DNA of 64,000 nucleotides from Pseudomonadota bacterium (GTDB lineage: Bacteria > Pseudomonadota > Gammaproteobacteria > Steroidobacterales > Steroidobacteraceae): contig JBBCGI010000001.1 in NCBI GenBank assembly GCA_037200975.1, positions 62,001-126,000 of the forward strand, read 5' to 3'. Numbering within the stretch: position 1 is the stretch's first letter; each line of letters starts with the position of its first letter. Below, in pieces: positions 1 through 64,000 of the stretch. The notes under the pieces are model-generated. The model saw nothing but the letters and a program-made list of their open reading frames with translations. It did not search any database and was not told the DNA's origin. Position numbers and translations under genes: made by a program.

Positions 1-1086
1 CATCTCCGCCGACAGGATCAAACTACCCGGGTTCACGCGATCCTTGCCGGCGAACCCCGGCGCGGTACCGTGTGTGGCTTCGAACACCGCCAAGCCGTCG
101 CCGATGTTGCCGCCCGGCGCGATGCCGATGCCGCCCACCTGTGCCGCCAGCGCATCCGAGATGTAGTCGCCGTTGAGGTTGAGCGTGGCGATCACGTCGT
201 AGTCTTCCGGCCGCAGCAGTACCTGCTGCAGGAAGTTGTCGGCGATCACGTCCTTGACGACGATTTCCTTGCCGTTGACGGGGTTCTTGAAGCTGCACCA
301 CGGGCCGTTGCCGATGGGTTTGGCACCGTACTCTTCCTTCGCGAGTAGATAGCCCCACTGCATGAAGGCACCTTCGGTGTACTTCATGATGTTGCCCTTG
401 TGCACCAGGCTCACCGACACGCGATCGTTTTCGATGGCGTACTGGATGGCCTTGCGCACCAGGCGCTGGCTGCCCTCTTTCGACACCGGCTTGATGCCGA
501 TACCCGAACTCGCCGGGAAGCGGATGCCGCTCACCTTGAGCTCGCTCTGCAGAAAATGGATGAGCTTGTGGACTTCTTCCGAGCCGGTCGGCCACTCGAT
601 GCCGGCGTAGATGTCTTCGGTGTTCTCGCGGAACACGACCATGTCGGTGAGCGAGGCATCCGCCATCGGCGTCGAGACGCCGGGGAAATAGCGGATCGGG
701 CGTACGCAGGCGTACAGATCGAGGTTCTGGCGCATGGCCACGTTCAGCGAGCGCATGCCACCGCCCACCGGCGTGCCGAGCGGGCCCTTGATGGAGACGA
801 CGAAGTCGCGCAATGCCGTCAGCGTTTCGTCCGGAAACCCGGTGCCGTACACCTTGGTAGCCTTGTCGCCCGCAAAGACCTCCACCCACGAGATCTTGCG
901 CTTGCCACCGTAGGCCTTCTGCACGGCCGCGTTCACCACCTTCAACATCACCGGCGTGATGTCGATGCCGATTCCGTCGCCTTCGATGAAAGCGATGATG
1001 GGTTGGTCCGGAACGTTGAGCGACGAGTCCGGATTGATCGTGATGCGCTGGCCGACTGTGGGTACCGTGATCTTTTCGTATTTCAT
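1..1086 (-). CDS. icd: NADP-dependent isocitrate dehydrogenase (C-terminus cut by window edge)
   Basis: Isocitrate dehydrogenase of the TCA cycle; it oxidises isocitrate to 2-oxoglutarate with NADP. The reverse strand reads open from ATG at 1086 ([15 protein letters not shown]) for 362 codons to the window edge without a stop. Recognisable pieces are [13 protein letters not shown] near the N-terminus, the substrate loop [34 protein letters not shown], the lysine region [19 protein letters not shown], and the nucleotide-binding region [20 protein letters not shown] followed by EATHGTAP. The enteric enzyme has about 416 residues, so roughly the last 55 are missing here because of the window boundary, not truncation. 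It lies 17 bases downstream of the DAHP synthase gene in the same direction. Confidence 0.97.
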
Positions 1087-1103
1087 GCTGTACCAGACAG
1101 CAA

Positions 1104-2480
1104 TTAACGTGCCGGCCCGGATCCGTGTGTGCCGGGACCGTGCCGGCCGATCAACATCGCCATCTCCAGCGCCTGTTCGTAGTTCAGGCGCGGATCGACG
1201 GTGGACTTGTACGCCCGCGCGAGATCCGCGTCGGTCAGCCCGCGCGCGCCGCCCGTGCATTCGGTGACGTCTTCGCCGGTCAATTCGATGTGGACGCCGC
1301 CCAGGAACGAGCCGTTGTCCTCGTGCACCTTGAACGACAGCTCGAGCTCCTTGAGGATGTTCTCGAAGCGGCGCGTCTTCAAACCACCCGAACTGGTCTC
1401 GGTGTTGCCGTGCATGGGGTCGCAGACCCACAGCACCTGGTGGCCGGTCTCGCGGACCGCCTTGATCATCTTGGGCAGGCCCTTCTCGACATCCTTTGCG
1501 CCGAAGCGATGGATGATGGTGAGACGTCCGGGCGTGTTCTGCGGGTTCAACGTCGTCACGAGCCCCTGCAGCCAGGCGGCATCCATTGCGGGGCCTATCT
1601 TCACGCCCATCGGGTTCGCGATGCCGCGGAAGAACTCCACGTGCGCGCCCTCGAGCTGCGCGGTGCGCATGCCGATCCACGGCATGTGTGTCGACAGGTT
1701 GTACCAGCGCTTGTTGCGCTCGATGTAACGGGTCTGCGCCTGCTCGTAGTGCATGAGCAGGCCTTCGTGCGAGGCGAAGAAATCGACGGCGGTGACTTCA
1801 TGCGGCGCGCGGCCGCCGCTCACGCGTTCGAAGAAGTCGAGCGAGTCGCCGATCGAGTCGACGATCTTCTGGTACTGCTCGATCAGCGGCGAATGTTTCA
1901 TGAAACCGAGATCCCAGTATCTCGGGTGATGCAGATCCGCGAAGCCGCCATCACACAGCGCGCGCACGAAGTTCAACGTGAGCGCCGCGCGTTCGTAGCC
2001 ACGCAGCAGCAGCGTCGGATCGGGTTCGCGCGCCTCGGCGGTGAACTCGGAACGATTCACCAGATCGCCGCGGAACGCCGGCAGCGTCACGCCGTTACGC
2101 GTTTCGGTGTCGGCCGAACGCGGCTTGGCATATTGGCCGGCCATGCGGCCCACGCGAATGATGGGTTTCTTGAGGCCGTGCAGCAGCACGAGACTCATCT
2201 GCAACAGGATCTTGAGCTTCTTGGCGATCTTGTCGGATTCACATTCCTCGAAGGTCTCGGCGCAGTCGCCGCCCATCAGCAGGAACTTGTTGCCGATCTG
2301 CGCTTCCGCGAGACGTTCACGCAGCTGTTCGATCTCCCAGGAGACCACCAGCGGCGGCAGTCGCGACAATGACGCGACGGCGCGTTCGAGCGCGGCGGGA
2401 TCGGAATACTTGGGCTGCTGTTGTACCGGTCGGGTGGTCCAGCTCGCGGGGTGCCAGGAGGCAGTGTCAGGGGTACGCAT
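1104..2480 (-). CDS. Class II (plant-type) 3-deoxy-7-phosphoheptulonate synthase
   Basis: First enzyme of the shikimate pathway: condenses phosphoenolpyruvate and erythrose 4-phosphate to DAHP. The 458-residue product is full length for the class II family (AroA-II), not the class I AroF/G/H type. Visible landmarks are the metal-ligand cysteine region [13 protein letters not shown], the [18 protein letters not shown] loop, [15 protein letters not shown]-like text (here [18 protein letters not shown]), [34 protein letters not shown] and the C-terminal [15 protein letters not shown]. The start ATG at 2480 is preceded by a TAGAAT hexamer only 10 bases away and no clear ribosome binding site. It is divergent from the lysine-degradation pair, with 57 bases between starts. 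Confidence 0.96.
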
Positions 2481-2490
2481 GGTGGGAAGT

Positions 2491-2496
2491 ATTCTA
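2491..2496 (-). promoter_or_regulatory. Putative -10 element (TAGAAT), DAHP synthase gene
   Basis: On the reverse strand TAGAAT ends 10 bases before the ATG at 2480. A start site 6-8 bases below this box would fall at or next to the start codon, giving a leaderless or nearly leaderless transcript. No convincing -35 was seen, so this rests on the -10 alone. Confidence 0.35.
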
Positions 2497-2537
2497 ATTC
2501 AGACAGTTACGGCACACTACGGCCCAACGAGGTTTCC

Positions 2538-3743
2538 ATGCATAAAGTTTTGGTCCTGGGCGCCGGCAAAATCGGCGCTCTTATCAGCGGCCTGTTGGCC
2601 GAATCCGGCGATTACGAGGTAACTCTGGGCGATGTGGACGCAAAGTCCGCTGAAGCCGTGGTCAAGGCGCATGGGTCGCGGTCCCTGCGCGCGGTGGCGC
2701 TGGACGCCAGCGACGCGAAGGCGCTCGACCAGCATTTCGGGACCTTCAAGCCGCACGCGGTGATTTCCAGCCTGCCTTATTACTGCAATCCAGCCGTCGC
2801 CAAGGCAGCGCGCAAGGGCAATGCCCACTATTTCGATCTGACCGAGGACGTCGCGGTCACGCAGGCCGTGCGGCGGACCGCGCGCGGTGCATCGAAGGCG
2901 TTCGTGCCCCAATGTGGGCTGGCACCCGGCTTCATCAGCATCGCGGCCAACGAACTCACCAAGCACTTCGACGAACTGCGCTCTATCAAGCTGCGGGTCG
3001 GCGCCCTGCCCCAGCACCCTAACAACGTGCTCAAGTATTCGCTGACCTGGTCCACCGAGGGGCTCATCAACGAGTACGGCAATCCCTGCGAATCGGTGGT
3101 CGACGGCAAGATCGTCGCCGCCGCGCCGCTCGAAGGCCTCGAGGAAATCGAGATCGACGGCACGTTGTACGAGGCATTCAACACCTCCGGCGGACTCGGT
3201 TCGCTGGCGGAGTCGTACGGCAAGCAGTGTGAACAGATCAACTACAAGACCATGCGTTATCCGGGGCACTGCGCGCAGATGCGCCTGCTCATGAACGACC
3301 TCAAGCTCAATTCGGATCGCGCCACGCTCAAGCGCGTGCTGGAGCATGCAGTTCCGCAGACGTTGCAGGACGTCGTGATCGTGTACGCCGCCGTGTCGGG
3401 CAAGCAGGACGGCGAATTGCGCGAGGAAAACTACGTCAACAAGATCTATCCGCAGATGATCGCGGGCCGGCTGTGGTCGGCGATCCAGGTGACGACGGCC
3501 GCGGGCATCACCTCGGTGGTGGATCTGGTGCTCGCGAACCCGCGCAAGTTCGCAGGGTTCGTCGCGCAGGAGCAGTTCGATCTGCCCGCCATTCTCGACA
3601 ACCGCTTCGGCCAGTACTACGCGCCGGGCGGTACCAAGGATCTGTCGTCGACGGTGGTCGTGTCGGGCAAGGCCGGCCATCAGCGCAGGGGCGCCGCCAA
3701 GGCCGTAGCCAAGCCCGCCACACCCGCACGGAAGAAGAAATGA
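2538..3743 (+). CDS. Saccharopine dehydrogenase-family protein (saccharopine or lysine 6-dehydrogenase)
   Basis: A 401-residue NAD(P)-dependent oxidoreductase of the saccharopine dehydrogenase fold. The Rossmann motif [20 protein letters not shown] starts at residue 4 and is followed by [10 protein letters not shown] central [14 protein letters not shown] and [15 protein letters not shown] are typical of the family. I chose ATG 2538 because the Rossmann strand follows at once and an ACGAGG box lies upstream. The aldehyde dehydrogenase gene overlaps its stop (ATGA), so the two are co-translated. With that partner, the likely role is lysine catabolism to 2-aminoadipate semialdehyde, either from saccharopine or directly from lysine as in lysine 6-dehydrogenases of the same fold. 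No lysine-ketoglutarate reductase gene is in the window. The last ~20 residues are a Lys/Arg/Ala-rich tail. Confidence 0.85.
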
Positions 3744-5299
3744 GCGCCGCGAAAGTGACCGTTGACATAGCCGGTATCCTCAAGCGGCTCGGAATAGATT
3801 CCATCAATGCGGGCGCCTGGTCGGGCAGCCTCGGCTGGTCGAAGGATGTCGCGGGTGCGGCGATCACGTCGACCAACCCCGCCACGGGCGAAACACTGGC
3901 GCAGGTGCGCAGCGCCACCATCACCGACTACGAAGCCGTCTTGCGTTCGAGCGTCGAAGCCGCCCTCGCCTGGCGCAACGTGCCCGCGCCGGCGCGCGGC
4001 GAAGCGGTGAGATTGTTAGGCGACGCGCTGCGCGCCGCCAAAGCGGATCTCGGCGCGCTCGTGACGCTCGAAAACGGCAAGATCAAGGCCGAGGGCCTCG
4101 GCGAAGTCCAGGAGATGATCGACATCGCGGACTTCGCCGTCGGCCAGTCGCGCATGATGTACGGCAATACGATGCATTCGGAGCGGCCGCAGCACCGCAT
4201 GTACGAGCAGTGGCATCCGCTTGGCGTAGTCGGAATCATCTCCGCCTTCAATTTCCCGGTTGCCGTGTGGGCGTGGAATGCATTCCTGGCCGCCATCTGC
4301 GGCAACGTCTCGGTGTGGAAACCCTCGCCCAAGACGCCGCTGACGGCGATCGCGGTCCAGCACATCTGCAACCAGGTGATGCGCGAGCACAAACTACCGC
4401 CCATCTTCCAGCTGTTCATCGACGGCGGCACCGAGCTCGCCACGCGTTTCGTCGACGACAAACGCGTCGCGCTCGTGTCGTTCACCGGCTCGACCGCGAT
4501 CGGCCGCAACGTGGGCGAACGCGTCGCGCGCCGGCTTGGCAAGAGCCTGCTCGAGCTCGGCGGCAACAACGCGATCATCGTGGATGAATCCGCGGATCTG
4601 AAACTCGCCATCCCGTCCATCGTGTTCGGCGCCGTGGGAACCGCCGGGCAACGCTGCACGACCACGCGCCGAGTCCTCGTGCATCGCTCGCGCCTCGAGG
4701 AACTGGAAAAGAAACTGGTGCATGCCTACGCACAGGTGCGTATCGGCAACCCGATCGATCCCACGACGCTGATGGGTCCGCTCATCGACCAGGGTGCAGT
4801 CGAGCGTTATTCGCAGGCCATCGCGCAGGCGAAGGCCGCAGGCGGCAAGGTGTTGACCGGCGAGAAGGTCCTGGAAGGCAAAGGCAACTTCGTCGCGCCG
4901 ACGATCATTCGCGCGCAGAACGACTGGCCCATCGTGCAGCACGAGACCTTCGCGCCCGTCATGTACCTGATTCCGTTCGATTCGCTCGAGGAAGCCATCG
5001 AGATGCAGAACGCGTCCGCGCATGGGTTGTCCTCCTCGATCTTCACGGATCGCCTGCAACACGCCGAAGCGTTCCTGTCGGCCGCCGGCAGCGACTGCGG
5101 CATCGCCAACGTGAACATCGGCACCTCGGGCGCGGAAATCGGCGGCGCGTTCGGCGGCGAGAAAGACACCGGGGGCGGTCGCGAATCGGGCTCCGATTCC
5201 TGGAAGGCCTACATGCGCCGCCAGACGAACACGATCAACTGGAGCCGCGCGCTGCCGCTGGCCCAAGGCATTACCTTCGAAGTGAAAGAAGCCCCGTAA
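3740..5299 (+). CDS. ALDH7-type aldehyde dehydrogenase (2-aminoadipate 6-semialdehyde dehydrogenase)
   Basis: NAD(P)-dependent aldehyde dehydrogenase of 519 residues, most like the antiquitin (ALDH7A1) / AmaB group, which oxidises 2-aminoadipate semialdehyde (in equilibrium with piperideine-6-carboxylate) to 2-aminoadipate. Motifs in order: [53 protein letters not shown] (general base Glu about residue 272) and [12 protein letters not shown] with the catalytic Cys about residue 306. GGNN and GQRCTTTRR are hallmarks of ALDH7 rather than other ALDH classes. The C-terminal motif [19 protein letters not shown] is also family-typical. ATG 3740 overlaps the stop of the upstream dehydrogenase and has a GAAGAAG ribosome binding site. 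The codon pair TTG TTA GGC at 4013 is one of the octamers described below. Confidence 0.93.
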
Positions 5300-5319
5300 A
5301 TGGGGGCGGCCTCATTGTC

Positions 5320-6696
5320 CTAGGACGAGGGGCCAGACCTGCCCGGTAGTTTGAGCTCGAAGCGCGCGCCGCCGAGTGGCGAGCTGTCGATCTGCATCGT
5401 GCCGCCGTACAGCGCCACCGAGTCGTGCACCATCGAAAGCCCGATGCCGTGACCGGGCGTCGCCTCGTCGGCCCGTCCCCCACGCTCGAGCACCCTGGCG
5501 CGATCCGCTTCGGCGATGCCGCGGCCGTCGTCTTCGATGACGACCAGCAGCGCCGCGCGTGACGTCGCCTTTGCATCGATGTCCGCGGCAATCCGCACGC
5601 GCGATTTCGCCCACTTGCAGGCGTTGTCGAGCAGGTTGCCGAGCAGTTCGGTCAGATCGTTGCGGTCGCCGATGAACTGCACGCCGGGCGCGACCGCGTT
5701 CTCGAACAGCAGATCCTTGTTGCCGTAGACCTTGAGCAAGGCGACCCGCAGTTCGGTCACGACCGGCGCAAGTTCCACCGGCGCCTGGCCTAACAAGACG
5801 CCGCCGCTGGTGGCAGCGCGTTTCATCTGATGTTCGATGATGTCGTTCATGCGCTCGATCTCGGCGTCGAGCACCTGCCGGTTCTGCGGCTGGCCGCTGC
5901 CCAACGACTGCCGCATGACGGCCAGCGGCGTCTTCAGGCTATGCGCGAGATTGCCGAGCGTGTCGCGATATCGCTTGATCCGGGCGCGCTCCCCTTCGAG
6001 CAACGCGTTCAGATTGCTGGTGATCACGACGAGCTCGGCCGGCCATTCATCGTCCAGCCGTTCGCGCGTGCCCGCTTCCACTTCCTTGATCTCGCGCTCG
6101 AGACGTCGCATCGGCTGCGACAGCCAGCTCACCAGCAGCGCCAGCGTCGCGACGAACAGCAGCGCGAGACCCGCGAACCAGCCAACCAGCTGCTGCCGGA
6201 ATCCGGCCACCTGGTCTTCGTAGGCTTCGAGGCTCGACGCGATGCTGAAGGTGAAACGCGCCGGTCGACCGTGCAGGTCGTCCCACACGATGCCGCGACT
6301 CGCCACCGCGAGCCGGATGTCGGTTCCTGCGATCGCGGTGTAGAAAAAACTGCGCTGGCCGCCCTCGAGCGCGGGACCGAATTGCACCGCAGTGCCGGTC
6401 GTCGATTGGGAACGCCAGACACTTTCACCGCTCGCGGAGCGGATCTCGGCATACAGACCCGAGCCTGGCGTATCGAAACGCGTTTCGAGCACGGCCGTGG
6501 GCGTGACGGATTCGGGCCCATCGGGATCGGCGGCCGCGATCAGCGCCACCATCTGCGCGTCCATCAGTTCGCGCAGCGAGCGTTCCGCGGCGTGGCGGAA
6601 CAACATGTCCAGCAGGAAGACCGTGAGCGCGAAGAACACCACCAGCACGGCGAACACCGACAACATGAGCCGGCGCCGGAGCGATGGTCGGGACAC
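5320..6696 (-). CDS. PhoQ-like sensor histidine kinase
   Basis: Inner-membrane sensor kinase of 458 residues paired with the OmpR-family regulator encoded 22 bases upstream. Layout: TM1 about 10-30, periplasmic sensor domain about 31-170, TM2 about 171-190, HAMP-like segment, DHp helix with His252 in GNLAHSLKTPLAVMRQ, N-box LTELLGNLLDNACKWAKS, G1 box VIEDDGRGI and G2 box GHGIGLSMVHD. The ANxxHSLKTPLA phosphoacceptor context and the DNACKW N-box resemble PhoQ-type kinases. The periplasmic domain is not rich in acidic patches, so magnesium sensing cannot be claimed. The start is GTG at 6696. It is the last gene of the PepSY-regulator-kinase operon and converges on the aldehyde dehydrogenase gene. 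Confidence 0.9.
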   Translation of the reverse strand: MSRPSLRRRLMLSVFAVLVVFFALTVFLLDMLFRHAAERSLRELMDAQMVALIAAADPDGPESVTPTAVLETRFDTPGSGLYAEIRSASGESVWRSQSTTGTAVQFGPALEGGQRSFFYTAIAGTDIRLAVASRGIVWDDLHGRPARFTFSIASSLEAYEDQVAGFRQQLVGWFAGLALLFVATLALLVSWLSQPMRRLEREIKEVEAGTRERLDDEWPAELVVITSNLNALLEGERARIKRYRDTLGNLAHSLKTPLAVMRQSLGSGQPQNRQVLDAEIERMNDIIEHQMKRAATSGGVLLGQAPVELAPVVTELRVALLKVYGNKDLLFENAVAPGVQFIGDRNDLTELLGNLLDNACKWAKSRVRIAADIDAKATSRAALLVVIEDDGRGIAEADRARVLERGGRADEATPGHGIGLSMVHDSVALYGGTMQIDSSPLGGARFELKLPGRSGPSS

Positions 6697-6718
6697 CCTG
6701 AGAACTTCCCGCGACTAA

Positions 6719-7405
6719 CTACGCGCCCGGGGTGCGCGGGATGGAGAAACGATAACCGCGGCCGCGTAATGTCTCGATCGGATGCAGCGTCTCGTCGGGG
6801 TCGAGCTTGCGCCGCAACCGGCCGATGAAGACTTCGATCACGTTGCTGTCGCGTTCGTAATCCTGGTCGTACAGGCGTTCGGTGAGCTCGGTCTTCGAGA
6901 TCACGTCGCCGGCACGCAGCATCATGTGTTCGAGGATGCGGTATTCGAAACTGGTGAGTTCGACCGGCGCGCCGTTCAGCGTGATGGCCTGCGCGCGGGT
7001 ATCGAGCTTGATGGGACCGCACTCGAGGATGGGGCTTGCCCAGCCACCCGCACGGCGCAGCAGCGCCTGCATGCGCGCCAGCACTTCTTCGAAGTGATAA
7101 GGCTTGGCGACGTAGTCGTCGGCGCCGGCCTGCAAACCTTCGACCTTGTCCTGCCAGCGATCGCGCGCGGTGAGGATCAGGATCGGAAACGTCTTGCCCG
7201 CGGCACGCAAACCGCGGATGAGGTCGAGACCGGAAATTTTCGGCAGGCCCAGGTCCACCACCGCGATGTCGAGCGGGTATTCCTTGCCGGCAAACAAACC
7301 TTCCTCGCCATCCGCTGCGATGTCGACGGTAAAACCCTGCTTGACCAGCTGATCGCGCAGGCCTTCGCGCAACGCGGCTTCGTCCTCGACCACCAGCGCG
7401 CGCAC
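6719..7405 (-). CDS. OmpR/PhoP-family response regulator
   Basis: DNA-binding response regulator of 228 residues. The receiver domain shows the acidic pocket VVEDEAAL, phosphoacceptor Asp51 in VVDLGLPKISG, Thr/Ala switch LILTARD and Lys in YVAKPYHFEEVLARMQALLRR. The last of these matches the PhoP subfamily very closely. The C-terminal winged helix includes LTSFEYRILEHMMLRAGDVISK and DSNVIEVFIGRLRRKL. The GTG start at 7405 shares its first base with the TAG stop of the upstream PepSY gene, so translation is coupled. It regulates with the kinase just downstream. No target operator could be identified in this window. Confidence 0.93.
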   Translation of the reverse strand: MRALVVEDEAALREGLRDQLVKQGFTVDIAADGEEGLFAGKEYPLDIAVVDLGLPKISGLDLIRGLRAAGKTFPILILTARDRWQDKVEGLQAGADDYVAKPYHFEEVLARMQALLRRAGGWASPILECGPIKLDTRAQAITLNGAPVELTSFEYRILEHMMLRAGDVISKTELTERLYDQDYERDSNVIEVFIGRLRRKLDPDETLHPIETLRGRGYRFSIPRTPGA

Positions 7406-7722
7406 TAACGCATCCGTCCGGAGTTGGCGTCGATGCGCACGGTGAAGACCCGGCCCTTTTCGGACAGCAGCTTCAACACGTACACCTTGCGGCCGTCTTC
7501 ATCGACCACGTCGGTGCGCACCACGCGCGCGTTGTACTGTGCTTCGGCACGGCTGACGGCTTCGTTGAGAGATATGCCGTCACGCTGCACGGCAAACTCG
7601 CGCGTCGGCTCGGCCGTCGAGCCCGCGGACTCGGGGCCCGGCATGTTGCGGGCATACGCGCCGGGCGCAAACGCCGCGACGACAAGCAAGGCCGGCAACA
7701 AGCCACTGCGGAATTTCTTCAT
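7405..7722 (-). CDS. Exported PepSY-domain protein
   Basis: Small secreted protein of 105 residues starting MKKFRSGLLPALLVVAAFAPGAYA, a clear Sec signal peptide cleaved near residue 25. The rest holds one PepSY domain: ISLNEAVSRAEAQYNARVVR followed by GRKVYVLKLLSEKGRVFTVRID. PepSY domains are associated with protease inhibition and with periplasmic modulation of other proteins. It is the first gene of an operon with the PhoP/PhoQ-like pair and overlaps the regulator start by one base, so a sensory or feedback role toward the kinase is plausible but only inferred from position. A start further upstream is open, but it would bury the signal peptide. Confidence 0.82.
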   Translation of the reverse strand: MKKFRSGLLPALLVVAAFAPGAYARNMPGPESAGSTAEPTREFAVQRDGISLNEAVSRAEAQYNARVVRTDVVDEDGRKVYVLKLLSEKGRVFTVRIDANSGRMR

Positions 7723-7823
7723 GACGGGCCGGAGTTTAACGGTTTGCTCGAGAAACGCGATGCGGGCGACCCTCGTCGTGAAGAGAGTCGCCCACACCGC
7801 CATCGCGATCAGCTCCGTGATCA

Positions 7824-8432
7824 TTACTGCGCGGGGCTCACGTCGACCCGCACGCGGATGCGGTCGCCGGGGCGATACGGCAGTTCGGTCACCTGGCGGC
7901 GCCCGTTGTACAGGTACGTCACGCGGTAGCCATCGGTGCGATCCTGCCACTCGTCGTGGTAACGCGTCTCGCAACGCTGCACGGTGTACTCGCGCGACGC
8001 CGGAGCGGGATAACCGGCCCGGCGCTGCGCCTGGCTGTTGCCGATGCCGGCTCCGATGATGGCGCCCGCGGCGGTGGCCGCGCGACGGCCGTCGCCATGA
8101 CCGATCTGGTTGCCGATCGCGGCACCGATCACCGCGCCGAGCAAGGTGCCGCCCGCGGTGCGCGAGTCCGGACCCCGATAACCGCCCTGGTCGTAGCGCG
8201 TTTCATCCCAGCATTCCTGCGCCGGCGTGCTGACGCGAACGCGGGTGACCAGCGGCTGCACGTCGAGGACTTTCGCGTAGTCGTACGCGCCGTCACGGTC
8301 GTCGTAACGAGTGTCGTAACGATCATCCGGCCGGTCGTCGTACCGATGATCCTGGGCGAACGCACCGGCGCTCGCGAAGGTGATCGTCGCGGCCAGGACA
8401 CCCATCAAGACCTTTTTGCTGCTGATCGACAT
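7824..8432 (-). CDS. Glycine-zipper 2TM-domain envelope protein
   Basis: Exported protein of 202 residues with an N-terminal signal sequence (MSISSKKVLMGVLAATITFASAGAFA, cleavage near residue 26). A strongly charged Asp/Tyr/Arg-rich linker with repeated RYDDR-like units spans about residues 28-50. The central glycine zipper GGTLLGAVIGAAIGNQIGHG plus AAGAIIGAGIGN is of the Rickettsia 17-kDa antigen (SlyB/2TM) type, and a conserved C-terminal region contains Cys-bearing ECWDETRY and VQRCETRYHDEW. There is no lipobox, so it is not an obvious lipoprotein. Function is unknown; the family is linked to outer-membrane integrity and stress. It stands apart from the PepSY operon by about 100 bases. Confidence 0.8.
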   Translation of the reverse strand: MSISSKKVLMGVLAATITFASAGAFAQDHRYDDRPDDRYDTRYDDRDGAYDYAKVLDVQPLVTRVRVSTPAQECWDETRYDQGGYRGPDSRTAGGTLLGAVIGAAIGNQIGHGDGRRAATAAGAIIGAGIGNSQAQRRAGYPAPASREYTVQRCETRYHDEWQDRTDGYRVTYLYNGRRQVTELPYRPGDRIRVRVDVSPAQ

Positions 8433-8518
8433 AGAGCCTCCAGCGGTGGGAATTCCACCGTGGCGCTACTGTACGAAGGCGTCCATGAATCCTTACTGAA
8501 CGCCCCGCACCTGACGAT

Positions 8519-9316
8519 TCAGCCGGATTTTTCGGCCTTTTTGACCTCGTTCCACAACGCATCCCAGGCCGCGGCATCGAGGCTCTGGAGCGTGAGCGAG
8601 CGTCCCGCCGCCAACGCCTCCATTGCGCGGAACCGCCGTTCGAACTTCGCGTTGGCGAGGCGCAGGGCCTCCTCCGCGTCGACGCGCAGATGGCGCGCCC
8701 AGTTCGCCACGGCGAACAACAGGTCGCCGAGCTCCTCGGCGCGTTGCGCGGGCACGGCTCCGGCCACCTCACGCAGTTCCTCGTCTATCTTCTCGCGCAC
8801 CCCGGTTGCATCGGGCCAATCGAACCCGACGCGCCCGGCGCGTTTGCCGAGCTTGGCGGCGCGCGCCAGCGCCGGCAGCGCCAGCGGCACATCGGCGAGT
8901 TCGCTGCCGGCGGCCGCGGGATTCGCCGCGCGCTCGCGCGCCTTGTGTTCTTCCCACGCCTGGTTCTGCTCGGCGGTCGATGCAACCTTCGCACCGGCGA
9001 AGACATGCGGATGCCGCTCGGTCAATTTGTTGGAGATCGCGTCGGCCACGCTCGCGAAATCGAACCAGCCACGTTCGCTGCCGAGTTGCGCATGGAAAAC
9101 CACCTGGAACAGCAGATCGCCGAGCTCCCCCTCGAGCGCCGCTGGATTGCCGCGCGCGATGGCCTCGGCCACTTCGTACGCTTCTTCGATGGTGTAAGGA
9201 GCGATCGTCTGGAAATCCTGTTCGCGATCCCAGGGGCAGCCGCCGTCCGGGTCGCGCAGCCGGCGCATGATGCCGAGCAACCGCGCCAGCGAGCGGGCCG
9301 CGCCATCGTCATTCAC
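8519..9316 (-). CDS. mazG: Nucleoside triphosphate pyrophosphohydrolase MazG
   Basis: All-alpha NTP pyrophosphatase of 265 residues that hydrolyses canonical and damaged nucleoside triphosphates to monophosphates; in enterics it also influences ppGpp. The first MazG domain carries CPWDREQDFQTIAPYTIEEAYE with the EExxE metal site, then ELGDLLFQVVFHAQL. A second domain repeats this with REKIDEELREVAGA and EELGDLLFAVANWARHL. Length matches the E. coli enzyme. Its ATG at 9316 overlaps the stop of the CoA pyrophosphatase gene (ATGA). It is the last gene of the fumC-nudL-mazG run, giving two house-cleaning nucleotide hydrolases in tandem. Confidence 0.95.
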   Translation of the reverse strand: MNDDGAARSLARLLGIMRRLRDPDGGCPWDREQDFQTIAPYTIEEAYEVAEAIARGNPAALEGELGDLLFQVVFHAQLGSERGWFDFASVADAISNKLTERHPHVFAGAKVASTAEQNQAWEEHKARERAANPAAAGSELADVPLALPALARAAKLGKRAGRVGFDWPDATGVREKIDEELREVAGAVPAQRAEELGDLLFAVANWARHLRVDAEEALRLANAKFERRFRAMEALAAGRSLTLQSLDAAAWDALWNEVKKAEKSG

Positions 9317-9954
9317 TGCGATTCCTCCACCATGCGCACCAGCGTCATCAACATGCCGGCCGTGGCGCCCCAGATGTTGTGCCCGTTCCAGGGTAGATCG
9401 AAAAGCAACATGTCTTCGTCGCCGACGCGGCGCAGCCGCGCCTTGTGGTTCTTCGAGTCGAAGATGTGGCTCACGGGAACTTCGAAAGCCTCCGCCACCT
9501 CGGCCGGGTTGAGCTCGAGCGAAAACGGCGGCGTCACCAGCGACAACACCGGCGTCACGCGAAAGCCGCTGACGACCAGGTGATCGGGTAGATAGCCGAA
9601 GACGCGCACGTGCGAAGGATCGAGGCCGATCTCCTCCTGCGCCTCGCGCAACGCGGCGAACGCCACGTCCGGGTCGGATTCCTCGAGGCGCCCACCCGGA
9701 AAAGAAATCTGCGCCGCATGTTTGGCCATCTGCGAGGCACGCTGCGTGAGCAGCACGGTCAGGCCCTCCGGCCGGTCGACCAGCGGCACCAGCACCGCGG
9801 CGGGCACCGGATCGGCGGGAAAATGCTGCTCCAGTTTGCGGCCGCGCTCGGCGTCGATGCCGAGCAGGCGCCAGTCGGCGAGCTCGCGGCGTGGCTGCGT
9901 GCCCTCGAAACGTCTGAGAATCCTGGCGCGCAGATCGAAATCGGCCTGGCTCAA
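9313..9954 (-). CDS. nudL: CoA pyrophosphatase (Nudix hydrolase NudL)
   Basis: Nudix hydrolase of 213 residues predicted to cleave CoA and CoA derivatives to 3',5'-ADP and 4'-phosphopantetheine. The coenzyme A subgroup signature is clear: LLTQRASQMAKHAAQISFPGG immediately precedes a Nudix box of the form GRLEESD...LREAQEEIGL. A downstream VSGFRVTPVLSLV segment is also family-typical. The chosen start is TTG at 9954, which overlaps the fumC stop (TTGA) and is preceded by a strong GGAGGCGGGGG ribosome binding site located inside the fumC C-terminus. A longer reading to 10209 would run through fumC and is rejected. Confidence 0.9.
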   Translation of the reverse strand: MSQADFDLRARILRRFEGTQPRRELADWRLLGIDAERGRKLEQHFPADPVPAAVLVPLVDRPEGLTVLLTQRASQMAKHAAQISFPGGRLEESDPDVAFAALREAQEEIGLDPSHVRVFGYLPDHLVVSGFRVTPVLSLVTPPFSLELNPAEVAEAFEVPVSHIFDSKNHKARLRRVGDEDMLLFDLPWNGHNIWGATAGMLMTLVRMVEESQ

Positions 9955-11357
9955 CCCCCGCCTCCGCCGCCGTGCAGGCCGCCGCGCGTGAGCGTCGCCG
10001 GATCGAGCAGGCGGCGCAGTTCGTCTTCCGGCAGGCCGGACATCTCCAGCGCGACGTCGAACACCGCGCGATTCTCGGCGTACGCCCGCTTGGCGATGGC
10101 CGCCGCGCGTTCGTACCCGATGGCCGGGTTCAATGCGGTGGCGAGAATGGGATTGCGCGCCAGCGCATCGTCGAGCCGCGCGATGTCGGGTTCGATGCCG
10201 GCGATGCACTGCGTCGCCAGCGCGCGCGCCGCGTTCGCCAGCAGGTGGATCGCTTGCAGCAGATTGTTGGCCACCAGCGGCAACATCACGTTGAGCTGGA
10301 AGTTGCCGGACTGGCCGGCCACCGCGATGGCCGCATCGAGACCCATGACCTGCGCCGCGACCATGGCCACAGCCTCGGGAATCACCGGATTGACCTTGCC
10401 GGGCATGATGCTGCTGCCCGGCTGCAGCGCCGGCAGTTTCAATTCACCCAGGCCGGCGAGCGGACCCGAACCCATCCAGCGCAGGTCGTTGACGATCTTC
10501 ATGAGCGACACGGCCAGCGTGCGCAGCTGCCCCGAATATTCGACCGCCGCGTCCTGCGTACCCATCGCGGCGAAAAAATTGCCCGCCGTGCTGAACGGCA
10601 CGCCGGTGAGTTGGCGCAGCTCCGTGATGAAACGCGCCGCGAATTCCTCATGCGCGTTGATGCCCGTGCCGATGGCCGTGCCGCCCTGCGCCAGCGCCAA
10701 CAGGCGCTTTTCCGAGTCTCCCAGCCGCTCGATCGACCGCTCGATCTGCGCGCGCCAGCCGGACGCTTCCTGGCCGAGTGTCAGCGGCGTCGCATCCATG
10801 AGATGCGTGCGCCCCGTCTTGAGCACCTTGGCCCAGGCGCTTTCCTTGGCGGCCAGCACCGCGCGCAGTTCGTCGAGTGCCGGCAGCAACTCGCGGCGCG
10901 CCGCGAGCACCGCGCTCACGTGAATCGCGCTCGGGATCGCGTCGTTGCTGCTCTGGCACATGTTGACGTGATCGTTCGCGTGCACCGGTGTGCCGAGCGC
11001 GCGGCTGGCGAGCGTGGCGATCACCTCGTTCGCATTCATGTTGGTGCTGGTGCCGCTGCCGGTCTGGAAGACGTCGAGCGGAAACTGGCTCGCATGGTCG
11101 CCACGCGCGACGGCCAGCGCGGCCTCGGCGATGGCGGCGGCCGTGGCAGCGGGCAACAGGCCCAGCGCCGCGTTGGCACGCGCGGCGGCAGCCTTGATCA
11201 ATGCCAGCGCGGCGATGAAATCCCCCGGCAGAGGACGGCCGCTCAAGTGGAAATTGCGGCGCGCCCGTTCGGTCTGCGCACCCCACATCGCATCCGCGGC
11301 CACTTCGATCTCACCGAAGCTGTCGTGCTCTTTGCGGGTGTCGCCTTGCGATATCAT
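9951..11357 (-). CDS. fumC: Class II fumarate hydratase
   Basis: Oxygen-stable fumarase of 468 residues that interconverts fumarate and malate in the TCA cycle. Signature segments: FGEIEVAADAMWGAQTERA, QTGSGTSTNMNANEVIA, HVNMCQSSNDAIPSAIH, KTGRTHLMDATPLTLGQE, GGTAIGTGINAHEEF and the superfamily signature GSSIMPGKVNP. The C-terminus ends in a run of six glycines, which the DNA explains because that stretch doubles as the ribosome binding site of nudL. ATG 11357 was chosen because the conserved N-terminus begins there; a TAGACT hexamer lies 8 bases upstream. Start codons of fumC and purB are divergent with only 35 bases between them. Confidence 0.95.
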   Translation of the reverse strand: MISQGDTRKEHDSFGEIEVAADAMWGAQTERARRNFHLSGRPLPGDFIAALALIKAAAARANAALGLLPAATAAAIAEAALAVARGDHASQFPLDVFQTGSGTSTNMNANEVIATLASRALGTPVHANDHVNMCQSSNDAIPSAIHVSAVLAARRELLPALDELRAVLAAKESAWAKVLKTGRTHLMDATPLTLGQEASGWRAQIERSIERLGDSEKRLLALAQGGTAIGTGINAHEEFAARFITELRQLTGVPFSTAGNFFAAMGTQDAAVEYSGQLRTLAVSLMKIVNDLRWMGSGPLAGLGELKLPALQPGSSIMPGKVNPVIPEAVAMVAAQVMGLDAAIAVAGQSGNFQLNVMLPLVANNLLQAIHLLANAARALATQCIAGIEPDIARLDDALARNPILATALNPAIGYERAAAIAKRAYAENRAVFDVALEMSGLPEDELRRLLDPATLTRGGLHGGGGGG

Positions 11358-11365
11358 GCGCGGCC

Positions 11366-11371
11366 AGTCTA
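11366..11371 (-). promoter_or_regulatory. Putative -10 element (TAGACT), fumC
   Basis: Reverse-strand TAGACT ends 8 bases before the fumC ATG, with no ribosome binding site between. It lies inside the 35-base fumC/purB divergent gap. The -35 region would sit over the first codons of purB. This is another leaderless candidate. Confidence 0.3.
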
Positions 11372-11392
11372 CCACCCGACTCGAGGCAACTT

Positions 11393-12757
11393 TTGGAACC
11401 GGCAGCCCTCTCCGCGCTCTCTCCCATCGACGGCCGTTATCGCAAGGGGGCTGACAGCTTGCGCGCCGTCTTGTCGGAAAGCGGGCTGATCCGCGAGCGT
11501 GTGCGCATCGAGGCGGCCTGGTTGCTGTCGCTGGCCGAGGCGGTCCCGCAGCTGCTGGCGCAGCCGCTGCCGCCAGCCGTGAAGCAGCTTGCCGCAATTC
11601 TCGCACTCGAGCCCGGCGACGAGGCCGCCGCGGCGGTCAAAACCATCGAGGCGCGCATCAATCACGACGTGAAGGCGGTCGAATATTTCGTGCGCGAGAA
11701 ACTCGCCGCGAGCGGCGCCACACCCGCGGTGCTCGAGCTCGTCCATTTCGGCTGCACCTCCGAGGACATCAACAACCTCGCCTACGCGCGCATGCTGCGC
11801 GCGGCGCGCACCGTCCTCACTACCGATCTCGAGAAACTCATCGAGCGGCTGCGCGGTTTCGCGCACGAACACGCCGCGCTGCCGATGTTGTCGCGCACGC
11901 ATGGCCAGACCGCGAGCCCCACCACGCTCGGCAAGGAATTCGCGAACGTCGTCGCCCGGTTGCGCCGCGCGCAGGCGCGGCTCGACAAGGTGGAGATCCT
12001 CGCCAAGTGGAATGGCGCGGTCGGCAACTACAACGCGCACGTCGCGGCGCTGCCCGCCGTGGACTGGCCGGCCGTGAGCCGCACCTTCATCGAATCGCAG
12101 GGCCTCGCCTGGAACGAATACTCCACGCAGATCGAGCCGCACGACTGGATCGGCGAGTACTGCGATGCGCTCGCGGGCATCAACACCATCCTCATCGATT
12201 TTTCGCGCGATACCTGGGGGTATATCTCGCTAGGCTATCTGCGCCAGCGCGCGGTCGCGGGTGAAGTCGGCTCCTCGACCATGCCGCACAAGGTCAACCC
12301 GATCGATTTCGAGAATGCCGAGGGCAATCTCGGCATCGCCAACGCCCTGCTGCATCACTTCGCGGCCAAACTACCCATCTCGCGCTGGCAGCGCGACCTC
12401 ACCGATTCCACGGTGCTGCGCAACGTGGGCGTCGCGCTCGCGCACAGTCTCATCGCCTGGAACGCGCTGCAACGCGGCCTCGGCAAGATCGCCGCGGATC
12501 CGGCGCGTATTGCGCAGGACATCGAGCGCGCGTACGAGGTGCTGGGCGAGGCGCTGCAGACCGCGCTGCGCGCCGCCGGTGTGCCCAACGGCTACGAACT
12601 GCTCAAGGATTTCACCCGCGGCACGCAGGTCGACGCGGCCGCCATCGGCGCGTTCATCGACAAACTACCGCTGCCGCCGGCGGAACGCGCGCGCCTCAAG
12701 GCCCTGGCGCCGCAGCAGTATCTGGGCCTGGCCGCGCAAATGGCCCGTTCGATCTGA
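11393..12757 (+). CDS. purB: Adenylosuccinate lyase
   Basis: Lyase of purine biosynthesis acting twice, on SAICAR and on adenylosuccinate; 454 residues. The fumarase/aspartase superfamily signature is GSSTMPHKVNPIDFENAEGN. Other landmarks are LSPIDGRY at the N-terminus, GCTSEDINNLAYA, MLSRTHGQTASPTTLGKEFAN and ISRWQRDLTDSTVLRN. It is the long gammaproteobacterial type. The start is TTG at 11393 with a GAGGCAAC box upstream; the aligned N-terminus (MEPAALSALSPIDGRY) matches the family, so no later start is better. It diverges from fumC. Confidence 0.96.
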   Translation: MEPAALSALSPIDGRYRKGADSLRAVLSESGLIRERVRIEAAWLLSLAEAVPQLLAQPLPPAVKQLAAILALEPGDEAAAAVKTIEARINHDVKAVEYFVREKLAASGATPAVLELVHFGCTSEDINNLAYARMLRAARTVLTTDLEKLIERLRGFAHEHAALPMLSRTHGQTASPTTLGKEFANVVARLRRAQARLDKVEILAKWNGAVGNYNAHVAALPAVDWPAVSRTFIESQGLAWNEYSTQIEPHDWIGEYCDALAGINTILIDFSRDTWGYISLGYLRQRAVAGEVGSSTMPHKVNPIDFENAEGNLGIANALLHHFAAKLPISRWQRDLTDSTVLRNVGVALAHSLIAWNALQRGLGKIAADPARIAQDIERAYEVLGEALQTALRAAGVPNGYELLKDFTRGTQVDAAAIGAFIDKLPLPPAERARLKALAPQQYLGLAAQMARSI

Positions 12758-12953
12758 TCGCCTAGCAGCTATCGGTTTCTCCTTATGTGGCGCCGCGCCG
12801 GTGACGCCCAAAGTGCGAACCAGCACACGTTTTGCCGCCGGATGCGCGAAAAACCCGATGAAAGCGTGACGCATTTGGCACTGAACCTGCGGCAAGCCAC
12901 CTACCCTTTCGCGGGCACAGATCACAATCCGAACGGGTCTTTCAATCGGGGAG

Positions 12954-13535
12954 ATGTCGTCGAACATGACGACCGGGGAATTCGACTTCACGAGATTTTC
13001 GCAGCGCGGTGCGGCGCCGGGCGTGGCATTGCCCGCCGAATCCAGCGCCCCTGCGGAGAATCAGGTCCGCGTCATCAGCTCGCTCGAGGAGATGCGCGCG
13101 GCCATCGACGCCGTGGCGCTCAGCGCCCAGCGACTGATGTCCATCTACACGCCGGACCTCGAGCCGGACCTGTACGACCAGAACGGTTTCCTCGAGATCG
13201 TCAAACGTTTCGTGCTGGCGCGCCGCTTCGCGAAGGTGCGCGTGTTGCTGTCCGACTCGGGCCGGCTGCTGCGCGACAACAACCGTTTCATCGCCATGGG
13301 CCGCAGGCTCACCAGCTGCATCGACATCCGCCCCGCGGTGGGCGCCGCGCGGCAACGCGCCTGCGGTTACCTGATCGCCGACGATCGCGCGATCGTCTAT
13401 CGCGTACATTCGGATCGCTGGGACGGCGTCGCCGATCTCAACAATCCGCCGGTCGCCCGCCAGTACCTCGACGAATTCGATGAGATCTGGCAGGCAAGCG
13501 TGGCCGACGAAGCGTCGCGCCAGGCGATCCGCTGA
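12954..13535 (+). CDS. DUF7931-like protein (phospholipase D-like fold, no catalytic motif)
   Basis: Cytoplasmic protein of up to 193 residues. I see no HKD motif, signal peptide or membrane segment. The body (VRVISSLEEMRAAIDAVALSAQRLMSIYTPDLEPDLYD ... VRVLLSDSGRLLRDNNRFI ... GYLIADDRAIVYR) resembles the DUF7931 domain that is often found C-terminal to GNAT acetyltransferases in pseudomonads, here as a stand-alone protein. Two in-frame ATGs exist, at 12954 and 12966. A GGGGAG box abuts the first, so 12966 with a 12-base spacer may be the true start. It sits between purB and nudJ, where enterics carry hflD. Function unknown. Confidence 0.7.
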   Translation: MSSNMTTGEFDFTRFSQRGAAPGVALPAESSAPAENQVRVISSLEEMRAAIDAVALSAQRLMSIYTPDLEPDLYDQNGFLEIVKRFVLARRFAKVRVLLSDSGRLLRDNNRFIAMGRRLTSCIDIRPAVGAARQRACGYLIADDRAIVYRVHSDRWDGVADLNNPPVARQYLDEFDEIWQASVADEASRQAIR

Positions 13536-13567
13536 TCGCACTAGTTAGCGCGCGCGATCTGTCCACG

Positions 13568-14053
13568 ATGAGCAGCAATCCCGAGGTTACGGTAGCCGCC
13601 ATCGTCGAACGCGAGGGCCGCTTCCTCATCGTCGAAGAACGCGTCGCCGGCCGGCTGGTGCTCAATCAACCCGCCGGCCATCTGGAAGACGCCGAGACCC
13701 TGGTCGAAGCCGCGGTGCGCGAGGCGCGTGAAGAAACCGCGTGGCGCTTCAATCCCGAGGCGATGGTCGGCACCTACCTGTGGCGCAATCCGGATACGGG
13801 CCGCAGCTACCTGCGTTTCGCCTTCTGCGGCAGCGTCGACGACCACATGCCGCAACAGCCGCTCGACACCGGCATCGTGCGCGCCGTCTGGCTGAGCCAC
13901 GAACAACTTCGGGCGCAACCGCACCGGCTGCGCTCGCCGCTGGTCCTGCGTTGCATCGACGACTACCTGCACGGCCAGCGCCAGCCGCTCGAATCCGTGG
14001 CCTGCCTCGGCCTCGATACCGCAGCGCAGATCGCCAACGTGGTGAACCTCTAG
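13568..14053 (+). CDS. nudJ: Nudix hydrolase NudJ (phosphatase)
   Basis: Nudix hydrolase of 161 residues. A canonical Nudix box starts GHLEDAETLVEAAVREAREE, and the N-terminus VTVAAIVEREGRFLIVEE is typical of NudJ/YmfB, which dephosphorylates thiamine pyrophosphate, HMP pyrophosphate and nucleoside di/triphosphates. Assignment to NudJ rather than a generic Nudix rests on both sequence and position directly upstream of mnmA, an arrangement also found in enterics. Its TAG stop (14051-14053) is immediately followed by the first base of a 25-bp perfect inverted repeat. Confidence 0.88.
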   Translation: MSSNPEVTVAAIVEREGRFLIVEERVAGRLVLNQPAGHLEDAETLVEAAVREAREETAWRFNPEAMVGTYLWRNPDTGRSYLRFAFCGSVDDHMPQQPLDTGIVRAVWLSHEQLRAQPHRLRSPLVLRCIDDYLHGQRQPLESVACLGLDTAAQIANVVNL

Positions 14054-14107
14054 GGTGCCGGGTGGGGAAAGTGGGGAGTCCTCTCCCCACTTTCCCCACC
14101 CGGCACC
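14054..14107. repeat. Perfect inverted repeat, 25-bp arms (element A1)
   Basis: Left arm 14054-14078 and right arm 14083-14107 are exact reverse complements with a 4-base loop. The arm begins GGTGCCGGGTGGGGAAAG and ends TGGGGAG. It lies directly after the nudJ stop and 14 bases before the mnmA start. There is no T-run, so it is not a textbook intrinsic terminator, although the transcript hairpin would be very stable. The first 24 bases of the arm recur exactly in element A2 near 18 kb. Confidence 0.97.
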
Positions 14108-14108
14108 A

Positions 14109-14114
14109 TACAAT
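14109..14114 (+). promoter_or_regulatory. Putative -10 element (TACAAT), mnmA
   Basis: TACAAT ends 7 bases before the GTG start of mnmA and begins one base after the A1 inverted repeat. If used, transcription would begin at the start codon. The -35 position falls inside the palindrome and does not match consensus, so the call is weak. Confidence 0.3.
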
Positions 14115-14121
14115 CCGCGCC

Positions 14122-15210
14122 GTGTCCGCGCGCGCAGAAACCATCATTGTCGGCATGTCGGGCGGCGTCGATTCGGCCGTCGCGGCGTTGCTGCTCAGGC
14201 GCGCCGGCTACGACGTGCAGGGGCTGTACATGAGCAACTGGGAGGACGACGACTCCTATTGCACGGGCGCGCAGGATTTCCAGGACGCGCGCGCCTCGGC
14301 CGCAGAGCTCGGCATCCCCCTGCACCGCGTGAGCTTCGTCGAGCAATACCGGGCGCGCGTGTTCGAATATTTCCTGACCGAGTACCGCGCGGGGCGCACT
14401 CCGAACCCGGACGTGCTCTGCAATCGCGAGATCAAGTTCGGCATCTGCCTCGACTACGCGGCGCGGCTCGGCGCGCGGCGCTTCGCCACCGGCCACTACG
14501 CGCGACTCGATCTCAGCGGCACGACCCCCGTACTCCTCAAAGCACGCGACGCCGACAAGGACCAGTCCTATTTCCTGCACGCGGTATCACCCGAACATTT
14601 CGCCCGCGTGATGTTCCCACTCGGCGAGCTGACGAAACCCGAGGTGCGCGCGCTGGCGCGCGAGGCCGGCCTGCCCGTGTTCGACAAACCCGACAGCACC
14701 GGCATCTGTTTCATCGGCGAGCGGCCGTTCCGCGAATTCCTCGCGCGCTATATTCCCACCTCGCCCGGCGACATCGTCACGGAAACGGGCGAGGTCGTCG
14801 GCCGGCACCGGGGCCTCGCGTTCTACACGCTCGGCCAGCGCGGCGGGCTCGAAATCGGCGGGCGCTCCGGCGCGCGCGAAGATGCCTGGTACGTGGCCGA
14901 AAAGAATCTCGCACGCAATGAGTTGATCGCCGTACAGGGTCACGATCATCCGCTGCTCGTCAGCCGCGTGCTCACCACCGGCCCGTGCAACTGGCTGGTG
15001 CAACCCGGCGCAATCGAGTTCGATTCTCAAATCAAGGTCCGGTACCGGCAGGTCGATCAGCACTGCCACGCCACCTTGCGCACGGATGGCGCACTCGACG
15101 TGCGCTTCGCCCAGCCGCAGCGCGCGGTCACGCCCGGACAGTTCGCGGTGCTGTACGACGGGGACCGTTGCCTCGGCGGCGGCGTGATCGAGCAGACGAG
15201 GCCGCAGTAG
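14122..15210 (+). CDS. mnmA: tRNA-specific 2-thiouridylase
   Basis: MnmA thiolates U34 of tRNA-Lys, -Glu and -Gln in the mnm5s2U pathway, using ATP and sulfur relayed from TusE. The 362-residue product has the PP-loop VGMSGGVDSAVAALLL, the catalytic Cys in TPNPDVLCNREIKF, the tRNA loop FATGHYAR and ARDADKDQSYFL, and the second catalytic Cys in KPDSTGICFIGER. I chose GTG at 14122 (MSARAETIIVGMSGG) because it places the PP-loop at the usual distance; a longer reading would run through the palindrome. No ribosome binding site is apparent. Confidence 0.96.
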   Translation: MSARAETIIVGMSGGVDSAVAALLLRRAGYDVQGLYMSNWEDDDSYCTGAQDFQDARASAAELGIPLHRVSFVEQYRARVFEYFLTEYRAGRTPNPDVLCNREIKFGICLDYAARLGARRFATGHYARLDLSGTTPVLLKARDADKDQSYFLHAVSPEHFARVMFPLGELTKPEVRALAREAGLPVFDKPDSTGICFIGERPFREFLARYIPTSPGDIVTETGEVVGRHRGLAFYTLGQRGGLEIGGRSGAREDAWYVAEKNLARNELIAVQGHDHPLLVSRVLTTGPCNWLVQPGAIEFDSQIKVRYRQVDQHCHATLRTDGALDVRFAQPQRAVTPGQFAVLYDGDRCLGGGVIEQTRPQ

Positions 15211-15221
15211 TGCGAGTGCGA

Positions 15222-15227
15222 TAGAAT
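15222..15227 (+). promoter_or_regulatory. Putative -10 element (TAGAAT), acnA
   Basis: TAGAAT lies 60 bases before the acnA ATG, leaving an ordinary leader that ends in a GAGGAGAAGG ribosome binding site. It contrasts with the leaderless candidates elsewhere in the window. Confidence 0.4.
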
Positions 15228-15287
15228 GCGCCGCTTGTTTGCAGCCCACGTCGCCAGTTTCTGTCGAAGTCGCGAGGAGAAGGATTC

Positions 15288-17972
15288 ATGACCGGTAGTT
15301 CCAACACGTCGACGCTCAACGTCGGTTCACGCTCTTACGAATACTGGAGCTTCGCCTCGTTGCCGGCCGACAAGGTCGCCCGGCTGCCCTACTCCCTCAA
15401 GATTCTGCTCGAGAACCTGCTGCGCTACGAAGACGGTGTGAACGTCACGCGCGAGGACATCGACGCGGTGCTGGCCTGGGACGCCAAGGCGGCGCCCTCC
15501 TACGAAATCGACTTCACGCCCGCGCGAGTCATCATGCAGGACTTCACCGGCGTGCCCTGCGTCGTCGACCTCGCCGCCATGCGCGAAGCCGTGCAGAAGC
15601 TCGGCGGCGATCCGCAGCAGATCAACCCGATCAATCCCGCCGAACTCGTCATCGACCACTCCGTGCAGGTCGACAACTACGGCAGCGTCGGCGCACTCGC
15701 GGCCAACAACAAGATCGAATTCGAACGCAACGGCGAGCGCTACGCATTCCTGCGCTGGGGACAGACGGCATTCCGCAATTTCAGCGTCGTGCCGCCGAAC
15801 ACCGGCATCGTGCACCAGGTCAATCTCGAGTATCTCGGCCGCGTCATCTTCCCGAAGGAAGTCGACGGCAAGACGCAGGCCTATCCGGACACGGTGGTCG
15901 GCACGGATTCGCACACCACCATGATCAACGGGCTCGGCGTGCTGGGCTGGGGCGTAGGTGGCATCGAGGCCGAAGCGGCCATGTTGGGCCAACCGATCCC
16001 TATGCTCATTCCGCAGGTCATCGGCTTCAAGCTGGTGGGCGCGATGAAACCCGGCTGCACCGCCACGGACCTGGTGCTCACCGTCACCGAGATGCTGCGC
16101 AAGAAAGGCGTGGTGGACAAATTCGTCGAGTATTTCGGTGACGGCCTGGCGAACCTGCCGCTGGCCGATCGCGCCACGATCGCCAACATGGCGCCGGAAT
16201 ACGGCAGCACCTGCGGCATCTTCCCGATCGACGAAGAGACGATTCGTTATCTCGAATTGTCGGGCCGCCCGCCCGAGCAGCTCGCGCTGATCGAGGCGTA
16301 CGCGAAGGCGCAGGGAATGTGGCGCGTCAACGGCGCGAAACCCGCCGACTACACCGACGTGATCGAGCTCGATCTGGCGACCGTCGAACCGAGCCTCGCG
16401 GGCCCGAAGCGTCCGCAGGATCGCGTGCCGCTGTCGAAGGCGCGCCCGGTGTACCAGGCGGCGCTCAAAGTGATGGCCGACGAGCGCACCAAGAAGAATC
16501 CCACCGCAACCGGCAGTGCGGAGATCCTGCTCGACGGCCAGAAGATAGAAATCCGTGACGGCGCGGTGACCATCGCCGCCATCACCAGCTGCACCAACAC
16601 GTCGAATCCGTACGTACTGGTGGCGGCGGGACTGCTCGCGCGTAATGCGGCGAAGCTCGGCCTGAAGTCCAAGCCGTGGGTGAAGACCAGCCTCGCGCCG
16701 GGTTCGCGCGTGGTCACCGATTACCTGGTGAAGGCCGGGTTGTTAGCCCCGCTCGAAGCCGTGGGCTTCAACGTGGTGGGTTACGGCTGCACCACCTGCA
16801 TCGGCAACTCGGGTCCGCTGAAGCCGGAGATTTCCGCGGGCATCAAGGCCGGCGACATCGTCGCCACCTCCGTGCTCTCGGGAAACCGCAATTTCGAAGG
16901 CCGCGTGCATCCCGAGATCAAGATGAATTTCCTTGCCTCGCCGCCGCTGGTGGTGGCGTACGCGCTGGCCGGCACGCTCGATGTCGATCTGCAGAGCGAC
17001 GTGCTCGGCCTGGGTCCGGATGGCAAGCCCGTGCTGCTCGCCAACATCTGGCCCTCTGACAAGGAAGTCGCCGACGTGGTGAGAGCCACGATCAATTCGG
17101 ACATGTTCCGCAAGAGCTACGCCAACGTGTTCACCGGCGACGCCAACTGGTCGTCGATCAAGGTGCCGGCGGGCAAGATCTACGCGTGGGAGGAAAAATC
17201 CACCTACGTGCGCAATCCGCCGTATTTCGAAGGCATGACGATGACGCCGCGCGCGGTCACGGACGTGGCCGGCGCCCGCGTGCTCGCCTTGTTAGGCGAC
17301 TCGGTCACGACCGACCACATCTCGCCGGCGGGCGACATCGCGAAGACCAGTCCGGCCGCCAAGTACCTGGTGTCGCAGGGTGTGCAGCCCATCGATTTCA
17401 ATTCCTACGGCGCGCGCCGCGGCAACCATGAAGTGATGATGCGCGGCACGTTCGCGAACATCCGCCTGCGCAACCTGCTCGCGCCGGGCACCGAGGGCGG
17501 CGTCACAGTGCACGTGCCCACGGGCGAGCAGATGTCCATCTTCGATGCCGCGATGCGTTACAAGCAGGAAGGCACGCCGCTGGTCATCCTCGCCGGCAAG
17601 GAATACGGCACTGGCTCGTCGCGTGACTGGGCCGCCAAGGGGACCATGTTGTTGGGCGTGCGCGCCGTGATCGCCGAGAGCTTCGAGCGCATCCACCGCT
17701 CCAACCTCATCGGCATGGGCGTGTTGCCGCTGATGTTCCCGGCCGGCAAGGGCGCGCTTTCGCTCGGCCTCACCGGCAACGAAGTGTTCGAGATCTCGGG
17801 CATCGACAACGCCGAAGCCAAGACCGTGCAGGTCGTGGCGACCCCGCCCAAAGGCACTCCGATCACCTTCGAAGCGCGCGTGCGCATCGATACGCCGAAA
17901 GAACGCGACTACTACCGCCACGGTGGCATCCTGCAGTACGTACTGCGTCAGTTGGCACGCAAGGCCGCCTGA
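15288..17972 (+). CDS. acnA: Aconitate hydratase A
   Basis: Iron-sulfur enzyme of the TCA and glyoxylate cycles converting citrate to isocitrate; 894 residues, the AcnA/IRP1 length. The [4Fe-4S] ligands are Cys435 in [10 protein letters not shown] and Cys501 and Cys504 in [14 protein letters not shown]. Other motifs: [39 protein letters not shown], the swivel-domain [13 protein letters not shown] and [14 protein letters not shown]. The GAGGAGAAGG box precedes ATG 15288. The TGA stop (17970-17972) abuts the left arm of a 35-bp inverted repeat. With icd and fumC this makes three TCA genes within 18 kb, in separate transcription units. Confidence 0.97.
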
Positions 17973-18077
17973 GGGAGAAGGTGCCGGGTGGGGAAAGTGG
18001 GGAATAGCCCCACCTACACCTGGCACCACGCGCCACCTCGCGCTATTCCCCACTTTCCCCACCCGGCACCTTCTCCC
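17973..18077. repeat. Perfect inverted repeat, 35-bp arms (element A2)
   Basis: Left arm 17973-18007 and right arm 18043-18077 are exact reverse complements separated by 35 bases. The arm starts GGGAGAAGGTGCCGGG and ends GTGGGGAATAG. It contains the same 24-base core as element A1. The loop holds a further related string, GGTGCCAGGTG on the reverse strand. The acnA stop touches the left arm; the creD stop codon and the last codons of creD lie in the right arm. It sits between convergent genes, so a bidirectional transcript-end or exonuclease-barrier role is possible. Confidence 0.97.
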
Positions 18078-19437
18078 TCCCCACCTTCGACCAGTCGATG
18101 CGGCGGGTCGCGAGCATCAGGATGGTCAAGACGCCGAACAGCAGCAGCGCGCCCATCAGCAGCGAATAGTCTTCGGAGCGCAGGATCCAGTAGAGCATCG
18201 CGTACAACGTCGCGAGGCCCGCTCCGGCACCGAGCGCGAGCCGCTTGCTTCGCAAGACACCGCTCAGATAGGTAGTTATCAACGCGACCAGCGCGCCGGC
18301 CGACACCCCGTACGCCAGGTCGAACTGCAGGTGCTCCGACAGCGCCAACAGCAGTAGATAGAACAGCGCCAGCGCCAAGCCGACCATCAGGTACTGCATG
18401 CCGTGGATCGCGAGCCCGCTCACGTGTTCCCACAGGAAAAACGTCAGGAACGTGATCGCGATCAGCAGCACGGCGTAGTGAACCGCGCGGTAGTTGCGCT
18501 GGTACACGTCGACCGGCTCGTAGAACGTCACGCCCACGCCGCTGCGCGCGAACGCCGTCTCCACCGCCTCGTCCTGGCTGACCGCCTTGTCGTACCACGT
18601 CTGGCCGAAGCTGCGGTTGATCTCGAGCACCGACCAGCGTGCGCTGAAGCCCTCGTCGGTCACCACCGGATCGAGCGGCGCCGGCGCGCCTTCGAACTTC
18701 GGATGCGGCCACTTGGACGTCATGGTGATGTCCGCCTTGCGCGCCAGCGGCAGAAACGTGAGCTGGCTGCTGCCGGCGAGAGTCAGCGTCATCTTGAAGG
18801 GCACGGTACCCGCCTCGCGCAACGCGACGGCCGGCACGCGCACCGAGATCCCCGCCGAGCCCGCATAACCATCCGCCGCGACCGGGGCGCTCTCGCCCGC
18901 GACCATGAGCCCATCTACCGCGCGTAACGCGCGCGATTCGGAGTTGAGCACGAGCAGCTTTGCCTCATCCCACTTCACCTCGCGCACCTGACCGGCCGTC
19001 TGGGGTTGAGTCGAGAGGAACGCGAAATCGCGGTTCACGAATTCCCCCGAGATCTGCACGTGCGCCAGGTACACCGGCGTCCGGTACAGCCCGACCTGCC
19101 GGTAACTCGGCTGCGCATCGGCGATGACGTTCAACGTGTCAGGCAACACATATAAAGTGTTGCGAAACACTTCCGTACGCTCGGTCTCCCGCCCGGCCGC
19201 CGTCTGCTCGATGAGCTTGCGCGTGGTCTCGACCGGAATCGCCAGCAACACCGCGGCCGTGGTCTGCGCGCCACCCCACGACTCCGCCACGCGCGCCGCC
19301 GCCGTCTGGCGCATTCCCACCCGCTCCCCCACCAGGTTCTCGACCTGGGCGATGGGCAGCAGCAACACGATCATGAGGAAACCGATCACCAGGACCTTGG
19401 CGAGCAGTGGCGGCAAAAACCTGAATCGGACCGACAT
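18043..19437 (-). CDS. creD: CreD-like inner membrane protein
   Basis: Inner membrane protein of 464 residues of the CreD (Cet) family. It has an N-terminal TM (LLAKVLVIGFLMIVLLLPIA) followed by the family motif QVENLVGERVGMRQTA, then a large periplasmic domain (about 40-320). Several TMs follow in the C-terminal third, including a segment beginning AVLLIAITFLTFFLWEHVSG and YLMVGLALALFYLLLLALSEH. In enterics CreD belongs to the CreBC regulon and affects envelope tolerance; no creBC pair is adjacent here. ATG 19437 has a GGGAGA box. The C-terminal residues KVPGGESGE and the stop codon are encoded inside repeat A2, so the natural C-terminus has been replaced or extended by the element. Confidence 0.88.
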   Translation of the reverse strand: MSVRFRFLPPLLAKVLVIGFLMIVLLLPIAQVENLVGERVGMRQTAAARVAESWGGAQTTAAVLLAIPVETTRKLIEQTAAGRETERTEVFRNTLYVLPDTLNVIADAQPSYRQVGLYRTPVYLAHVQISGEFVNRDFAFLSTQPQTAGQVREVKWDEAKLLVLNSESRALRAVDGLMVAGESAPVAADGYAGSAGISVRVPAVALREAGTVPFKMTLTLAGSSQLTFLPLARKADITMTSKWPHPKFEGAPAPLDPVVTDEGFSARWSVLEINRSFGQTWYDKAVSQDEAVETAFARSGVGVTFYEPVDVYQRNYRAVHYAVLLIAITFLTFFLWEHVSGLAIHGMQYLMVGLALALFYLLLLALSEHLQFDLAYGVSAGALVALITTYLSGVLRSKRLALGAGAGLATLYAMLYWILRSEDYSLLMGALLLFGVLTILMLATRRIDWSKVGREKVPGGESGE

Positions 19438-19540
19438 CGTTTTCTCCCGGACGACGCTGAAACTGCCGGGAGTGTGGCGTTGCAAGGTGGCAGGACCTGC
19501 GCCGCAATTGTGATGAATCGTGGCGCAGCGCGAACTCTTG

Positions 19541-19546
19541 TAACAT
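19541..19546 (+). promoter_or_regulatory. Putative -10 element (TAACAT), HAD hydrolase gene
   Basis: TAACAT ends 10 bases before ATG 19557 with no ribosome binding site between; leaderless candidate within the creD/HAD divergent gap. Confidence 0.25.
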
Positions 19547-19556
19547 CGCGCGCCTC

Positions 19557-20201
19557 ATGACCATCGCCTTCTTCGACCTCGACGGCACCATCACGCACCG
19601 CGACACATTGCTCCCGCTGGTGCTGCGTCTGCTCGTGCACCAGCCGCTGCGCCTGCTGCGGTTGCCGGGTGTATTGCCGGCCGCCATTCGCTTCGCGCTG
19701 GATCGCGATCGCGGCGCGCTCAAACAATCCCTGTTGCGCGTGACGCTGCGTGGCATGCGGCGCGACGTCCTCGCACGGGAGTCGGAACGATTCGTGCGCG
19801 ACGTCATCGCGCATCGCTGCTTCGGCGACGCGCTGGCGAAAATCCGGCGTCATCGCGAGGCCGGTCATTTCCTCGTGCTCATGTCGGCCAGCGTCGATTT
19901 CTACGTGCCGGAGTTCGGGCGGCAGCTCGGTTTCGACCAGGTGATTTCGACGGGCGTGCGCTGGGAAGGCGAGACGTTCGACGGCACTCTCACTACCGCG
20001 AACCGGCGCGGCGAGGAAAAGGCGCGCTGCGTACGCGAGCTGCTGGCGCAGCGCGACGACTCGGAAAGCTTCGCCTACGGCAACAGCGATTCCGATCTTC
20101 CGCATCTGCAGATCGTGCGGCATGGATTGCTCGTGAATGGCTCCTCGGGCGCGCGCCGCGAGGCCGCCGCGCTCGGCGTGCAGACCGCCGAGTGGCGCTG
20201 A
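19557..20201 (+). CDS. HAD-superfamily subfamily IB hydrolase (SerB-like phosphatase)
   Basis: HAD phosphatase of 214 residues. Motif I is FFDLDGTITHRDTL (nucleophile and acid Asp residues), motif II is LVLMSASVDFYV, and motif III/IV is EEKARCVRELL with FAYGNSDSDLPHL. The arrangement is that of HAD-IB enzymes such as phosphoserine phosphatase homologues and the CicA-type family. The substrate cannot be read from sequence; a phosphoserine or small phosphomonoester is possible. It is divergent from creD and about 160 bases before the sensor diguanylate cyclase gene. Confidence 0.88.
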   Translation: MTIAFFDLDGTITHRDTLLPLVLRLLVHQPLRLLRLPGVLPAAIRFALDRDRGALKQSLLRVTLRGMRRDVLARESERFVRDVIAHRCFGDALAKIRRHREAGHFLVLMSASVDFYVPEFGRQLGFDQVISTGVRWEGETFDGTLTTANRRGEEKARCVRELLAQRDDSESFAYGNSDSDLPHLQIVRHGLLVNGSSGARREAAALGVQTAEWR

Positions 20202-20330
20202 TCGCCAGCGCCTCCAGCTTCCCGGCGCCTGTGATGCGATTCACACTTATCGACGGGTAGTGCCTCGCAGGCCACGCCTCCGGCCGCCGCATCGGACGCC
20301 AGTCACATAGACGGCGACACCCGCCACCTA

Positions 20331-20356
20331 CGATACGGCCTTAGTCGTCCGTATCG
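20331..20356. repeat. 8-bp inverted repeat in the leader of the diguanylate cyclase gene
   Basis: CGATACGG (20331-20338) and CCGTATCG (20349-20356) are a perfect inverted repeat with a 10-base spacer, ending 7 bases before the ATG at 20364. No ribosome binding site is visible in that gap. It could be an operator for a dimeric repressor or an mRNA hairpin covering the start. Confidence 0.6.
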
Positions 20357-20363
20357 CCTGCAA

Positions 20364-23300
20364 ATGCCCACAACGCGGGGAAAAATCCGGTCCTTTGCCG
20401 ATCGCGCGCGCCTCGCGTTCGCGACGCTGGGCGCGATTTTTTCGGTCAGCGCCGCCGCCACGCCGCCGCTCAGTGTGCAGCGTTACAGCCTCGAAGAAGG
20501 TCTCTCGCAGCAGGCCGTCAATGCCATCGTGCAGGACAGCGAAGGCTTCATGTGGTTCGGTACCGAAGACGGCCTCAACCGCTTCGACGGTTACGAATTC
20601 CGCCAGTTGCGTCATGACCGCGGCGACGCGCACACATTGCCCAACGGCTGGGTCTCTTCGCTGGTCGCGACCGAGGACGGGTTGTGGATTTCAACCGACG
20701 GCGGTGGCGTCGTGTTCCGCAACGCGCAGACCGGCCAACTCGAGCAGCCCGCGCTGCTGCGCGACGCACCCGATCTGCAGCGCGTACGCATGCTGGCGCG
20801 CGACCGGTTCGGGCGGCTGTGGATCGCGTCGCGCGACGCCGGCGTCGCCATCTACGATCCGCGCAGCGGCGCGCTCGAGCGCCTGCGGCATTCGCTCACC
20901 GAGTCGCAATCGTTGTCCGACGATGCGGTGCACACCATCCTGCATCTGCGCAGCGGCGACACGCTGATCGGAACCGCGAGCGGACTCGATCGTTCCTCAG
21001 CCGCGAATCTCGATGTCACCCGACTCAGGCTGCCGCCCGAACTGAGCCCGCCGGGTGAGCCGCTGCGGGTGCGCGCGTTGGCCGAAGCGCCCGATGGCAT
21101 GGTCTGGGTCGGCACCGATGCGGGCCTCGGCCGTTACGACCCGCGCGGTGAGCGCTGGCGCGTATTTCGCGAGAACCGGACCAGCCCGACCGGCCTGCCA
21201 GGCAACCGCGTGCAGGCATTACTCTTCGACAGCCAGGGACGCCTGTGGATCGGATTGATCGAAGGACTCGCCTGGTTCGACTCAGCGACGGAAACCTTCG
21301 CGACTTACCACCGCGACGACGCCGAGCTCAGGTCGCTGCCCGACGATTACATCGTCTCGCTGTTCGAGGATCGCGGTGGCAGCCTGTGGATAGGCACCAA
21401 GACCGGCGGACTCGCGAAGTGGAATCCGCGCACCTGGTCGTTCGGCCACTTCCGCGCCAGCTCCGACGAAGGATTCACCGACCGCAACATCACCTCGTTC
21501 GCCGAAGACAGGCTGGGCCGGCTGTGGATCGGCACGTTCGGCAGCGGCATCAACCTGCTCGACCGCCAAACCTCGCGGGTGACGCCGGTGCGCCACTCGA
21601 ACGCGCGCACGTCGCTGAGTGATGACCGCGTCATGGCCTTGCTCGAAGGCAGCGGCGGCGAGGTCTGGGTCGGCACGATGGGCGGCGGCCTCAATCGTTT
21701 CGATGCGCAGACCTTGAAGGCCGAAGTGTTTGAGCACGACCCCGGCGTTCCCACGTCGCTCGCCGCTGCAGGCGTCATGAGCCTGATCGAGGTCGACAGA
21801 CAGGTGTGGGTGGGGACATTCGGCGGCGGCATCTCGCGCTTCGATGCGCGCACGCGCCGCTTCGACAGCCTGCGGCCCGGCCCCGAGGATGGCTTGCACC
21901 TGTCGAACGGCCGCATCACGGCGCTGGCCCGCGATCGCAGCGGTCACGTGTGGATAGGCACGGATGGCGGCGGTCTCAATGTCTGGGATCACAAGACCCG
22001 CCGGCTCTACTACTACAAGCGCGACGCCCGGCAACTCGACTCGCTGAGCGCCGACTCCATCTATTCGATCCTGGTCGACGACGCGGGCAACGTCTGGATC
22101 GGCACGCGCGGCGGCGGCCTCGATCGCGTGCTCGATCCGGCGGAAGGCCCGGCCGACCTGCGTTTCGTCAATTTCTCCGAATCGCAGGGGCTGCCTAACA
22201 ACACCGTCTACGGGTTGCGGGCCGACGGCACCGGCAACATCTGGATCAGCACCAACTTCGGCCTGGCGCGCCTCGATCCGCGCAGCGGCGCGATCCAGCG
22301 TTTTCACCGGCTGCACGGCCTGCAAGGCGAGGAATTCAACTTCGGCGCGCACTACCGCGATCGCAGCGGCAAGCTGTTCTTCGGCGGTGCGGCCGGCTTC
22401 AACGCCTTCTACCCGGAAGTGCTCGAGTTCAACGAGCGCCCGCCTCGCGTCGTATTGACCCAGCTCCTCAAGCTCAATGCCCCCGGCGTCGCCGGCATTC
22501 CCGAGGAGCGCATCGGGCGGCTGACGCTGGGTCACAAGGAAGACGTCGTCACGCTCAAGTTCGCGGCGCTCGACTACGCCGACCCGAAGGCGAACCGCTA
22601 CGAATACAAGCTCGATGGCTTCGACGACGACTGGGTACACGCCGACGAACGGCGTGCCGCCACCTATACCAACCTGCCCGGCGGCAAGTACGTGTTCCGC
22701 GTGCGCGCCAGCAACAGCGACGGCGTGTGGAGCACCGAGGACCTCGCGCTGCCGATCGACGTGTCGCCATCACCCTGGGCATCGCTGTGGGCATACGCGG
22801 GTTATACGGCCATCGCCGCGCTGCTGTTGCTGGCCGTGTGGTATGGACAACAGCGCCGCATCGCAGGTGCGGCCGACCAGCGCCTGGAGCTCGAGCAGCA
22901 GGTCAGTGATCGCACCTACGAATTGGCCGAACGCAATCGCGAGCTCGAAGAAGCCAACCGCAAACTCGAGATGGCGAGTTCCACCGACACACTCACCGGG
23001 CTTGGCAACCGCCGCTACCTGATGGAGCAGTTCCCGCGCCTGCTCAAGGAAAAACGCGTGGATCACGGCCTCGCCATCATGATCATCGATCTCGATGCGC
23101 TCAAACCCATCAACGACCAGTACGGTCACGCCGCCGGCGACGAAGTGATCGTGGAGATCGCGAAGACGCTGCGCCAGGCCATCCGTCCCGAGGACATCCT
23201 GGTGCGCTGGGGCGGCGATGAATTCGTGATCGTCGCGCAGGCGCAGCACGTCGAACAAACCACCATGCTGGCCGAACGCGTGCGCGAACGGATCGCCAAG

Positions 23301-23648
23301 CTGAAATGCGTGTTGCCGCGCGGCGCCGTGGTACGCACCAGCTGCTCGATCGGCTTCACCTGCCTGCCCTTCGTGCCCGGCAAACCCGACGCGGTCAGCT
23401 GGGAGCATGCGATCAAGATCGCCGACCTCGCCCTGTATCGCGCCAAGCGCGGCCGCAATGCCTGGCGCGGCTGGTTCGGCACCGAGTTGATCGCCGGGCT
23501 GCAGTCGGCCGGACTGCACTCAGTCATAGCGGCGGTGGAATCGAACGTGGACGGCTTGATCGCCAGTGGCGCGATCATCGAACAATCATCGACGCGCGGC
23601 AGCGACGACACCGTCAATGCGCTGCGCGTCCTGCGCGAAGTGCGTTGA
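20364..23648 (+). CDS. Sensor diguanylate cyclase with two-component-regulator propeller, Y_Y_Y domain and GGDEF
   Basis: Membrane sensor of 1094 residues. A signal peptide (about 1-32, ending VSAAA) is followed by a long periplasmic beta-propeller built from repeated reg_prop units; the hallmark strand (L/V)WIG or VWVG followed by T..GG recurs through about residues 45-660. Next come a Y_Y_Y domain (ANRYEYKLDGFDDDWVHA, about 735-800), one TM (about 807-830), a coiled coil and a GGDEF domain. The cyclase has DTLTGLGNRRYLM, DLDALKPINDQYGHAAGDE and an intact GGDEF near residue 950, with the product-inhibition site RPED five residues before it. It should therefore make c-di-GMP and be feedback inhibited. 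The propeller resembles hybrid BT-type sensors, here wired to c-di-GMP. The next gene, 11 bases away, is an EAL protein. Confidence 0.93.
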   Translation: MPTTRGKIRSFADRARLAFATLGAIFSVSAAATPPLSVQRYSLEEGLSQQAVNAIVQDSEGFMWFGTEDGLNRFDGYEFRQLRHDRGDAHTLPNGWVSSLVATEDGLWISTDGGGVVFRNAQTGQLEQPALLRDAPDLQRVRMLARDRFGRLWIASRDAGVAIYDPRSGALERLRHSLTESQSLSDDAVHTILHLRSGDTLIGTASGLDRSSAANLDVTRLRLPPELSPPGEPLRVRALAEAPDGMVWVGTDAGLGRYDPRGERWRVFRENRTSPTGLPGNRVQALLFDSQGRLWIGLIEGLAWFDSATETFATYHRDDAELRSLPDDYIVSLFEDRGGSLWIGTKTGGLAKWNPRTWSFGHFRASSDEGFTDRNITSFAEDRLGRLWIGTFGSGINLLDRQTSRVTPVRHSNARTSLSDDRVMALLEGSGGEVWVGTMGGGLNRFDAQTLKAEVFEHDPGVPTSLAAAGVMSLIEVDRQVWVGTFGGGISRFDARTRRFDSLRPGPEDGLHLSNGRITALARDRSGHVWIGTDGGGLNVWDHKTRRLYYYKRDARQLDSLSADSIYSILVDDAGNVWIGTRGGGLDRVLDPAEGPADLRFVNFSESQGLPNNTVYGLRADGTGNIWISTNFGLARLDPRSGAIQRFHRLHGLQGEEFNFGAHYRDRSGKLFFGGAAGFNAFYPEVLEFNERPPRVVLTQLLKLNAPGVAGIPEERIGRLTLGHKEDVVTLKFAALDYADPKANRYEYKLDGFDDDWVHADERRAATYTNLPGGKYVFRVRASNSDGVWSTEDLALPIDVSPSPWASLWAYAGYTAIAALLLLAVWYGQQRRIAGAADQRLELEQQVSDRTYELAERNRELEEANRKLEMASSTDTLTGLGNRRYLMEQFPRLLKEKRVDHGLAIMIIDLDALKPINDQYGHAAGDEVIVEIAKTLRQAIRPEDILVRWGGDEFVIVAQAQHVEQTTMLAERVRERIAKLKCVLPRGAVVRTSCSIGFTCLPFVPGKPDAVSWEHAIKIADLALYRAKRGRNAWRGWFGTELIAGLQSAGLHSVIAAVESNVDGLIASGAIIEQSSTRGSDDTVNALRVLREVR

Positions 23649-23659
23649 CCGAGGCAGGC

Positions 23660-25357
23660 ATGGACAGCGACATCGCACGATCTCTTCCCGACCTCGCGCT
23701 CATCGTGCGCCGCGACGGCGTCATCCTTTCCTGCGTCGGCGGCAACGCGGTGCGCGGGCTGCATGCGCCGGAAGATGAAATCCCGGGGCGCAACGTCGCC
23801 GACCTGTTCCCCGAATCCATCGCCAGCCACCTGTTGCAGACCGTGCGCCGCATCCTCAAGACGCGCAAGCCCGCGCAGCAGCGCTACCAGGAAGGCGAGC
23901 TCGCGCTCGAGATGCGCTTCCAGGTGCAGGGCTTCGACCGCGCGCTGGTCGTCTGCCGCGACCTCGGCGCCGGGGTCTCCTCGAATGACTCGGGCCTCTA
24001 TCCCAGTGCCGATGGCAGTGCCGGTGGCGAAACCGCAGGCGTCATGCTTGCGCACCGCGACGGCTTGGAAAAATCGCTGCGCATGGCGCTCGACATGGCC
24101 GCGTTGCGCGAAGACACCGTCGGCGTCGTGCTGATTCACATCGGCGGCTACGCGACCTATCAACATGTGTTCGACTCCGCGCTGGCCAATCGGCTGCTCG
24201 AATCCGCCGTGAGGGTGATCGCGGAAAACCTGCCCGAAGCGCGTTCGAGCCTGCCGCGCGTGGCGCGTATCTCGGATGACGTGATCGGCGTGGTGCTCAG
24301 CGACATCCGCTCGCGCGCGGACGCCGATGTCGCCGTGGAAACCATCATCAAGTCTTTGCAGCACCCCGTCTATATCGACGGCCAGGTGTTCCAGCTCGCG
24401 CCCCAGGCGGGTGTCACGCTCTCCGGCACCGATGGCGACCGGGCCATCGAACTGATCGAACGCGCACTGACCACGCTCGACTCGGGCCGCCGCGCCGGCG
24501 CGGACCGCGCCATCACCTTCTATTCGGACACGTTGCGCCTGGCGTCGCTCACGCGCCTCGACTGGAGCCAGGAACTCACGCGGGCGATCGAGAAGGACGA
24601 ACTCGAGCTGCACTATCAGCCGCGGTATCTGCTCGCGACCCGCGAGATCGTCGCGGTGGAAGCCTTCCTGCGTTGGCCGCACAAGATACGAGGCATGGTG
24701 CCCACCTCCGAATTCCTGCCGATCGCCGAGCTCTCCGGTCTTTCGGTGCAGCTCGGCCGCTGGGTGCTGCGCCGCGCCTGCCGCGATCTCGCTACACTTT
24801 CCGAGCGCGGCTTCCCGAAGCTGCGCCTGTCGGTGAACGTCGGCCGTCAGTACCTGTCCGCCGAGAGCCTCGCCGAGGACGTCGCCAATTCCGCCAGGGA
24901 AGCCGGCATCGAACCCGCGCAGCTCGATCTCGAGATCACCGAACAGATGTTGTCGACCGGCCGCAATGGCTTGGCGGCGCTGCACCAGTTGCGCGGCCAG
25001 GGCGTGCGCGTGTTGATCGACGATTTCGGCACCGGCTACGTGTCGCTCGGCAAGCTGCGCAATTCGCCACTCGACGGCATCATGATCGACCGCTCGTTCG
25101 TCGAGGAGGTCGGCCACGATCACGAGGCGCGTGCGGTGTGCCGCGCGGCGATCGCACTAGGCCTCGCCTTCGGTCTGCGCGTCGTCGCCGAAGGCATCGA
25201 GACGGAAGCGCAGGCGCAATTCCTGGTCGCCGAGCAGTGCCACGAAGGTCAGGGGCACCTGTTCTGCGCCGCGACGCCGCTCGCGAGCTTGTTGGACAGA
25301 ATATTGCCGGGCGCGAAGGATGCGCCGGGTTCTGTCACACGCGCGGCCGCGCGCTGA
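23660..25357 (+). CDS. PAS / degenerate GGDEF / EAL-domain protein
   Basis: Soluble c-di-GMP protein of 565 residues, starting MDSDIARSLPDLALIVRR; its coding sequence begins 11 bases after the diguanylate cyclase gene. An N-terminal PAS-like domain (about 8-105) is followed by a GGDEF-family domain in which the signature is replaced (ARISDDVIGVVL), so it cannot be a cyclase. The EAL domain keeps Glu334 (VEAFLRW), Asn393 (LSVNVGRQ), the Glu of LDLEITEQ, Asp454/Asp455 (IDDFGTGY), and Glu in VAEGIETEA. The lysine normally present in the (L/I)KIDRSF motif is Met475 (IMIDRSFV). That lysine is needed for hydrolysis in studied EAL enzymes, so this may be a c-di-GMP binding effector or a weak phosphodiesterase. 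Confidence 0.9.
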   Translation: MDSDIARSLPDLALIVRRDGVILSCVGGNAVRGLHAPEDEIPGRNVADLFPESIASHLLQTVRRILKTRKPAQQRYQEGELALEMRFQVQGFDRALVVCRDLGAGVSSNDSGLYPSADGSAGGETAGVMLAHRDGLEKSLRMALDMAALREDTVGVVLIHIGGYATYQHVFDSALANRLLESAVRVIAENLPEARSSLPRVARISDDVIGVVLSDIRSRADADVAVETIIKSLQHPVYIDGQVFQLAPQAGVTLSGTDGDRAIELIERALTTLDSGRRAGADRAITFYSDTLRLASLTRLDWSQELTRAIEKDELELHYQPRYLLATREIVAVEAFLRWPHKIRGMVPTSEFLPIAELSGLSVQLGRWVLRRACRDLATLSERGFPKLRLSVNVGRQYLSAESLAEDVANSAREAGIEPAQLDLEITEQMLSTGRNGLAALHQLRGQGVRVLIDDFGTGYVSLGKLRNSPLDGIMIDRSFVEEVGHDHEARAVCRAAIALGLAFGLRVVAEGIETEAQAQFLVAEQCHEGQGHLFCAATPLASLLDRILPGAKDAPGSVTRAAAR

Positions 25358-25510
25358 CTTAAAGCGCGGATTTAACCGGCCCTTATCGGAGGCGGGTCAC
25401 ACTTTGCCCGCCGGCGGCGTCACGCACGCACGCTCGGAAATTGCCCTTCCCGCCTCTAATGACCGGCGTTCGCGACAGCGCGCCGGGTCCACTTACGAGG
25501 CGATGTTCCG

Positions 25511-27649
25511 ATGATGGCAGGTGTTCGCAAGACAGCCGCTCGAGTCCTGGGAGCGGTTCCCCTGGTGTTGCTGGTGTCGTGCTCCGCGGCGCCTTCCAGC
25601 ACTCCGGCGGCGGGCGCAAACCCCGCCAGCGCGAAGCACAGCTACATCGTCGAAGCCGTCGACACCGACACTGCGGCGCAGGCCGTCGTGGCCGCTGGAG
25701 GCGAAGTCGTTTCGCGCCTCGGCGTCATCGATGCGGTGGAAGCCAGCCTCTCGGACGCCGAACACGCAACGGTGCTCAAAGCGGAGGGTATCAAGCAGAT
25801 CACCACCAACGACGTCGTCACGACGCAGGCCGCGGCGGGGGTACGCGACAACTTCGAAACCAGCTCGCTGGCCAACAACGACGGCACGCATCGCTGGTAC
25901 GGCGACTGGGTCGAGCAGAACGACAACAACTCTCCTTACGACGGCAGGATTTCGATCGGCTGGACGGACAAGAACGGCAAACGGCTCATTCTCTCGGGGA
26001 GTGCGTCCATCTACCGCCGCGCGGCGACGCCGTCGAGCTCGCCTGCCGTGACGCTCAAACTCAAGAGCGCGCGTTTCGGCCTCCGGGCCGGCGAATACGT
26101 TTCCGTGCAGGCGAGCGGCAATGGCGGCGCGAGCTGGACGGAGGTCGGCCGCTTCGCAGGCCCCGCCAGCGACTCCGCATTCATCAGCCACAGCTACAAC
26201 ATCACCGCGTTTCGCGGCCGCAATACCGCGGTGCGTTTCGCCGCATCGATGAACGGCGCGTTCGGCTCCGACTACGTGAGCATCGACGATGTGGAAATCG
26301 CCTACACCACCACGTTCGACGCGGGCGATCCTGAACCCGTCGATGTGAACGCGCGCGACCTGCACAACGCGGGGCTGCGCGGCCGGGATGTGGGCGTCGC
26401 GATCATCGACACCGGCTACTGGAAACTCGATTCGCTCGACCGCGATTCGGCCGGCAACCCGCGCGTCGCCGCGCAGTACGACGCGATCCGCGGCGTGCTC
26501 GACACTTCGTGGTCCTCGATCTCGACCGATACCACCGGTCACGGCACCCACGTCACCAGCCTCATCGCCAGCAGCCGCAGGGACGGCGCCAACCGTTACT
26601 TCGGTGTCGCGCCGGATGCGCGCATCGTTTCGGTGAAGGCGTTCGGCGAGGACGGCACCAGCACCTACGCCACGGTGATCCGCGGCATCGACTGGGTGAT
26701 CACCAACAAGAATTCTTTCGGGATCAAGGTACTGAATTTATCGCTAGGGGCCCCGGCGCGTTCGCGCTATTGGGACGATCCGCTTAATAAAGCCGTGATG
26801 CGCGCGTGGCAATCCGGCATTGTCGTAGTCGTGTCAGCGGGCAATAGCGGACCGCTGCCGCAGACCGTGGGCGTACCGGGAAATGTCCCCTACGTCATCA
26901 CGGTCGGCGCGATGACCGACAGCTACACCGATTCGGCGCGGGACGATCGTCTCGCCTCCTTTTCCTCGACGGGGCCTACCTACGAGGGCTTCGTGAAACC
27001 CGACCTCGTTGCACCGGGTGGCCATGTGTGGGGCTTCATGGCGACCTACATGAAGATCGCCGTCGACCATCCGACTTATATGAACAGCGCGGATTTCTTC
27101 ACCATGTCCGGCACGTCGCAGGCGGCCGCTGCCGTGTCGGGGGTTGCCGCGCTCGTGATCGCGCAGAATCCGGGGCTCACTCCCGATCAGGTGAAGTGCC
27201 GCATCATCGCGAGCGGCCGGCCGGCGGTGAAACTCAACGGTTCGCTCGCCTACAGCGTGCTGCAGCAGGGCACGGGGCTCGTCGACGCCAGGGCTGCCGT
27301 CTACGGCACGAACAATCATTGCGCCAACGTCGGTTTGAATATCGACGCGGACCTGAGCGGCGCGCAACATTTCAAGGGCCGCGTCACGCAGACCGCGGAT
27401 GGCACATTCAAGGTGACGAGCCCCAACGGCTTTCTCTGGGACCAGGGTTATCTGTGGGACCAGGGGTACCTGTGGAGCCAGGGCTATCTGTGGCCGCAGG
27501 GATACCTGTGGCCACAAGGCTTCCTCTGGAGCCAGGCGCAAAACTACAGCGCCGACATCAAGTGGACCGATGGCTATCCGAGCGTGATCGGCACGAGCGT
27601 CGGAACCGCGGCCTCGATGTCCGTGAACAGCTGGGTTGCTCCGGAGTAA
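25511..27649 (+). CDS. Subtilisin-like S8 serine peptidase, lipoprotein with YLWxQG repeats
   Basis: Exported peptidase of 712 residues. The signal peptide ends in a lipobox (LVSC, Cys24). Residues 43-105 look like an inhibitor I9 propeptide. An inserted beta-rich domain (about 112-268, beginning DNFETSSLANNDGTHRWYGD) precedes the catalytic domain. The catalytic triad is Asp300 (IIDTGY), His344 (TGHGTHV) and Ser536 (SGTSQAAA), with oxyanion Asn445 (SAGNSG). All are intact, so it should be active. After the catalytic domain, residues 641-674 hold six tandem units of the form (F/Y)LWxQG with x = D, D, S, P, P, S, followed by a short tail. No secretion-system anchor motif was recognised. The gene ends 2 bases before inverted repeat B. 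Confidence 0.93.
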   Translation: MMAGVRKTAARVLGAVPLVLLVSCSAAPSSTPAAGANPASAKHSYIVEAVDTDTAAQAVVAAGGEVVSRLGVIDAVEASLSDAEHATVLKAEGIKQITTNDVVTTQAAAGVRDNFETSSLANNDGTHRWYGDWVEQNDNNSPYDGRISIGWTDKNGKRLILSGSASIYRRAATPSSSPAVTLKLKSARFGLRAGEYVSVQASGNGGASWTEVGRFAGPASDSAFISHSYNITAFRGRNTAVRFAASMNGAFGSDYVSIDDVEIAYTTTFDAGDPEPVDVNARDLHNAGLRGRDVGVAIIDTGYWKLDSLDRDSAGNPRVAAQYDAIRGVLDTSWSSISTDTTGHGTHVTSLIASSRRDGANRYFGVAPDARIVSVKAFGEDGTSTYATVIRGIDWVITNKNSFGIKVLNLSLGAPARSRYWDDPLNKAVMRAWQSGIVVVVSAGNSGPLPQTVGVPGNVPYVITVGAMTDSYTDSARDDRLASFSSTGPTYEGFVKPDLVAPGGHVWGFMATYMKIAVDHPTYMNSADFFTMSGTSQAAAAVSGVAALVIAQNPGLTPDQVKCRIIASGRPAVKLNGSLAYSVLQQGTGLVDARAAVYGTNNHCANVGLNIDADLSGAQHFKGRVTQTADGTFKVTSPNGFLWDQGYLWDQGYLWSQGYLWPQGYLWPQGFLWSQAQNYSADIKWTDGYPSVIGTSVGTAASMSVNSWVAPE
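27431..27534 (+). repeat. In-frame tandem repeat encoding six (F/Y)LWxQG units
   Basis: Six 18-base units such as TATCTGTGGGACCAGGG and TACCTGTGGAGCCAGGG encode YLWDQG/YLWSQG/YLWPQG. Codon choices differ between units (TAT/TAC, GGT/GGG/GGC/GGA), so the repeat is conserved as protein, not just recently duplicated DNA. Confidence 0.95.
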
Positions 27650-27651
27650 GC

Positions 27652-27770
27652 AAGTGGTGCCGGGGTGCAATTCTCGTAATTGATCAAGCGTACGTGCACG
27701 TAGTGACGCCGACTCAATTACGAGAATTGCACCCCGGCACCACTTCCGCGGCACCACTTCCGGCACCACT
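27652..27770. repeat. Perfect inverted repeat, 32-bp arms (element B) with tandem half-units
   Basis: Left arm 27652-27683 and right arm 27714-27745 are exact reverse complements around a 30-base loop. The arm starts AAGTGGTGCCGGGGTGC and continues AATTCTCGTAATTGA. Two additional GGCACCACT(T) units follow at 27750-27759 and 27762-27770, the last touching the kynA stop codon. Outer ends match the A elements (GGTGCCGGG), but the inner sequence is different. It lies between the convergent peptidase and kynA genes. Confidence 0.97.
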
Positions 27771-28623
27771 CACATCGACGTGCGCACCTGCCACAGCTCC
27801 GGGAAGAACTTGAGCTCCAGCGCCTTCGCCAGATACGAAACACCGCCGGTACCGCCGGTACCCGGCTTGTAGCCGATCACGCGTTCGACGGTTTTCAGAT
27901 GATGAAACCGCCACAGCTGGAATTTCTGGTCGAGATCGACGAGCCGCTCGGCCATCTCGTACAGGTCCCAGTCCTTCTCCGCGTTGTGATACACGCCGAG
28001 CCAGGCCGCCGTGACCGCCTTCGACGGCGTGTAAGGCTCGGAGAAATCGCGTTCGATCAATTCCTCGGGAATGCCGTAACCGCGGCGTGACAGCAGGCGC
28101 AACACTTCGTCGTAGATGGACGGCGCATTCAACGCGCGTTCCAGCTTTTCGTAGCCGGCGGCGTCGCGCTTGTGGACCGCGATCACGTCGCGGTTCTTGT
28201 TGCCGAGCTGAAATTCCAGCACCCGGTACTGCAACGACTGGAATCCGGAGGACCGCCCGAGCGTATTGCGAAACGACGAATACTCGAACGGCGTCAAGGT
28301 CGACAACACGCTCCACGCCCCTAACAACTCCTCCTGCAGCCGCGAGATGCGCGCCAGCATCTTGAACGACGGATCGAGGTTGTCGCGCCGCACGCATTCG
28401 AACACATGCGACAATTCGTGCAGGAACAGCCGCATCCACAGCTCCGACACCTGGTGCACGACGATGAACAACATCTCGTCCTGCTCGATGGAATTCGGTT
28501 TCTGCGCGTCGAGCAGCTTGTCGAGCTGCAGGTATTCGCCATAGGACTGCGACGTGCCGAGGTCCCAATGGACGCCCTCGGTCTTGAGATCCACACGGTG
28601 CGGAATTTCTTTGTCTTCGTTCG

Positions 28624-28627
<4 letters not shown>
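27770..28627 (-). CDS. kynA: Tryptophan 2,3-dioxygenase
   Basis: Heme dioxygenase of 285 residues that opens the indole ring of tryptophan to N-formylkynurenine, the first step of the kynurenine route. Family segments: SYGEYLQLDKLLDAQKP, the substrate region DEMLFIVVHQVSELWMRL, FEYSSFRNTLGRSSGFQS and the heme-proximal histidine in QLWRFHHLKTVERVIG, then the loop GTGGTGGVSYL. Length matches bacterial TDO. ATG 28627 overlaps the stop of the ygjP-like gene (ATGA). No kynureninase or kynurenine formamidase gene is nearby. Its stop codon overlaps the terminal unit of element B. Confidence 0.96.
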
Positions 28628-32267
<3,640 letters not shown>

Positions 32268-32271
<4 letters not shown>

Positions 32272-33461
32272 AACTCTCGCAGACCTGCGGTGATGGGCAG
32301 CCGTGCCGCCCGGATGCCCGGCAGGATACCTGCAATGAAGCACAGGATCAGCCCGTACATGATGCCGAGCAGCATGAGCCCGGGCGTCACGGTGAATGCA
32401 AACGTCATCTGGCTGAACGACGCCCAGTTCATGGTGGAACTGCTCATTCCGTTCAGCGTCAGGTACGCGAGAAGACCGCCGATGAGGCCACCCACGGCGC
32501 CGAGGATCATCGCTTCGACCAGCACGGACACGACCACGGGGAACCCGCCGAAGCCCAGCGCGCGCAGCGTCGCGATCTCGCGCACACGCGTCGCGACGGC
32601 GTTGTAGAGCGTGTTCAACGCGGCGAACAATGCCGCGACGCCCATCATGATCGCGAGCGCGACGCCGACCGTGGTGATGATGGTCGACATCAACTTCTGC
32701 TGATCGGCGTAGAACGCCCGCTCCGACTGCACACCGACGCGCACGCGCGGATCCTTGCTGAGCGCGTCCTTAAGCGTCTTGAGCGACGCCGCGTCGTTCA
32801 ACTTGGCGCGGATCGACTGAAAGCTGTTGCCGCGCCGCCAGGCCTGCTGCACGACGCGCGTGTCGCCCCAGGCCTCGGACTCGGCGATGCCGCCGCCATC
32901 GGTGTAGCGCCCGACGACGGTCCAGTCGGTGTTGCCCCAGCGCGCTTTTTTGCCCACTTCGAGCCCTTCGTACTGCTTGACCACGCCGTCGCCAACCACG
33001 ATCTCGTTGGTGCCTTCCCGGAACATGCGGCCTTCGACCAGCTTGAAACTCTTGCGCACCTTGGGCGCCATCTCGCTGACCCCACGCAGCGGCAGATTGG
33101 TGCTCGCGTCCTTGCCACGCATTCGGCCATCGACCAGCACGTACAACTCGGGCGACATGATGGGCTTGTTCTGCGCATCGCGTTTGATGCCCGGCGCGTC
33201 GCTGACCACCGTGACGGTGTCGACGCCGTAGCCGCCCGACAACTCGTTGGAAGAGCCCGCGCGCATGATGATCGCCACGTCTTCGGAGCCGGAGCCTTCC
33301 AGCGCGACCTTGAACCCCGCGGCGATCGACAACAACGCCACCAGCACCAGCGTGACGCCGCCGATGCCGAGCACCGCCACCAGCGAGGACGACCAGCGCT
33401 CGGGAATGTTGCGCAGGTTCATGCCGGTCACGGCGGCGATCTGTGAAAAGGTGTTAGCCAT
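32268..33461 (-). CDS. MacB/FtsX-like ABC transporter permease (second permease)
   Basis: Permease of 397 residues. One N-terminal TM (SSLVAVLGIGGVTLVLVALLSIAAGF), a periplasmic MacB_PCD-like domain (about 50-270), then an FtsX domain with three TMs, starting TIITTVGVALAIMMGVAALFAALNTLY, where RVREIATLRALGFGG is the cytoplasmic coupling motif. The operon encodes two such permeases, which suggests a heterodimeric transporter. It starts 9 bases after the first permease gene. Confidence 0.9.
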
Positions 33462-33470
33462 TGCGAATCC

Positions 33471-34631
33471 TCAAGTGCGACGCAGCGCGTCGACGATCTT
33501 CAAACGCATCGCCGTCAGCGCCGGCCACATGCCGGTCACGAGACCGAAGGCCAGCATCAACGACCCACCTACCAGGAATGTCGCGGCGCCGATCTCGAAG
33601 ACGGGGAAGTAATCCTTGATCCCTTCTCCGAGCGCGTTGGCGAATACCCACGCGAGTCCGAGGCCCGCAAGCCCGCCGGTGAAAGTCAGGAACAACGACT
33701 CGAGCAGCACGAGTCCGAGAATCGACTGGCCGCTGAAGCCCAGCGTCTTCAACACGCCGATCTCGTTGGTGCGTTCGCGCACCGACTGCGCCATCGTGTT
33801 CGCGGTGACCAGCAGCATGGTGAAGAACACCGCCGACGTCACCGACACGAGGATCAGGCCGATGTTGCCCACCTGGTCGAGGAACTGCTTGATGAACACG
33901 CGTTCGGTGGCGGTCTTCGTCTCGTTCGACGAATTGGCGAACATCGTGTCGATGCGATTCGCGACCTTTTCTGAATCGTCGGGATTGGCCACCTTGATGA
34001 CCATCCACCCGACCATGTCCTTGCCGAACTGCAGCGATTCATTGAAGTAGTCGTACTGGAACATCGCGCTGCGCTTGTCCCAGCCCGAACCCGACACGGT
34101 GTAGATGCCGACGATGTTGAACTGCCAGACATCGGTGCCATCCGTCTTGCGCCAGATCTCCGAACGCAGCGGAATCCGCTGCCCGACCTTCCAGCCGTAC
34201 TGATCGGCGAGCGCCTGCCCGATGACGATGGCCTGACGGTCGTTCTTCCACGCGGCCAACTCTTCGGGTTTGAGATGCACCTCCGGGTACACCTTCATGA
34301 ACTCGTCGGGATCCGTCGCCTGCACCTGGATCTGCTGCTTGCTGTCCTTGAACACGCCGCCGAACCAGTTGAACGGCGCCACCGCCAGCACACCCGGCAC
34401 CGCTTTCACTTTCTCGAAGTGCGAGCGCGGATTGGACACCGTGATGTTGACCTTGCTCTGGAGCATCAGGCGATCGGCGCCGGCCAGATTGATGGCCTGC
34501 GACAGGCTCGTGCGTAGCGCGTCGAGCATGCCGAACATCAGGAACGCCAGCAGGATCGAGATGAACGTGAATACCAGGCGCAGTTTCCGGCGCCGCAGAT
34601 TGGCCCAGACCAGCGGCAGCCAGCGGAACAT
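33471..34631 (-). CDS. MacB/FtsX-like ABC transporter permease (first permease)
   Basis: Permease of 386 residues with the same plan as its neighbour: N-terminal TM (LVFTFISILLAFLMFGML), periplasmic domain (about 40-250), then the FtsX domain beginning VGNIGLILVSVTSAVFFTMLLV with coupling motif RTNEIGVLKTLGFSG. The ATG at 34631 overlaps the TAA of the ATPase gene (TAATG). The partner permease, ATPase and membrane-fusion protein make this a MacAB-type tripartite exporter rather than a LolCDE system. Cargo is not evident. Confidence 0.9.
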   Translation of the reverse strand: MFRWLPLVWANLRRRKLRLVFTFISILLAFLMFGMLDALRTSLSQAINLAGADRLMLQSKVNITVSNPRSHFEKVKAVPGVLAVAPFNWFGGVFKDSKQQIQVQATDPDEFMKVYPEVHLKPEELAAWKNDRQAIVIGQALADQYGWKVGQRIPLRSEIWRKTDGTDVWQFNIVGIYTVSGSGWDKRSAMFQYDYFNESLQFGKDMVGWMVIKVANPDDSEKVANRIDTMFANSSNETKTATERVFIKQFLDQVGNIGLILVSVTSAVFFTMLLVTANTMAQSVRERTNEIGVLKTLGFSGQSILGLVLLESLFLTFTGGLAGLGLAWVFANALGEGIKDYFPVFEIGAATFLVGGSLMLAFGLVTGMWPALTAMRLKIVDALRRT

Positions 34632-35347
34632 TACTTCGTCTCCCGCTCGAGCCGGCCTTTCTCCAGGTGCAGCGTGCGATTGGCGCGTTCGGCGGCGCGC
34701 GGATCGTGCGTCACCATGACGATGGTCTTGCCGTGTTGTTTGTTGAGCGCCTGCAGCAGGTCGAGGATTTCATCGCCCGACTTGCGGTCGAGATCGCCGG
34801 TCGGCTCGTCGCAGAGCAGCAGCGTCGGGTCGGTGACGATGGCGCGCGCGATGCCCACGCGCTGCTCCTGGCCGCCCGACAATTCGCGCGGCTTGTGTTT
34901 CATGCGATCGCCCAGGCCCACCAGCGTCAGCGCCGTGTGTACGCGCTTGAGGCGATCGGCGCGGCCGAGTTTGGTCAGCAGCAGCGGCAGCTCGACGTTG
35001 CGTTCGGCGGTCAGCACCGGCAGCAGGTTGTACATCTGGAACACGAAGCCGACGTTGTCGGCGCGCCAGTCACCGAGCCGCGAATCCGATAGTTTGTCGA
35101 TCGACTGGCCGTCGACTTCGATGGTGCCCGTGCTGGGGCGATCGAGGCCGCCGAGCAGGTTCAGCAACGTGGTCTTCCCCGAGCCCGAGGGACCCATGAG
35201 CGCGACGAAATCGCCGCGGGGAAGATCGAGATCGAGCTTCTCGAGCACCGGCACGATCTCGCTGCCGCGCTGATACTGCTTGGCGACCCCGCGCAGGCGC
35301 GCGACCACCGGATCCGTTTTTCCGACAACCTGTTCCACTGCAGACAT
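34631..35347 (-). CDS. MacB/LolD-type ABC transporter ATPase
   Basis: ATP-binding subunit of 238 residues: Walker A GPSGSGKTT (residues 52-60), Q-loop GFVFQMYNLLPVLTA, signature LSGGQEQRVGIARAI, Walker B LLLCDEPTGDLD and H-loop VMVTHDPRAAE. The sequence belongs to the MacB/LolD/FtsE branch. It is encoded between the membrane-fusion protein and the permeases, so it powers that exporter. Confidence 0.94.
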   Translation of the reverse strand: MSAVEQVVGKTDPVVARLRGVAKQYQRGSEIVPVLEKLDLDLPRGDFVALMGPSGSGKTTLLNLLGGLDRPSTGTIEVDGQSIDKLSDSRLGDWRADNVGFVFQMYNLLPVLTAERNVELPLLLTKLGRADRLKRVHTALTLVGLGDRMKHKPRELSGGQEQRVGIARAIVTDPTLLLCDEPTGDLDRKSGDEILDLLQALNKQHGKTIVMVTHDPRAAERANRTLHLEKGRLERETK

Positions 35348-35387
35348 GCTGATTTCCTCGGCTGAATTGACCTGACTGGATCGCGCT

Positions 35388-36635
35388 CTAACTATTGCCT
35401 TCGGTCACCTTGATCTTGCCGCCGTCCTCGAGCCCCGCGACCACGGGTGAAACCAGTTCGTCGCCGGAGTTCACACCGGCGCGCACTTCGATCGTGCCGT
35501 CGCTCTCCGGGCCGAGTGTGACGGCGCGGCGCTCGACGCGTTCGTCGCTTACCACCCAGACGTATGCATCGCCGTTGGCGCGCTGGACCGCAACCGACGG
35601 CACGCGGATGCGCGGACCGGTATTCGCCACCACTTCGGGCGGCGGCTGATCGTCGAGGAACCGCACCTTGATGCCCATGTCGGGCAGGATCTGCGGCTCG
35701 AGCTTGTCGAAGGCGATGCGCACACGCACCGTCGCCTTGGTGCGATCGGCGGTGGGCACGATGTTGATCACGTGCGCCGCGAGCGGCGCGTCGGGATACG
35801 CATCGAGCGTGGCCTCGACCCGCTGATTGCTCTTGACGCGATTGATGTACGCCTCGTTGACGTCCACTTCCACTTCGCGGGAATCCATGTCGACAATGGT
35901 CGCAATGCCGGTGCGCGTGAAACCGCCACCGGCCGACAACGGCGAGATCATCTCGCCCGGCTGCGCATCCTTCGAGATCACCACGCCGGCGAATGGCGCG
36001 CGCACGTTCAAATCGTCGAAGTCGAGCCTGCGCATCGCGAGCTGGCTTTCCGACACCTTCACCTGCGCCTTCGACGCTTCGAGGCGCGCCTGCAACGCGT
36101 TGTATTCGGCGCGCGTCGTGTCGAGCGCGGTCTGGCTGACGAGCTGCTGCTTCACCAGCGATTCGTTGCGCTCGAGATTGCGCTTCGCCTCCGCCATGCG
36201 GACTTCGATCTCGGTGAGATTGCGGCGCGAGGCGTCGAGCTCGCGCTCGGACATCGTCAGAATCGTGCGGCTGTTGACGGGATCGAGGCGCGCGAGCACC
36301 TGGTCCTTCGCCACTTCCATGCCTTCCTCGACGTAGATCTCGAGCACCTTGCCCGTGACCTTGGACGACACGGTCGACATGCGGCGCGCGACGACGTAGC
36401 CAGACGCGTTCAACACGGAGTTTCCCAGACTCGGGCCAGAGCTGTCGGCTTCGGCGGTGAACGTGGTGACTTCGATGGTCTTGCCACCGAGCCAGAACCA
36501 CAGGCCGGCCGCGGCGCCGAGCAACGCGACAACGGCGACACTTATATAAGCGATCCTGCGGCCGTTGCCCCCGCCCGTATCGACCACGGAGCGATCGATA
36601 CGCAGGGATCCGAGGGATTCTGAGTCGAGCGGCAT
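35388..36635 (-). CDS. HlyD/MacA-family periplasmic membrane-fusion protein
   Basis: Adaptor of 415 residues. After a cytoplasmic tail, TM about 28-50 (IAYISVAVVALLGAAAGLWFWLGG) leads to a biotinyl-lipoyl strand (SSKVTGKVLEIYVEEGMEV), a coiled-coil hairpin (about 120-205, rich in SERELDASRRNLTEIEVRM), the second lipoyl half (VRAPFAGVVISKDAQPGEM) and a beta-barrel domain. This is the MacA/RND-MFP layout. It is the first gene of the export operon. An outer-membrane TolC-like channel is not encoded nearby. ATG 36635 is preceded by AGGAA. Confidence 0.93.
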   Translation of the reverse strand: MPLDSESLGSLRIDRSVVDTGGGNGRRIAYISVAVVALLGAAAGLWFWLGGKTIEVTTFTAEADSSGPSLGNSVLNASGYVVARRMSTVSSKVTGKVLEIYVEEGMEVAKDQVLARLDPVNSRTILTMSERELDASRRNLTEIEVRMAEAKRNLERNESLVKQQLVSQTALDTTRAEYNALQARLEASKAQVKVSESQLAMRRLDFDDLNVRAPFAGVVISKDAQPGEMISPLSAGGGFTRTGIATIVDMDSREVEVDVNEAYINRVKSNQRVEATLDAYPDAPLAAHVINIVPTADRTKATVRVRIAFDKLEPQILPDMGIKVRFLDDQPPPEVVANTGPRIRVPSVAVQRANGDAYVWVVSDERVERRAVTLGPESDGTIEVRAGVNSGDELVSPVVAGLEDGGKIKVTEGNS

Positions 36636-36852
36636 GCGTTGTTAAGTTCCTGAAATTATTGGGCCGGGTCCGACAGGCGTGGAGATTAAAGGAATTCTTT
36701 CGAGGGCACATCTGTGATCTGTCATGTCGATGAGGTGAGACTCGTACCGCGCCGGCCCATCCAGTCATGGACGATCGGGAACACTGGAAATCGACACCGC
36801 TCTAGAATCCGCGCACTTTGTTTGCGCACATGACGACAGAAGATGCAAACAC
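36636..36852. other. Divergent intergenic region, longest gap in the window
   Basis: 217 bases between the starts of the export operon and the HGSNAT-like gene. TAGAAT at 36803-36808 is a -10 candidate for the rightward gene (45-base leader). An AATAAT string near 36655 on the reverse strand may serve the leftward operon. No gene, repeat or riboswitch was recognised. Confidence 0.6.
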
Positions 36853-38001
36853 ATGACTAACCGTTGGGACGCCCTCGACGTATTTCGCGGCCTGACTATC
36901 GTCGCGATGCTGCTCAACCTGAGCCCGGGCTCCTGGGAGCACCATTACGCCTGGCTGGTGCATGCGAAATGGGAAGGCTGGACGCTGATCGACATGGTCG
37001 CGCCGGCATTCCTGTTCTTCATCGGCGCGGCGTTGCCGTTGTCGTTCACGCGGCGTGCGGAGCAAGGCGCGACGCGCGCGGCACTGCTACAGCATGTCGT
37101 CTGGCGCGGACTGATCCTCGTCGCCATCGGCTTCTTCCTCAATCTCTATCCGAAGTTCGACTTCGCGACGGTCCGCATCCCGAGCGTGTTGTCTCGCATC
37201 GGCCTGTGTTACCTGCTAGCCGGTAGTTTCATCGTGCTGACGGCGCGATTCCGGAACGGCACACTCGCGCTGCGCCCGGCGCTGATCGCCGGCGTCGCCG
37301 CGTTCATCCTGGTTTCCTACTGGGCGCTGTTGTACTTCGTGCCCGTGCCCGGCTTTGGCGCGCCGCGCTTCGACCCGGTGGGTAGTTGGCCCGCGGTCAT
37401 CGACCGTGCCGTCATCGGCGTCGCGCACTTCTTTCCCTACTGGCCGGTCGACGGGAAGGTGGTCTTCGATCCCGAAGGAATCCTTTCCACTTGGCCGGCC
37501 TGCTTCAACATCCTGCTCGGCGCGCTGGCCGGCATTGCATATCGGCGCGGCACGGCAAGACAGCCGGCGCTAACGGCGATCGGCGCGGGCGCACTGCTGA
37601 TCGCCCTCGCCTACGCGTTGCTAGGCATCTGCCTCATGGTCAAGAACCTCTGGACCAGCACATTCGCACTGTTCAGCGGCGGCTTTTGCCTGGTGCTGCT
37701 CGGCGTCCTCATGGCCGTGTCGCGACTCGGCGGTGTACGGCAGGCGCTGGCACCCGCACGGATCTTCGGCGAGAACCCGCTTCTGGCGTACATCCTGGTA
37801 TTCCTCGCCGCGCCGCTCGTCGACGGCAATTTCTTCGGCACCGCCGAGGCGCCGCAATCGCTGCGCGGCGCGGGTCAGGCGTGGTTCTCGCAATTCTTCG
37901 AACCGCGTGCCGCTTCCCTTGCGTTCGGAGTCTGCGCAGTCGCCGCAATATTCGTCGTGCTGCTCGTCTGTCACCGCAAGCGCTGGATTCTCAAACTGTA
38001 G
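36853..38001 (+). CDS. HGSNAT-like (DUF5009/DUF1624) membrane protein
   Basis: Polytopic membrane protein of 382 residues, about ten TMs, related to heparan-alpha-glucosaminide N-acetyltransferase and bacterial NagX. The N-terminal motif is WDALDVFRGLTIVAMLLNLSPGSW, containing the RG and N conserved in the family; HAKWEGWTLIDMVAPAFLFFIGAALPLS follows. In bacteria such proteins are often linked to amino-sugar use or acylation of surface glycans, but no such genes adjoin it here. The C-terminus ends 31 bases before tatD. Confidence 0.85.
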   Translation: MTNRWDALDVFRGLTIVAMLLNLSPGSWEHHYAWLVHAKWEGWTLIDMVAPAFLFFIGAALPLSFTRRAEQGATRAALLQHVVWRGLILVAIGFFLNLYPKFDFATVRIPSVLSRIGLCYLLAGSFIVLTARFRNGTLALRPALIAGVAAFILVSYWALLYFVPVPGFGAPRFDPVGSWPAVIDRAVIGVAHFFPYWPVDGKVVFDPEGILSTWPACFNILLGALAGIAYRRGTARQPALTAIGAGALLIALAYALLGICLMVKNLWTSTFALFSGGFCLVLLGVLMAVSRLGGVRQALAPARIFGENPLLAYILVFLAAPLVDGNFFGTAEAPQSLRGAGQAWFSQFFEPRAASLAFGVCAVAAIFVVLLVCHRKRWILKL

Positions 38002-38017
38002 CCACCGCACGGCAGGC

Positions 38018-38023
38018 TAGAAT
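38018..38023 (+). promoter_or_regulatory. Putative -10 element (TAGAAT), tatD
   Basis: TAGAAT ends 9 bases before the tatD ATG. No ribosome binding site lies between, so this promoter would give a leaderless tatD mRNA. The -35 is not evident. Confidence 0.4.
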
Positions 38024-38032
38024 CGCGACCGC

Positions 38033-38815
38033 ATGGAATTGATCGACATTGGAGTGAATCTCGCGCACGACAGCTTCGACGCCGACCGCCCCGCCGTCAT
38101 GCAGCAGGCGTCGAGCGCGGGCGTGACGCAAATGGTGGTGACCGGCGCGAGCGTCGCAGGCACGCGCAAGGCGATCGAACTTGCGGTCGCGCATCCCGGT
38201 GTGCTGTTCGCCACCGCCGGCGTGCATCCGCACCATGCCGCGGATCTGACCGCCGAAGCATTCGCGGAACTCGCGCACTTGGCGCGCGAGCCCGCCGTCG
38301 TCGCGGTCGGGGAATGCGGACTCGACTATTTCCGGGATTTCTCGCCGCGCGACCTGCAGCGGCGCGCATTCGCACGGCAATTGGAGCTCGCCAGCAGGCT
38401 GGGCAAACCCGTCTTCCTGCATCAACGCGATGCCCACGACGACTTCGTCGCGATCCTGCGCGAGCATGGCGTCCAACGGGGCGTGGCGCACTGCTTCACC
38501 GCGGGCGAAAAGGAACGCGACGCGTATCTCGAGCTTGGCCTGCACATCGGCATCACGGGCTGGATCAATGACGAACGGCGCGGTGTGCACCTGCGCGAGG
38601 TCGTCAAGGGCATCCCGGCGGATCGCCTGATGCTCGAAACCGACGCGCCCTATCTACTGCCGCGCGATCTGAAACCCATGCCGAAGTCGCGCCGCAATGA
38701 GCCGAAGTTCCTGCCGCAGGTGGCGCAGGCGGTTGCGCAGGCGCGCGGCGAAACGATCGACGCGGTGGCCGCGCACAGCACGGTCACGGCGCGCAATTTC
38801 TTTGGACTGGCCTGA
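38033..38815 (+). CDS. tatD: TatD metal-dependent 3'-5' exonuclease / deoxyribonuclease
   Basis: TatD of 260 residues, a metal-dependent hydrolase acting on single-stranded DNA and RNA and implicated in peroxide damage repair. It is close to E. coli TatD throughout: DIGVNLAHDSFDADR, STAGVHPH-like ATAGVHPHHA, VAVGECGLDYFRDFSP (metal Glu), PVFLHQRDAHDDF, GVAHCFTAGEKE, GITGWINDERRG, and the C-terminal LETDAPYLLPRDLKP followed by SRRNEP. The start is ATG 38033. The gene converges on the NERD gene with 3 bases between stops. It is not part of a tatABC cluster. Confidence 0.95.
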   Translation: MELIDIGVNLAHDSFDADRPAVMQQASSAGVTQMVVTGASVAGTRKAIELAVAHPGVLFATAGVHPHHAADLTAEAFAELAHLAREPAVVAVGECGLDYFRDFSPRDLQRRAFARQLELASRLGKPVFLHQRDAHDDFVAILREHGVQRGVAHCFTAGEKERDAYLELGLHIGITGWINDERRGVHLREVVKGIPADRLMLETDAPYLLPRDLKPMPKSRRNEPKFLPQVAQAVAQARGETIDAVAAHSTVTARNFFGLA

Positions 38816-38818
38816 ACC

Positions 38819-39448
38819 TCAGGCGACGGCGATGGGATTGGCGCGGAAATGCGGGCTGGGTTTGGCGGCTTCCCTGATTCGCGCCCACGCGCCCCGGTAC
38901 TTCCCGACTGCGATGTCGAGCTCGGCGGCGCCGAGTTTCGGAAACTCCGCGGCGACCGACTCGAGCATCACGGTGAAACGCGGCAGCCCCTTCGGAAACT
39001 TGGCGCGCCTGGTGAACACGATGCGGCCCTCGATGGGTGTCTCCGTGTCCTGCGCGATGGCCTTGACGCTCGCGATGCGGTCGTAGAGCCCGACCTGCGG
39101 ATTCACGAAGGTGCTGCGGCTGCCGCCGTTCATGAGCGTCCACGCGGTCATCTGGTCGCCGCCGAAGACGTTGCCGGAGATGTCGCGCACGTCGATGACG
39201 ACCACGCCGCGGCTGGTCAACAGCAGGAAATCGAGATGGAAGTCGCCGCCGTTGCCGTCGGGAACGAGCACGTTGCGCAGGAAATCCGCGGCGCCGCTGG
39301 TGACACGCGCCACCCGGCGCGCATCACGCCGTCTGAGCACATAGGCACGGCCGCCAAAAAATCCGAGCAATGCCACGGCGATCGCGGCAAGCACGATCAT
39401 CACGAACTGGATCTGCGTCAGACCGAACGGTGGATTCAAGACAACCAT
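38819..39448 (-). CDS. NERD (nuclease-related) domain membrane protein
   Basis: Protein of 209 residues with one N-terminal TM (QIQFVMIVLAAIAVALLGFFGG, about 12-33) and a cytoplasmic NERD-like domain. The restriction-enzyme-like core is FLRNVLVPDGNGGDFHLDFLLLTSRGVVVIDVRDISGNV, matching the D...(E/D)xK-type region, although the usual Lys after the second acidic residue appears as Arg (DVR). It starts 6 bases after thrC and is probably co-transcribed with thrABC. Role unknown. Confidence 0.78.
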   Translation of the reverse strand: MVVLNPPFGLTQIQFVMIVLAAIAVALLGFFGGRAYVLRRRDARRVARVTSGAADFLRNVLVPDGNGGDFHLDFLLLTSRGVVVIDVRDISGNVFGGDQMTAWTLMNGGSRSTFVNPQVGLYDRIASVKAIAQDTETPIEGRIVFTRRAKFPKGLPRFTVMLESVAAEFPKLGAAELDIAVGKYRGAWARIREAAKPSPHFRANPIAVA

Positions 39449-39454
39449 GCTCGT

Positions 39455-40756
39455 TTAGATTTTTGCCAACGCGCCGGCGAGCGCCGCCAGATCCGGCTCG
39501 AGATCTTCGCAGGACACGGGACGCGAGAACAGTTTAGCAAGGCTTTCCGGCATTTCGATTTGCGCACCGGTGAGCGGCTCGACGATTTCGCGAAATTTCG
39601 CCGGGTGCGCGGTCGCTACCAGCACCCAGCGGCCGCTTTCGCGCTCCGCGGTGCTCATGCGTGCGTAAACCTCCGCCGCGGTGGCGGTGTGCGGACACCA
39701 GGTTTTCCCGTACTGGCGGAAATCGGTCGGGATGCGTGCGCGGATCTGCGCGTCGCTGACACTTTCCGCGCGCACCGCACCACGCACCGAATCGAGGTCC
39801 GGAAACAGTGCGCGCAGGCGTTCCATGTTGCTAGGCGAACCCACGTCCATCGCCGACGCCAGTGTCGGAATGCTCGGACGCGGCTGCCACTGCCCGCCCT
39901 GCAGGAAATCCGGCACCGTGCGGTTGGCGTTGTGCGCCAGTACGATGCGGCCGATCGGCAGGCCCAGCTTGCGCGCCCATACGCAGGCGACGGAATTGCC
40001 GAGATTGCCGCTCGGGATCACGAAGTTCGGCGCCACGCCATGCGCGCGGAATACCGCGAGGCTGGTGGCCGCGTAGTAGACAGCCTGCGGCAACAGGCGG
40101 CCGAGATTGATGGAGTTCGCGCTCGACAGTTCGAAGCGGCTCTTGAGCGACTGGTCGACGAAGGCTTCCTTCACCAGGCGCTGGCAATCGTCGAACGTGC
40201 CGTTCACGCGCCAGGAATGGACGTTGTCGCCCCAGCAGGTGAGCTGGCGCTCCTGCGTGGGTGAAACGAGGCCCTTCGGAAACAACACCGACACCACGAT
40301 GCCGGGCCGGCGATGGAATGCGGCCGCCACCGCGCCGCCGGTATCGCCCGACGTGGCGACGAGTATGTTCAGCGGCCGCGTCGCGTCTTTGCGCAGGCGC
40401 TGCATGGCGGCCGCGAGAAACCGCGCGCCGAAATCCTTGAAGGCGGCGGTCGGCCCGTGAAACAGCTCGAGCACGGATAGTTTGCCGCCGTCGGCGACCG
40501 GCACCAGCGGCGCGGGGAAATCGAAGGCGTCGCGCGTGATCGCGGCGATCTCGCCGACGATCGGATCGCCTTCCACGAAGGGACGCAGCATCACATTCGC
40601 GACGTCGGAAAGACTGCTGGCTCCCTCGAACGCCGCCAGCGGGATGCTGGGCCAGGTCTCGGGGACATAAAGGCCGCCGTCGGGCGCAAGGCCCTGGGTC
40701 AGGGCGGCGCCGAAGCTCGCCGCCGGCGAGTTGCGGCGAGTGCTCTCGAACTTCAT
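39455..40756 (-). CDS. thrC: Threonine synthase
   Basis: PLP enzyme of 433 residues, converting O-phosphohomoserine to threonine. The PLP lysine lies in PTAAFKDFGARFLA, with preceding ELFHG. Other motifs: LVATSGDTGGAVAAAF, VLFPKGLVSPTQERQLTCWG, SANSINLGRLLPQAVYY and FVIPSGNLGNSVACVWAR. ATG 40756 overlaps the thrB stop (ATGA). Last biosynthetic gene of thrABC. Confidence 0.97.
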   Translation of the reverse strand: MKFESTRRNSPAASFGAALTQGLAPDGGLYVPETWPSIPLAAFEGASSLSDVANVMLRPFVEGDPIVGEIAAITRDAFDFPAPLVPVADGGKLSVLELFHGPTAAFKDFGARFLAAAMQRLRKDATRPLNILVATSGDTGGAVAAAFHRRPGIVVSVLFPKGLVSPTQERQLTCWGDNVHSWRVNGTFDDCQRLVKEAFVDQSLKSRFELSSANSINLGRLLPQAVYYAATSLAVFRAHGVAPNFVIPSGNLGNSVACVWARKLGLPIGRIVLAHNANRTVPDFLQGGQWQPRPSIPTLASAMDVGSPSNMERLRALFPDLDSVRGAVRAESVSDAQIRARIPTDFRQYGKTWCPHTATAAEVYARMSTAERESGRWVLVATAHPAKFREIVEPLTGAQIEMPESLAKLFSRPVSCEDLEPDLAALAGALAKI

Positions 40757-41694
40757 GGACTGGTCGTGACGACGTGCGCGCCGGTGGACGTGATCGGCAC
40801 GATCCACGCATCGGTTTCCATACCCGCCGCCTTGAACGCCGCGAGCATCGCATCGCGCACTTTCGGCGCATCGGCGTCGAGCGACCAGGCGAACATCGTA
40901 GGACCCGCGCCCGAGATGGTGCAGCCGAGTGCGCCGTGAGCCATCGCGCCCGCACGTACCGCGTCGAACCCGGGAATGAGCTGCGAGCGCTGCTTCTGGA
41001 TGACCACGTCATCGAACGAGGCGCGGATCACGTCGAGATCGTTCGAATAACAACCCGAGATGAAACCCGCAAGGTTCGCGGTCTGCCAGATGAAATCCGA
41101 CATCGCGACTTCGCCCTTCAGGATTCCCCGCGCCTGCTTGGTTGACAGGAACAGGTGCGGATGCACGAGGATGGCGCGGATGCCATTGGGCACGGGAATC
41201 TGCTTCACGCGCGGATTGTCGATGCCCACGGTGAGCACCAGGCCGCCGAACAGGCTCGGGCTGATGTTGTCGACGTGCAGCGAGCCCGACGACACCGCCT
41301 CGCCCTGCATCGCGAACTTGAGTAGTTCGATCTTCGAGAGCGGCTTGTCGAGCAGCGCATTCGCCGCCACCACGGCCGCGACGGCCGAGGCGGCCGAACC
41401 GCCGAGCCCGCTGCCGAGCGGAATGCCTTTGTGGATGGACGCCGAGAATCCAAACCCCGGATTCAGCACCTGCTGCATGGCCAGCAAAGCGCGGCCGGCG
41501 GTGTTCTTCTCGGGATCCGTCGGAATGTCCGTGACGACACCGGTGGCGCCGGTGATCACGACACCCGGTGCGGCGGTGCGCTCGACCGTGACGCTGTCGC
41601 CCAGCACGTCCACCGAGAATCCGAGAATGTCGAAGCCGATGGCCACGTTCGCGGCCGATGCCGGCGCGAATGCCGTTGCCTTGTTCACGGTCAC
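40753..41694 (-). CDS. thrB: Homoserine kinase (GHMP family)
   Basis: GHMP kinase of 313 residues phosphorylating homoserine. GHMP motif 1 is the ATP loop IPLGSGLGGSAASAVAAVVAAN; the N-terminal AFAPASAANVAIGFDILGF and the C-terminal motif GALGCTISGAGPTMFAW are typical. Overlaps thrA by ATGA at 41691-41694 and thrC at the other end, so thrABC is translationally coupled. Confidence 0.97.
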   Translation of the reverse strand: MTVNKATAFAPASAANVAIGFDILGFSVDVLGDSVTVERTAAPGVVITGATGVVTDIPTDPEKNTAGRALLAMQQVLNPGFGFSASIHKGIPLGSGLGGSAASAVAAVVAANALLDKPLSKIELLKFAMQGEAVSSGSLHVDNISPSLFGGLVLTVGIDNPRVKQIPVPNGIRAILVHPHLFLSTKQARGILKGEVAMSDFIWQTANLAGFISGCYSNDLDVIRASFDDVVIQKQRSQLIPGFDAVRAGAMAHGALGCTISGAGPTMFAWSLDADAPKVRDAMLAAFKAAGMETDAWIVPITSTGAHVVTTSP

Positions 41695-44180
41695 AGGTGC
41701 GCTCCCAGATAGGAGCAGACCCGCAGCAGGTCCGCGAAGACACCCGCGGCCGTCACTTCGGGGCCGGCACCCGGGCCCTGCACGATCAGCGGATTGGTGT
41801 TGTAACGCGCCGTCGCGTAACGCACGACGTTGTCCGTCAGCGCGATGTTGGCGAAGGCGTGAGTGCGGTCGAGCTCGGCGACGCCGACGGTGGCCTTGCC
41901 ATCGGCCGTGAGCCGGCCCATGTAACGCAGCACCTTGCCGCGCGCCGCCGCGTCGTCGAAACGTTTCTTCATCTCGCCATCGTACTTCGGCAGGCCGTTC
42001 AGGAAATCGTCGCTGCTCCCCTTTTCGAGGCCGGCGGGAATCAGGCTCTCGACCTTCACGTCCTTCATCTCGAGCTTCAGGCCCATTTCGCGGCCGAGGA
42101 TGATGACCTTGCGCACGAAATCCGTGCCCGACAGGTCGTCGCGCGGATCCGGCTCGGTGTAACCCTTGGTTTTCGCGTCGCGCACGATCTGCGAGAACGG
42201 CGTCTTGCCGTCGTACACGTTGAATAGATAGGCCAGGGTGCCCGAGAAGATGCCCTCGACGCTCGAGATCTTGTCGCCGGTTTCGCGCAGGTCGCGCAGC
42301 GTGGAGATGACGGGCAGGCCCGCGCCCACGGTCGCCTCATACAGATACGACGAGCTGCCGATGCGGCGCGCTTCCTTGAGCGATTCGTAGTAACCGAGCG
42401 GACCGCTGTTGGCTTTCTTGTTCGGCGTGACCACGTGGATGCCGGCGCGTAACCATTCGGCGTAGTGCTTCGCCACGGCTTCGTCCGCCGTGCAGTCGAT
42501 GATGACCGTGTGCGGCAGGTGATCGACGTGCAGATGCTCGGCGAATTTCGCGATGTCGGCGGGTGTCTTGCTGGCCTCGAGCGCAGCCTTCCACCCTTCG
42601 ATGGGAATACCCTGCTCCGCCAGCAGCATCTTCTTGCTGCTCATGATGCCGCGCAGCCGCAGGTCGAGCTTGAACTCGTCGCGCAGGCGCACGCTCTCGG
42701 CGGCGATCTGTTCGAGCAATACGCGGCCGACCGCGCCGGGGCCGATGAGGCCGATCGAAATCGTGTGCGGCGAAAGATAGAAGCCCGAATGCACGGCGCG
42801 CAACGCGCGCGTCGCGTCTTTCTGGTCGACGACCACGGAGATGTTCCGTTCCGACGCGCCCTGCGCGATGGCGTGCACGTTCACGCTGGCGGAACCGAGC
42901 GCGTTGAACACCTGGCCCGAGACGCCCGGCAGGCCGGCCATGCCGTCACCGACCACGGCGATGATGGCGAGGTCCTTGTCGACCTGGATGCTCTGGATCT
43001 GGCCTTCCTTCACTTCGCGATCGAACGCGGCCGTCACCACGCGCGCGGCGCGCTCTGCTTCGGCACCGGGGATCGCGCAGCAGATGGAGTGTTCGGAGCT
43101 GCCCTGCGAAATGAGGATGACCGAGATGCCTTCCTCGCGCAGCGCGCCGAACAGTCGATGCGCCGTGCCTGGCACGCCGATCATGCCGGCGCCTTCGACG
43201 TTGACCATCGCGATGTTTTCGATCGAGGTGATGCCCTTGACCGGTAGTTTGGAGTCGGGCTTCGCGCAGATCAGCGAGCCGGGTTTTTCCGGTGCGAAGG
43301 TGTTGCGGATCCAGATCGGGATGCCGCGGCCCACGGCCGGCGCCATGGTCTGCGGATGGATCACCTTGGCGCCGAAATACGCGAGTTCCATGGCCTCGTT
43401 GTACGACAGCGAATCGATGACCTTCGCGTCGGGCACGCGGCGCGGATCGGCGGACAACACGCCGTCGACGTCGGTCCAGATGTGGATCTCCGCCGCATCG
43501 AGCAAAGAACCGAAGATGGAGCCCGAGAAATCGCTGCCGTTACGGCCCAGCGTGGTCTGCACGCCCTGGCGGTTGGAGGCAATGAACCCGGTGATGATCA
43601 GCGTGCCCTTGAAGTCGTCTCCGACCAGCGCACGCAATTTGGCGCGCGACTCGTCCCACAACACGGCCGGGCCCAGCGGACCCCACTCGACCACCACCGC
43701 CTGGCGCGCGTCTATCCACTTGACCGTGCCCGGGCGTTTGCCACGCGAATCGAAGAATTCGCGGAACAGCTTGGTCGACCAGATCTCGCCATAGCCGGCG
43801 ATCAGGTCGCGCACGTTCTGCGCAGCCGACCGCGTGAGTTTCACGGTGTGAAGGATGCCCTCGATGTCGTGGCGATCGCGGTCGAAGCCGGCCATGTACA
43901 GCTGCACGGCGGCGGGCGTGAGCACGGATTCGGCGATGGTGTTATGCCGCGCGCGTAACGCGTCGAGATCGGCGCGCCAGCCCTCGTCCTGCGCTTCGGC
44001 GCGCGCGACCAGGCCCAGCAGGGAATCCGTGACACCGCGGCAGGCGGACAACACGACGCCCAGCCGGCCGGGCGGCAAAGCTTCGAGAATGTGGGCGACG
44101 CGGCGAAAACAATCGGCGTCTGCGACCGAGGAACCGCCGAATTTGTGTACGACCCAGGCGGAGGGGTCAGAGGCTGGCAT
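41691..44180 (-). CDS. thrA: Bifunctional aspartokinase / homoserine dehydrogenase I
   Basis: First and third enzymes of the threonine branch fused in 829 residues. Aspartokinase: VVHKFGGSSVADADCF at the N-terminus, TLGRNGSDFSGSIFG, DVDGVLSADPRRVPDA. Two ACT regulatory segments lie in the middle (ENIAMVNVEGAGMIGVPGTA and DLAIIAVVGDGMAGLPGVSG). Homoserine dehydrogenase: GLIGPGAVGRVLLEQI and the catalytic region LYEATVGAGLPVISTLRDL with SGTLAYLFN and EPDPRDDLSGTDF. Expected to be threonine-sensitive. ATG 44180; a GAAGGAAGG box lies on the reverse strand some 15-20 bases upstream. No threonine-rich leader peptide was found. Confidence 0.97.
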   Translation of the reverse strand: MPASDPSAWVVHKFGGSSVADADCFRRVAHILEALPPGRLGVVLSACRGVTDSLLGLVARAEAQDEGWRADLDALRARHNTIAESVLTPAAVQLYMAGFDRDRHDIEGILHTVKLTRSAAQNVRDLIAGYGEIWSTKLFREFFDSRGKRPGTVKWIDARQAVVVEWGPLGPAVLWDESRAKLRALVGDDFKGTLIITGFIASNRQGVQTTLGRNGSDFSGSIFGSLLDAAEIHIWTDVDGVLSADPRRVPDAKVIDSLSYNEAMELAYFGAKVIHPQTMAPAVGRGIPIWIRNTFAPEKPGSLICAKPDSKLPVKGITSIENIAMVNVEGAGMIGVPGTAHRLFGALREEGISVILISQGSSEHSICCAIPGAEAERAARVVTAAFDREVKEGQIQSIQVDKDLAIIAVVGDGMAGLPGVSGQVFNALGSASVNVHAIAQGASERNISVVVDQKDATRALRAVHSGFYLSPHTISIGLIGPGAVGRVLLEQIAAESVRLRDEFKLDLRLRGIMSSKKMLLAEQGIPIEGWKAALEASKTPADIAKFAEHLHVDHLPHTVIIDCTADEAVAKHYAEWLRAGIHVVTPNKKANSGPLGYYESLKEARRIGSSSYLYEATVGAGLPVISTLRDLRETGDKISSVEGIFSGTLAYLFNVYDGKTPFSQIVRDAKTKGYTEPDPRDDLSGTDFVRKVIILGREMGLKLEMKDVKVESLIPAGLEKGSSDDFLNGLPKYDGEMKKRFDDAAARGKVLRYMGRLTADGKATVGVAELDRTHAFANIALTDNVVRYATARYNTNPLIVQGPGAGPEVTAAGVFADLLRVCSYLGAHL

Positions 44181-44274
44181 TGCGACGTGAAACCTGAAGG
44201 AAGGTGCAAAAAAAGCCCGGCAAATCTACTGGTTACCCCCCTCGACGTGCAAGCGCGGCGCACGCAAAGTCGCA

Positions 44275-44280
44275 TATATT
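44275..44280 (+). promoter_or_regulatory. Putative -10 element (TATATT), xdhC
   Basis: TATATT ends 10 bases before the xdhC ATG and no ribosome binding site lies between; leaderless candidate in the 110-base thrA/xdhC divergent gap. Confidence 0.3.
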
Positions 44281-44290
44281 TCGCGCTCCC

Positions 44291-45280
44291 ATGAGTCTCC
44301 ACCGCCTCCTGCCGCTGTTCGACCGTGCCCGGCTGTCTGCTGAGCCCTTGGTGCTCGCCACGGTCATTCGCACCGGCGGGTCCACCTACGCCAAGCCGGG
44401 CGCGCAGATGCTGATCGCGAGCGACGGTGAATACGCGGGGTTGCTGTCGGGCGGTTGCCTGGAAGGCGACTTGCGCGAACACGCGCGCGGCGTGGCTGCG
44501 ACCGGAGCCGCGGTCGTCGTGAGTTATGACCTGCGCAGCACCACCGATCAGTTGTTCGGGCTGGGCGCCGGTTGCGAAGGCGCGATGGACATCCTGCTGA
44601 GCCGGGTCGCCGTAGACGATGGCTGGCAGCCGCTCGCCGACATGGCCGCGAGTTTTCGCGCCGACCGCGAATTGCGGCTTTCTTTCGTCACTGCCAGCAA
44701 CGATGGCAATTTTCCGCTCGGCCGGGCCTGGACGGGCGACGCGAATCGTCCGTTTGCGGCCGGAGTCGAAGTGTTCACCGTCATCCTCGCGCCGCCGCCG
44801 CGCATTCTCTTGTTAGGCGGCGGCCCCGATGCGCGCCCGGTCGCCGAGTTGTGCGTGTTCCTCGGCTGGCGCGTCACGGTTGCCGACCATCGCGCGAGTT
44901 ACCTGTCGCCCGAGCGGTTTCCGCCGGCGACCACACTCGTCGAGGTGGATGCCGCCGAGCTTGCGACGCGTGTACGGCTCGCGGATCATGCCGCCGCCAT
45001 CGTCATGAGCCACCATCTCGAATCGGATCTGCATTACCTGCGCGCGCTGGGCCGCAGCGCCGTGGCCCACGTGGGCTTGTTAGGTCCGGCCGGACGGCGG
45101 GAAAAATTGCTGGCGGACCTCGGTGCCGATGCCGCGGCGCTGCGCCCGCGCCTGCGCGCGCCCGTGGGCCTCGACATCGGCGGCCGCGCGCCCGAATCGA
45201 TTGCCCTGTCCATCGTCGGCGAAATACACGCCGTGTTGTCCGGACGCGCCGGCCGGCCGTTCACGGAAACCGCGAATTGA
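44291..45280 (+). CDS. XdhC/CoxI-family molybdenum hydroxylase maturation factor
   Basis: Protein of 329 residues. XdhC proteins bind molybdenum cofactor and help insert its sulfurated form into xanthine dehydrogenase-type enzymes. The N-terminal CoxI domain has VLATVIRTGGSTYAKPGAQMLI and LSGGCLEGDLREHA (conserved Cys); the C-terminal Rossmann domain has ILLLGGGPDARPVAELCVFLGW, VMSHHLESDLHYL and the family signature VGLLGPAGRREKLL followed by RLRAPVGLDIGGRAPESIALSI. Partner dehydrogenase subunits are not in the window; mocA, 3.4 kb away, fits the same pathway. TTGTTAGG octamers occur at 44810 and 45077. Confidence 0.92.
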   Translation: MSLHRLLPLFDRARLSAEPLVLATVIRTGGSTYAKPGAQMLIASDGEYAGLLSGGCLEGDLREHARGVAATGAAVVVSYDLRSTTDQLFGLGAGCEGAMDILLSRVAVDDGWQPLADMAASFRADRELRLSFVTASNDGNFPLGRAWTGDANRPFAAGVEVFTVILAPPPRILLLGGGPDARPVAELCVFLGWRVTVADHRASYLSPERFPPATTLVEVDAAELATRVRLADHAAAIVMSHHLESDLHYLRALGRSAVAHVGLLGPAGRREKLLADLGADAAALRPRLRAPVGLDIGGRAPESIALSIVGEIHAVLSGRAGRPFTETAN

Positions 45281-46113
45281 GCGCCGAGTTCGGCGCCGTC
45301 GATTTCACCGCGCTGCTGCCGCTGATCGCGATCCTGGCGATTTCCGGTGTCGTCGCCGGTTTCGCGGCCGGCTTGCTCGGCGTCGGCGGCGGCATCGTCA
45401 CCGTGCCGGTGCTGGAATACACGCTACGTTTCGCCGGGGTACCCGAGGAATGGCGCATGCACATCGCGGTCGCGACTTCGCTCGCGGCCATCATCCCGAC
45501 CTCGATCAGCTCCGCGCGCACGCACCACGAGCGCGGCGCGGTCGATTGGGAACTGGCGCGCAGCTGGGGCGTGCCGATGATGCTCGGCGCCGTCGCCGGC
45601 AGCGTTCTCGCCTCGCGGGCGCCGCTATCGGTGCTGGCCGGCTTGTTCGGCACGGTGGCGCTGCTGATCGCCCTGAAGATGCTGTTGCCGCTCGACCATC
45701 TGCGCGCTGCGCAGGCCGTCCCACGCGGCATCGGCGGTGGCCTCGTCGCGGGCTTCATCGGCGGGGTGTCCGCGATGATGGGTATCGGCGGCGGCACCTT
45801 GACGGTGCCCACGCTCAATCTGTGCGGTTATCCGATCCACCGCGCCGTGGGTACGGCGGCATTCTTCGGCATCTTCATCAGCGTGCCGGGGACGATTGGC
45901 TATCTACTGGCGCAGCCGGCGGCGCAGCTGCCATGGGCGACCGTGGGGTTCGTGAGCCTGGTCGGTCTCGCGATCATCGCACCCGGGTCGATGCTGACCG
46001 CGACGCTGGGCGCGCGCGTGGCGCACCGCCTGAGCCGGCGCCGGCTGTCGCAGGCGTTCGGCCTGTTCCTGCTGTGCGTCGGAACGCGGATGGTTTATCG
46101 CGCGCTGGCCTGA
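45277..46113 (+). CDS. TauE/SafE-family permease
   Basis: Membrane protein of 278 residues, seven to eight TMs, of the sulfite exporter TauE/SafE family. The duplicated family motif is seen twice: GFAAGLLGVGGGIVTVPVL and GFIGGVSAMMGIGGGTLTVP. It starts with TTG at 45277, overlapping the xdhC stop (TTGA). Substrate unknown; linkage to xdhC may hint at a sulfur- or organic-anion function. Its 3' end overlaps the convergent M48 gene by 19 bases. Confidence 0.9.
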   Translation: MSAEFGAVDFTALLPLIAILAISGVVAGFAAGLLGVGGGIVTVPVLEYTLRFAGVPEEWRMHIAVATSLAAIIPTSISSARTHHERGAVDWELARSWGVPMMLGAVAGSVLASRAPLSVLAGLFGTVALLIALKMLLPLDHLRAAQAVPRGIGGGLVAGFIGGVSAMMGIGGGTLTVPTLNLCGYPIHRAVGTAAFFGIFISVPGTIGYLLAQPAAQLPWATVGFVSLVGLAIIAPGSMLTATLGARVAHRLSRRRLSQAFGLFLLCVGTRMVYRALA

Positions 46114-48275
46114 GCGGACTGCGGCGCGAAATCGGTGTCTTCGAACACCACGTCGATGGGCAGCAGCGGCACCTGGCAATCGACGATCAGGCAGATCGCG
46201 CGCAACAGGTCGACCTGCGGCACCGTCAGACGCCCGCCGACCGCGATCACGCGCGCGAGGCCTTCCGAAAACGAGCGCTTGCCCGTGGGATGGACCTGCG
46301 CCACCGCGGCCAACGCGGCGTCGAGCGCCGCGGGTGTCAGCAATACTTCCGGAAACGGCGCCCACTTCTGCGGCGGCAACATGCCCATGAGCCCGGCGCG
46401 ATAGGAATTCTGCCCCTGCTTGCCGGCGCCGAAACGGCACTGCGCCAGCGCCGCATAGATGTCGCAGACCGCGCCGGCGCGGTCCGGCAGCGGCACCGGC
46501 GGCGCTTCTTCGGTCGCCTTCGCCATCTTTTTCTCGATGATGCGGGTGACCGCGAAGCGCAACATGTCGCCGGTCGCGACGGTGGGTGCGAAGGCCCGCG
46601 CCACCGCGCGCAGGCGTTTGCGCTCGGCCGGATCGAGCGAATCCAGCAAGGTCAGCAGATCGGTCAGCAGCGGCAGGCGCGCCGCCGGCGCGAGCTGCGA
46701 CAGGCGCGCGATCTGCGCCTGCGTTTCCTTGAACAGTTCGATGCCGAGCACCGGAGCGAGCCGGGTCAGCTGCGTGCGCCACTTGGCCGGCTCGGCGGCG
46801 AGCATGGTTGCAACGAAGGTCGCCTGCACGGCGATCGGCGCCGCTTCGACCTGCGCGACCACCGCGCCGATCGCCGCCTGTTGTTCGGCGCTCAGGCGAT
46901 TGCGCAGCACGTCCGGCGGCAGCGCGCGTCCGGCGACCATACGCACGCCGGAGGGCAACGTTTCGGCCATCTCGACATCGGGCGCGATCGACAGCCGGCG
47001 CGCCGTCATGCTGTTGCTGCCTTCGGAAGTCATGTTCGGTTTCTCCATGGAGGGCGCAGTCGGCGCCGCACGCGGCGCAGGTGAATGATCGTCGCCGATC
47101 GCCAGCGCGAGGCCGGCGAGCGCAGCCGCCGGTAGTTCGACGACGGCGGGTTTGTGTTTCGCCGCTTCACGCGCCTGCGCGGCCGCGGCGGCCTGCGCGG
47201 CATTCGAAACTTGCGCCTCGGCCTGCTCGGCATTCGCCTGCGCGATCTTCGCCGCAAGCTTGCGTTTCTCGTCGCTGACCAGCGTGCGGAACTTGTTCGG
47301 TGTGACGCGCCCGTCGATGGCGCGGACCCGCTCTTCGAGCGGCGGATGCGTGGCGAACCACGAACCGCCGATCTTATTCGCCCACGAGGGCGCGCTGCCC
47401 GCGAAAAACATGTGCGCCACGTCGGCGGAAGACCCGTGGGTGAGGCGCGTGCCCGGCTGGTGCGCAGCCATCGTGATGAACGCGCCCTGCAGCGCGCCCG
47501 GATTACGCGTGAACTGCACGGCCGACGCATCGGCCAGGTGCTCGCGGCGGCGCGACACCGCCGCCTGCAACAGGCGTCCGGTCAGCATGCCGATGCTGCC
47601 GGCGGCGAAGATTCCGAACGCGACCAGCTTGAGACGCGCGTCGGCCTTGCCGCGCCCGCGGCCGCGCATGCAACGCCGCGCCAGATCGGTGATGACGAAC
47701 AGGCCGAAGATCCATGCGGTCAGGCGCATGTTGAGCTTCATGTCGCCGTTGAGGATGTGACTGAACTCGTGGCCGATCACCGCCTGCAATTGATCGCGGT
47801 CGAGCCGGTCGAGCGCGCCCTGCGTGACGGCGACCGCCGCTTCGTCGGGTGAATGCCCCGCCGCGAATGCGTTGATGCCCTCCTCGTCGGGCAATACGAA
47901 GACCTGCGGCTTGCGGATCCGCGCCGCGATCGCCATTTCCTCGACGATGTTGACCAGCCGGCGGCGCGCGAGATCGGTGTCCTCGGGCTTGACGTGAACG
48001 CCACCGAGCGAACGCGCCACGGCCGCGCCACCCGCGCGCAGTTCGGATGCCTTGTGCCAGCAGGCGAGCAGGATCGTCACGAGCACGGCCAGTGAAATCC
48101 AGAAAAGATACTCGGGGTTGCGGCGGATGACCCACATCGGGTTGCCGCCCACGCCTACCAGCACGACCAGATTGATGACGACGACGACGCTCAGGATCGC
48201 GGCGATGAAGCCCGCCACCAGCCAGCGCGTGTATTTGCGCTGGACTTCCTGACGTTCGAAGAATTGCGTGCTCAC
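46095..48275 (-). CDS. M48-family zinc metallopeptidase with long C-terminal extension
   Basis: Membrane peptidase of 726 residues starting GTG 48275. Two N-terminal TMs (about 18-42 and 56-73) lead to an HtpX-like catalytic domain with the zinc site VIGHEFSHILNGDMKLNM (about residue 166) and third ligand Glu in RREHLADASAVQFTRNP. Two further hydrophobic segments lie around 187-235. ATHPPLEERVRAIDG closes the domain near residue 325. Residues about 340-420 are an Ala/Lys/Gln-rich coiled-coil linker. The last 300 residues form a helical domain I do not recognise, with a TerB-like feel (AERKRLRAVARAFAPTVA, LRAICLIVDCQVPLLPID). No homologue function is asserted beyond peptidase. Confidence 0.88.
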   Translation of the reverse strand: MSTQFFERQEVQRKYTRWLVAGFIAAILSVVVVINLVVLVGVGGNPMWVIRRNPEYLFWISLAVLVTILLACWHKASELRAGGAAVARSLGGVHVKPEDTDLARRRLVNIVEEMAIAARIRKPQVFVLPDEEGINAFAAGHSPDEAAVAVTQGALDRLDRDQLQAVIGHEFSHILNGDMKLNMRLTAWIFGLFVITDLARRCMRGRGRGKADARLKLVAFGIFAAGSIGMLTGRLLQAAVSRRREHLADASAVQFTRNPGALQGAFITMAAHQPGTRLTHGSSADVAHMFFAGSAPSWANKIGGSWFATHPPLEERVRAIDGRVTPNKFRTLVSDEKRKLAAKIAQANAEQAEAQVSNAAQAAAAAQAREAAKHKPAVVELPAAALAGLALAIGDDHSPAPRAAPTAPSMEKPNMTSEGSNSMTARRLSIAPDVEMAETLPSGVRMVAGRALPPDVLRNRLSAEQQAAIGAVVAQVEAAPIAVQATFVATMLAAEPAKWRTQLTRLAPVLGIELFKETQAQIARLSQLAPAARLPLLTDLLTLLDSLDPAERKRLRAVARAFAPTVATGDMLRFAVTRIIEKKMAKATEEAPPVPLPDRAGAVCDIYAALAQCRFGAGKQGQNSYRAGLMGMLPPQKWAPFPEVLLTPAALDAALAAVAQVHPTGKRSFSEGLARVIAVGGRLTVPQVDLLRAICLIVDCQVPLLPIDVVFEDTDFAPQSAQASAR

Positions 48276-48449
48276 GGCTTCAGCGCTTCCATCCCATTGA
48301 TCAGAAGGGCCAAAATTACCGGCAAATGGGTTTTGCAGGCGTGCGCTGGCGCACGCCGGACCGCAAAAACGGCGCCAAATGCGACCCGCTTAACGGTTGT
48401 CCCGGCTGGCCGGGGGCCTTCAAATGCAACCGGAGTACTATCGGGCGCC
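48276..48449. other. Intergenic region with a strong hairpin
   Basis: 174 bases between the M48 gene start and a small membrane-protein gene. A 9-bp stem GGCGTGCGC/GCGCACGCC with a 2-base loop lies at 48338-48357, nested within TTTTGC (48331-48336) and GCAAAA (48363-48368). This could act as a bidirectional terminator or an attenuating hairpin; neither gene ends here, so a leader structure for the M48 gene is as likely. Confidence 0.5.
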
Positions 48450-48671
48450 ATGAACCTGGAACCCCAGAAAACCTCCGAAATCCGCAACGTGGGCGGCGTG
48501 GCGCGCACGCTCGCCAGCCTCACCATCCTGGCGTTGGCGGCGATCGCCATCCTGGTCGTGCTGGATGTGATTCCGCGCGCGGCCTTGGCCGAGGTCGCCA
48601 CGAAAACTGCGCTGATCGCGGGAATCTGCGTGGTCTCCGCCGTCGCCATCGGGTTCCTGACCAAGCGCTGA
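48450..48671 (+). CDS. Small membrane protein, 73 residues
   Basis: Hydrophobic protein MNLEPQKTSEIRNVGGVART followed by two predicted TMs (LASLTILALAAIAILVVLDVI and ALIAGICVVSAVAIGFLT). ATG 48450 is preceded by CGGAG at a suitable distance. It ends 4 bases before mocA and is probably co-transcribed. No family recognised. Confidence 0.65.
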   Translation: MNLEPQKTSEIRNVGGVARTLASLTILALAAIAILVVLDVIPRAALAEVATKTALIAGICVVSAVAIGFLTKR

Positions 48672-48675
48672 GCTG

Positions 48676-49323
48676 ATGAGCGACGCCGCGGGTTTCGAGC
48701 CGAACCACATTCACGTGGTGGTACTCGCCGCAGGCGCGTCGTCCCGATTCGGGTCGACCAAACAACTCGTGCGCGTGAATGGCCGTCCGCTCATGCACAC
48801 CATCGTGAGCCGCGCCGTCGAGCTCGCCGGTCACTCCGTGACCGTGGTGCTCGGTGCGCAGGCCGGTGAACTCGCGCCGCTGCTCAAACACAGCCCGGCC
48901 TCCGTGGCGGTGAACCGCAACTGGTCCGAAGGCATCGCCAGCTCCATCCGCGAAGGTGTGAGCCACGCGCCAGCAACCGCCGACGGTGTGCTCATCGTGC
49001 TCGCCGACCAGGCCGCGGTGACGACCGAAGACCTGCGCCGGCTCGCCGGTGCCTGGCGGCGCAACCCCGCGTCGATCGCCGCCGCGCAGTACGCAGGCGG
49101 CGTGGGTGTGCCGGCGATATTTCCGCGCTGGTGTTTTCGCGAATTGAACGAACTGCGCGGCGACCGCGGCGCGCAGCTGCTGCTGCAGCGGCACGTCGAC
49201 CGGTTGGTGCGCCTGCCGATGCCCAGCGCCGAGCTCGATATCGATCGCCCGGAAGATCTGCTGTCTCTCGATCAGGCCACGAAGGTCAAGCGCCGGCCGC
49301 TCTCGGACGACACCGGCGCCTGA
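48676..49323 (+). CDS. MocA-like molybdenum cofactor cytidylyltransferase / nucleotidyltransferase
   Basis: NTP transferase of 215 residues of the MobA/MocA family. Motifs: VVVLAAGASSRFGSTKQLV (nucleotide loop), NWSEGIASSIREGV (the MocA-type WxxGxxxS motif) and VLIVLADQAAVT, and GVGVPAIFPRWCFREL toward the C-terminus. MocA converts molybdopterin to molybdopterin cytosine dinucleotide for enzymes of the xanthine oxidase family, which would pair it with the XdhC protein at 44.3 kb. Closely related proteins handle other substrates, so the assignment is probable rather than certain. Confidence 0.85.
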   Translation: MSDAAGFEPNHIHVVVLAAGASSRFGSTKQLVRVNGRPLMHTIVSRAVELAGHSVTVVLGAQAGELAPLLKHSPASVAVNRNWSEGIASSIREGVSHAPATADGVLIVLADQAAVTTEDLRRLAGAWRRNPASIAAAQYAGGVGVPAIFPRWCFRELNELRGDRGAQLLLQRHVDRLVRLPMPSAELDIDRPEDLLSLDQATKVKRRPLSDDTGA

Positions 49324-49348
49324 ATTTTCCGCACGGCATGAAGCTCGT

Positions 49349-50104
49349 TCAGCGGCCTATCACGATGGCCAGCAGGCGTGCCATGGGAAACGCCAGCAAC
49401 ACCAGCGAGCAAGGCGCGATGCACAACATCAGCGTGGCCCACAACTTGAGTGGCGCGGCGCGCGCCCGGCGTTCCGCGCGTGCGAAGCGATTCGCGGCAG
49501 CCTGCCGCGCGCGCTCGCGCAGGATCGCCGCCGTATCCACGCCGAGCCTTTCCGCGGAGCGCAACGCGGCGATCAGGGTGCTGACGGGACGTAGTCCCAA
49601 ACGCTGATCGAGACCGCGCAGTGCTTCGAAGGGATCGGCGCCGGCGTGTACTTCGAGCACCACCCGCTGCCACGCGCGGCGCAAAGCTCCATCGGGAGCG
49701 CGCTCGGCGCAGATTCCGAGCGCCGACGTCCAACTACTGCCCGCCTCCATCGCCAGCGCCATCAGATCGAGATGCAGTGCGAGGTCGTCGAGCAATTGTT
49801 GCCGCACACGCTGCAGCGCCGAATCGAGAAAACGCGGTGCCGCCGCGAAACCCAACGCACCGGCGGTTGACGCCGCGAGCCACGCGACGTGGCCGAGCCC
49901 CGCCGTGGCAAACAACACCGGCAATGCCACGCATAACCCCAGGAACGCCCGCGTCACGGGCCACAGCTCGGGTGCGGAAAGACTCTCGAGGTCGGCTTCG
50001 CGGAGTGCCGCACGGATGCGCAGCGCGCCGCGCAGGCCGAACACGCTGAGCACGAACCCGCCGAGACCGAGCACCATGAGAAAGAACAGGGGCAGGTCGC
50101 TCAT
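49349..50104 (-). CDS. TadC-like type II secretion F-domain membrane protein
   Basis: Inner-membrane platform protein of 251 residues. TM1 LFFLMVLGLGGFVLSVFGL, TMs around 55-90, the cytoplasmic T2SSF domain (DDLALHLDLMALAMEAGSSWTSAL, then ALRSAERLGVDTAAILRERA) and a C-terminal TM (LWATLMLCIAPCSLVLLAFPMA). It is typical of TadC of tight-adherence/Flp pilus systems. Its ATG at 50104 lies 2 bases after the stop of the TadB-like gene. TadA ATPase, RcpA secretin and Flp pilin are not in the window. Confidence 0.85.
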   Translation of the reverse strand: MSDLPLFFLMVLGLGGFVLSVFGLRGALRIRAALREADLESLSAPELWPVTRAFLGLCVALPVLFATAGLGHVAWLAASTAGALGFAAAPRFLDSALQRVRQQLLDDLALHLDLMALAMEAGSSWTSALGICAERAPDGALRRAWQRVVLEVHAGADPFEALRGLDQRLGLRPVSTLIAALRSAERLGVDTAAILRERARQAAANRFARAERRARAAPLKLWATLMLCIAPCSLVLLAFPMARLLAIVIGR

Positions 50105-50106
50105 GT

Positions 50107-50622
50107 TCAGATCTCGACGCGCGCCACGCGCCACAGCAGCCAGCAACCGAATGCCTCGAGGAACAGCAAGACGACCACCGCGCCGCCCGGCAACCCCTGC
50201 CCGGCCAACGCCATGATGAACATCGCCAGGGGTGGAATCGCGGCGGCCAGCGCGCCGCGGCGCCGGCCGGACGCCGTGCGTGCCAGCATCTTGCGTTCGA
50301 ACGCGACGCGCCGCTTGAGGCGCAGCGCGAGGCGCTGGGCGGTATCCGCCAGCAGCGCGGGATTGGGCCGGGCGAGTTCCTGCGCGAGCAGGAACGACAC
50401 GAACTCCGGGATGTTCAGTGCTTGCGCGCGCGCCATCCACGCCGGATCGAGCGGCAGGCACTGCGCGGTGTTGCGCACCTGGACTGCGAACTCACCGAGC
50501 TGCGTCGCCACCTCGCTTGCATCGCGGCTGGCACGCCGCCGCGCCTGCGCACACAGGGCCGGCAGTGCAATGAGACCCGCGATGAGCAGGGCCGCAGCCA
50601 GCAATGCTGACTCAGCGAACAA
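50107..50622 (-). CDS. Short TadB-like F-domain protein
   Basis: Protein of 171 residues, about half the usual TadB length (~300). One N-terminal TM (LLAAALLIAGLIALPALCA), then a T2SSF-like helical domain (LGEFAVQVRNTAQCLPLDPAWMARA ... PALLADTAQRLALRLKRRVAFERKMLARTASGRRRGAL) and two C-terminal TMs. The N-terminal membrane region of normal TadB is absent. The start is TTG 50622, inside the end of the upstream 40-codon gene. It could be a reduced functional form or a decaying gene. Confidence 0.65.
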   Translation of the reverse strand: MFAESALLAAALLIAGLIALPALCAQARRRASRDASEVATQLGEFAVQVRNTAQCLPLDPAWMARAQALNIPEFVSFLLAQELARPNPALLADTAQRLALRLKRRVAFERKMLARTASGRRRGALAAAIPPLAMFIMALAGQGLPGGAVVVLLFLEAFGCWLLWRVARVEI

Positions 50623-50734
50623 GACTGTCCACCAGCAATCCGCCGTATCCCTTCCACAGACCCAGCGCGATCAGCAGGCCGAGGACGAGCGCCGCAATGC
50701 GGGCGGCTCCTGATGGAAATTCACGCGCATCCAT
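50612..50734 (-). CDS. 40-residue single-TM protein upstream of tadB-like gene
   Basis: Reading from ATG 50734 the peptide is MDAREFPSGAARIAALVLGL followed by LIALGLWKGYGGLLVDSLVR. One TM covers about residues 12-28. A GGGAGCAGC box precedes the ATG, and the gene overlaps the TadB-like start by 11 bases. It might be what remains of the TadB N-terminus or a separate small subunit. No family recognised. Confidence 0.55.
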   Translation of the reverse strand: MDAREFPSGAARIAALVLGLLIALGLWKGYGGLLVDSLVR

Positions 50735-50846
50735 GCGCTGCTCCCGATAACACAGTGGTGCGGATTACAGCGCGTCGCGGCGCGCGTGTCAGCGCACGAA
50801 TGCGCCGTAAATCACCAGCTTCGGCGCTTGCCGCGCGCGCGGACGC

Positions 50847-51407
50847 TCAGGCCTTCACCACCGCGAGATTGCCGGCCTGGATGGCCCCGTGGTTCGCATT
50901 CACGAATACATCCAGATAGGCGGGATTCGTGAATGCGAGCTTCATGTACGCGACTTGACCGTACCCGTTCATCACGTCCGTGACGTGGACGCGCACTTCC
51001 CTGATGCGCACCGGTTGATAGAAGCTGGTCTGCGGTGGCTTCGGCCGGCGCAGCTTGAGCACCAGCAGCATGAGCGCCACCGCGAGACCTACGCTGATCC
51101 CGAACAGGTGTGCCGCTATCCACTCGGGCGGCGTTGCCGTGGATGCGAGCAGCAGCGATCCCAGGAAAAACACACCCACCGCCAGCGCGAACACCAGCAG
51201 GCGCGCGAAAAAGCCCGGCGCGCGCCGCCGCGTGCTGCGGCGGCAGGCCGCGCAGACCGGCACCGGCAAGTGGAAAATCGTTTCGCTGCCACCGATGCCG
51301 AAGAAACGCGTGACGCGCGTGTCCTGGATCTCGTTGACACAGTTGCTGTCGCCGCAGTTGCAACAGAAAGCCGCGGGGAAGCCCAGTTTCGGGCTATCTA
51401 GTTGCAT
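50847..51407 (-). CDS. Membrane protein with CxxC zinc-ribbon-like N-terminus
   Basis: Protein of 186 residues. The N-terminal third holds paired cysteines (FCCNCGDSNCVNE and VPVCAACRR) suggesting a zinc ribbon. Two TMs follow (LLVFALAVGVFFLGSLLLA and LFGISVGLAVALMLLVLKL). The C-terminus is a soluble domain ending VNANHGAIQAGNLAVVKA. It is 13 bases downstream of mmsA and probably co-transcribed. Function unknown. Confidence 0.7.
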   Translation of the reverse strand: MQLDSPKLGFPAAFCCNCGDSNCVNEIQDTRVTRFFGIGGSETIFHLPVPVCAACRRSTRRRAPGFFARLLVFALAVGVFFLGSLLLASTATPPEWIAAHLFGISVGLAVALMLLVLKLRRPKPPQTSFYQPVRIREVRVHVTDVMNGYGQVAYMKLAFTNPAYLDVFVNANHGAIQAGNLAVVKA

Positions 51408-51420
51408 GGACGGCGTAAAC

Positions 51421-52944
51421 CTACTTCATCGTCGGCATGACGAACTCGGCCGCGCCGCCCGGCCCCTCTCCTCCGGATACGGGCCAGCGGCTGGTGACCG
51501 TCTTGAGGCGAGTGTAAAAGCGGACGCCTTCCAGCCCGTGCATGGCGTGATCGGCGAAACTCGAGCGGCGCCAGCCGCCGAAGCTGAAAAATGCCATGGG
51601 CACGGGAATCGGCACGTTGACGCCCACCATGCCGACCTCGATGGCCTGCACGAAGGCGCGCGCCGCGCCGCCATCGCGCGTGAAGATGGCGGTGCCATTG
51701 GCGAACTCGTGTGCATTGACCAGTGCGATCGCGTCCTTGAGCGTTGGCACTCGCACGACGACCAGCACCGGGCCAAAGATCTCTTCGCGATAGATCTTCA
51801 TCGCCGGCTGTACACCGTCGAACAGGCTGCCGCCGAGGAAGAAACCGTTTTCGTATCCCGGCACCACGTGGCCGCGGCCATCGACGATCAGCCGCGCGCC
51901 CTCGGCAACACCCGCGCCGATGTAGTCGACCACCTTGGCGCGATGCGCGGCAGTGATCAGCGGGCCCATGTCGGCCTCGCCGTTCTGCGAATGATCGACG
52001 CGCAGGTTCTGCACGCGTTCGGACAGCACGCCCACCAGCCGGTCGGCGGTGGCATCGCCGACGGCGACGGCCACCGAGATCGCCATGCAGCGCTCCCCTG
52101 CTGAACCATAAGCCGCGCCTAACAAGGCATCGGCAACCAAGTTCACATCCGCATCGGGCAGCATGACCAGGTGATTCTTTGCGCCTCCCAGCGCCTGTAC
52201 GCGTTTGCCGTGCGCCACGCCCTCGCGCTGGACGTATTCGGCAATCGGCGTCGAGCCGACGAAACTCACCGCGTCGACCCCGGGATGCCGCAGCAGCGCA
52301 TCCACCGCGACCTTGTCGCCATTGATCACGCTGAACACACCCGGCGGCAAACCGGCGTCGGCCAGCCATTGCGCTAACAACAATCCGGCGCCCGGATCGC
52401 GCTCGGAAGGTTTGAGGATGAAGGCGTTGCCGCAGGCCAGCGCCACCGGGAACATCCACAGCGGCACCATGGCGGGAAAATTGAACGGCGTGATGCCGGC
52501 GGCCACACCCAGCGGCTGACGCAGGCTGTAGCTATCCACACCGGTGCCGACATTGTCGGCGAACTCGCCCTTGGTCAGGTGCGGCGCGCCGCAGGCGAAT
52601 TCCACCACTTCGAGGCCGCGCGTCACCTCGCCCGCGGCATCGCTGACCAGCTTGCCGTGTTCGGCGGCGATGAGCTTCGCGAGCTCGCCGCGCCGCGACT
52701 CCAACAGCTCCTTGAACTTGAACAACACCCGTGCGCGCTTGAGGGCGGGAGTCGCGGCCCAGGCCGGAAATGCCGCGCGTGCCGCGCTGACGGCTGCGTC
52801 GACTTCGGCTTCGGAGGCCAGCGACACACGCGAAGCCACGACACCGAGCGAGGGATTGAACACGTCGGCGGCTCTTCCGGAGGTGCCGGGTGTGGCACGG
52901 CCGCCGATGAAATGGGGATAGACGCTGACGCGGTCTTGAGTCAT
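51421..52944 (-). CDS. mmsA: CoA-acylating methylmalonate-semialdehyde dehydrogenase
   Basis: Aldehyde dehydrogenase of 507 residues in valine, thymine and inositol catabolism, converting methylmalonate semialdehyde to propionyl-CoA (and malonate semialdehyde to acetyl-CoA). Catalytic Cys286 lies in [13 protein letters not shown]. The region where other ALDHs have ELGG is [16 protein letters not shown]: the usual general-base Glu is missing, as is normal for the CoA-dependent MMSDH group. Also [22 protein letters not shown] and the C-terminal [18 protein letters not shown]. No other valine-degradation genes adjoin it. Its 5' end is 34 bases from a divergent gene. Confidence 0.96.
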
Positions 52945-52964
52945 TGGGCCGCGAGTGTAACCCC

Positions 52965-52970
52965 TATAAT
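52965..52970 (+). promoter_or_regulatory. Consensus -10 element (TATAAT), gene at 52979
   Basis: A perfect TATAAT ends 8 bases before ATG 52979, with no ribosome binding site between (GCGTCGCG). This is the clearest leaderless candidate in the window. A weak TTGGGC lies 15 bases upstream. Confidence 0.5.
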
Positions 52971-52978
52971 GCGTCGCG

Positions 52979-53614
52979 ATGAATCAGCCGCCGAACGAAC
53001 ACAGCAAGACGCTGCGGGAAATCGATCGACTCCTGGCCGAAGCGCCCGACGAAGCCGCGCGCGCCGAATTGCTGCGCCTGCGCGCACGCCTCGACGCGCC
53101 GGAGCTGCGCGACATGGCGCGCGAACTCGAGGGCAGCGCGCCACGCCCCCGCGGCAATCTCGTGCTCGAATTCCACGACCCGCTGCTGCCGGGATTCTTC
53201 ACCGCCACGGGCTGCGTGATCTCGGCCGCGGTCTGTCTGTTCGCGGTACTCGAAGGTCTTGACCGTCCCGCGGTGATCGTCGCCGGCACGCCGGTCAACC
53301 TGTGGATCGTGGCGGCGTTTGCCGGCGCGTGTACCGCGTTGTTCACCGCGCTGTCGTTCCAGCGCAGCTTTTCCATCCGTTTCGACACCGAAGGAATGAT
53401 GTCGACCAGCAACGGCGCGCGGTGGAGCACCTTGCGCGTGGGCGCGATGCGCTGGGCGAGCATCCGCAGCCTGCACGAACGCGCGCGCGATGGCGTGCTG
53501 GAAGTTCGCGCGGCGGACGGCGCGGTGCTCGAGCTGCCGATGCGAGTCGTGAACTACCGCATCCTGCACCAGCACCTGGAAAACATGGTGGTGCTGTACG
53601 GCGAGCGGAGTTGA
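52979..53614 (+). CDS. Uncharacterised two-TM protein
   Basis: Protein of 211 residues. The N-terminal 55 residues are a charged helix ([29 protein letters not shown], probable coiled coil). Two TMs ([21 protein letters not shown] and [20 protein letters not shown]) precede a C-terminal PH-like beta domain ([19 protein letters not shown] ... [19 protein letters not shown]). No family recognised. It converges on the EamA transporter gene with 22 bases between stops. Confidence 0.7.
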
Positions 53615-53636
53615 ATCACGCCGGCCGCGCGGCAGC

Positions 53637-54542
53637 TCAGGTGCGCGACACCATGAACACGCCGACGATGGCCACCGCGCCGCCGACCAGCATCGACGGC
53701 AGCAGCTGTTCACCGAGCACCAGCACGCCGATGGCGACACCGAACACCGGCACCAGGTTGCTGAAGATGCTCGCCACCGACGGGCCGAATTTTCTGATCG
53801 AGGTGTAGTACCAGACGAAGGCGACCGCCGTGCCGCCCACACCGAGGTACAGCAGGGTGGCGATCATCTTCCAGTCGAACTGCGCGGCGCGCAGCGTAGA
53901 GAATTCCGGCGCCGCAACCAGCCCGAGCAGCAAGGTGCCGAACAACGCGGCGTAGTTGGTGGCGGCGATGGGCGACAGGCCCGCCAGCACTTTGCGGCCG
54001 ATGATGGTGTACAGCGCCCAGGAAGTCCCCGCGCACAACATGAACAACTCGCCGAGGCCCACTCCAGCCGAGGCGATGCTGGTGATGTCGCCATGCGAGA
54101 TCACGATCCACACGCCGGCGAGCGCGATTGCGACACCCGCCCAGCGACGCGGGCTCAGGCGCTCCTTCAACACCAGCGATGAAATCGTGATCGTGATGAC
54201 CGGATTGAGCGCGATGACCAGCGCCGCGCGGCTGGCCGGCAGGCGCTCGAGCGCTCCCATGAAGAACAGGTTGTAGGCGAACACGCCTAACAATCCGAGC
54301 ACGAAGGTGGTGAACCATTGCTGGCGAGTGAGCCGCGGCAACCCGCCTTCCAGCGCAAAGGCGGCGACCAGCAGCGCGACACAGGCGATGACGTAACGCT
54401 CGAACGAACCCATCAGCGCGGAGAAAGTCCCGACGACGTATTTGCCCCCCACGAAAGTGCCGCCCCAGATCGCGGGGACCGCCACGAGGCGGCCGAAGTC
54501 CGCAATTCCCGCGGCCGCGGCGCGCGGCGCGTCGTCGGCCAC
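53637..54542 (-). CDS. EamA-family (DMT superfamily) transporter
   Basis: Ten-TM transporter of 301 residues with two EamA repeats: VAVPAIWGGTFVGGKYVVG ... LNPVITITISSLVLKERLSPRRWAGVAIALAGVW in the first, and ALYTIIGRKVLAGLSPIAA ... NLVPVFGVAIGVLVLGEQLL in the second. Substrate cannot be read from sequence. I start it at GTG 54542, which overlaps the cysQ stop (TAGTG), rather than a longer frame that would read through cysQ. Last gene of the leftward glycogen-cysQ run. Confidence 0.87.
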   Translation of the reverse strand: MADDAPRAAAAGIADFGRLVAVPAIWGGTFVGGKYVVGTFSALMGSFERYVIACVALLVAAFALEGGLPRLTRQQWFTTFVLGLLGVFAYNLFFMGALERLPASRAALVIALNPVITITISSLVLKERLSPRRWAGVAIALAGVWIVISHGDITSIASAGVGLGELFMLCAGTSWALYTIIGRKVLAGLSPIAATNYAALFGTLLLGLVAAPEFSTLRAAQFDWKMIATLLYLGVGGTAVAFVWYYTSIRKFGPSVASIFSNLVPVFGVAIGVLVLGEQLLPSMLVGGAVAIVGVFMVSRT

Positions 54543-55309
54543 TACCGCCGTCCCCAGGCCACGAAGTTGCCGTTCCTGAAACCGGGCTTGCCGTAGCGGA
54601 ACGGTTCGCCATCGAGGCCGGTGACGCGGCCGCCGGCCGCCAGCAATACGGCGTGCCCGGCCGCGGTGTCCCACTCCATCGTGGTGCCGATGCGCGGATA
54701 GATGTCCGCCTGGCCGGCAGCGACGAGGCAGAACTTCAGCGACGAGCCGATGGAGCGGAACTCGGCGATCGAATAGTTGGTGAGGAAGGCGTCGGTCTCG
54801 GGCGTGCGATGCGAACGCGATGCCACGGCGGTCAAGCCGTGCGCCGGCGCCACGCGCGCCGCGATGCTGGCGCCGAGCGACGGCATCGTGCCGTCGGGAT
54901 CGGCGTCGATGCTGCCGGCACGCCCGGCCTTCACATCGCCCCAGTACAACTCGCGCCGTGCGGGCGCGAACACCACGCCGAGCACCGGCTCGCCGGCTTC
55001 GATCAATGCGACATTGACGGTGAACTCGTCGCGATGGCTGACGAACTCGCGTGTGCCATCCAGCGGATCGACCAGGAAGAAACGATCCGCCACCACCGGC
55101 ACATGCCCGGCCGCCACGGCCTCTTCGGCGACAACCGGAACTCCGGGCGCGATCGCGGCCAGATCCGCCAGCAGTATTTTCTCCGCCGCTTCGTCGGCGA
55201 CGGTGACGGGCGAAGCATCCGCCTTGTCGCGCACGGCGAAGTCCGTGGCGTAGACCGCCATGATGGCCGCGCCGGCGCGCTGCGCGGAATGGATCAGCGA
55301 CTGCAACAT
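54542..55309 (-). CDS. cysQ: 3'(2'),5'-bisphosphate nucleotidase CysQ
   Basis: Inositol-monophosphatase-fold enzyme of 255 residues removing the 3' phosphate from PAP generated by sulfate assimilation. Lithium-sensitive phosphatase motifs: VVAEEAVA (metal Glu), FLVDPLDGTREFVSHRDEFTVNVAL and EWDTAAGHAVLLAAGG. The KFCLVAAGQADIYPR segment is typical of CysQ. Its start lies 10 bases after the malQ stop, so it appears to be carried in the glycogen operon transcript. Confidence 0.93.
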   Translation of the reverse strand: MLQSLIHSAQRAGAAIMAVYATDFAVRDKADASPVTVADEAAEKILLADLAAIAPGVPVVAEEAVAAGHVPVVADRFFLVDPLDGTREFVSHRDEFTVNVALIEAGEPVLGVVFAPARRELYWGDVKAGRAGSIDADPDGTMPSLGASIAARVAPAHGLTAVASRSHRTPETDAFLTNYSIAEFRSIGSSLKFCLVAAGQADIYPRIGTTMEWDTAAGHAVLLAAGGRVTGLDGEPFRYGKPGFRNGNFVAWGRR

Positions 55310-55319
55310 GGCGTGTTAC

Positions 55320-57518
55320 TCATTTCGCGCGTGCTTCGAGCATCGCGGCCGCCAACGCATGAACGTCGGGTCGCACGAAGATTTCGCGCGCGCTCGCCGT
55401 CATGCGCCGCGTCCAGTTGGAATATTCGTGGCTCGTGCCCGGCACGTTGACCGGCTCCAGCATGCCGATCATGTCTTCGAGCTGCACCGTCACCAGGATC
55501 GACTGACTCTTGCCCAGATACAGGTGCAATGCACGGGCCAGTTCCGCGGAATATGGAGGAACTGTCTCCTCGCTGCCCTCCTCCGCGGCCGGCCACAAAT
55601 TCTCACGGCGCAACGCGCGCAGCAGCCGCGCGCGATCCGTCGCGCGCTCGGCGCGGATGCGTTCGCCCATCGAAGGGTCGGTATAGAAGCCGAGTTTCTC
55701 CCACAGGTCGATGTCGTGACCGGTCCACCAGCCGCGCAGTGTCGGCAGGTCGTGCGTGGTGACGGCCGCCAGCGCCGGCCGGGTGTATTCGGCGGGCGGC
55801 ACGAATTCGCCGTTCTTCTGTTCGAACAGCACCACCTTGTAGTGATACACGCCGAATTGCGGCAGCGCGCGGCGGATCTCGTCGGGCACGACGCCGAGAT
55901 CTTCGCCCACCACCAGGCATTGCTGCCGGTGGCTTTCGAGCGCCACGATGCCTAACAAGTCGTCGAGCGGGTAATGCACGTAGCCGCCATCGGCGGACTT
56001 GAAGCCGCGCGGCACCCACCATTGCCGGAACAGCGCCATCACGTGATCGAGCCGCAACGCGCCGCAGTTGCGCATGCTGGCGCGGACCAGCGCGACGAAC
56101 GGCGCATACGCGGTGCGCCGCAGCTCGCGCGGATCCTGCGGTGGAATGCCCCACTCCTGCCCGCCCACGCCGATCGGATCGGGCGGCGCACCGATCGCCG
56201 CGCCCATGCAATACAGCGACTGGTCGGACCAGGTTTCGGACCCTGAGGCGTTCACTCCCACCGCGTAGTCGCCGTACACGCCGACCGAGAGCTTCAACTC
56301 GCGCGCCAGCGCGCGCACCGCGCCGAGCTGCTCGCTTGCGATCCATTGCAGGTAACCGTGGAAGTCGACGTCGTCCGCATGTTCTGCCGCGAAACGGCGC
56401 ACCGCCTCGCTGCCGGGGTCGCGGTACTCCGCGGGCCAGTTGTGCCAGCCCGCGCCGCTGCCAAGGGTGCGCCGCAGCCAGGTGTCGAGCGCATCGAACA
56501 AGGTGTGCAGCCGCAGCGGTTCACCGCGCTCGCGCAGGAAATTGCGGCAGGCCGCGGCCCGCGCACTGTTTCGCGCCAGGTGCTCGGTGCGAAAGCGCTC
56601 GAAGGCGGCCTCGAGCACGGCGACTTTCAGACTGGCAACGGCCGGATAGTCCACGTGTGTCGCGGCGCGCACCGCGGCGAGCCGGCCGCGAAAGCCCGCA
56701 TCCGACATGATTGCCTGCGCGCGGCGCGAGCCCTGCACTTCGAGCACCGCCGACACGTCGATGAACATCACGTTGAGCGCGTGGCGGCTCGAGGCCGAGT
56801 ACGGCGAATACAACGTGGGGTCGGAGAAGAACAACGCGTGCACCGGGCTGATGCCGACGAAGCCGGCGCCCGTCGCAGCGGCCAGGCGCAGCAATTCGGC
56901 GAGATCGGTGAAATCGCCAATGCCCCAGTTGTTTTCGGAGCGCAGTGCGTACAGCTGGACGGCGACGCCCCACAGTTTCGCGCCGCGGGAAATATCCGCC
57001 GGCTCATAACACCGGTCCGGCGCAACGATGAGCGGGCAGCTTTCGCGGCCAGCCAGTTCGAGATCGATCTCCAGGCGGTGATACCCGGGCGGCACATCGG
57101 CCGGCAGCGGCAGGTCGCGCAACACCCACCAGCGGCCCGCGTGGTTGTGCGAACCGCGCTCGGCCAGATCCCAGGCGCGCACCTCGCCGGTGATTTCCTT
57201 GCCGCCCTCCAGACGTACCGTCCAGCGCAGCAACGCGTTGTGTTCGATCGCCGGGGTATTCACGCGCACGATGCACGCGCCGGCCCGCGCCACCGCCACT
57301 TCGCCTAACAACTTTTCCGGATGTGCGGACTCCGATTCGCCGATCTGCGCGCGCAGCGCCGCCACGTCGTCGAGCCGGCAATGCATGGCGTGCAGGATCG
57401 CGGCCTTGGTCGCGAGCGAGAACTGCTTGAGCTCGCCCTTGTAAGAGTAGTAGGCGTCGCCAATCCCGCGCGCCCGCGCCAGCCGCTCGATGAGCGGTGT
57501 CAGCTCGTCAGATGACAC
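55320..57518 (-). CDS. malQ: 4-alpha-glucanotransferase (amylomaltase)
   Basis: GH77 disproportionating enzyme of 732 residues that transfers glucan segments among maltodextrins. An N-terminal carbohydrate-binding-like region (about 1-170) precedes the GH77 barrel. Landmarks: GVAVQLYALRSENNWGIGDFTDL, FVGISPVHALFFSDPTLYSPYS, the catalytic nucleophile region NCGALRLDHVMALFRQWW and VGEDLGVVPDEIRRAL (acid). The late loop LAAVTTHDLPTLRGWW is also clear. GTG 57518 overlaps the end of glgX by 11 bases. TTGTTAGG-type leucine pairs occur at 55951 and 57304. Confidence 0.95.
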   Translation of the reverse strand: MSSDELTPLIERLARARGIGDAYYSYKGELKQFSLATKAAILHAMHCRLDDVAALRAQIGESESAHPEKLLGEVAVARAGACIVRVNTPAIEHNALLRWTVRLEGGKEITGEVRAWDLAERGSHNHAGRWWVLRDLPLPADVPPGYHRLEIDLELAGRESCPLIVAPDRCYEPADISRGAKLWGVAVQLYALRSENNWGIGDFTDLAELLRLAAATGAGFVGISPVHALFFSDPTLYSPYSASSRHALNVMFIDVSAVLEVQGSRRAQAIMSDAGFRGRLAAVRAATHVDYPAVASLKVAVLEAAFERFRTEHLARNSARAAACRNFLRERGEPLRLHTLFDALDTWLRRTLGSGAGWHNWPAEYRDPGSEAVRRFAAEHADDVDFHGYLQWIASEQLGAVRALARELKLSVGVYGDYAVGVNASGSETWSDQSLYCMGAAIGAPPDPIGVGGQEWGIPPQDPRELRRTAYAPFVALVRASMRNCGALRLDHVMALFRQWWVPRGFKSADGGYVHYPLDDLLGIVALESHRQQCLVVGEDLGVVPDEIRRALPQFGVYHYKVVLFEQKNGEFVPPAEYTRPALAAVTTHDLPTLRGWWTGHDIDLWEKLGFYTDPSMGERIRAERATDRARLLRALRRENLWPAAEEGSEETVPPYSAELARALHLYLGKSQSILVTVQLEDMIGMLEPVNVPGTSHEYSNWTRRMTASAREIFVRPDVHALAAAMLEARAK

Positions 57519-59577
57519 GCTGCAGCGCCAGCGTCTGGTAGGGACCGACCTTCACCGGTCCCGCGGGCAGCCGCGCGCCCGACAGGATTCCGACCGGATG
57601 GGCGGTGTCGAGCACCACATCCCAGTGGTACTGGGAGTTGAACGACGGCAGCTGGAATTCGCATTCGGTTTCGGTGGGATTCAGCAACAGCAGCAGATCG
57701 GGCGAGGATGCAGTGCCGCCGAGGCCCACGGCGAGCGTGCGCAGATCCGGGTCGTTCCACTCGCTGTCGGCCAGCTCGTGACCGCTGGCATGCCACCACG
57801 AGATATCGCGCGCGTGGCTCGCCTGCAGCGCTCCCTTGAGAAATGTCTCGCGGCGCAGCTCGCCGTGCGTGCGGCGCAATGCCGACAGCCCGCGCACGAA
57901 CTGCAGCAGCGAATCGTCGGCCTTGAGGCCGGTCCAATTCACCCAGCTGATCTCGTTGTCCTGGCAGTACGCATTGTTGTTGCCGTTCTGCGTGCGATAC
58001 AGCTCGTCGCCGGCCAGCAGCATCGGCACGCCCTGCGCGAAGAACAGCGTGGTCAGCATGTTGCGCACCTGGCGGCGGCGCAGCGCGATGATCTGCACGT
58101 CGTCGGTGGGCCCTTCGACGCCGCAGTTCCAGCTTTGATTGTGCGAATGCCCGTCGCGGTTTTCTTCGAGATTCGCCTCGTTGTGCCGTTCGTTGTACGA
58201 CACCGTGTCGCGCAACGTGAAACCATCATGCGCGGCGACGAAATTGATGCTGGCGGTGGGTTTGCGCCCGTTGCGGCGGAACAGGTCGCTCGAGCCGGCG
58301 AAACGTTCGGCGAAGCCGCCTAACATCCGGCGACCGCCATGCCAGAACGCGCGCATCGTGTCGCGGTAACGGTCGTTCCACTCCGACCAGCCGGCCGGAA
58401 AATTGCCGAGCTGGTAGCCACCGAGGCCGACGTCCCAGGGCTCGGCGATGAGTTTGACGTACGCCAGCACCGGATCGGCGCGCAACGCCGCGAAGAACGG
58501 CGAATTCGCATTGAAGCCCGAGCGGTCGCGGCCCAGCACCGTGGCGAGATCGAAGCGGAAGCCGTCGATGCGATATTCCTCGGCGAAGTAGCGCAAGGAC
58601 GCGAGGATGTCCGCCTGCACGATCGGATGGTCGCAGGCCACGGTGTTGCCGACGCCGGTGACGTCGTCGTAGAAACGCCGGTCGTTGGCGCGATGAAAGT
58701 AGTAAGCCCGGTTGTCGATGCCGCGGTACGACAACGTGGGCCCCAGGTGGTTGCCCTCGGCCGTGTGGTTGTAGACCACGTCGAGCAATACCTCGATGCC
58801 CGCGGCGTGCAGCGCCTTCACGGCCTGCTTGAGCTCCACCACCGGGTCCTTGACGGCGTACCGGTTCGACGGCGCGAACCAGCCGATGGTGTTGTAGCCC
58901 CAGTAGTTGGTGAGGCCGCGTTCGTGCAGGAACCCTTCGCTGGTGAAGGCGTGCACCGGCATCAGCTCCACCGCCGTGACACCCAGCGACTTCAGGTGAT
59001 CGAGCACCGCGGGCACCGTGAGCGCGAGATATTTGCCGCGCCATTCCGGCGGCACCGCCGGGTGCAGCTGCGTGAAACCTTTCACGTGCAGCTCGTAGAT
59101 GAAGGTGTCGCGCCATGGCACCGCCGGCGCCCGGTCGCCCGCCCAGTCGAATTTTCCATCGATGACGCGGCAACGTGGCATCGCGGCCGCGCTGTCGGTC
59201 AGATCGGGTTTGAGCCCCTCGCCGTCCTTCGGGTCGAAGCCGAGAATGCTCGGGTGCGGTTTGACGTCGCCGACGATGTCGCGCGCCCAGGGGTCGAGCA
59301 GCAGCTTGTTGCCGTTGAAGCGATACCCTTCGCGCGGATCGTAGGCGCCGTACACGCGGATGCCGTACAGCGTGCCGACGCGCGCGAGTTCCTGTTCGAC
59401 GAAGCCGTGAAACACGGCGCCGGTACGGCCCGGCAAGGTAAGCCGCGCGGTCTCGCGTTCGCCGGTGGAATCGTAGAGGCATACCTCGACGCGGGTCGCG
59501 GCGCGCGACTGGATGGCGAAGTTGACTCCGTCGCCAGTGAAGGTGGCTCCAAGGGTCGCAGGCGATCCTGCCTTCAT
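57508..59577 (-). CDS. glgX: Glycogen debranching enzyme (isoamylase type)
   Basis: GH13 isoamylase-type debranching enzyme of 689 residues acting on alpha-1,6 branches of phosphorylase limit dextrin. CBM48 N-terminus (PATLGATFTGDGVNFAIQSR), then NYWGYNTIGWFAPSNRYAV, VLLDVVYNHTAEG, the nucleophile region IDGFRFDLATVLGRD, the acid KLIAEPWDVGLGGYQLGNFP and VAAHDGFTLRDTVSYNERHN. ATG 59577 overlaps the glgB stop (ATGA). Works with GlgP and MalQ encoded in the same operon. Confidence 0.96.
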   Translation of the reverse strand: MKAGSPATLGATFTGDGVNFAIQSRAATRVEVCLYDSTGERETARLTLPGRTGAVFHGFVEQELARVGTLYGIRVYGAYDPREGYRFNGNKLLLDPWARDIVGDVKPHPSILGFDPKDGEGLKPDLTDSAAAMPRCRVIDGKFDWAGDRAPAVPWRDTFIYELHVKGFTQLHPAVPPEWRGKYLALTVPAVLDHLKSLGVTAVELMPVHAFTSEGFLHERGLTNYWGYNTIGWFAPSNRYAVKDPVVELKQAVKALHAAGIEVLLDVVYNHTAEGNHLGPTLSYRGIDNRAYYFHRANDRRFYDDVTGVGNTVACDHPIVQADILASLRYFAEEYRIDGFRFDLATVLGRDRSGFNANSPFFAALRADPVLAYVKLIAEPWDVGLGGYQLGNFPAGWSEWNDRYRDTMRAFWHGGRRMLGGFAERFAGSSDLFRRNGRKPTASINFVAAHDGFTLRDTVSYNERHNEANLEENRDGHSHNQSWNCGVEGPTDDVQIIALRRRQVRNMLTTLFFAQGVPMLLAGDELYRTQNGNNNAYCQDNEISWVNWTGLKADDSLLQFVRGLSALRRTHGELRRETFLKGALQASHARDISWWHASGHELADSEWNDPDLRTLAVGLGGTASSPDLLLLLNPTETECEFQLPSFNSQYHWDVVLDTAHPVGILSGARLPAGPVKVGPYQTLALQRVI

Positions 59578-61796
59578 TCAGCGCGCCTCAGAAACACCGC
59601 GGCCAGCGGCGGAAGGCGGATGCGCAGCGCGTACGGGAAGCCGTGCACCACGTGCGCGAAGGCCTCATAACTTGCGACCCCGGCGAAACCCGCGCCGCCG
59701 AAGCCGGGGAAATCGGAATCGAACACCACGTCGTAACGGCCGGCGTCCGGCACACCTAACCAGTAGTCGTCGCGCGGTACCGGCGTCGCGTTGAAGGCGC
59801 AGACGATGGGCGCGTGCCCGTGTTCCTCGCGGACGAACGCGAATACGCTCTCGTCGGAATTGTGCAGATCGATCCAGCGGAATCCCGCCGGGTCGCAATC
59901 GCTGGCGTGAAACTGAGGCAAGGCGCGGTACAAGCGCGCGAGCTCGCGATTGAGATCCTGCAGGCCCCGATGCTTCGGATCCTGCAGCAGGGGCCAGTCG
60001 AGCTGCTGCGTTTCGCGCCACTCGTGCCACTGGCCGAACTCCGAGCCCATGAACATCAGCTTCTTGCCGGGATGCGCCGTCATGTAGCTCAGGAACAGCC
60101 GATAGTTTGCCCGCTTCTGCCACTCGTCGCCCGGCATCTTGTCGAGCAGCGATTTCTTGCCGTGCACGACTTCGTCGTGCGAGATCGGCAACATGAAATT
60201 CTCGGTCCACGCATACACGAACGAGAACGTGATCTTGTTGTGTTCGTGCCGGCGGTACACCGGATCCTTGGTGAAGTACTCGAGCGAATCGTTCATCCAC
60301 CCCATGTTCCACTTGAACGAGAAGCCGACGCCGCCCAGATGCACGGGGCGCGACACGCCCGGGAACGCGGTGGATTCCTCGGCGATCGTCAGGATGCCGG
60401 GATGTTCGCGGTGCGCCACGGTATTGAACTCGCGCAGGAAATCGAGCGCTTCGAGATTCTCGCGCCCGCCGTACTTGTTAGGCAGCCATTCACCCGCGTT
60501 GCGGCTGTAGTCCAGGTACAGCATCGATGCCACCGCATCCACGCGTAATCCATCGACGTGATATCGCTCGAACCAGTACAGGCCGTTCGCGACCAGGAAG
60601 TTCTTCACTTCGTGGCGGCCGAAGTTGAAGATCTTCGTGCCCCAGTCCATGTGTTCGCCCAGGCGTTTGTCCGCGTGTTCGTACAACGCGGATCCGTCGA
60701 ACTCCGCGAGTCCGTGCGAATCCTTCGGAAAATGCGCGGGTACCCAGTCCAGGAACACGCCGATGCCCGCCTGGTGGCACTTGTCGACGAAGGCCATGAA
60801 GTCCTTCGGACCGCCATGCCGGGAGGTCGGCGCGAAGTAGCCTACGACCTGGTATCCCCAGGAACCGTCGAACGGATGTTCGGCCACACCCATCAGCTCG
60901 ATGTGCGTGTAACCCATGTCGACGACGTACGGAATGAGCCGCTCCGCCGCTTCCGCCCAGGTGAAGAACGGCGGCTGCCGATCCCAGGAGTGTTGCCAGC
61001 TCGGCAGGTGCACTTCGTACACATTGATAGGCGTGCGCCGCCAGTCGCGCTGCGCACGTTCGCGCATCCAGGTTTCATCGCCCCATTCGTAGCCATCGAG
61101 CGAGGCGACGATGGAGGCGGTCTCCGGGCGCAGCTGCATTTGAAAGCCGAAGGGATCCGACTTGAGCACGATCGTATCGGACTGCGTGCGGATCTCGTAT
61201 TTGTATTCCGCGCCCTCGCCGACGCCGGGCACGAACAGTTCCCACACCCCCGAGCCGCCGCGCGCCTGCATCGGATGTTTGCGGCCATCCCAGAAATTGA
61301 AACTGCCGACCACGCTCACGCGTTTGGCATTCGGCGCCCATACCGCGAACTGCGTGCCGGCAACGCCGTCGCGCACGCGTAATTGCGCACCGAACTTGTT
61401 GTACAAGGCGTAGTGGCGACCCTGCCCGAATAGATAGAGATCGAAATCCGACAGCTCGTGCGAGAAGAAATACGTGTCGTGTTTGACCACCTCGTTGCCG
61501 CCCGGAAAACGCACGCGCAACCGGTACGGCATGACCGGCCGGCGGTACGCGATGCTGCCCTCGAACAACCCGGCCTCGTGGATACGCTTGAGCTCGTGCG
61601 CCTCATCGGCCTGGTCGTCTTCCCAGAACACGGCAACCGATTCGGCACCCGGCTCCAGCACGCGCACCATGCACAGCGGAGGGGCATCCTCGCGTGCGAA
61701 TTCGTGATAACCGAGCAGCGAACGCGGCTCGTGATGCGTGGCGCTGATCAACGCGCCGATCTCGCCCTTGGTCAACTTGCCGGTTTTCATGGCCAT
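59574..61796 (-). CDS. glgB: 1,4-alpha-glucan branching enzyme
   Basis: GH13 branching enzyme of 740 residues. N1 and CBM48 domains (ATHHEPRSLLGYHEF and FAVWAPNAKRVSVVGSFNFWDGR) precede the catalytic barrel: MGYTHIELMGVAEHPFDGSWGYQ, FLDWVPAHFPKD, nucleophile DGLRVDAVASMLYLDYSR, acid LTIAEESTAFPGVS and MLPISHDEVVHGKKSL. I start at ATG 61796 (MAMKTGKLTKGE), 10 bases after glgP; a longer frame would overlap glgP. No strong ribosome binding site is visible. Glycogen synthesis genes glgC and glgA are not in the window. Confidence 0.96.
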   Translation of the reverse strand: MAMKTGKLTKGEIGALISATHHEPRSLLGYHEFAREDAPPLCMVRVLEPGAESVAVFWEDDQADEAHELKRIHEAGLFEGSIAYRRPVMPYRLRVRFPGGNEVVKHDTYFFSHELSDFDLYLFGQGRHYALYNKFGAQLRVRDGVAGTQFAVWAPNAKRVSVVGSFNFWDGRKHPMQARGGSGVWELFVPGVGEGAEYKYEIRTQSDTIVLKSDPFGFQMQLRPETASIVASLDGYEWGDETWMRERAQRDWRRTPINVYEVHLPSWQHSWDRQPPFFTWAEAAERLIPYVVDMGYTHIELMGVAEHPFDGSWGYQVVGYFAPTSRHGGPKDFMAFVDKCHQAGIGVFLDWVPAHFPKDSHGLAEFDGSALYEHADKRLGEHMDWGTKIFNFGRHEVKNFLVANGLYWFERYHVDGLRVDAVASMLYLDYSRNAGEWLPNKYGGRENLEALDFLREFNTVAHREHPGILTIAEESTAFPGVSRPVHLGGVGFSFKWNMGWMNDSLEYFTKDPVYRRHEHNKITFSFVYAWTENFMLPISHDEVVHGKKSLLDKMPGDEWQKRANYRLFLSYMTAHPGKKLMFMGSEFGQWHEWRETQQLDWPLLQDPKHRGLQDLNRELARLYRALPQFHASDCDPAGFRWIDLHNSDESVFAFVREEHGHAPIVCAFNATPVPRDDYWLGVPDAGRYDVVFDSDFPGFGGAGFAGVASYEAFAHVVHGFPYALRIRLPPLAAVFLRRAE

Positions 61797-61806
61797 GTGT
61801 GCATCA

Positions 61807-64000
61807 TCACATGACCGACCGGATGTTCCAGATCCGATCCGCGTATTCACGCACGCTGCGATCGCTCGAGAACGGCCCCATGCCCACGGTATTCAATACC
61901 GCGCGCCGGCTCCACTCCTCCGGCGTGCGATACAACGCATCGACGCGATCCTGGGCCGCGGCGTAGGCAGCGAAATCGGCGAGCACGAGGAATGGCTCGC
62001 CTTCGGAAGTGAGCCGGTCGACCAGCAAACGCGCGTCGTCGGAGCCGCCACGGGCGAAGGCGCCGCTGCGGATCATGTCGAGCGTGCGCGCCAGTTCCGG
62101 GTTCGCGGCGACGATCTCGGCCGGGCGATAACCGTTCGCGCGCCGCGCGGAGACTTCGTCCGCCGTCATGCCGAAGATGAAGATGTTGTCGGCCCCGACA
62201 CAGTCACGTATCTCGATGTTCGCCCCATCGAGGGTGCCGATGGTCAATGCCCCGTTGAGCGCGAGCTTCATGTTGCCGGTGCCCGACGCTTCCATGCCCG
62301 CGGTCGAAATCTGTTGCGACAGATCGGCCGCCGGCATGATGGTCTGCGCCAGCGACACGTCGTAATCCGGCAGGAACACGCACTTGAGCTTGGTCAGCGT
62401 GACCGGATCCTGGTTGATCGTCGTGGACACATTATTGATGAGCCGGATGATGGCCTTGGCGATGACATAACCGGGCGCCGCCTTGCCGGCGAAGAACACG
62501 GTGCGCGGCACCCAGTTTTCATCGGGTTTGGCCTTGATGCGGTTGTAACGCGTGATGACGTAGAGAATGTTGAGCAGCTGGCGCTTGTATTCGTGGATGC
62601 GCTTCACCTGCACGTCGAACAGCGAATCCACGCTCACGTCGATGCCGGTACGCCGGTCCACTTCCTCGGCGAGCGCCACCTTGTTGGCCCGCTTGATGTC
62701 GCGGAACAACGCGCGAAAGGCCGGATCGTCCGCGGCCCAGCGCAGCCGCTCGATCTCCTCGAGGTCGTTCTCCCAGGCCGACCCCAGCCGTTCCGTCAGC
62801 AGGCGCGACAGGCGCGGGTTCGATTGCTTGAGCCAGCGGCGCACCGTGATGCCGTTGGTGACGTTGGTGAAGCGGTCGGGGAACATCTGCGCGAAACCGG
62901 AGAAGATCGTCTTCTGCATCAATTCGGAATGTAGCTTGGCGACGCCGTTCACCTTGTGCGAGCCGACCACCGCGAGGTGCGCCATGCGGACGCGTCGGCC
63001 GTAGGACTCCCCGATGATCGACAACGTGGTCTTGGCCGCGCCGTCGCCCTTGAACCGCTTTTCGACTTCCAGCAGGAACTCTTCGTTGATGCGATAGATG
63101 ATCTCGAGATGCCGCGGCAGGAACTGCTCGAAGAAATGCACCGGCCAGGTTTCGAGCGCCTCGGGCAACAACGTGTGGTTGGTGTAGCCGAACACATTGC
63201 GGCAGATGTCCCAGGCCTGGCTCCACGGCATGTCGTACTGATCCAGCAGCAGGCGCATCAACTCAGGGATGGCGAGCGTGGGATGTGTGTCGTTCATCTG
63301 CACGGCGAGCGCGCTCGGCAATTCCTCGAGCGTGCGTTCCTCGGACAGATGCGTGGCGAGGATGTCCTGGATACTCGCGCTGACGAAGAAGTACTGCTGC
63401 TTGAAACGCAATTCCTTGCCCTGCGGCGTGGAGTCGTCGGGATACAGCACGCGCGACAGGTTCTTCGCTTCGACCTGGTCTTCGACCGCGGCCGGATAGT
63501 TGCCGGCGTTGAAGTCTTCGATGTGGAACGGCTGCAGCGCGCGCGCCGACCACAGGCGCAAATGATTCACCGTCGGACTGCGATTGCCGGGCACCAGCTG
63601 ATCGAAGCCCACGGCAAGTACATCGGTGGTCTCGACCCAGCGCGAGCGCTGGCCCGCGCCGGCGTCCTGCGTGCTCAGCACCCGCCCGCCGAAACGCACG
63701 ATGTAGCGCGCATCGGAGCGCGGTGTTTCCCACACATTGTGGAGCCGCAACCAGGTGCTGGCGGATTCGCGTTGTCCACCGTCGGTGTCGATCGATTGCG
63801 TGAAGATGCCGTAGTCGTAACGGATGCCATAACCGGTCGCCGGATACTGCAGAGTGGCCAGCGAGTCCAGGAAACACGCCGCCAATCTTCCGAGTCCGCC
63901 GTTGCCCAGTCCCGGATCCACTTCGAGCGCGACGACCGAATCGAAGTCGTGACCCAGGCCGGCGATCGTGGCGCGCGCTTCGTCGATCAACTCGGAATCG
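61807..64000 (-). CDS. glgP: Glycogen phosphorylase (N-terminus beyond window edge)
   Basis: PLP-dependent GT35 phosphorylase; 731 codons are visible and reading continues past the right edge, so about 85-110 N-terminal residues are missing. Landmarks: ALEVDPGLGNGGLGRLAACFLDS, YGIRYDYGIF, QMNDTHPTLAIPELMRLL, KVNGVAKLHSELM, NVTNGITVRRWL and the PLP-lysine region EASGTGNMKLALNGALTIGTL followed by DGANIEI. It leads the visible part of the operon glgP-glgB-glgX-malQ-cysQ-EamA. The operon promoter is outside the window. Confidence 0.97.
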   Translation of the reverse strand, partial: DSELIDEARATIAGLGHDFDSVVALEVDPGLGNGGLGRLAACFLDSLATLQYPATGYGIRYDYGIFTQSIDTDGGQRESASTWLRLHNVWETPRSDARYIVRFGGRVLSTQDAGAGQRSRWVETTDVLAVGFDQLVPGNRSPTVNHLRLWSARALQPFHIEDFNAGNYPAAVEDQVEAKNLSRVLYPDDSTPQGKELRFKQQYFFVSASIQDILATHLSEERTLEELPSALAVQMNDTHPTLAIPELMRLLLDQYDMPWSQAWDICRNVFGYTNHTLLPEALETWPVHFFEQFLPRHLEIIYRINEEFLLEVEKRFKGDGAAKTTLSIIGESYGRRVRMAHLAVVGSHKVNGVAKLHSELMQKTIFSGFAQMFPDRFTNVTNGITVRRWLKQSNPRLSRLLTERLGSAWENDLEEIERLRWAADDPAFRALFRDIKRANKVALAEEVDRRTGIDVSVDSLFDVQVKRIHEYKRQLLNILYVITRYNRIKAKPDENWVPRTVFFAGKAAPGYVIAKAIIRLINNVSTTINQDPVTLTKLKCVFLPDYDVSLAQTIMPAADLSQQISTAGMEASGTGNMKLALNGALTIGTLDGANIEIRDCVGADNIFIFGMTADEVSARRANGYRPAEIVAANPELARTLDMIRSGAFARGGSDDARLLVDRLTSEGEPFLVLADFAAYAAAQDRVDALYRTPEEWSRRAVLNTVGMGPFSSDRSVREYADRIWNIRSVM

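Follow-up and report, generated by a model that had tools for sequence, protein, structure and literature searches.

The window analysed here is a stretch of 64,000 nucleotides from a bacterium of the family Steroidobacteraceae. Three of its genes follow one another on the same strand: a propeller-sensor diguanylate cyclase, an EAL gene, and a gene for an S8 subtilase that ends in a tail of tryptophan hexads. The features of this region, in window coordinates, are:

20364..23648 (+), neighbouring sensor of 1094 amino acids with Reg_prop beta-propeller, Y_Y_Y and GGDEF domains (Pfam)
23306..25357 (+), neighbouring EAL protein with a weak GGDEF match, listed ORF of 683 amino acids (Pfam)
25511..27649 (+), S8 subtilase with tryptophan-hexad tail, 712 amino acids; the coordinates take in the stop codon
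25511..25588 (+), putative N-terminal export signal, lipobox-like LVSC-S (residues 1-26), read by eye from the sequence
25637..25825 (+), folded propeptide-like domain (residues 43-105), AlphaFold2 pLDDT 95-98 over residues 41-100
25838..26335 (+), beta-rich insert (residues 110-275) leading from the propeptide to the catalytic domain, from AlphaFold2; no family match
26381..27214 (+), catalytic S8 domain with D300, H344, N445 and S536, from Pfam and alignment
27311..27430 (+), conserved linker (residues 601-640, including DLSGAQHFKG and DGTFKV), from two alignments of relatives
27431..27538 (+), six hexads (F/Y)LWxQ(G/A) (residues 641-676), from TRF and reading of the sequence
27617..27646 (+), C-terminal end MSVNSWVAPE; an end of the type W-[VAN]-x-x-[EQLD] occurs in 31 of 70 tailed proteins

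With 184.7 bits for the PF07494 repeats, 71.0 for PF07495 and 133.7 for GGDEF, the first gene product scores as a Reg_prop/Y_Y_Y sensor. Since the EAL ORF overlaps that of the sensor, its real start is probably further downstream. The sensor genes adjoining the S8 gene were absent from an earlier, sequence-only reading of this DNA. Directly behind the S8 gene lies a palindromic element (27654-27743) with two identical 29-base arms in opposite orientation. The first 19 bases of the arm, with up to two mismatches, have 43 forward and 44 reverse copies in the genome, many paired about 71 bases apart, and a Y1 transposase-type ORF sits between two arms at G000:C1:1129456; we take the palindrome and this ORF to be a REPIN/RAYT-like system. 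The convergent neighbour at 27770-28705 (-) is presumably a tryptophan 2,3-dioxygenase, and a similar ORF also follows the S8 gene in genomes G001 and G003.

The Pfam family Peptidase_S8 (PF00082) matches residues 291-568 of the window protein at 171.4 bits against a cut-off of 21.8 (E 3.5e-50). The triad D300/H344/S536 and the oxyanion residue N445 are intact, and among 28 aligned rows D300, H344, N445 and S536 are invariant wherever the column is present (24, 24, 25 and 28 rows, respectively). Judged by the Pfam score and the triad, the protein is a member of the peptidase S8 family and would be expected to act as a protease. Its best NCBIfam model is the type VII secretion mycosin TIGR03921, in which it is not a member, 137.2 bits lying far below the curated cut-off of 278.75. 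An AlphaFold2 run on the window protein and 27 relatives, read in ten-residue blocks, returned pLDDT values of 67-98 for the catalytic domain, mostly above 80, and 47-88 for the insert of the window protein. The propeptide-like domain is presumably inhibitor I9-like, an assignment that does not come from a Pfam match. Pfam gives nothing for the insert at residues 110-275, and its one PDB match is meaningless; judging from sequence, the stretch 25838-26335 may be a mobile domain. Stretches resembling it were seen by eye elsewhere in relatives: in L057, for instance, one follows the S8 domain, and L132 has several copies.

The hexads read, in order and in frame, FLWDQG, YLWDQG, YLWSQG, YLWPQG, YLWPQG and FLWSQA, and are followed by a 36-residue end that closes in MSVNSWVAPE. 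TRF detects the array independently at 27433-27511 with a period of 18. Among the 15 pairs of units, pS is 0.71 and pN 0.19; glutamine is written CAG five times and CAA once, glycine is spelled four ways and tyrosine two. The earlier reading had proposed a six-unit tandem repeat at the subtilase C-terminus, with codons that vary under selection for a constant peptide. Both points are borne out, the array ending at 27538, four bases past the 27534 given there. The pattern extends to other tailed S8 proteins: over 575 units from 68 such proteins with a run of at least four, the median pS is 0.54 and the median pN 0.13, and pS exceeds pN in 66 of the 68. Since the units differ mainly at silent sites, selection acts on the peptide.

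The orthologue in the same-genus genome G001 is 86% identical in the repeats, 83% in the catalytic domain and 61% in the post-repeat end. Against G003 the repeats are 58% identical and the unit aligned to the first reads PLNEQG; YLW is kept, polar positions change, and the six YLW units there are shifted by one. Repeat length among the orthologues found is not random, nor is the tail absent: six YLW-type units occur in the window and in both same-genus orthologues (G001, G003) and seven in the nearest same-family one (G021). A third same-genus genome, G002 (67% complete), gave no match of orthologue rank in the protein search. Over the 575 units, position 1 is Y (0.78) or F (0.14), position 2 is L (0.52), T (0.23) or A (0.09), position 4 is S (0.62), position 5 is D (0.51), Q (0.19) or N (0.14), and position 6 is G (0.71), A (0.17) or S (0.08), while position 3 is W by construction of the unit definition. 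The consensus in the clade is Y-(L/T)-W-S-(D/Q/N)-G. Longest runs span 2-13 units in the clade, with two in L059 and three in L073, and 4-13 in the 68-protein set, which demanded four. Half of the W-to-W spacings beyond the longest runs (68 of 136) are divisible by six, and units without W, such as GVNANG, GVNSNG and SVDANG, stand amid W units, so the six-residue register is often held beyond the tryptophans.

A search with the window protein in 59 genomes, its own included, found a match at E <= 0.001 in 32. All 39 matches at E <= 1.5e-40, the window's own counted, end in W-hexads when their tails are read by eye, and four of these tails are irregular (L054, L056, L059 and L073). For a tree of tailed and untailed S8 domains, 116 S8 ORFs less seven with domains shorter than 180 amino acids left 109. 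All 65 tailed domains lie in a single branch of 66 rows (SH-aLRT 91). Its one remaining row, in L204, leaves its locus before any tail is readable, and the tail label changes twice on the tree against a shuffled mean of 34.6. The branch splits into subclades of 46 and 20 rows (SH-aLRT 99 each) that differ in linker and C-terminal end; D-D ends occur in 13 of 23 proteins of the 20-row subclade and its fragments. Since the named loci were recruited through the repeat, tail loss is readable from whole genomes alone. The 16 genomes searched for S8 domains were picked for carrying tails, and two of them, G043 and G056, have many near-identical genes in common; of the tail-less S8 domains of the 16 in this tree, none falls inside the tailed branch. 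On this sequence evidence the tail marks one distinct S8 clade, unnamed in the libraries searched. As side observations, G043 and G056 hold 17 and 25 S8 matches, and tailed S8 genes stand as tandem pairs in several lineages (L068, L069, L139, L140, L186).

Neutral DNA slippage without a role could account for the number of units differing among proteins, yet it is contradicted by the sequences: besides the excess of pS over pN in 66 of 68 proteins, none of the 68 has a pS below 0.1, and the tail is present in every clade member of the tree with a readable end. We regard slippage as almost certainly the wrong explanation.

Tailed S8 proteins occur in Pseudomonadota, Acidobacteriota and Chloroflexota. 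Scanning a genome collection for a five-unit aromatic-x-W pattern matched at least 117 stretches, at least 26 of them in frame in an ORF with an S8 profile match; the script's ORFs run from stop to stop, and their starts are not gene starts. The remaining stretches among the 117 matches listed comprise 7 in long non-S8 ORFs, 71 only in ORFs of under 200 amino acids and 13 with no matching frame. Listed among the 26 are Steroidobacter gossypii, Woeseiaceae, Aliiglaciecola lipolytica, Competibacteraceae, Acidobacteriota and Chloroflexota. The repeat is commoner than chance would give: among 147 genomes of the window's order, 20 contain a four-unit aromatic-x-W DNA pattern and 2 contain its reversed control, those two being true matches as well. 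In at least three of the 20 (G347, G353, G394) the DNA hit reads as a different repeat. A bare TGG-every-18-bases pattern, run over 274 genomes of the class, was set aside, the listed matches being mostly 18-base DNA repeats in other frames. In a viral collection, none of the 120 among the matches listed had the repeat in an S8 ORF; plasmids gave S8 domains without whole-protein coverage and weak look-alikes of the repeat in three records. Two further observations concern aromatic repeats and domain content: L117 and L118 (Flavobacteriaceae) carry FGWNNG- or YGW-type repeats in ORFs unmatched by the S8 profile, and the bacterial tailed S8 protein at L066 2344-5412 matches the VHL beta domain PF01847 at residues 383-436 (33.5 bits against a cut-off of 21).

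As to the structure of the tail, AlphaFold2 assigns residues 641-712 of the window protein pLDDT values of 23-35 with neither strand nor helix. A second AlphaFold run covered the end of L184, which has ten YVWSDG units, together with 18 relatives; the first unit reached about 44 and the rest 23-30, and no strand of three or more residues was predicted in the array. The alignments were shallow (28 and 19 rows), AlphaFold is weak on assemblies, and low confidence on repeats is weak evidence of disorder; the predictions thus support no stable fold and are compatible with folding on binding or in an assembly. A regular beta fold that would gather Y and W on the same face has nevertheless been weighed, whether a left-handed helix, a hairpin meander or a trp-zipper-like sheet whose turns are N-G/D-G. 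Such a fold would explain why the six-residue register is maintained through W-less units such as GVNANG and why position 2 is mainly hydrophobic or T and position 6 small. The left-handed beta-helix motif calls for an aliphatic residue each six positions and small residues at set places, and the hexads fit it loosely (L/T/A/V/I at position 2, G/A/S at position 6). That helix is not supported, however, there being no predicted helical beta coils and no Pfam match on the window tail. Against any beta fold stand the lack of a single strand in both runs, with pLDDT mostly 23-30, a made-up consensus that matched no PDB sequence, and tails without a Pfam match in the proteins scanned; a regular beta fold is therefore distinctly unlikely. 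Of the sequence-only interpretation as a whole, selection on the peptide stands, and the repeat does recur behind other S8 domains, as seen in the 65 tailed domains of one tree branch; its beta-solenoid strip is not supported, and the carbohydrate or peptidoglycan contact surface that it also suggested is a candidate role.

The window protein begins with an N-terminus that reads by eye as ...LVLLVSC-S, which makes a lipoprotein plausible. Of 55 tailed proteins whose N-terminus is complete, 4 matched a simple lipobox pattern, which missed the window's own owing to a proline. Few clade members thus have a lipobox, which makes the tail and lipid anchoring two separate matters, and a surface-retention tail, independent of lipidation, is possible. 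Export would be expected for all members of the clade.

An aromatic tail of low complexity could also drive self-assembly of the enzyme into active protease fibrils or condensates, to which we give little credence. The aromatic composition of the tail fits this idea, and Vpr, whose structure 8jmw is also a fold match, offers a precedent: it is an extracellular S8 peptidase that forms active fibrils (PMC10657474, as excerpted). Both would be S8 peptidases outside the cell; the excerpted account of Vpr makes no mention of its fibrils using a hexad-type tail (PMC10657474).

Turning to the gene setting, sensors of the kind found in the window lie beside tailed S8 genes elsewhere, with GGDEF or HisKA/HATPase/receiver output. 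In whole-genome domain hits from the 16 tailed genomes, Y_Y_Y was present at 4 kb or less from 12 of 40 tailed S8 domains, as against 2 of the 85 remaining S8 hits, which include short pieces and had ends read for 42 (p 1.7e-5). All 12 linked Y_Y_Y domains score over the cut-off and share the strand of the tailed S8, whereas the two controls are sub-threshold. One control (G050:C49) is a carboxypeptidase-regulatory-type protein rather than a propeller. The other (G043:C4) is a genuine Reg_prop-GGDEF gene that shares its strand with an untailed S8 2.1 kb away; an S9 peptidase gene on the opposite strand separates the two, the three genes standing together in L443 2693-7822. From this case, peptidase and propeller sensor may be neighbours beyond the tailed clade. 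A profile count over fetched loci agrees, with propellers 3 kb away or less for 13 of 40 tailed genes and 1 of 42 untailed ones (p 2.6e-4), or 11 of 38 and 1 of 42 without the irregular L059 and L073 (p 1.1e-3). The control left out L074 (contig end) and L388 (same gene as L069); L387, whose S8 domain was not detected by profile, enters no fetched-locus count, and the 40 do not include L076 and L078, in each of which a piece of tail at a contig end lies next to a propeller gene. For GGDEF, EAL or HK alone near S8 the counts are 10 of 40 against 7 of 42, 8 against 5, and 7 against 2, with no significant excess, so the link is to the propeller and not to c-di-GMP genes at large.

The linkage is partial. 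No propeller lies near 27 of the 40 tailed genes in the 16 genomes, and none was seen beside the tailed genes of Chloroflexota. Since most tailed genes lack a nearby propeller, the tail cannot exist solely for that partner. Among 30 named tailed ORFs, the profile script flagged a propeller for seven, one of which, L125, is discounted: the gene adjoining L125 at 2.5 kb encodes GGDEF plus a sigma-54 activator, another ORF there has no Pfam match, and it yields no evidence for Acidobacteriota. The 20 regions fetched around propellers not next to a tailed S8, some of them cut at contig ends, contained no S8 ORF; L431 probably represents one half of the G001 cassette, divided across contigs. A tree of propellers, from which L039 and L424 (under 500 amino acids) were left out, had 37 members. 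The 17 S8-linked ones lie outside a ten-row unlinked branch (81/99) without forming a single clade (8 changes, a value as low in 5 of 500 shuffles).

Where the two genes are paired, the sensor's beta-propeller ectodomain might bind the tail as a ligand or docking strip, such that a bound or clipped tail would report the state of the protease and the sensor would alter c-di-GMP level or phosphorylation. This is rather unlikely. The same-strand Y_Y_Y linkage argues for it, as does the fact that all 16 tailed genomes, against 6 of 43 others, score above the cut-off for Y_Y_Y, a difference that partly stems from the linkage. G031 and G039 likewise count in its favour, having a propeller-GGDEF and EAL pair without an adjoining S8 gene and a tailed S8 elsewhere in the genome. 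Output also swaps while S8 and propeller remain paired, the 17 linked propellers comprising 8 with GGDEF, 8 with HK and 1 truncated, and S8 and propeller distances are weakly correlated over 15 pairs (Mantel r 0.31, 151 of 5000 shuffles as high), consistent with slight co-divergence. Set against docking are the many tailed genes away from any propeller, the genome G053, where a related propeller and EAL gene occur and the tail was not found, and the untailed S8 of G043:C4, which likewise has its propeller-GGDEF gene. Taken further, tailed subtilase and propeller could form an undescribed trans-envelope signalling unit in which docking, or loss of the tail, sets a c-di-GMP or phosphorelay output and the output domain is exchangeable while the tail-propeller pair is kept; we judge this unlikely. 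Hexad position 2 is mostly T in five linked pairs, every one of them with HK output, and T predominates there in none of the eight GGDEF pairs, the degenerate L059 having one T of two; in these few related pairs there is a hint that T at position 2 goes with HK output.

Short head-to-tail units on a protease adjoining a sensor could also be a precursor, from which hexapeptide signals would be cut and then sensed by the propeller protein. The units differ within one protein, however, no cleavage site is evident, and a processed precursor would not need the conserved C-terminal end. Such a role is very improbable.

The reading we favour, tentatively and with a little less than even confidence, is that of an exported protease of a distinct S8 clade whose flexible, multivalent aromatic tail makes contacts and is sometimes coupled to a propeller sensor. 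The array would most likely form no stable domain alone and serve as a flexible tail of evenly spaced Y/W stickers. Beyond the cytoplasm, such a tail may hold the enzyme to the envelope, to matrix material, to substrate particles or to a protein partner. Part of the clade, the window's member included, has the gene in a same-strand cassette with a propeller sensor of GGDEF or HK output, sometimes with an EAL protein; proteolysis on the outer side of the membrane is thus probably coupled to a signalling switch on the inner side. A contact tail is the simplest role that fits a tail conserved, largely in register, peptide-selected, without a predicted fold and independent of both lipobox and propeller. 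Counting against the contact tail, the held register and the conserved C-terminal end exceed the needs of a generic sticky tail.

An odd tail has thus led to a recognisable protease clade in three phyla, with a sequence tag for finding its members. Part of the clade is tied to one type of propeller sensor, and to our knowledge the signals of such sensors outside Bacteroidota are mostly unknown; if tail and propeller interact, the tail would offer a direct handle on what these propellers sense. A search of the open-licence literature with narrow terms found no description of the tail family or of the cassette.

Compared with known systems, the catalytic part of the window protein is ordinary S8. 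It has the catalytic domain, triad and propeptide in common with the PF00082 subtilisins, of which the nearest solved are Tk-SP (3afg) and pro-subtilisin E (3whi). Tk-SP has a C-terminal domain of its own, and we know of no tryptophan-hexad tail among these subtilisins. For the gene setting, the comparison is with LapD/LapG and YfiBNR, in which a periplasmic protein, a protease in the case of LapG, is coupled to c-di-GMP. Those systems are built from other protein families, whereas the one described here pairs a propeller sensor with an S8 protease.
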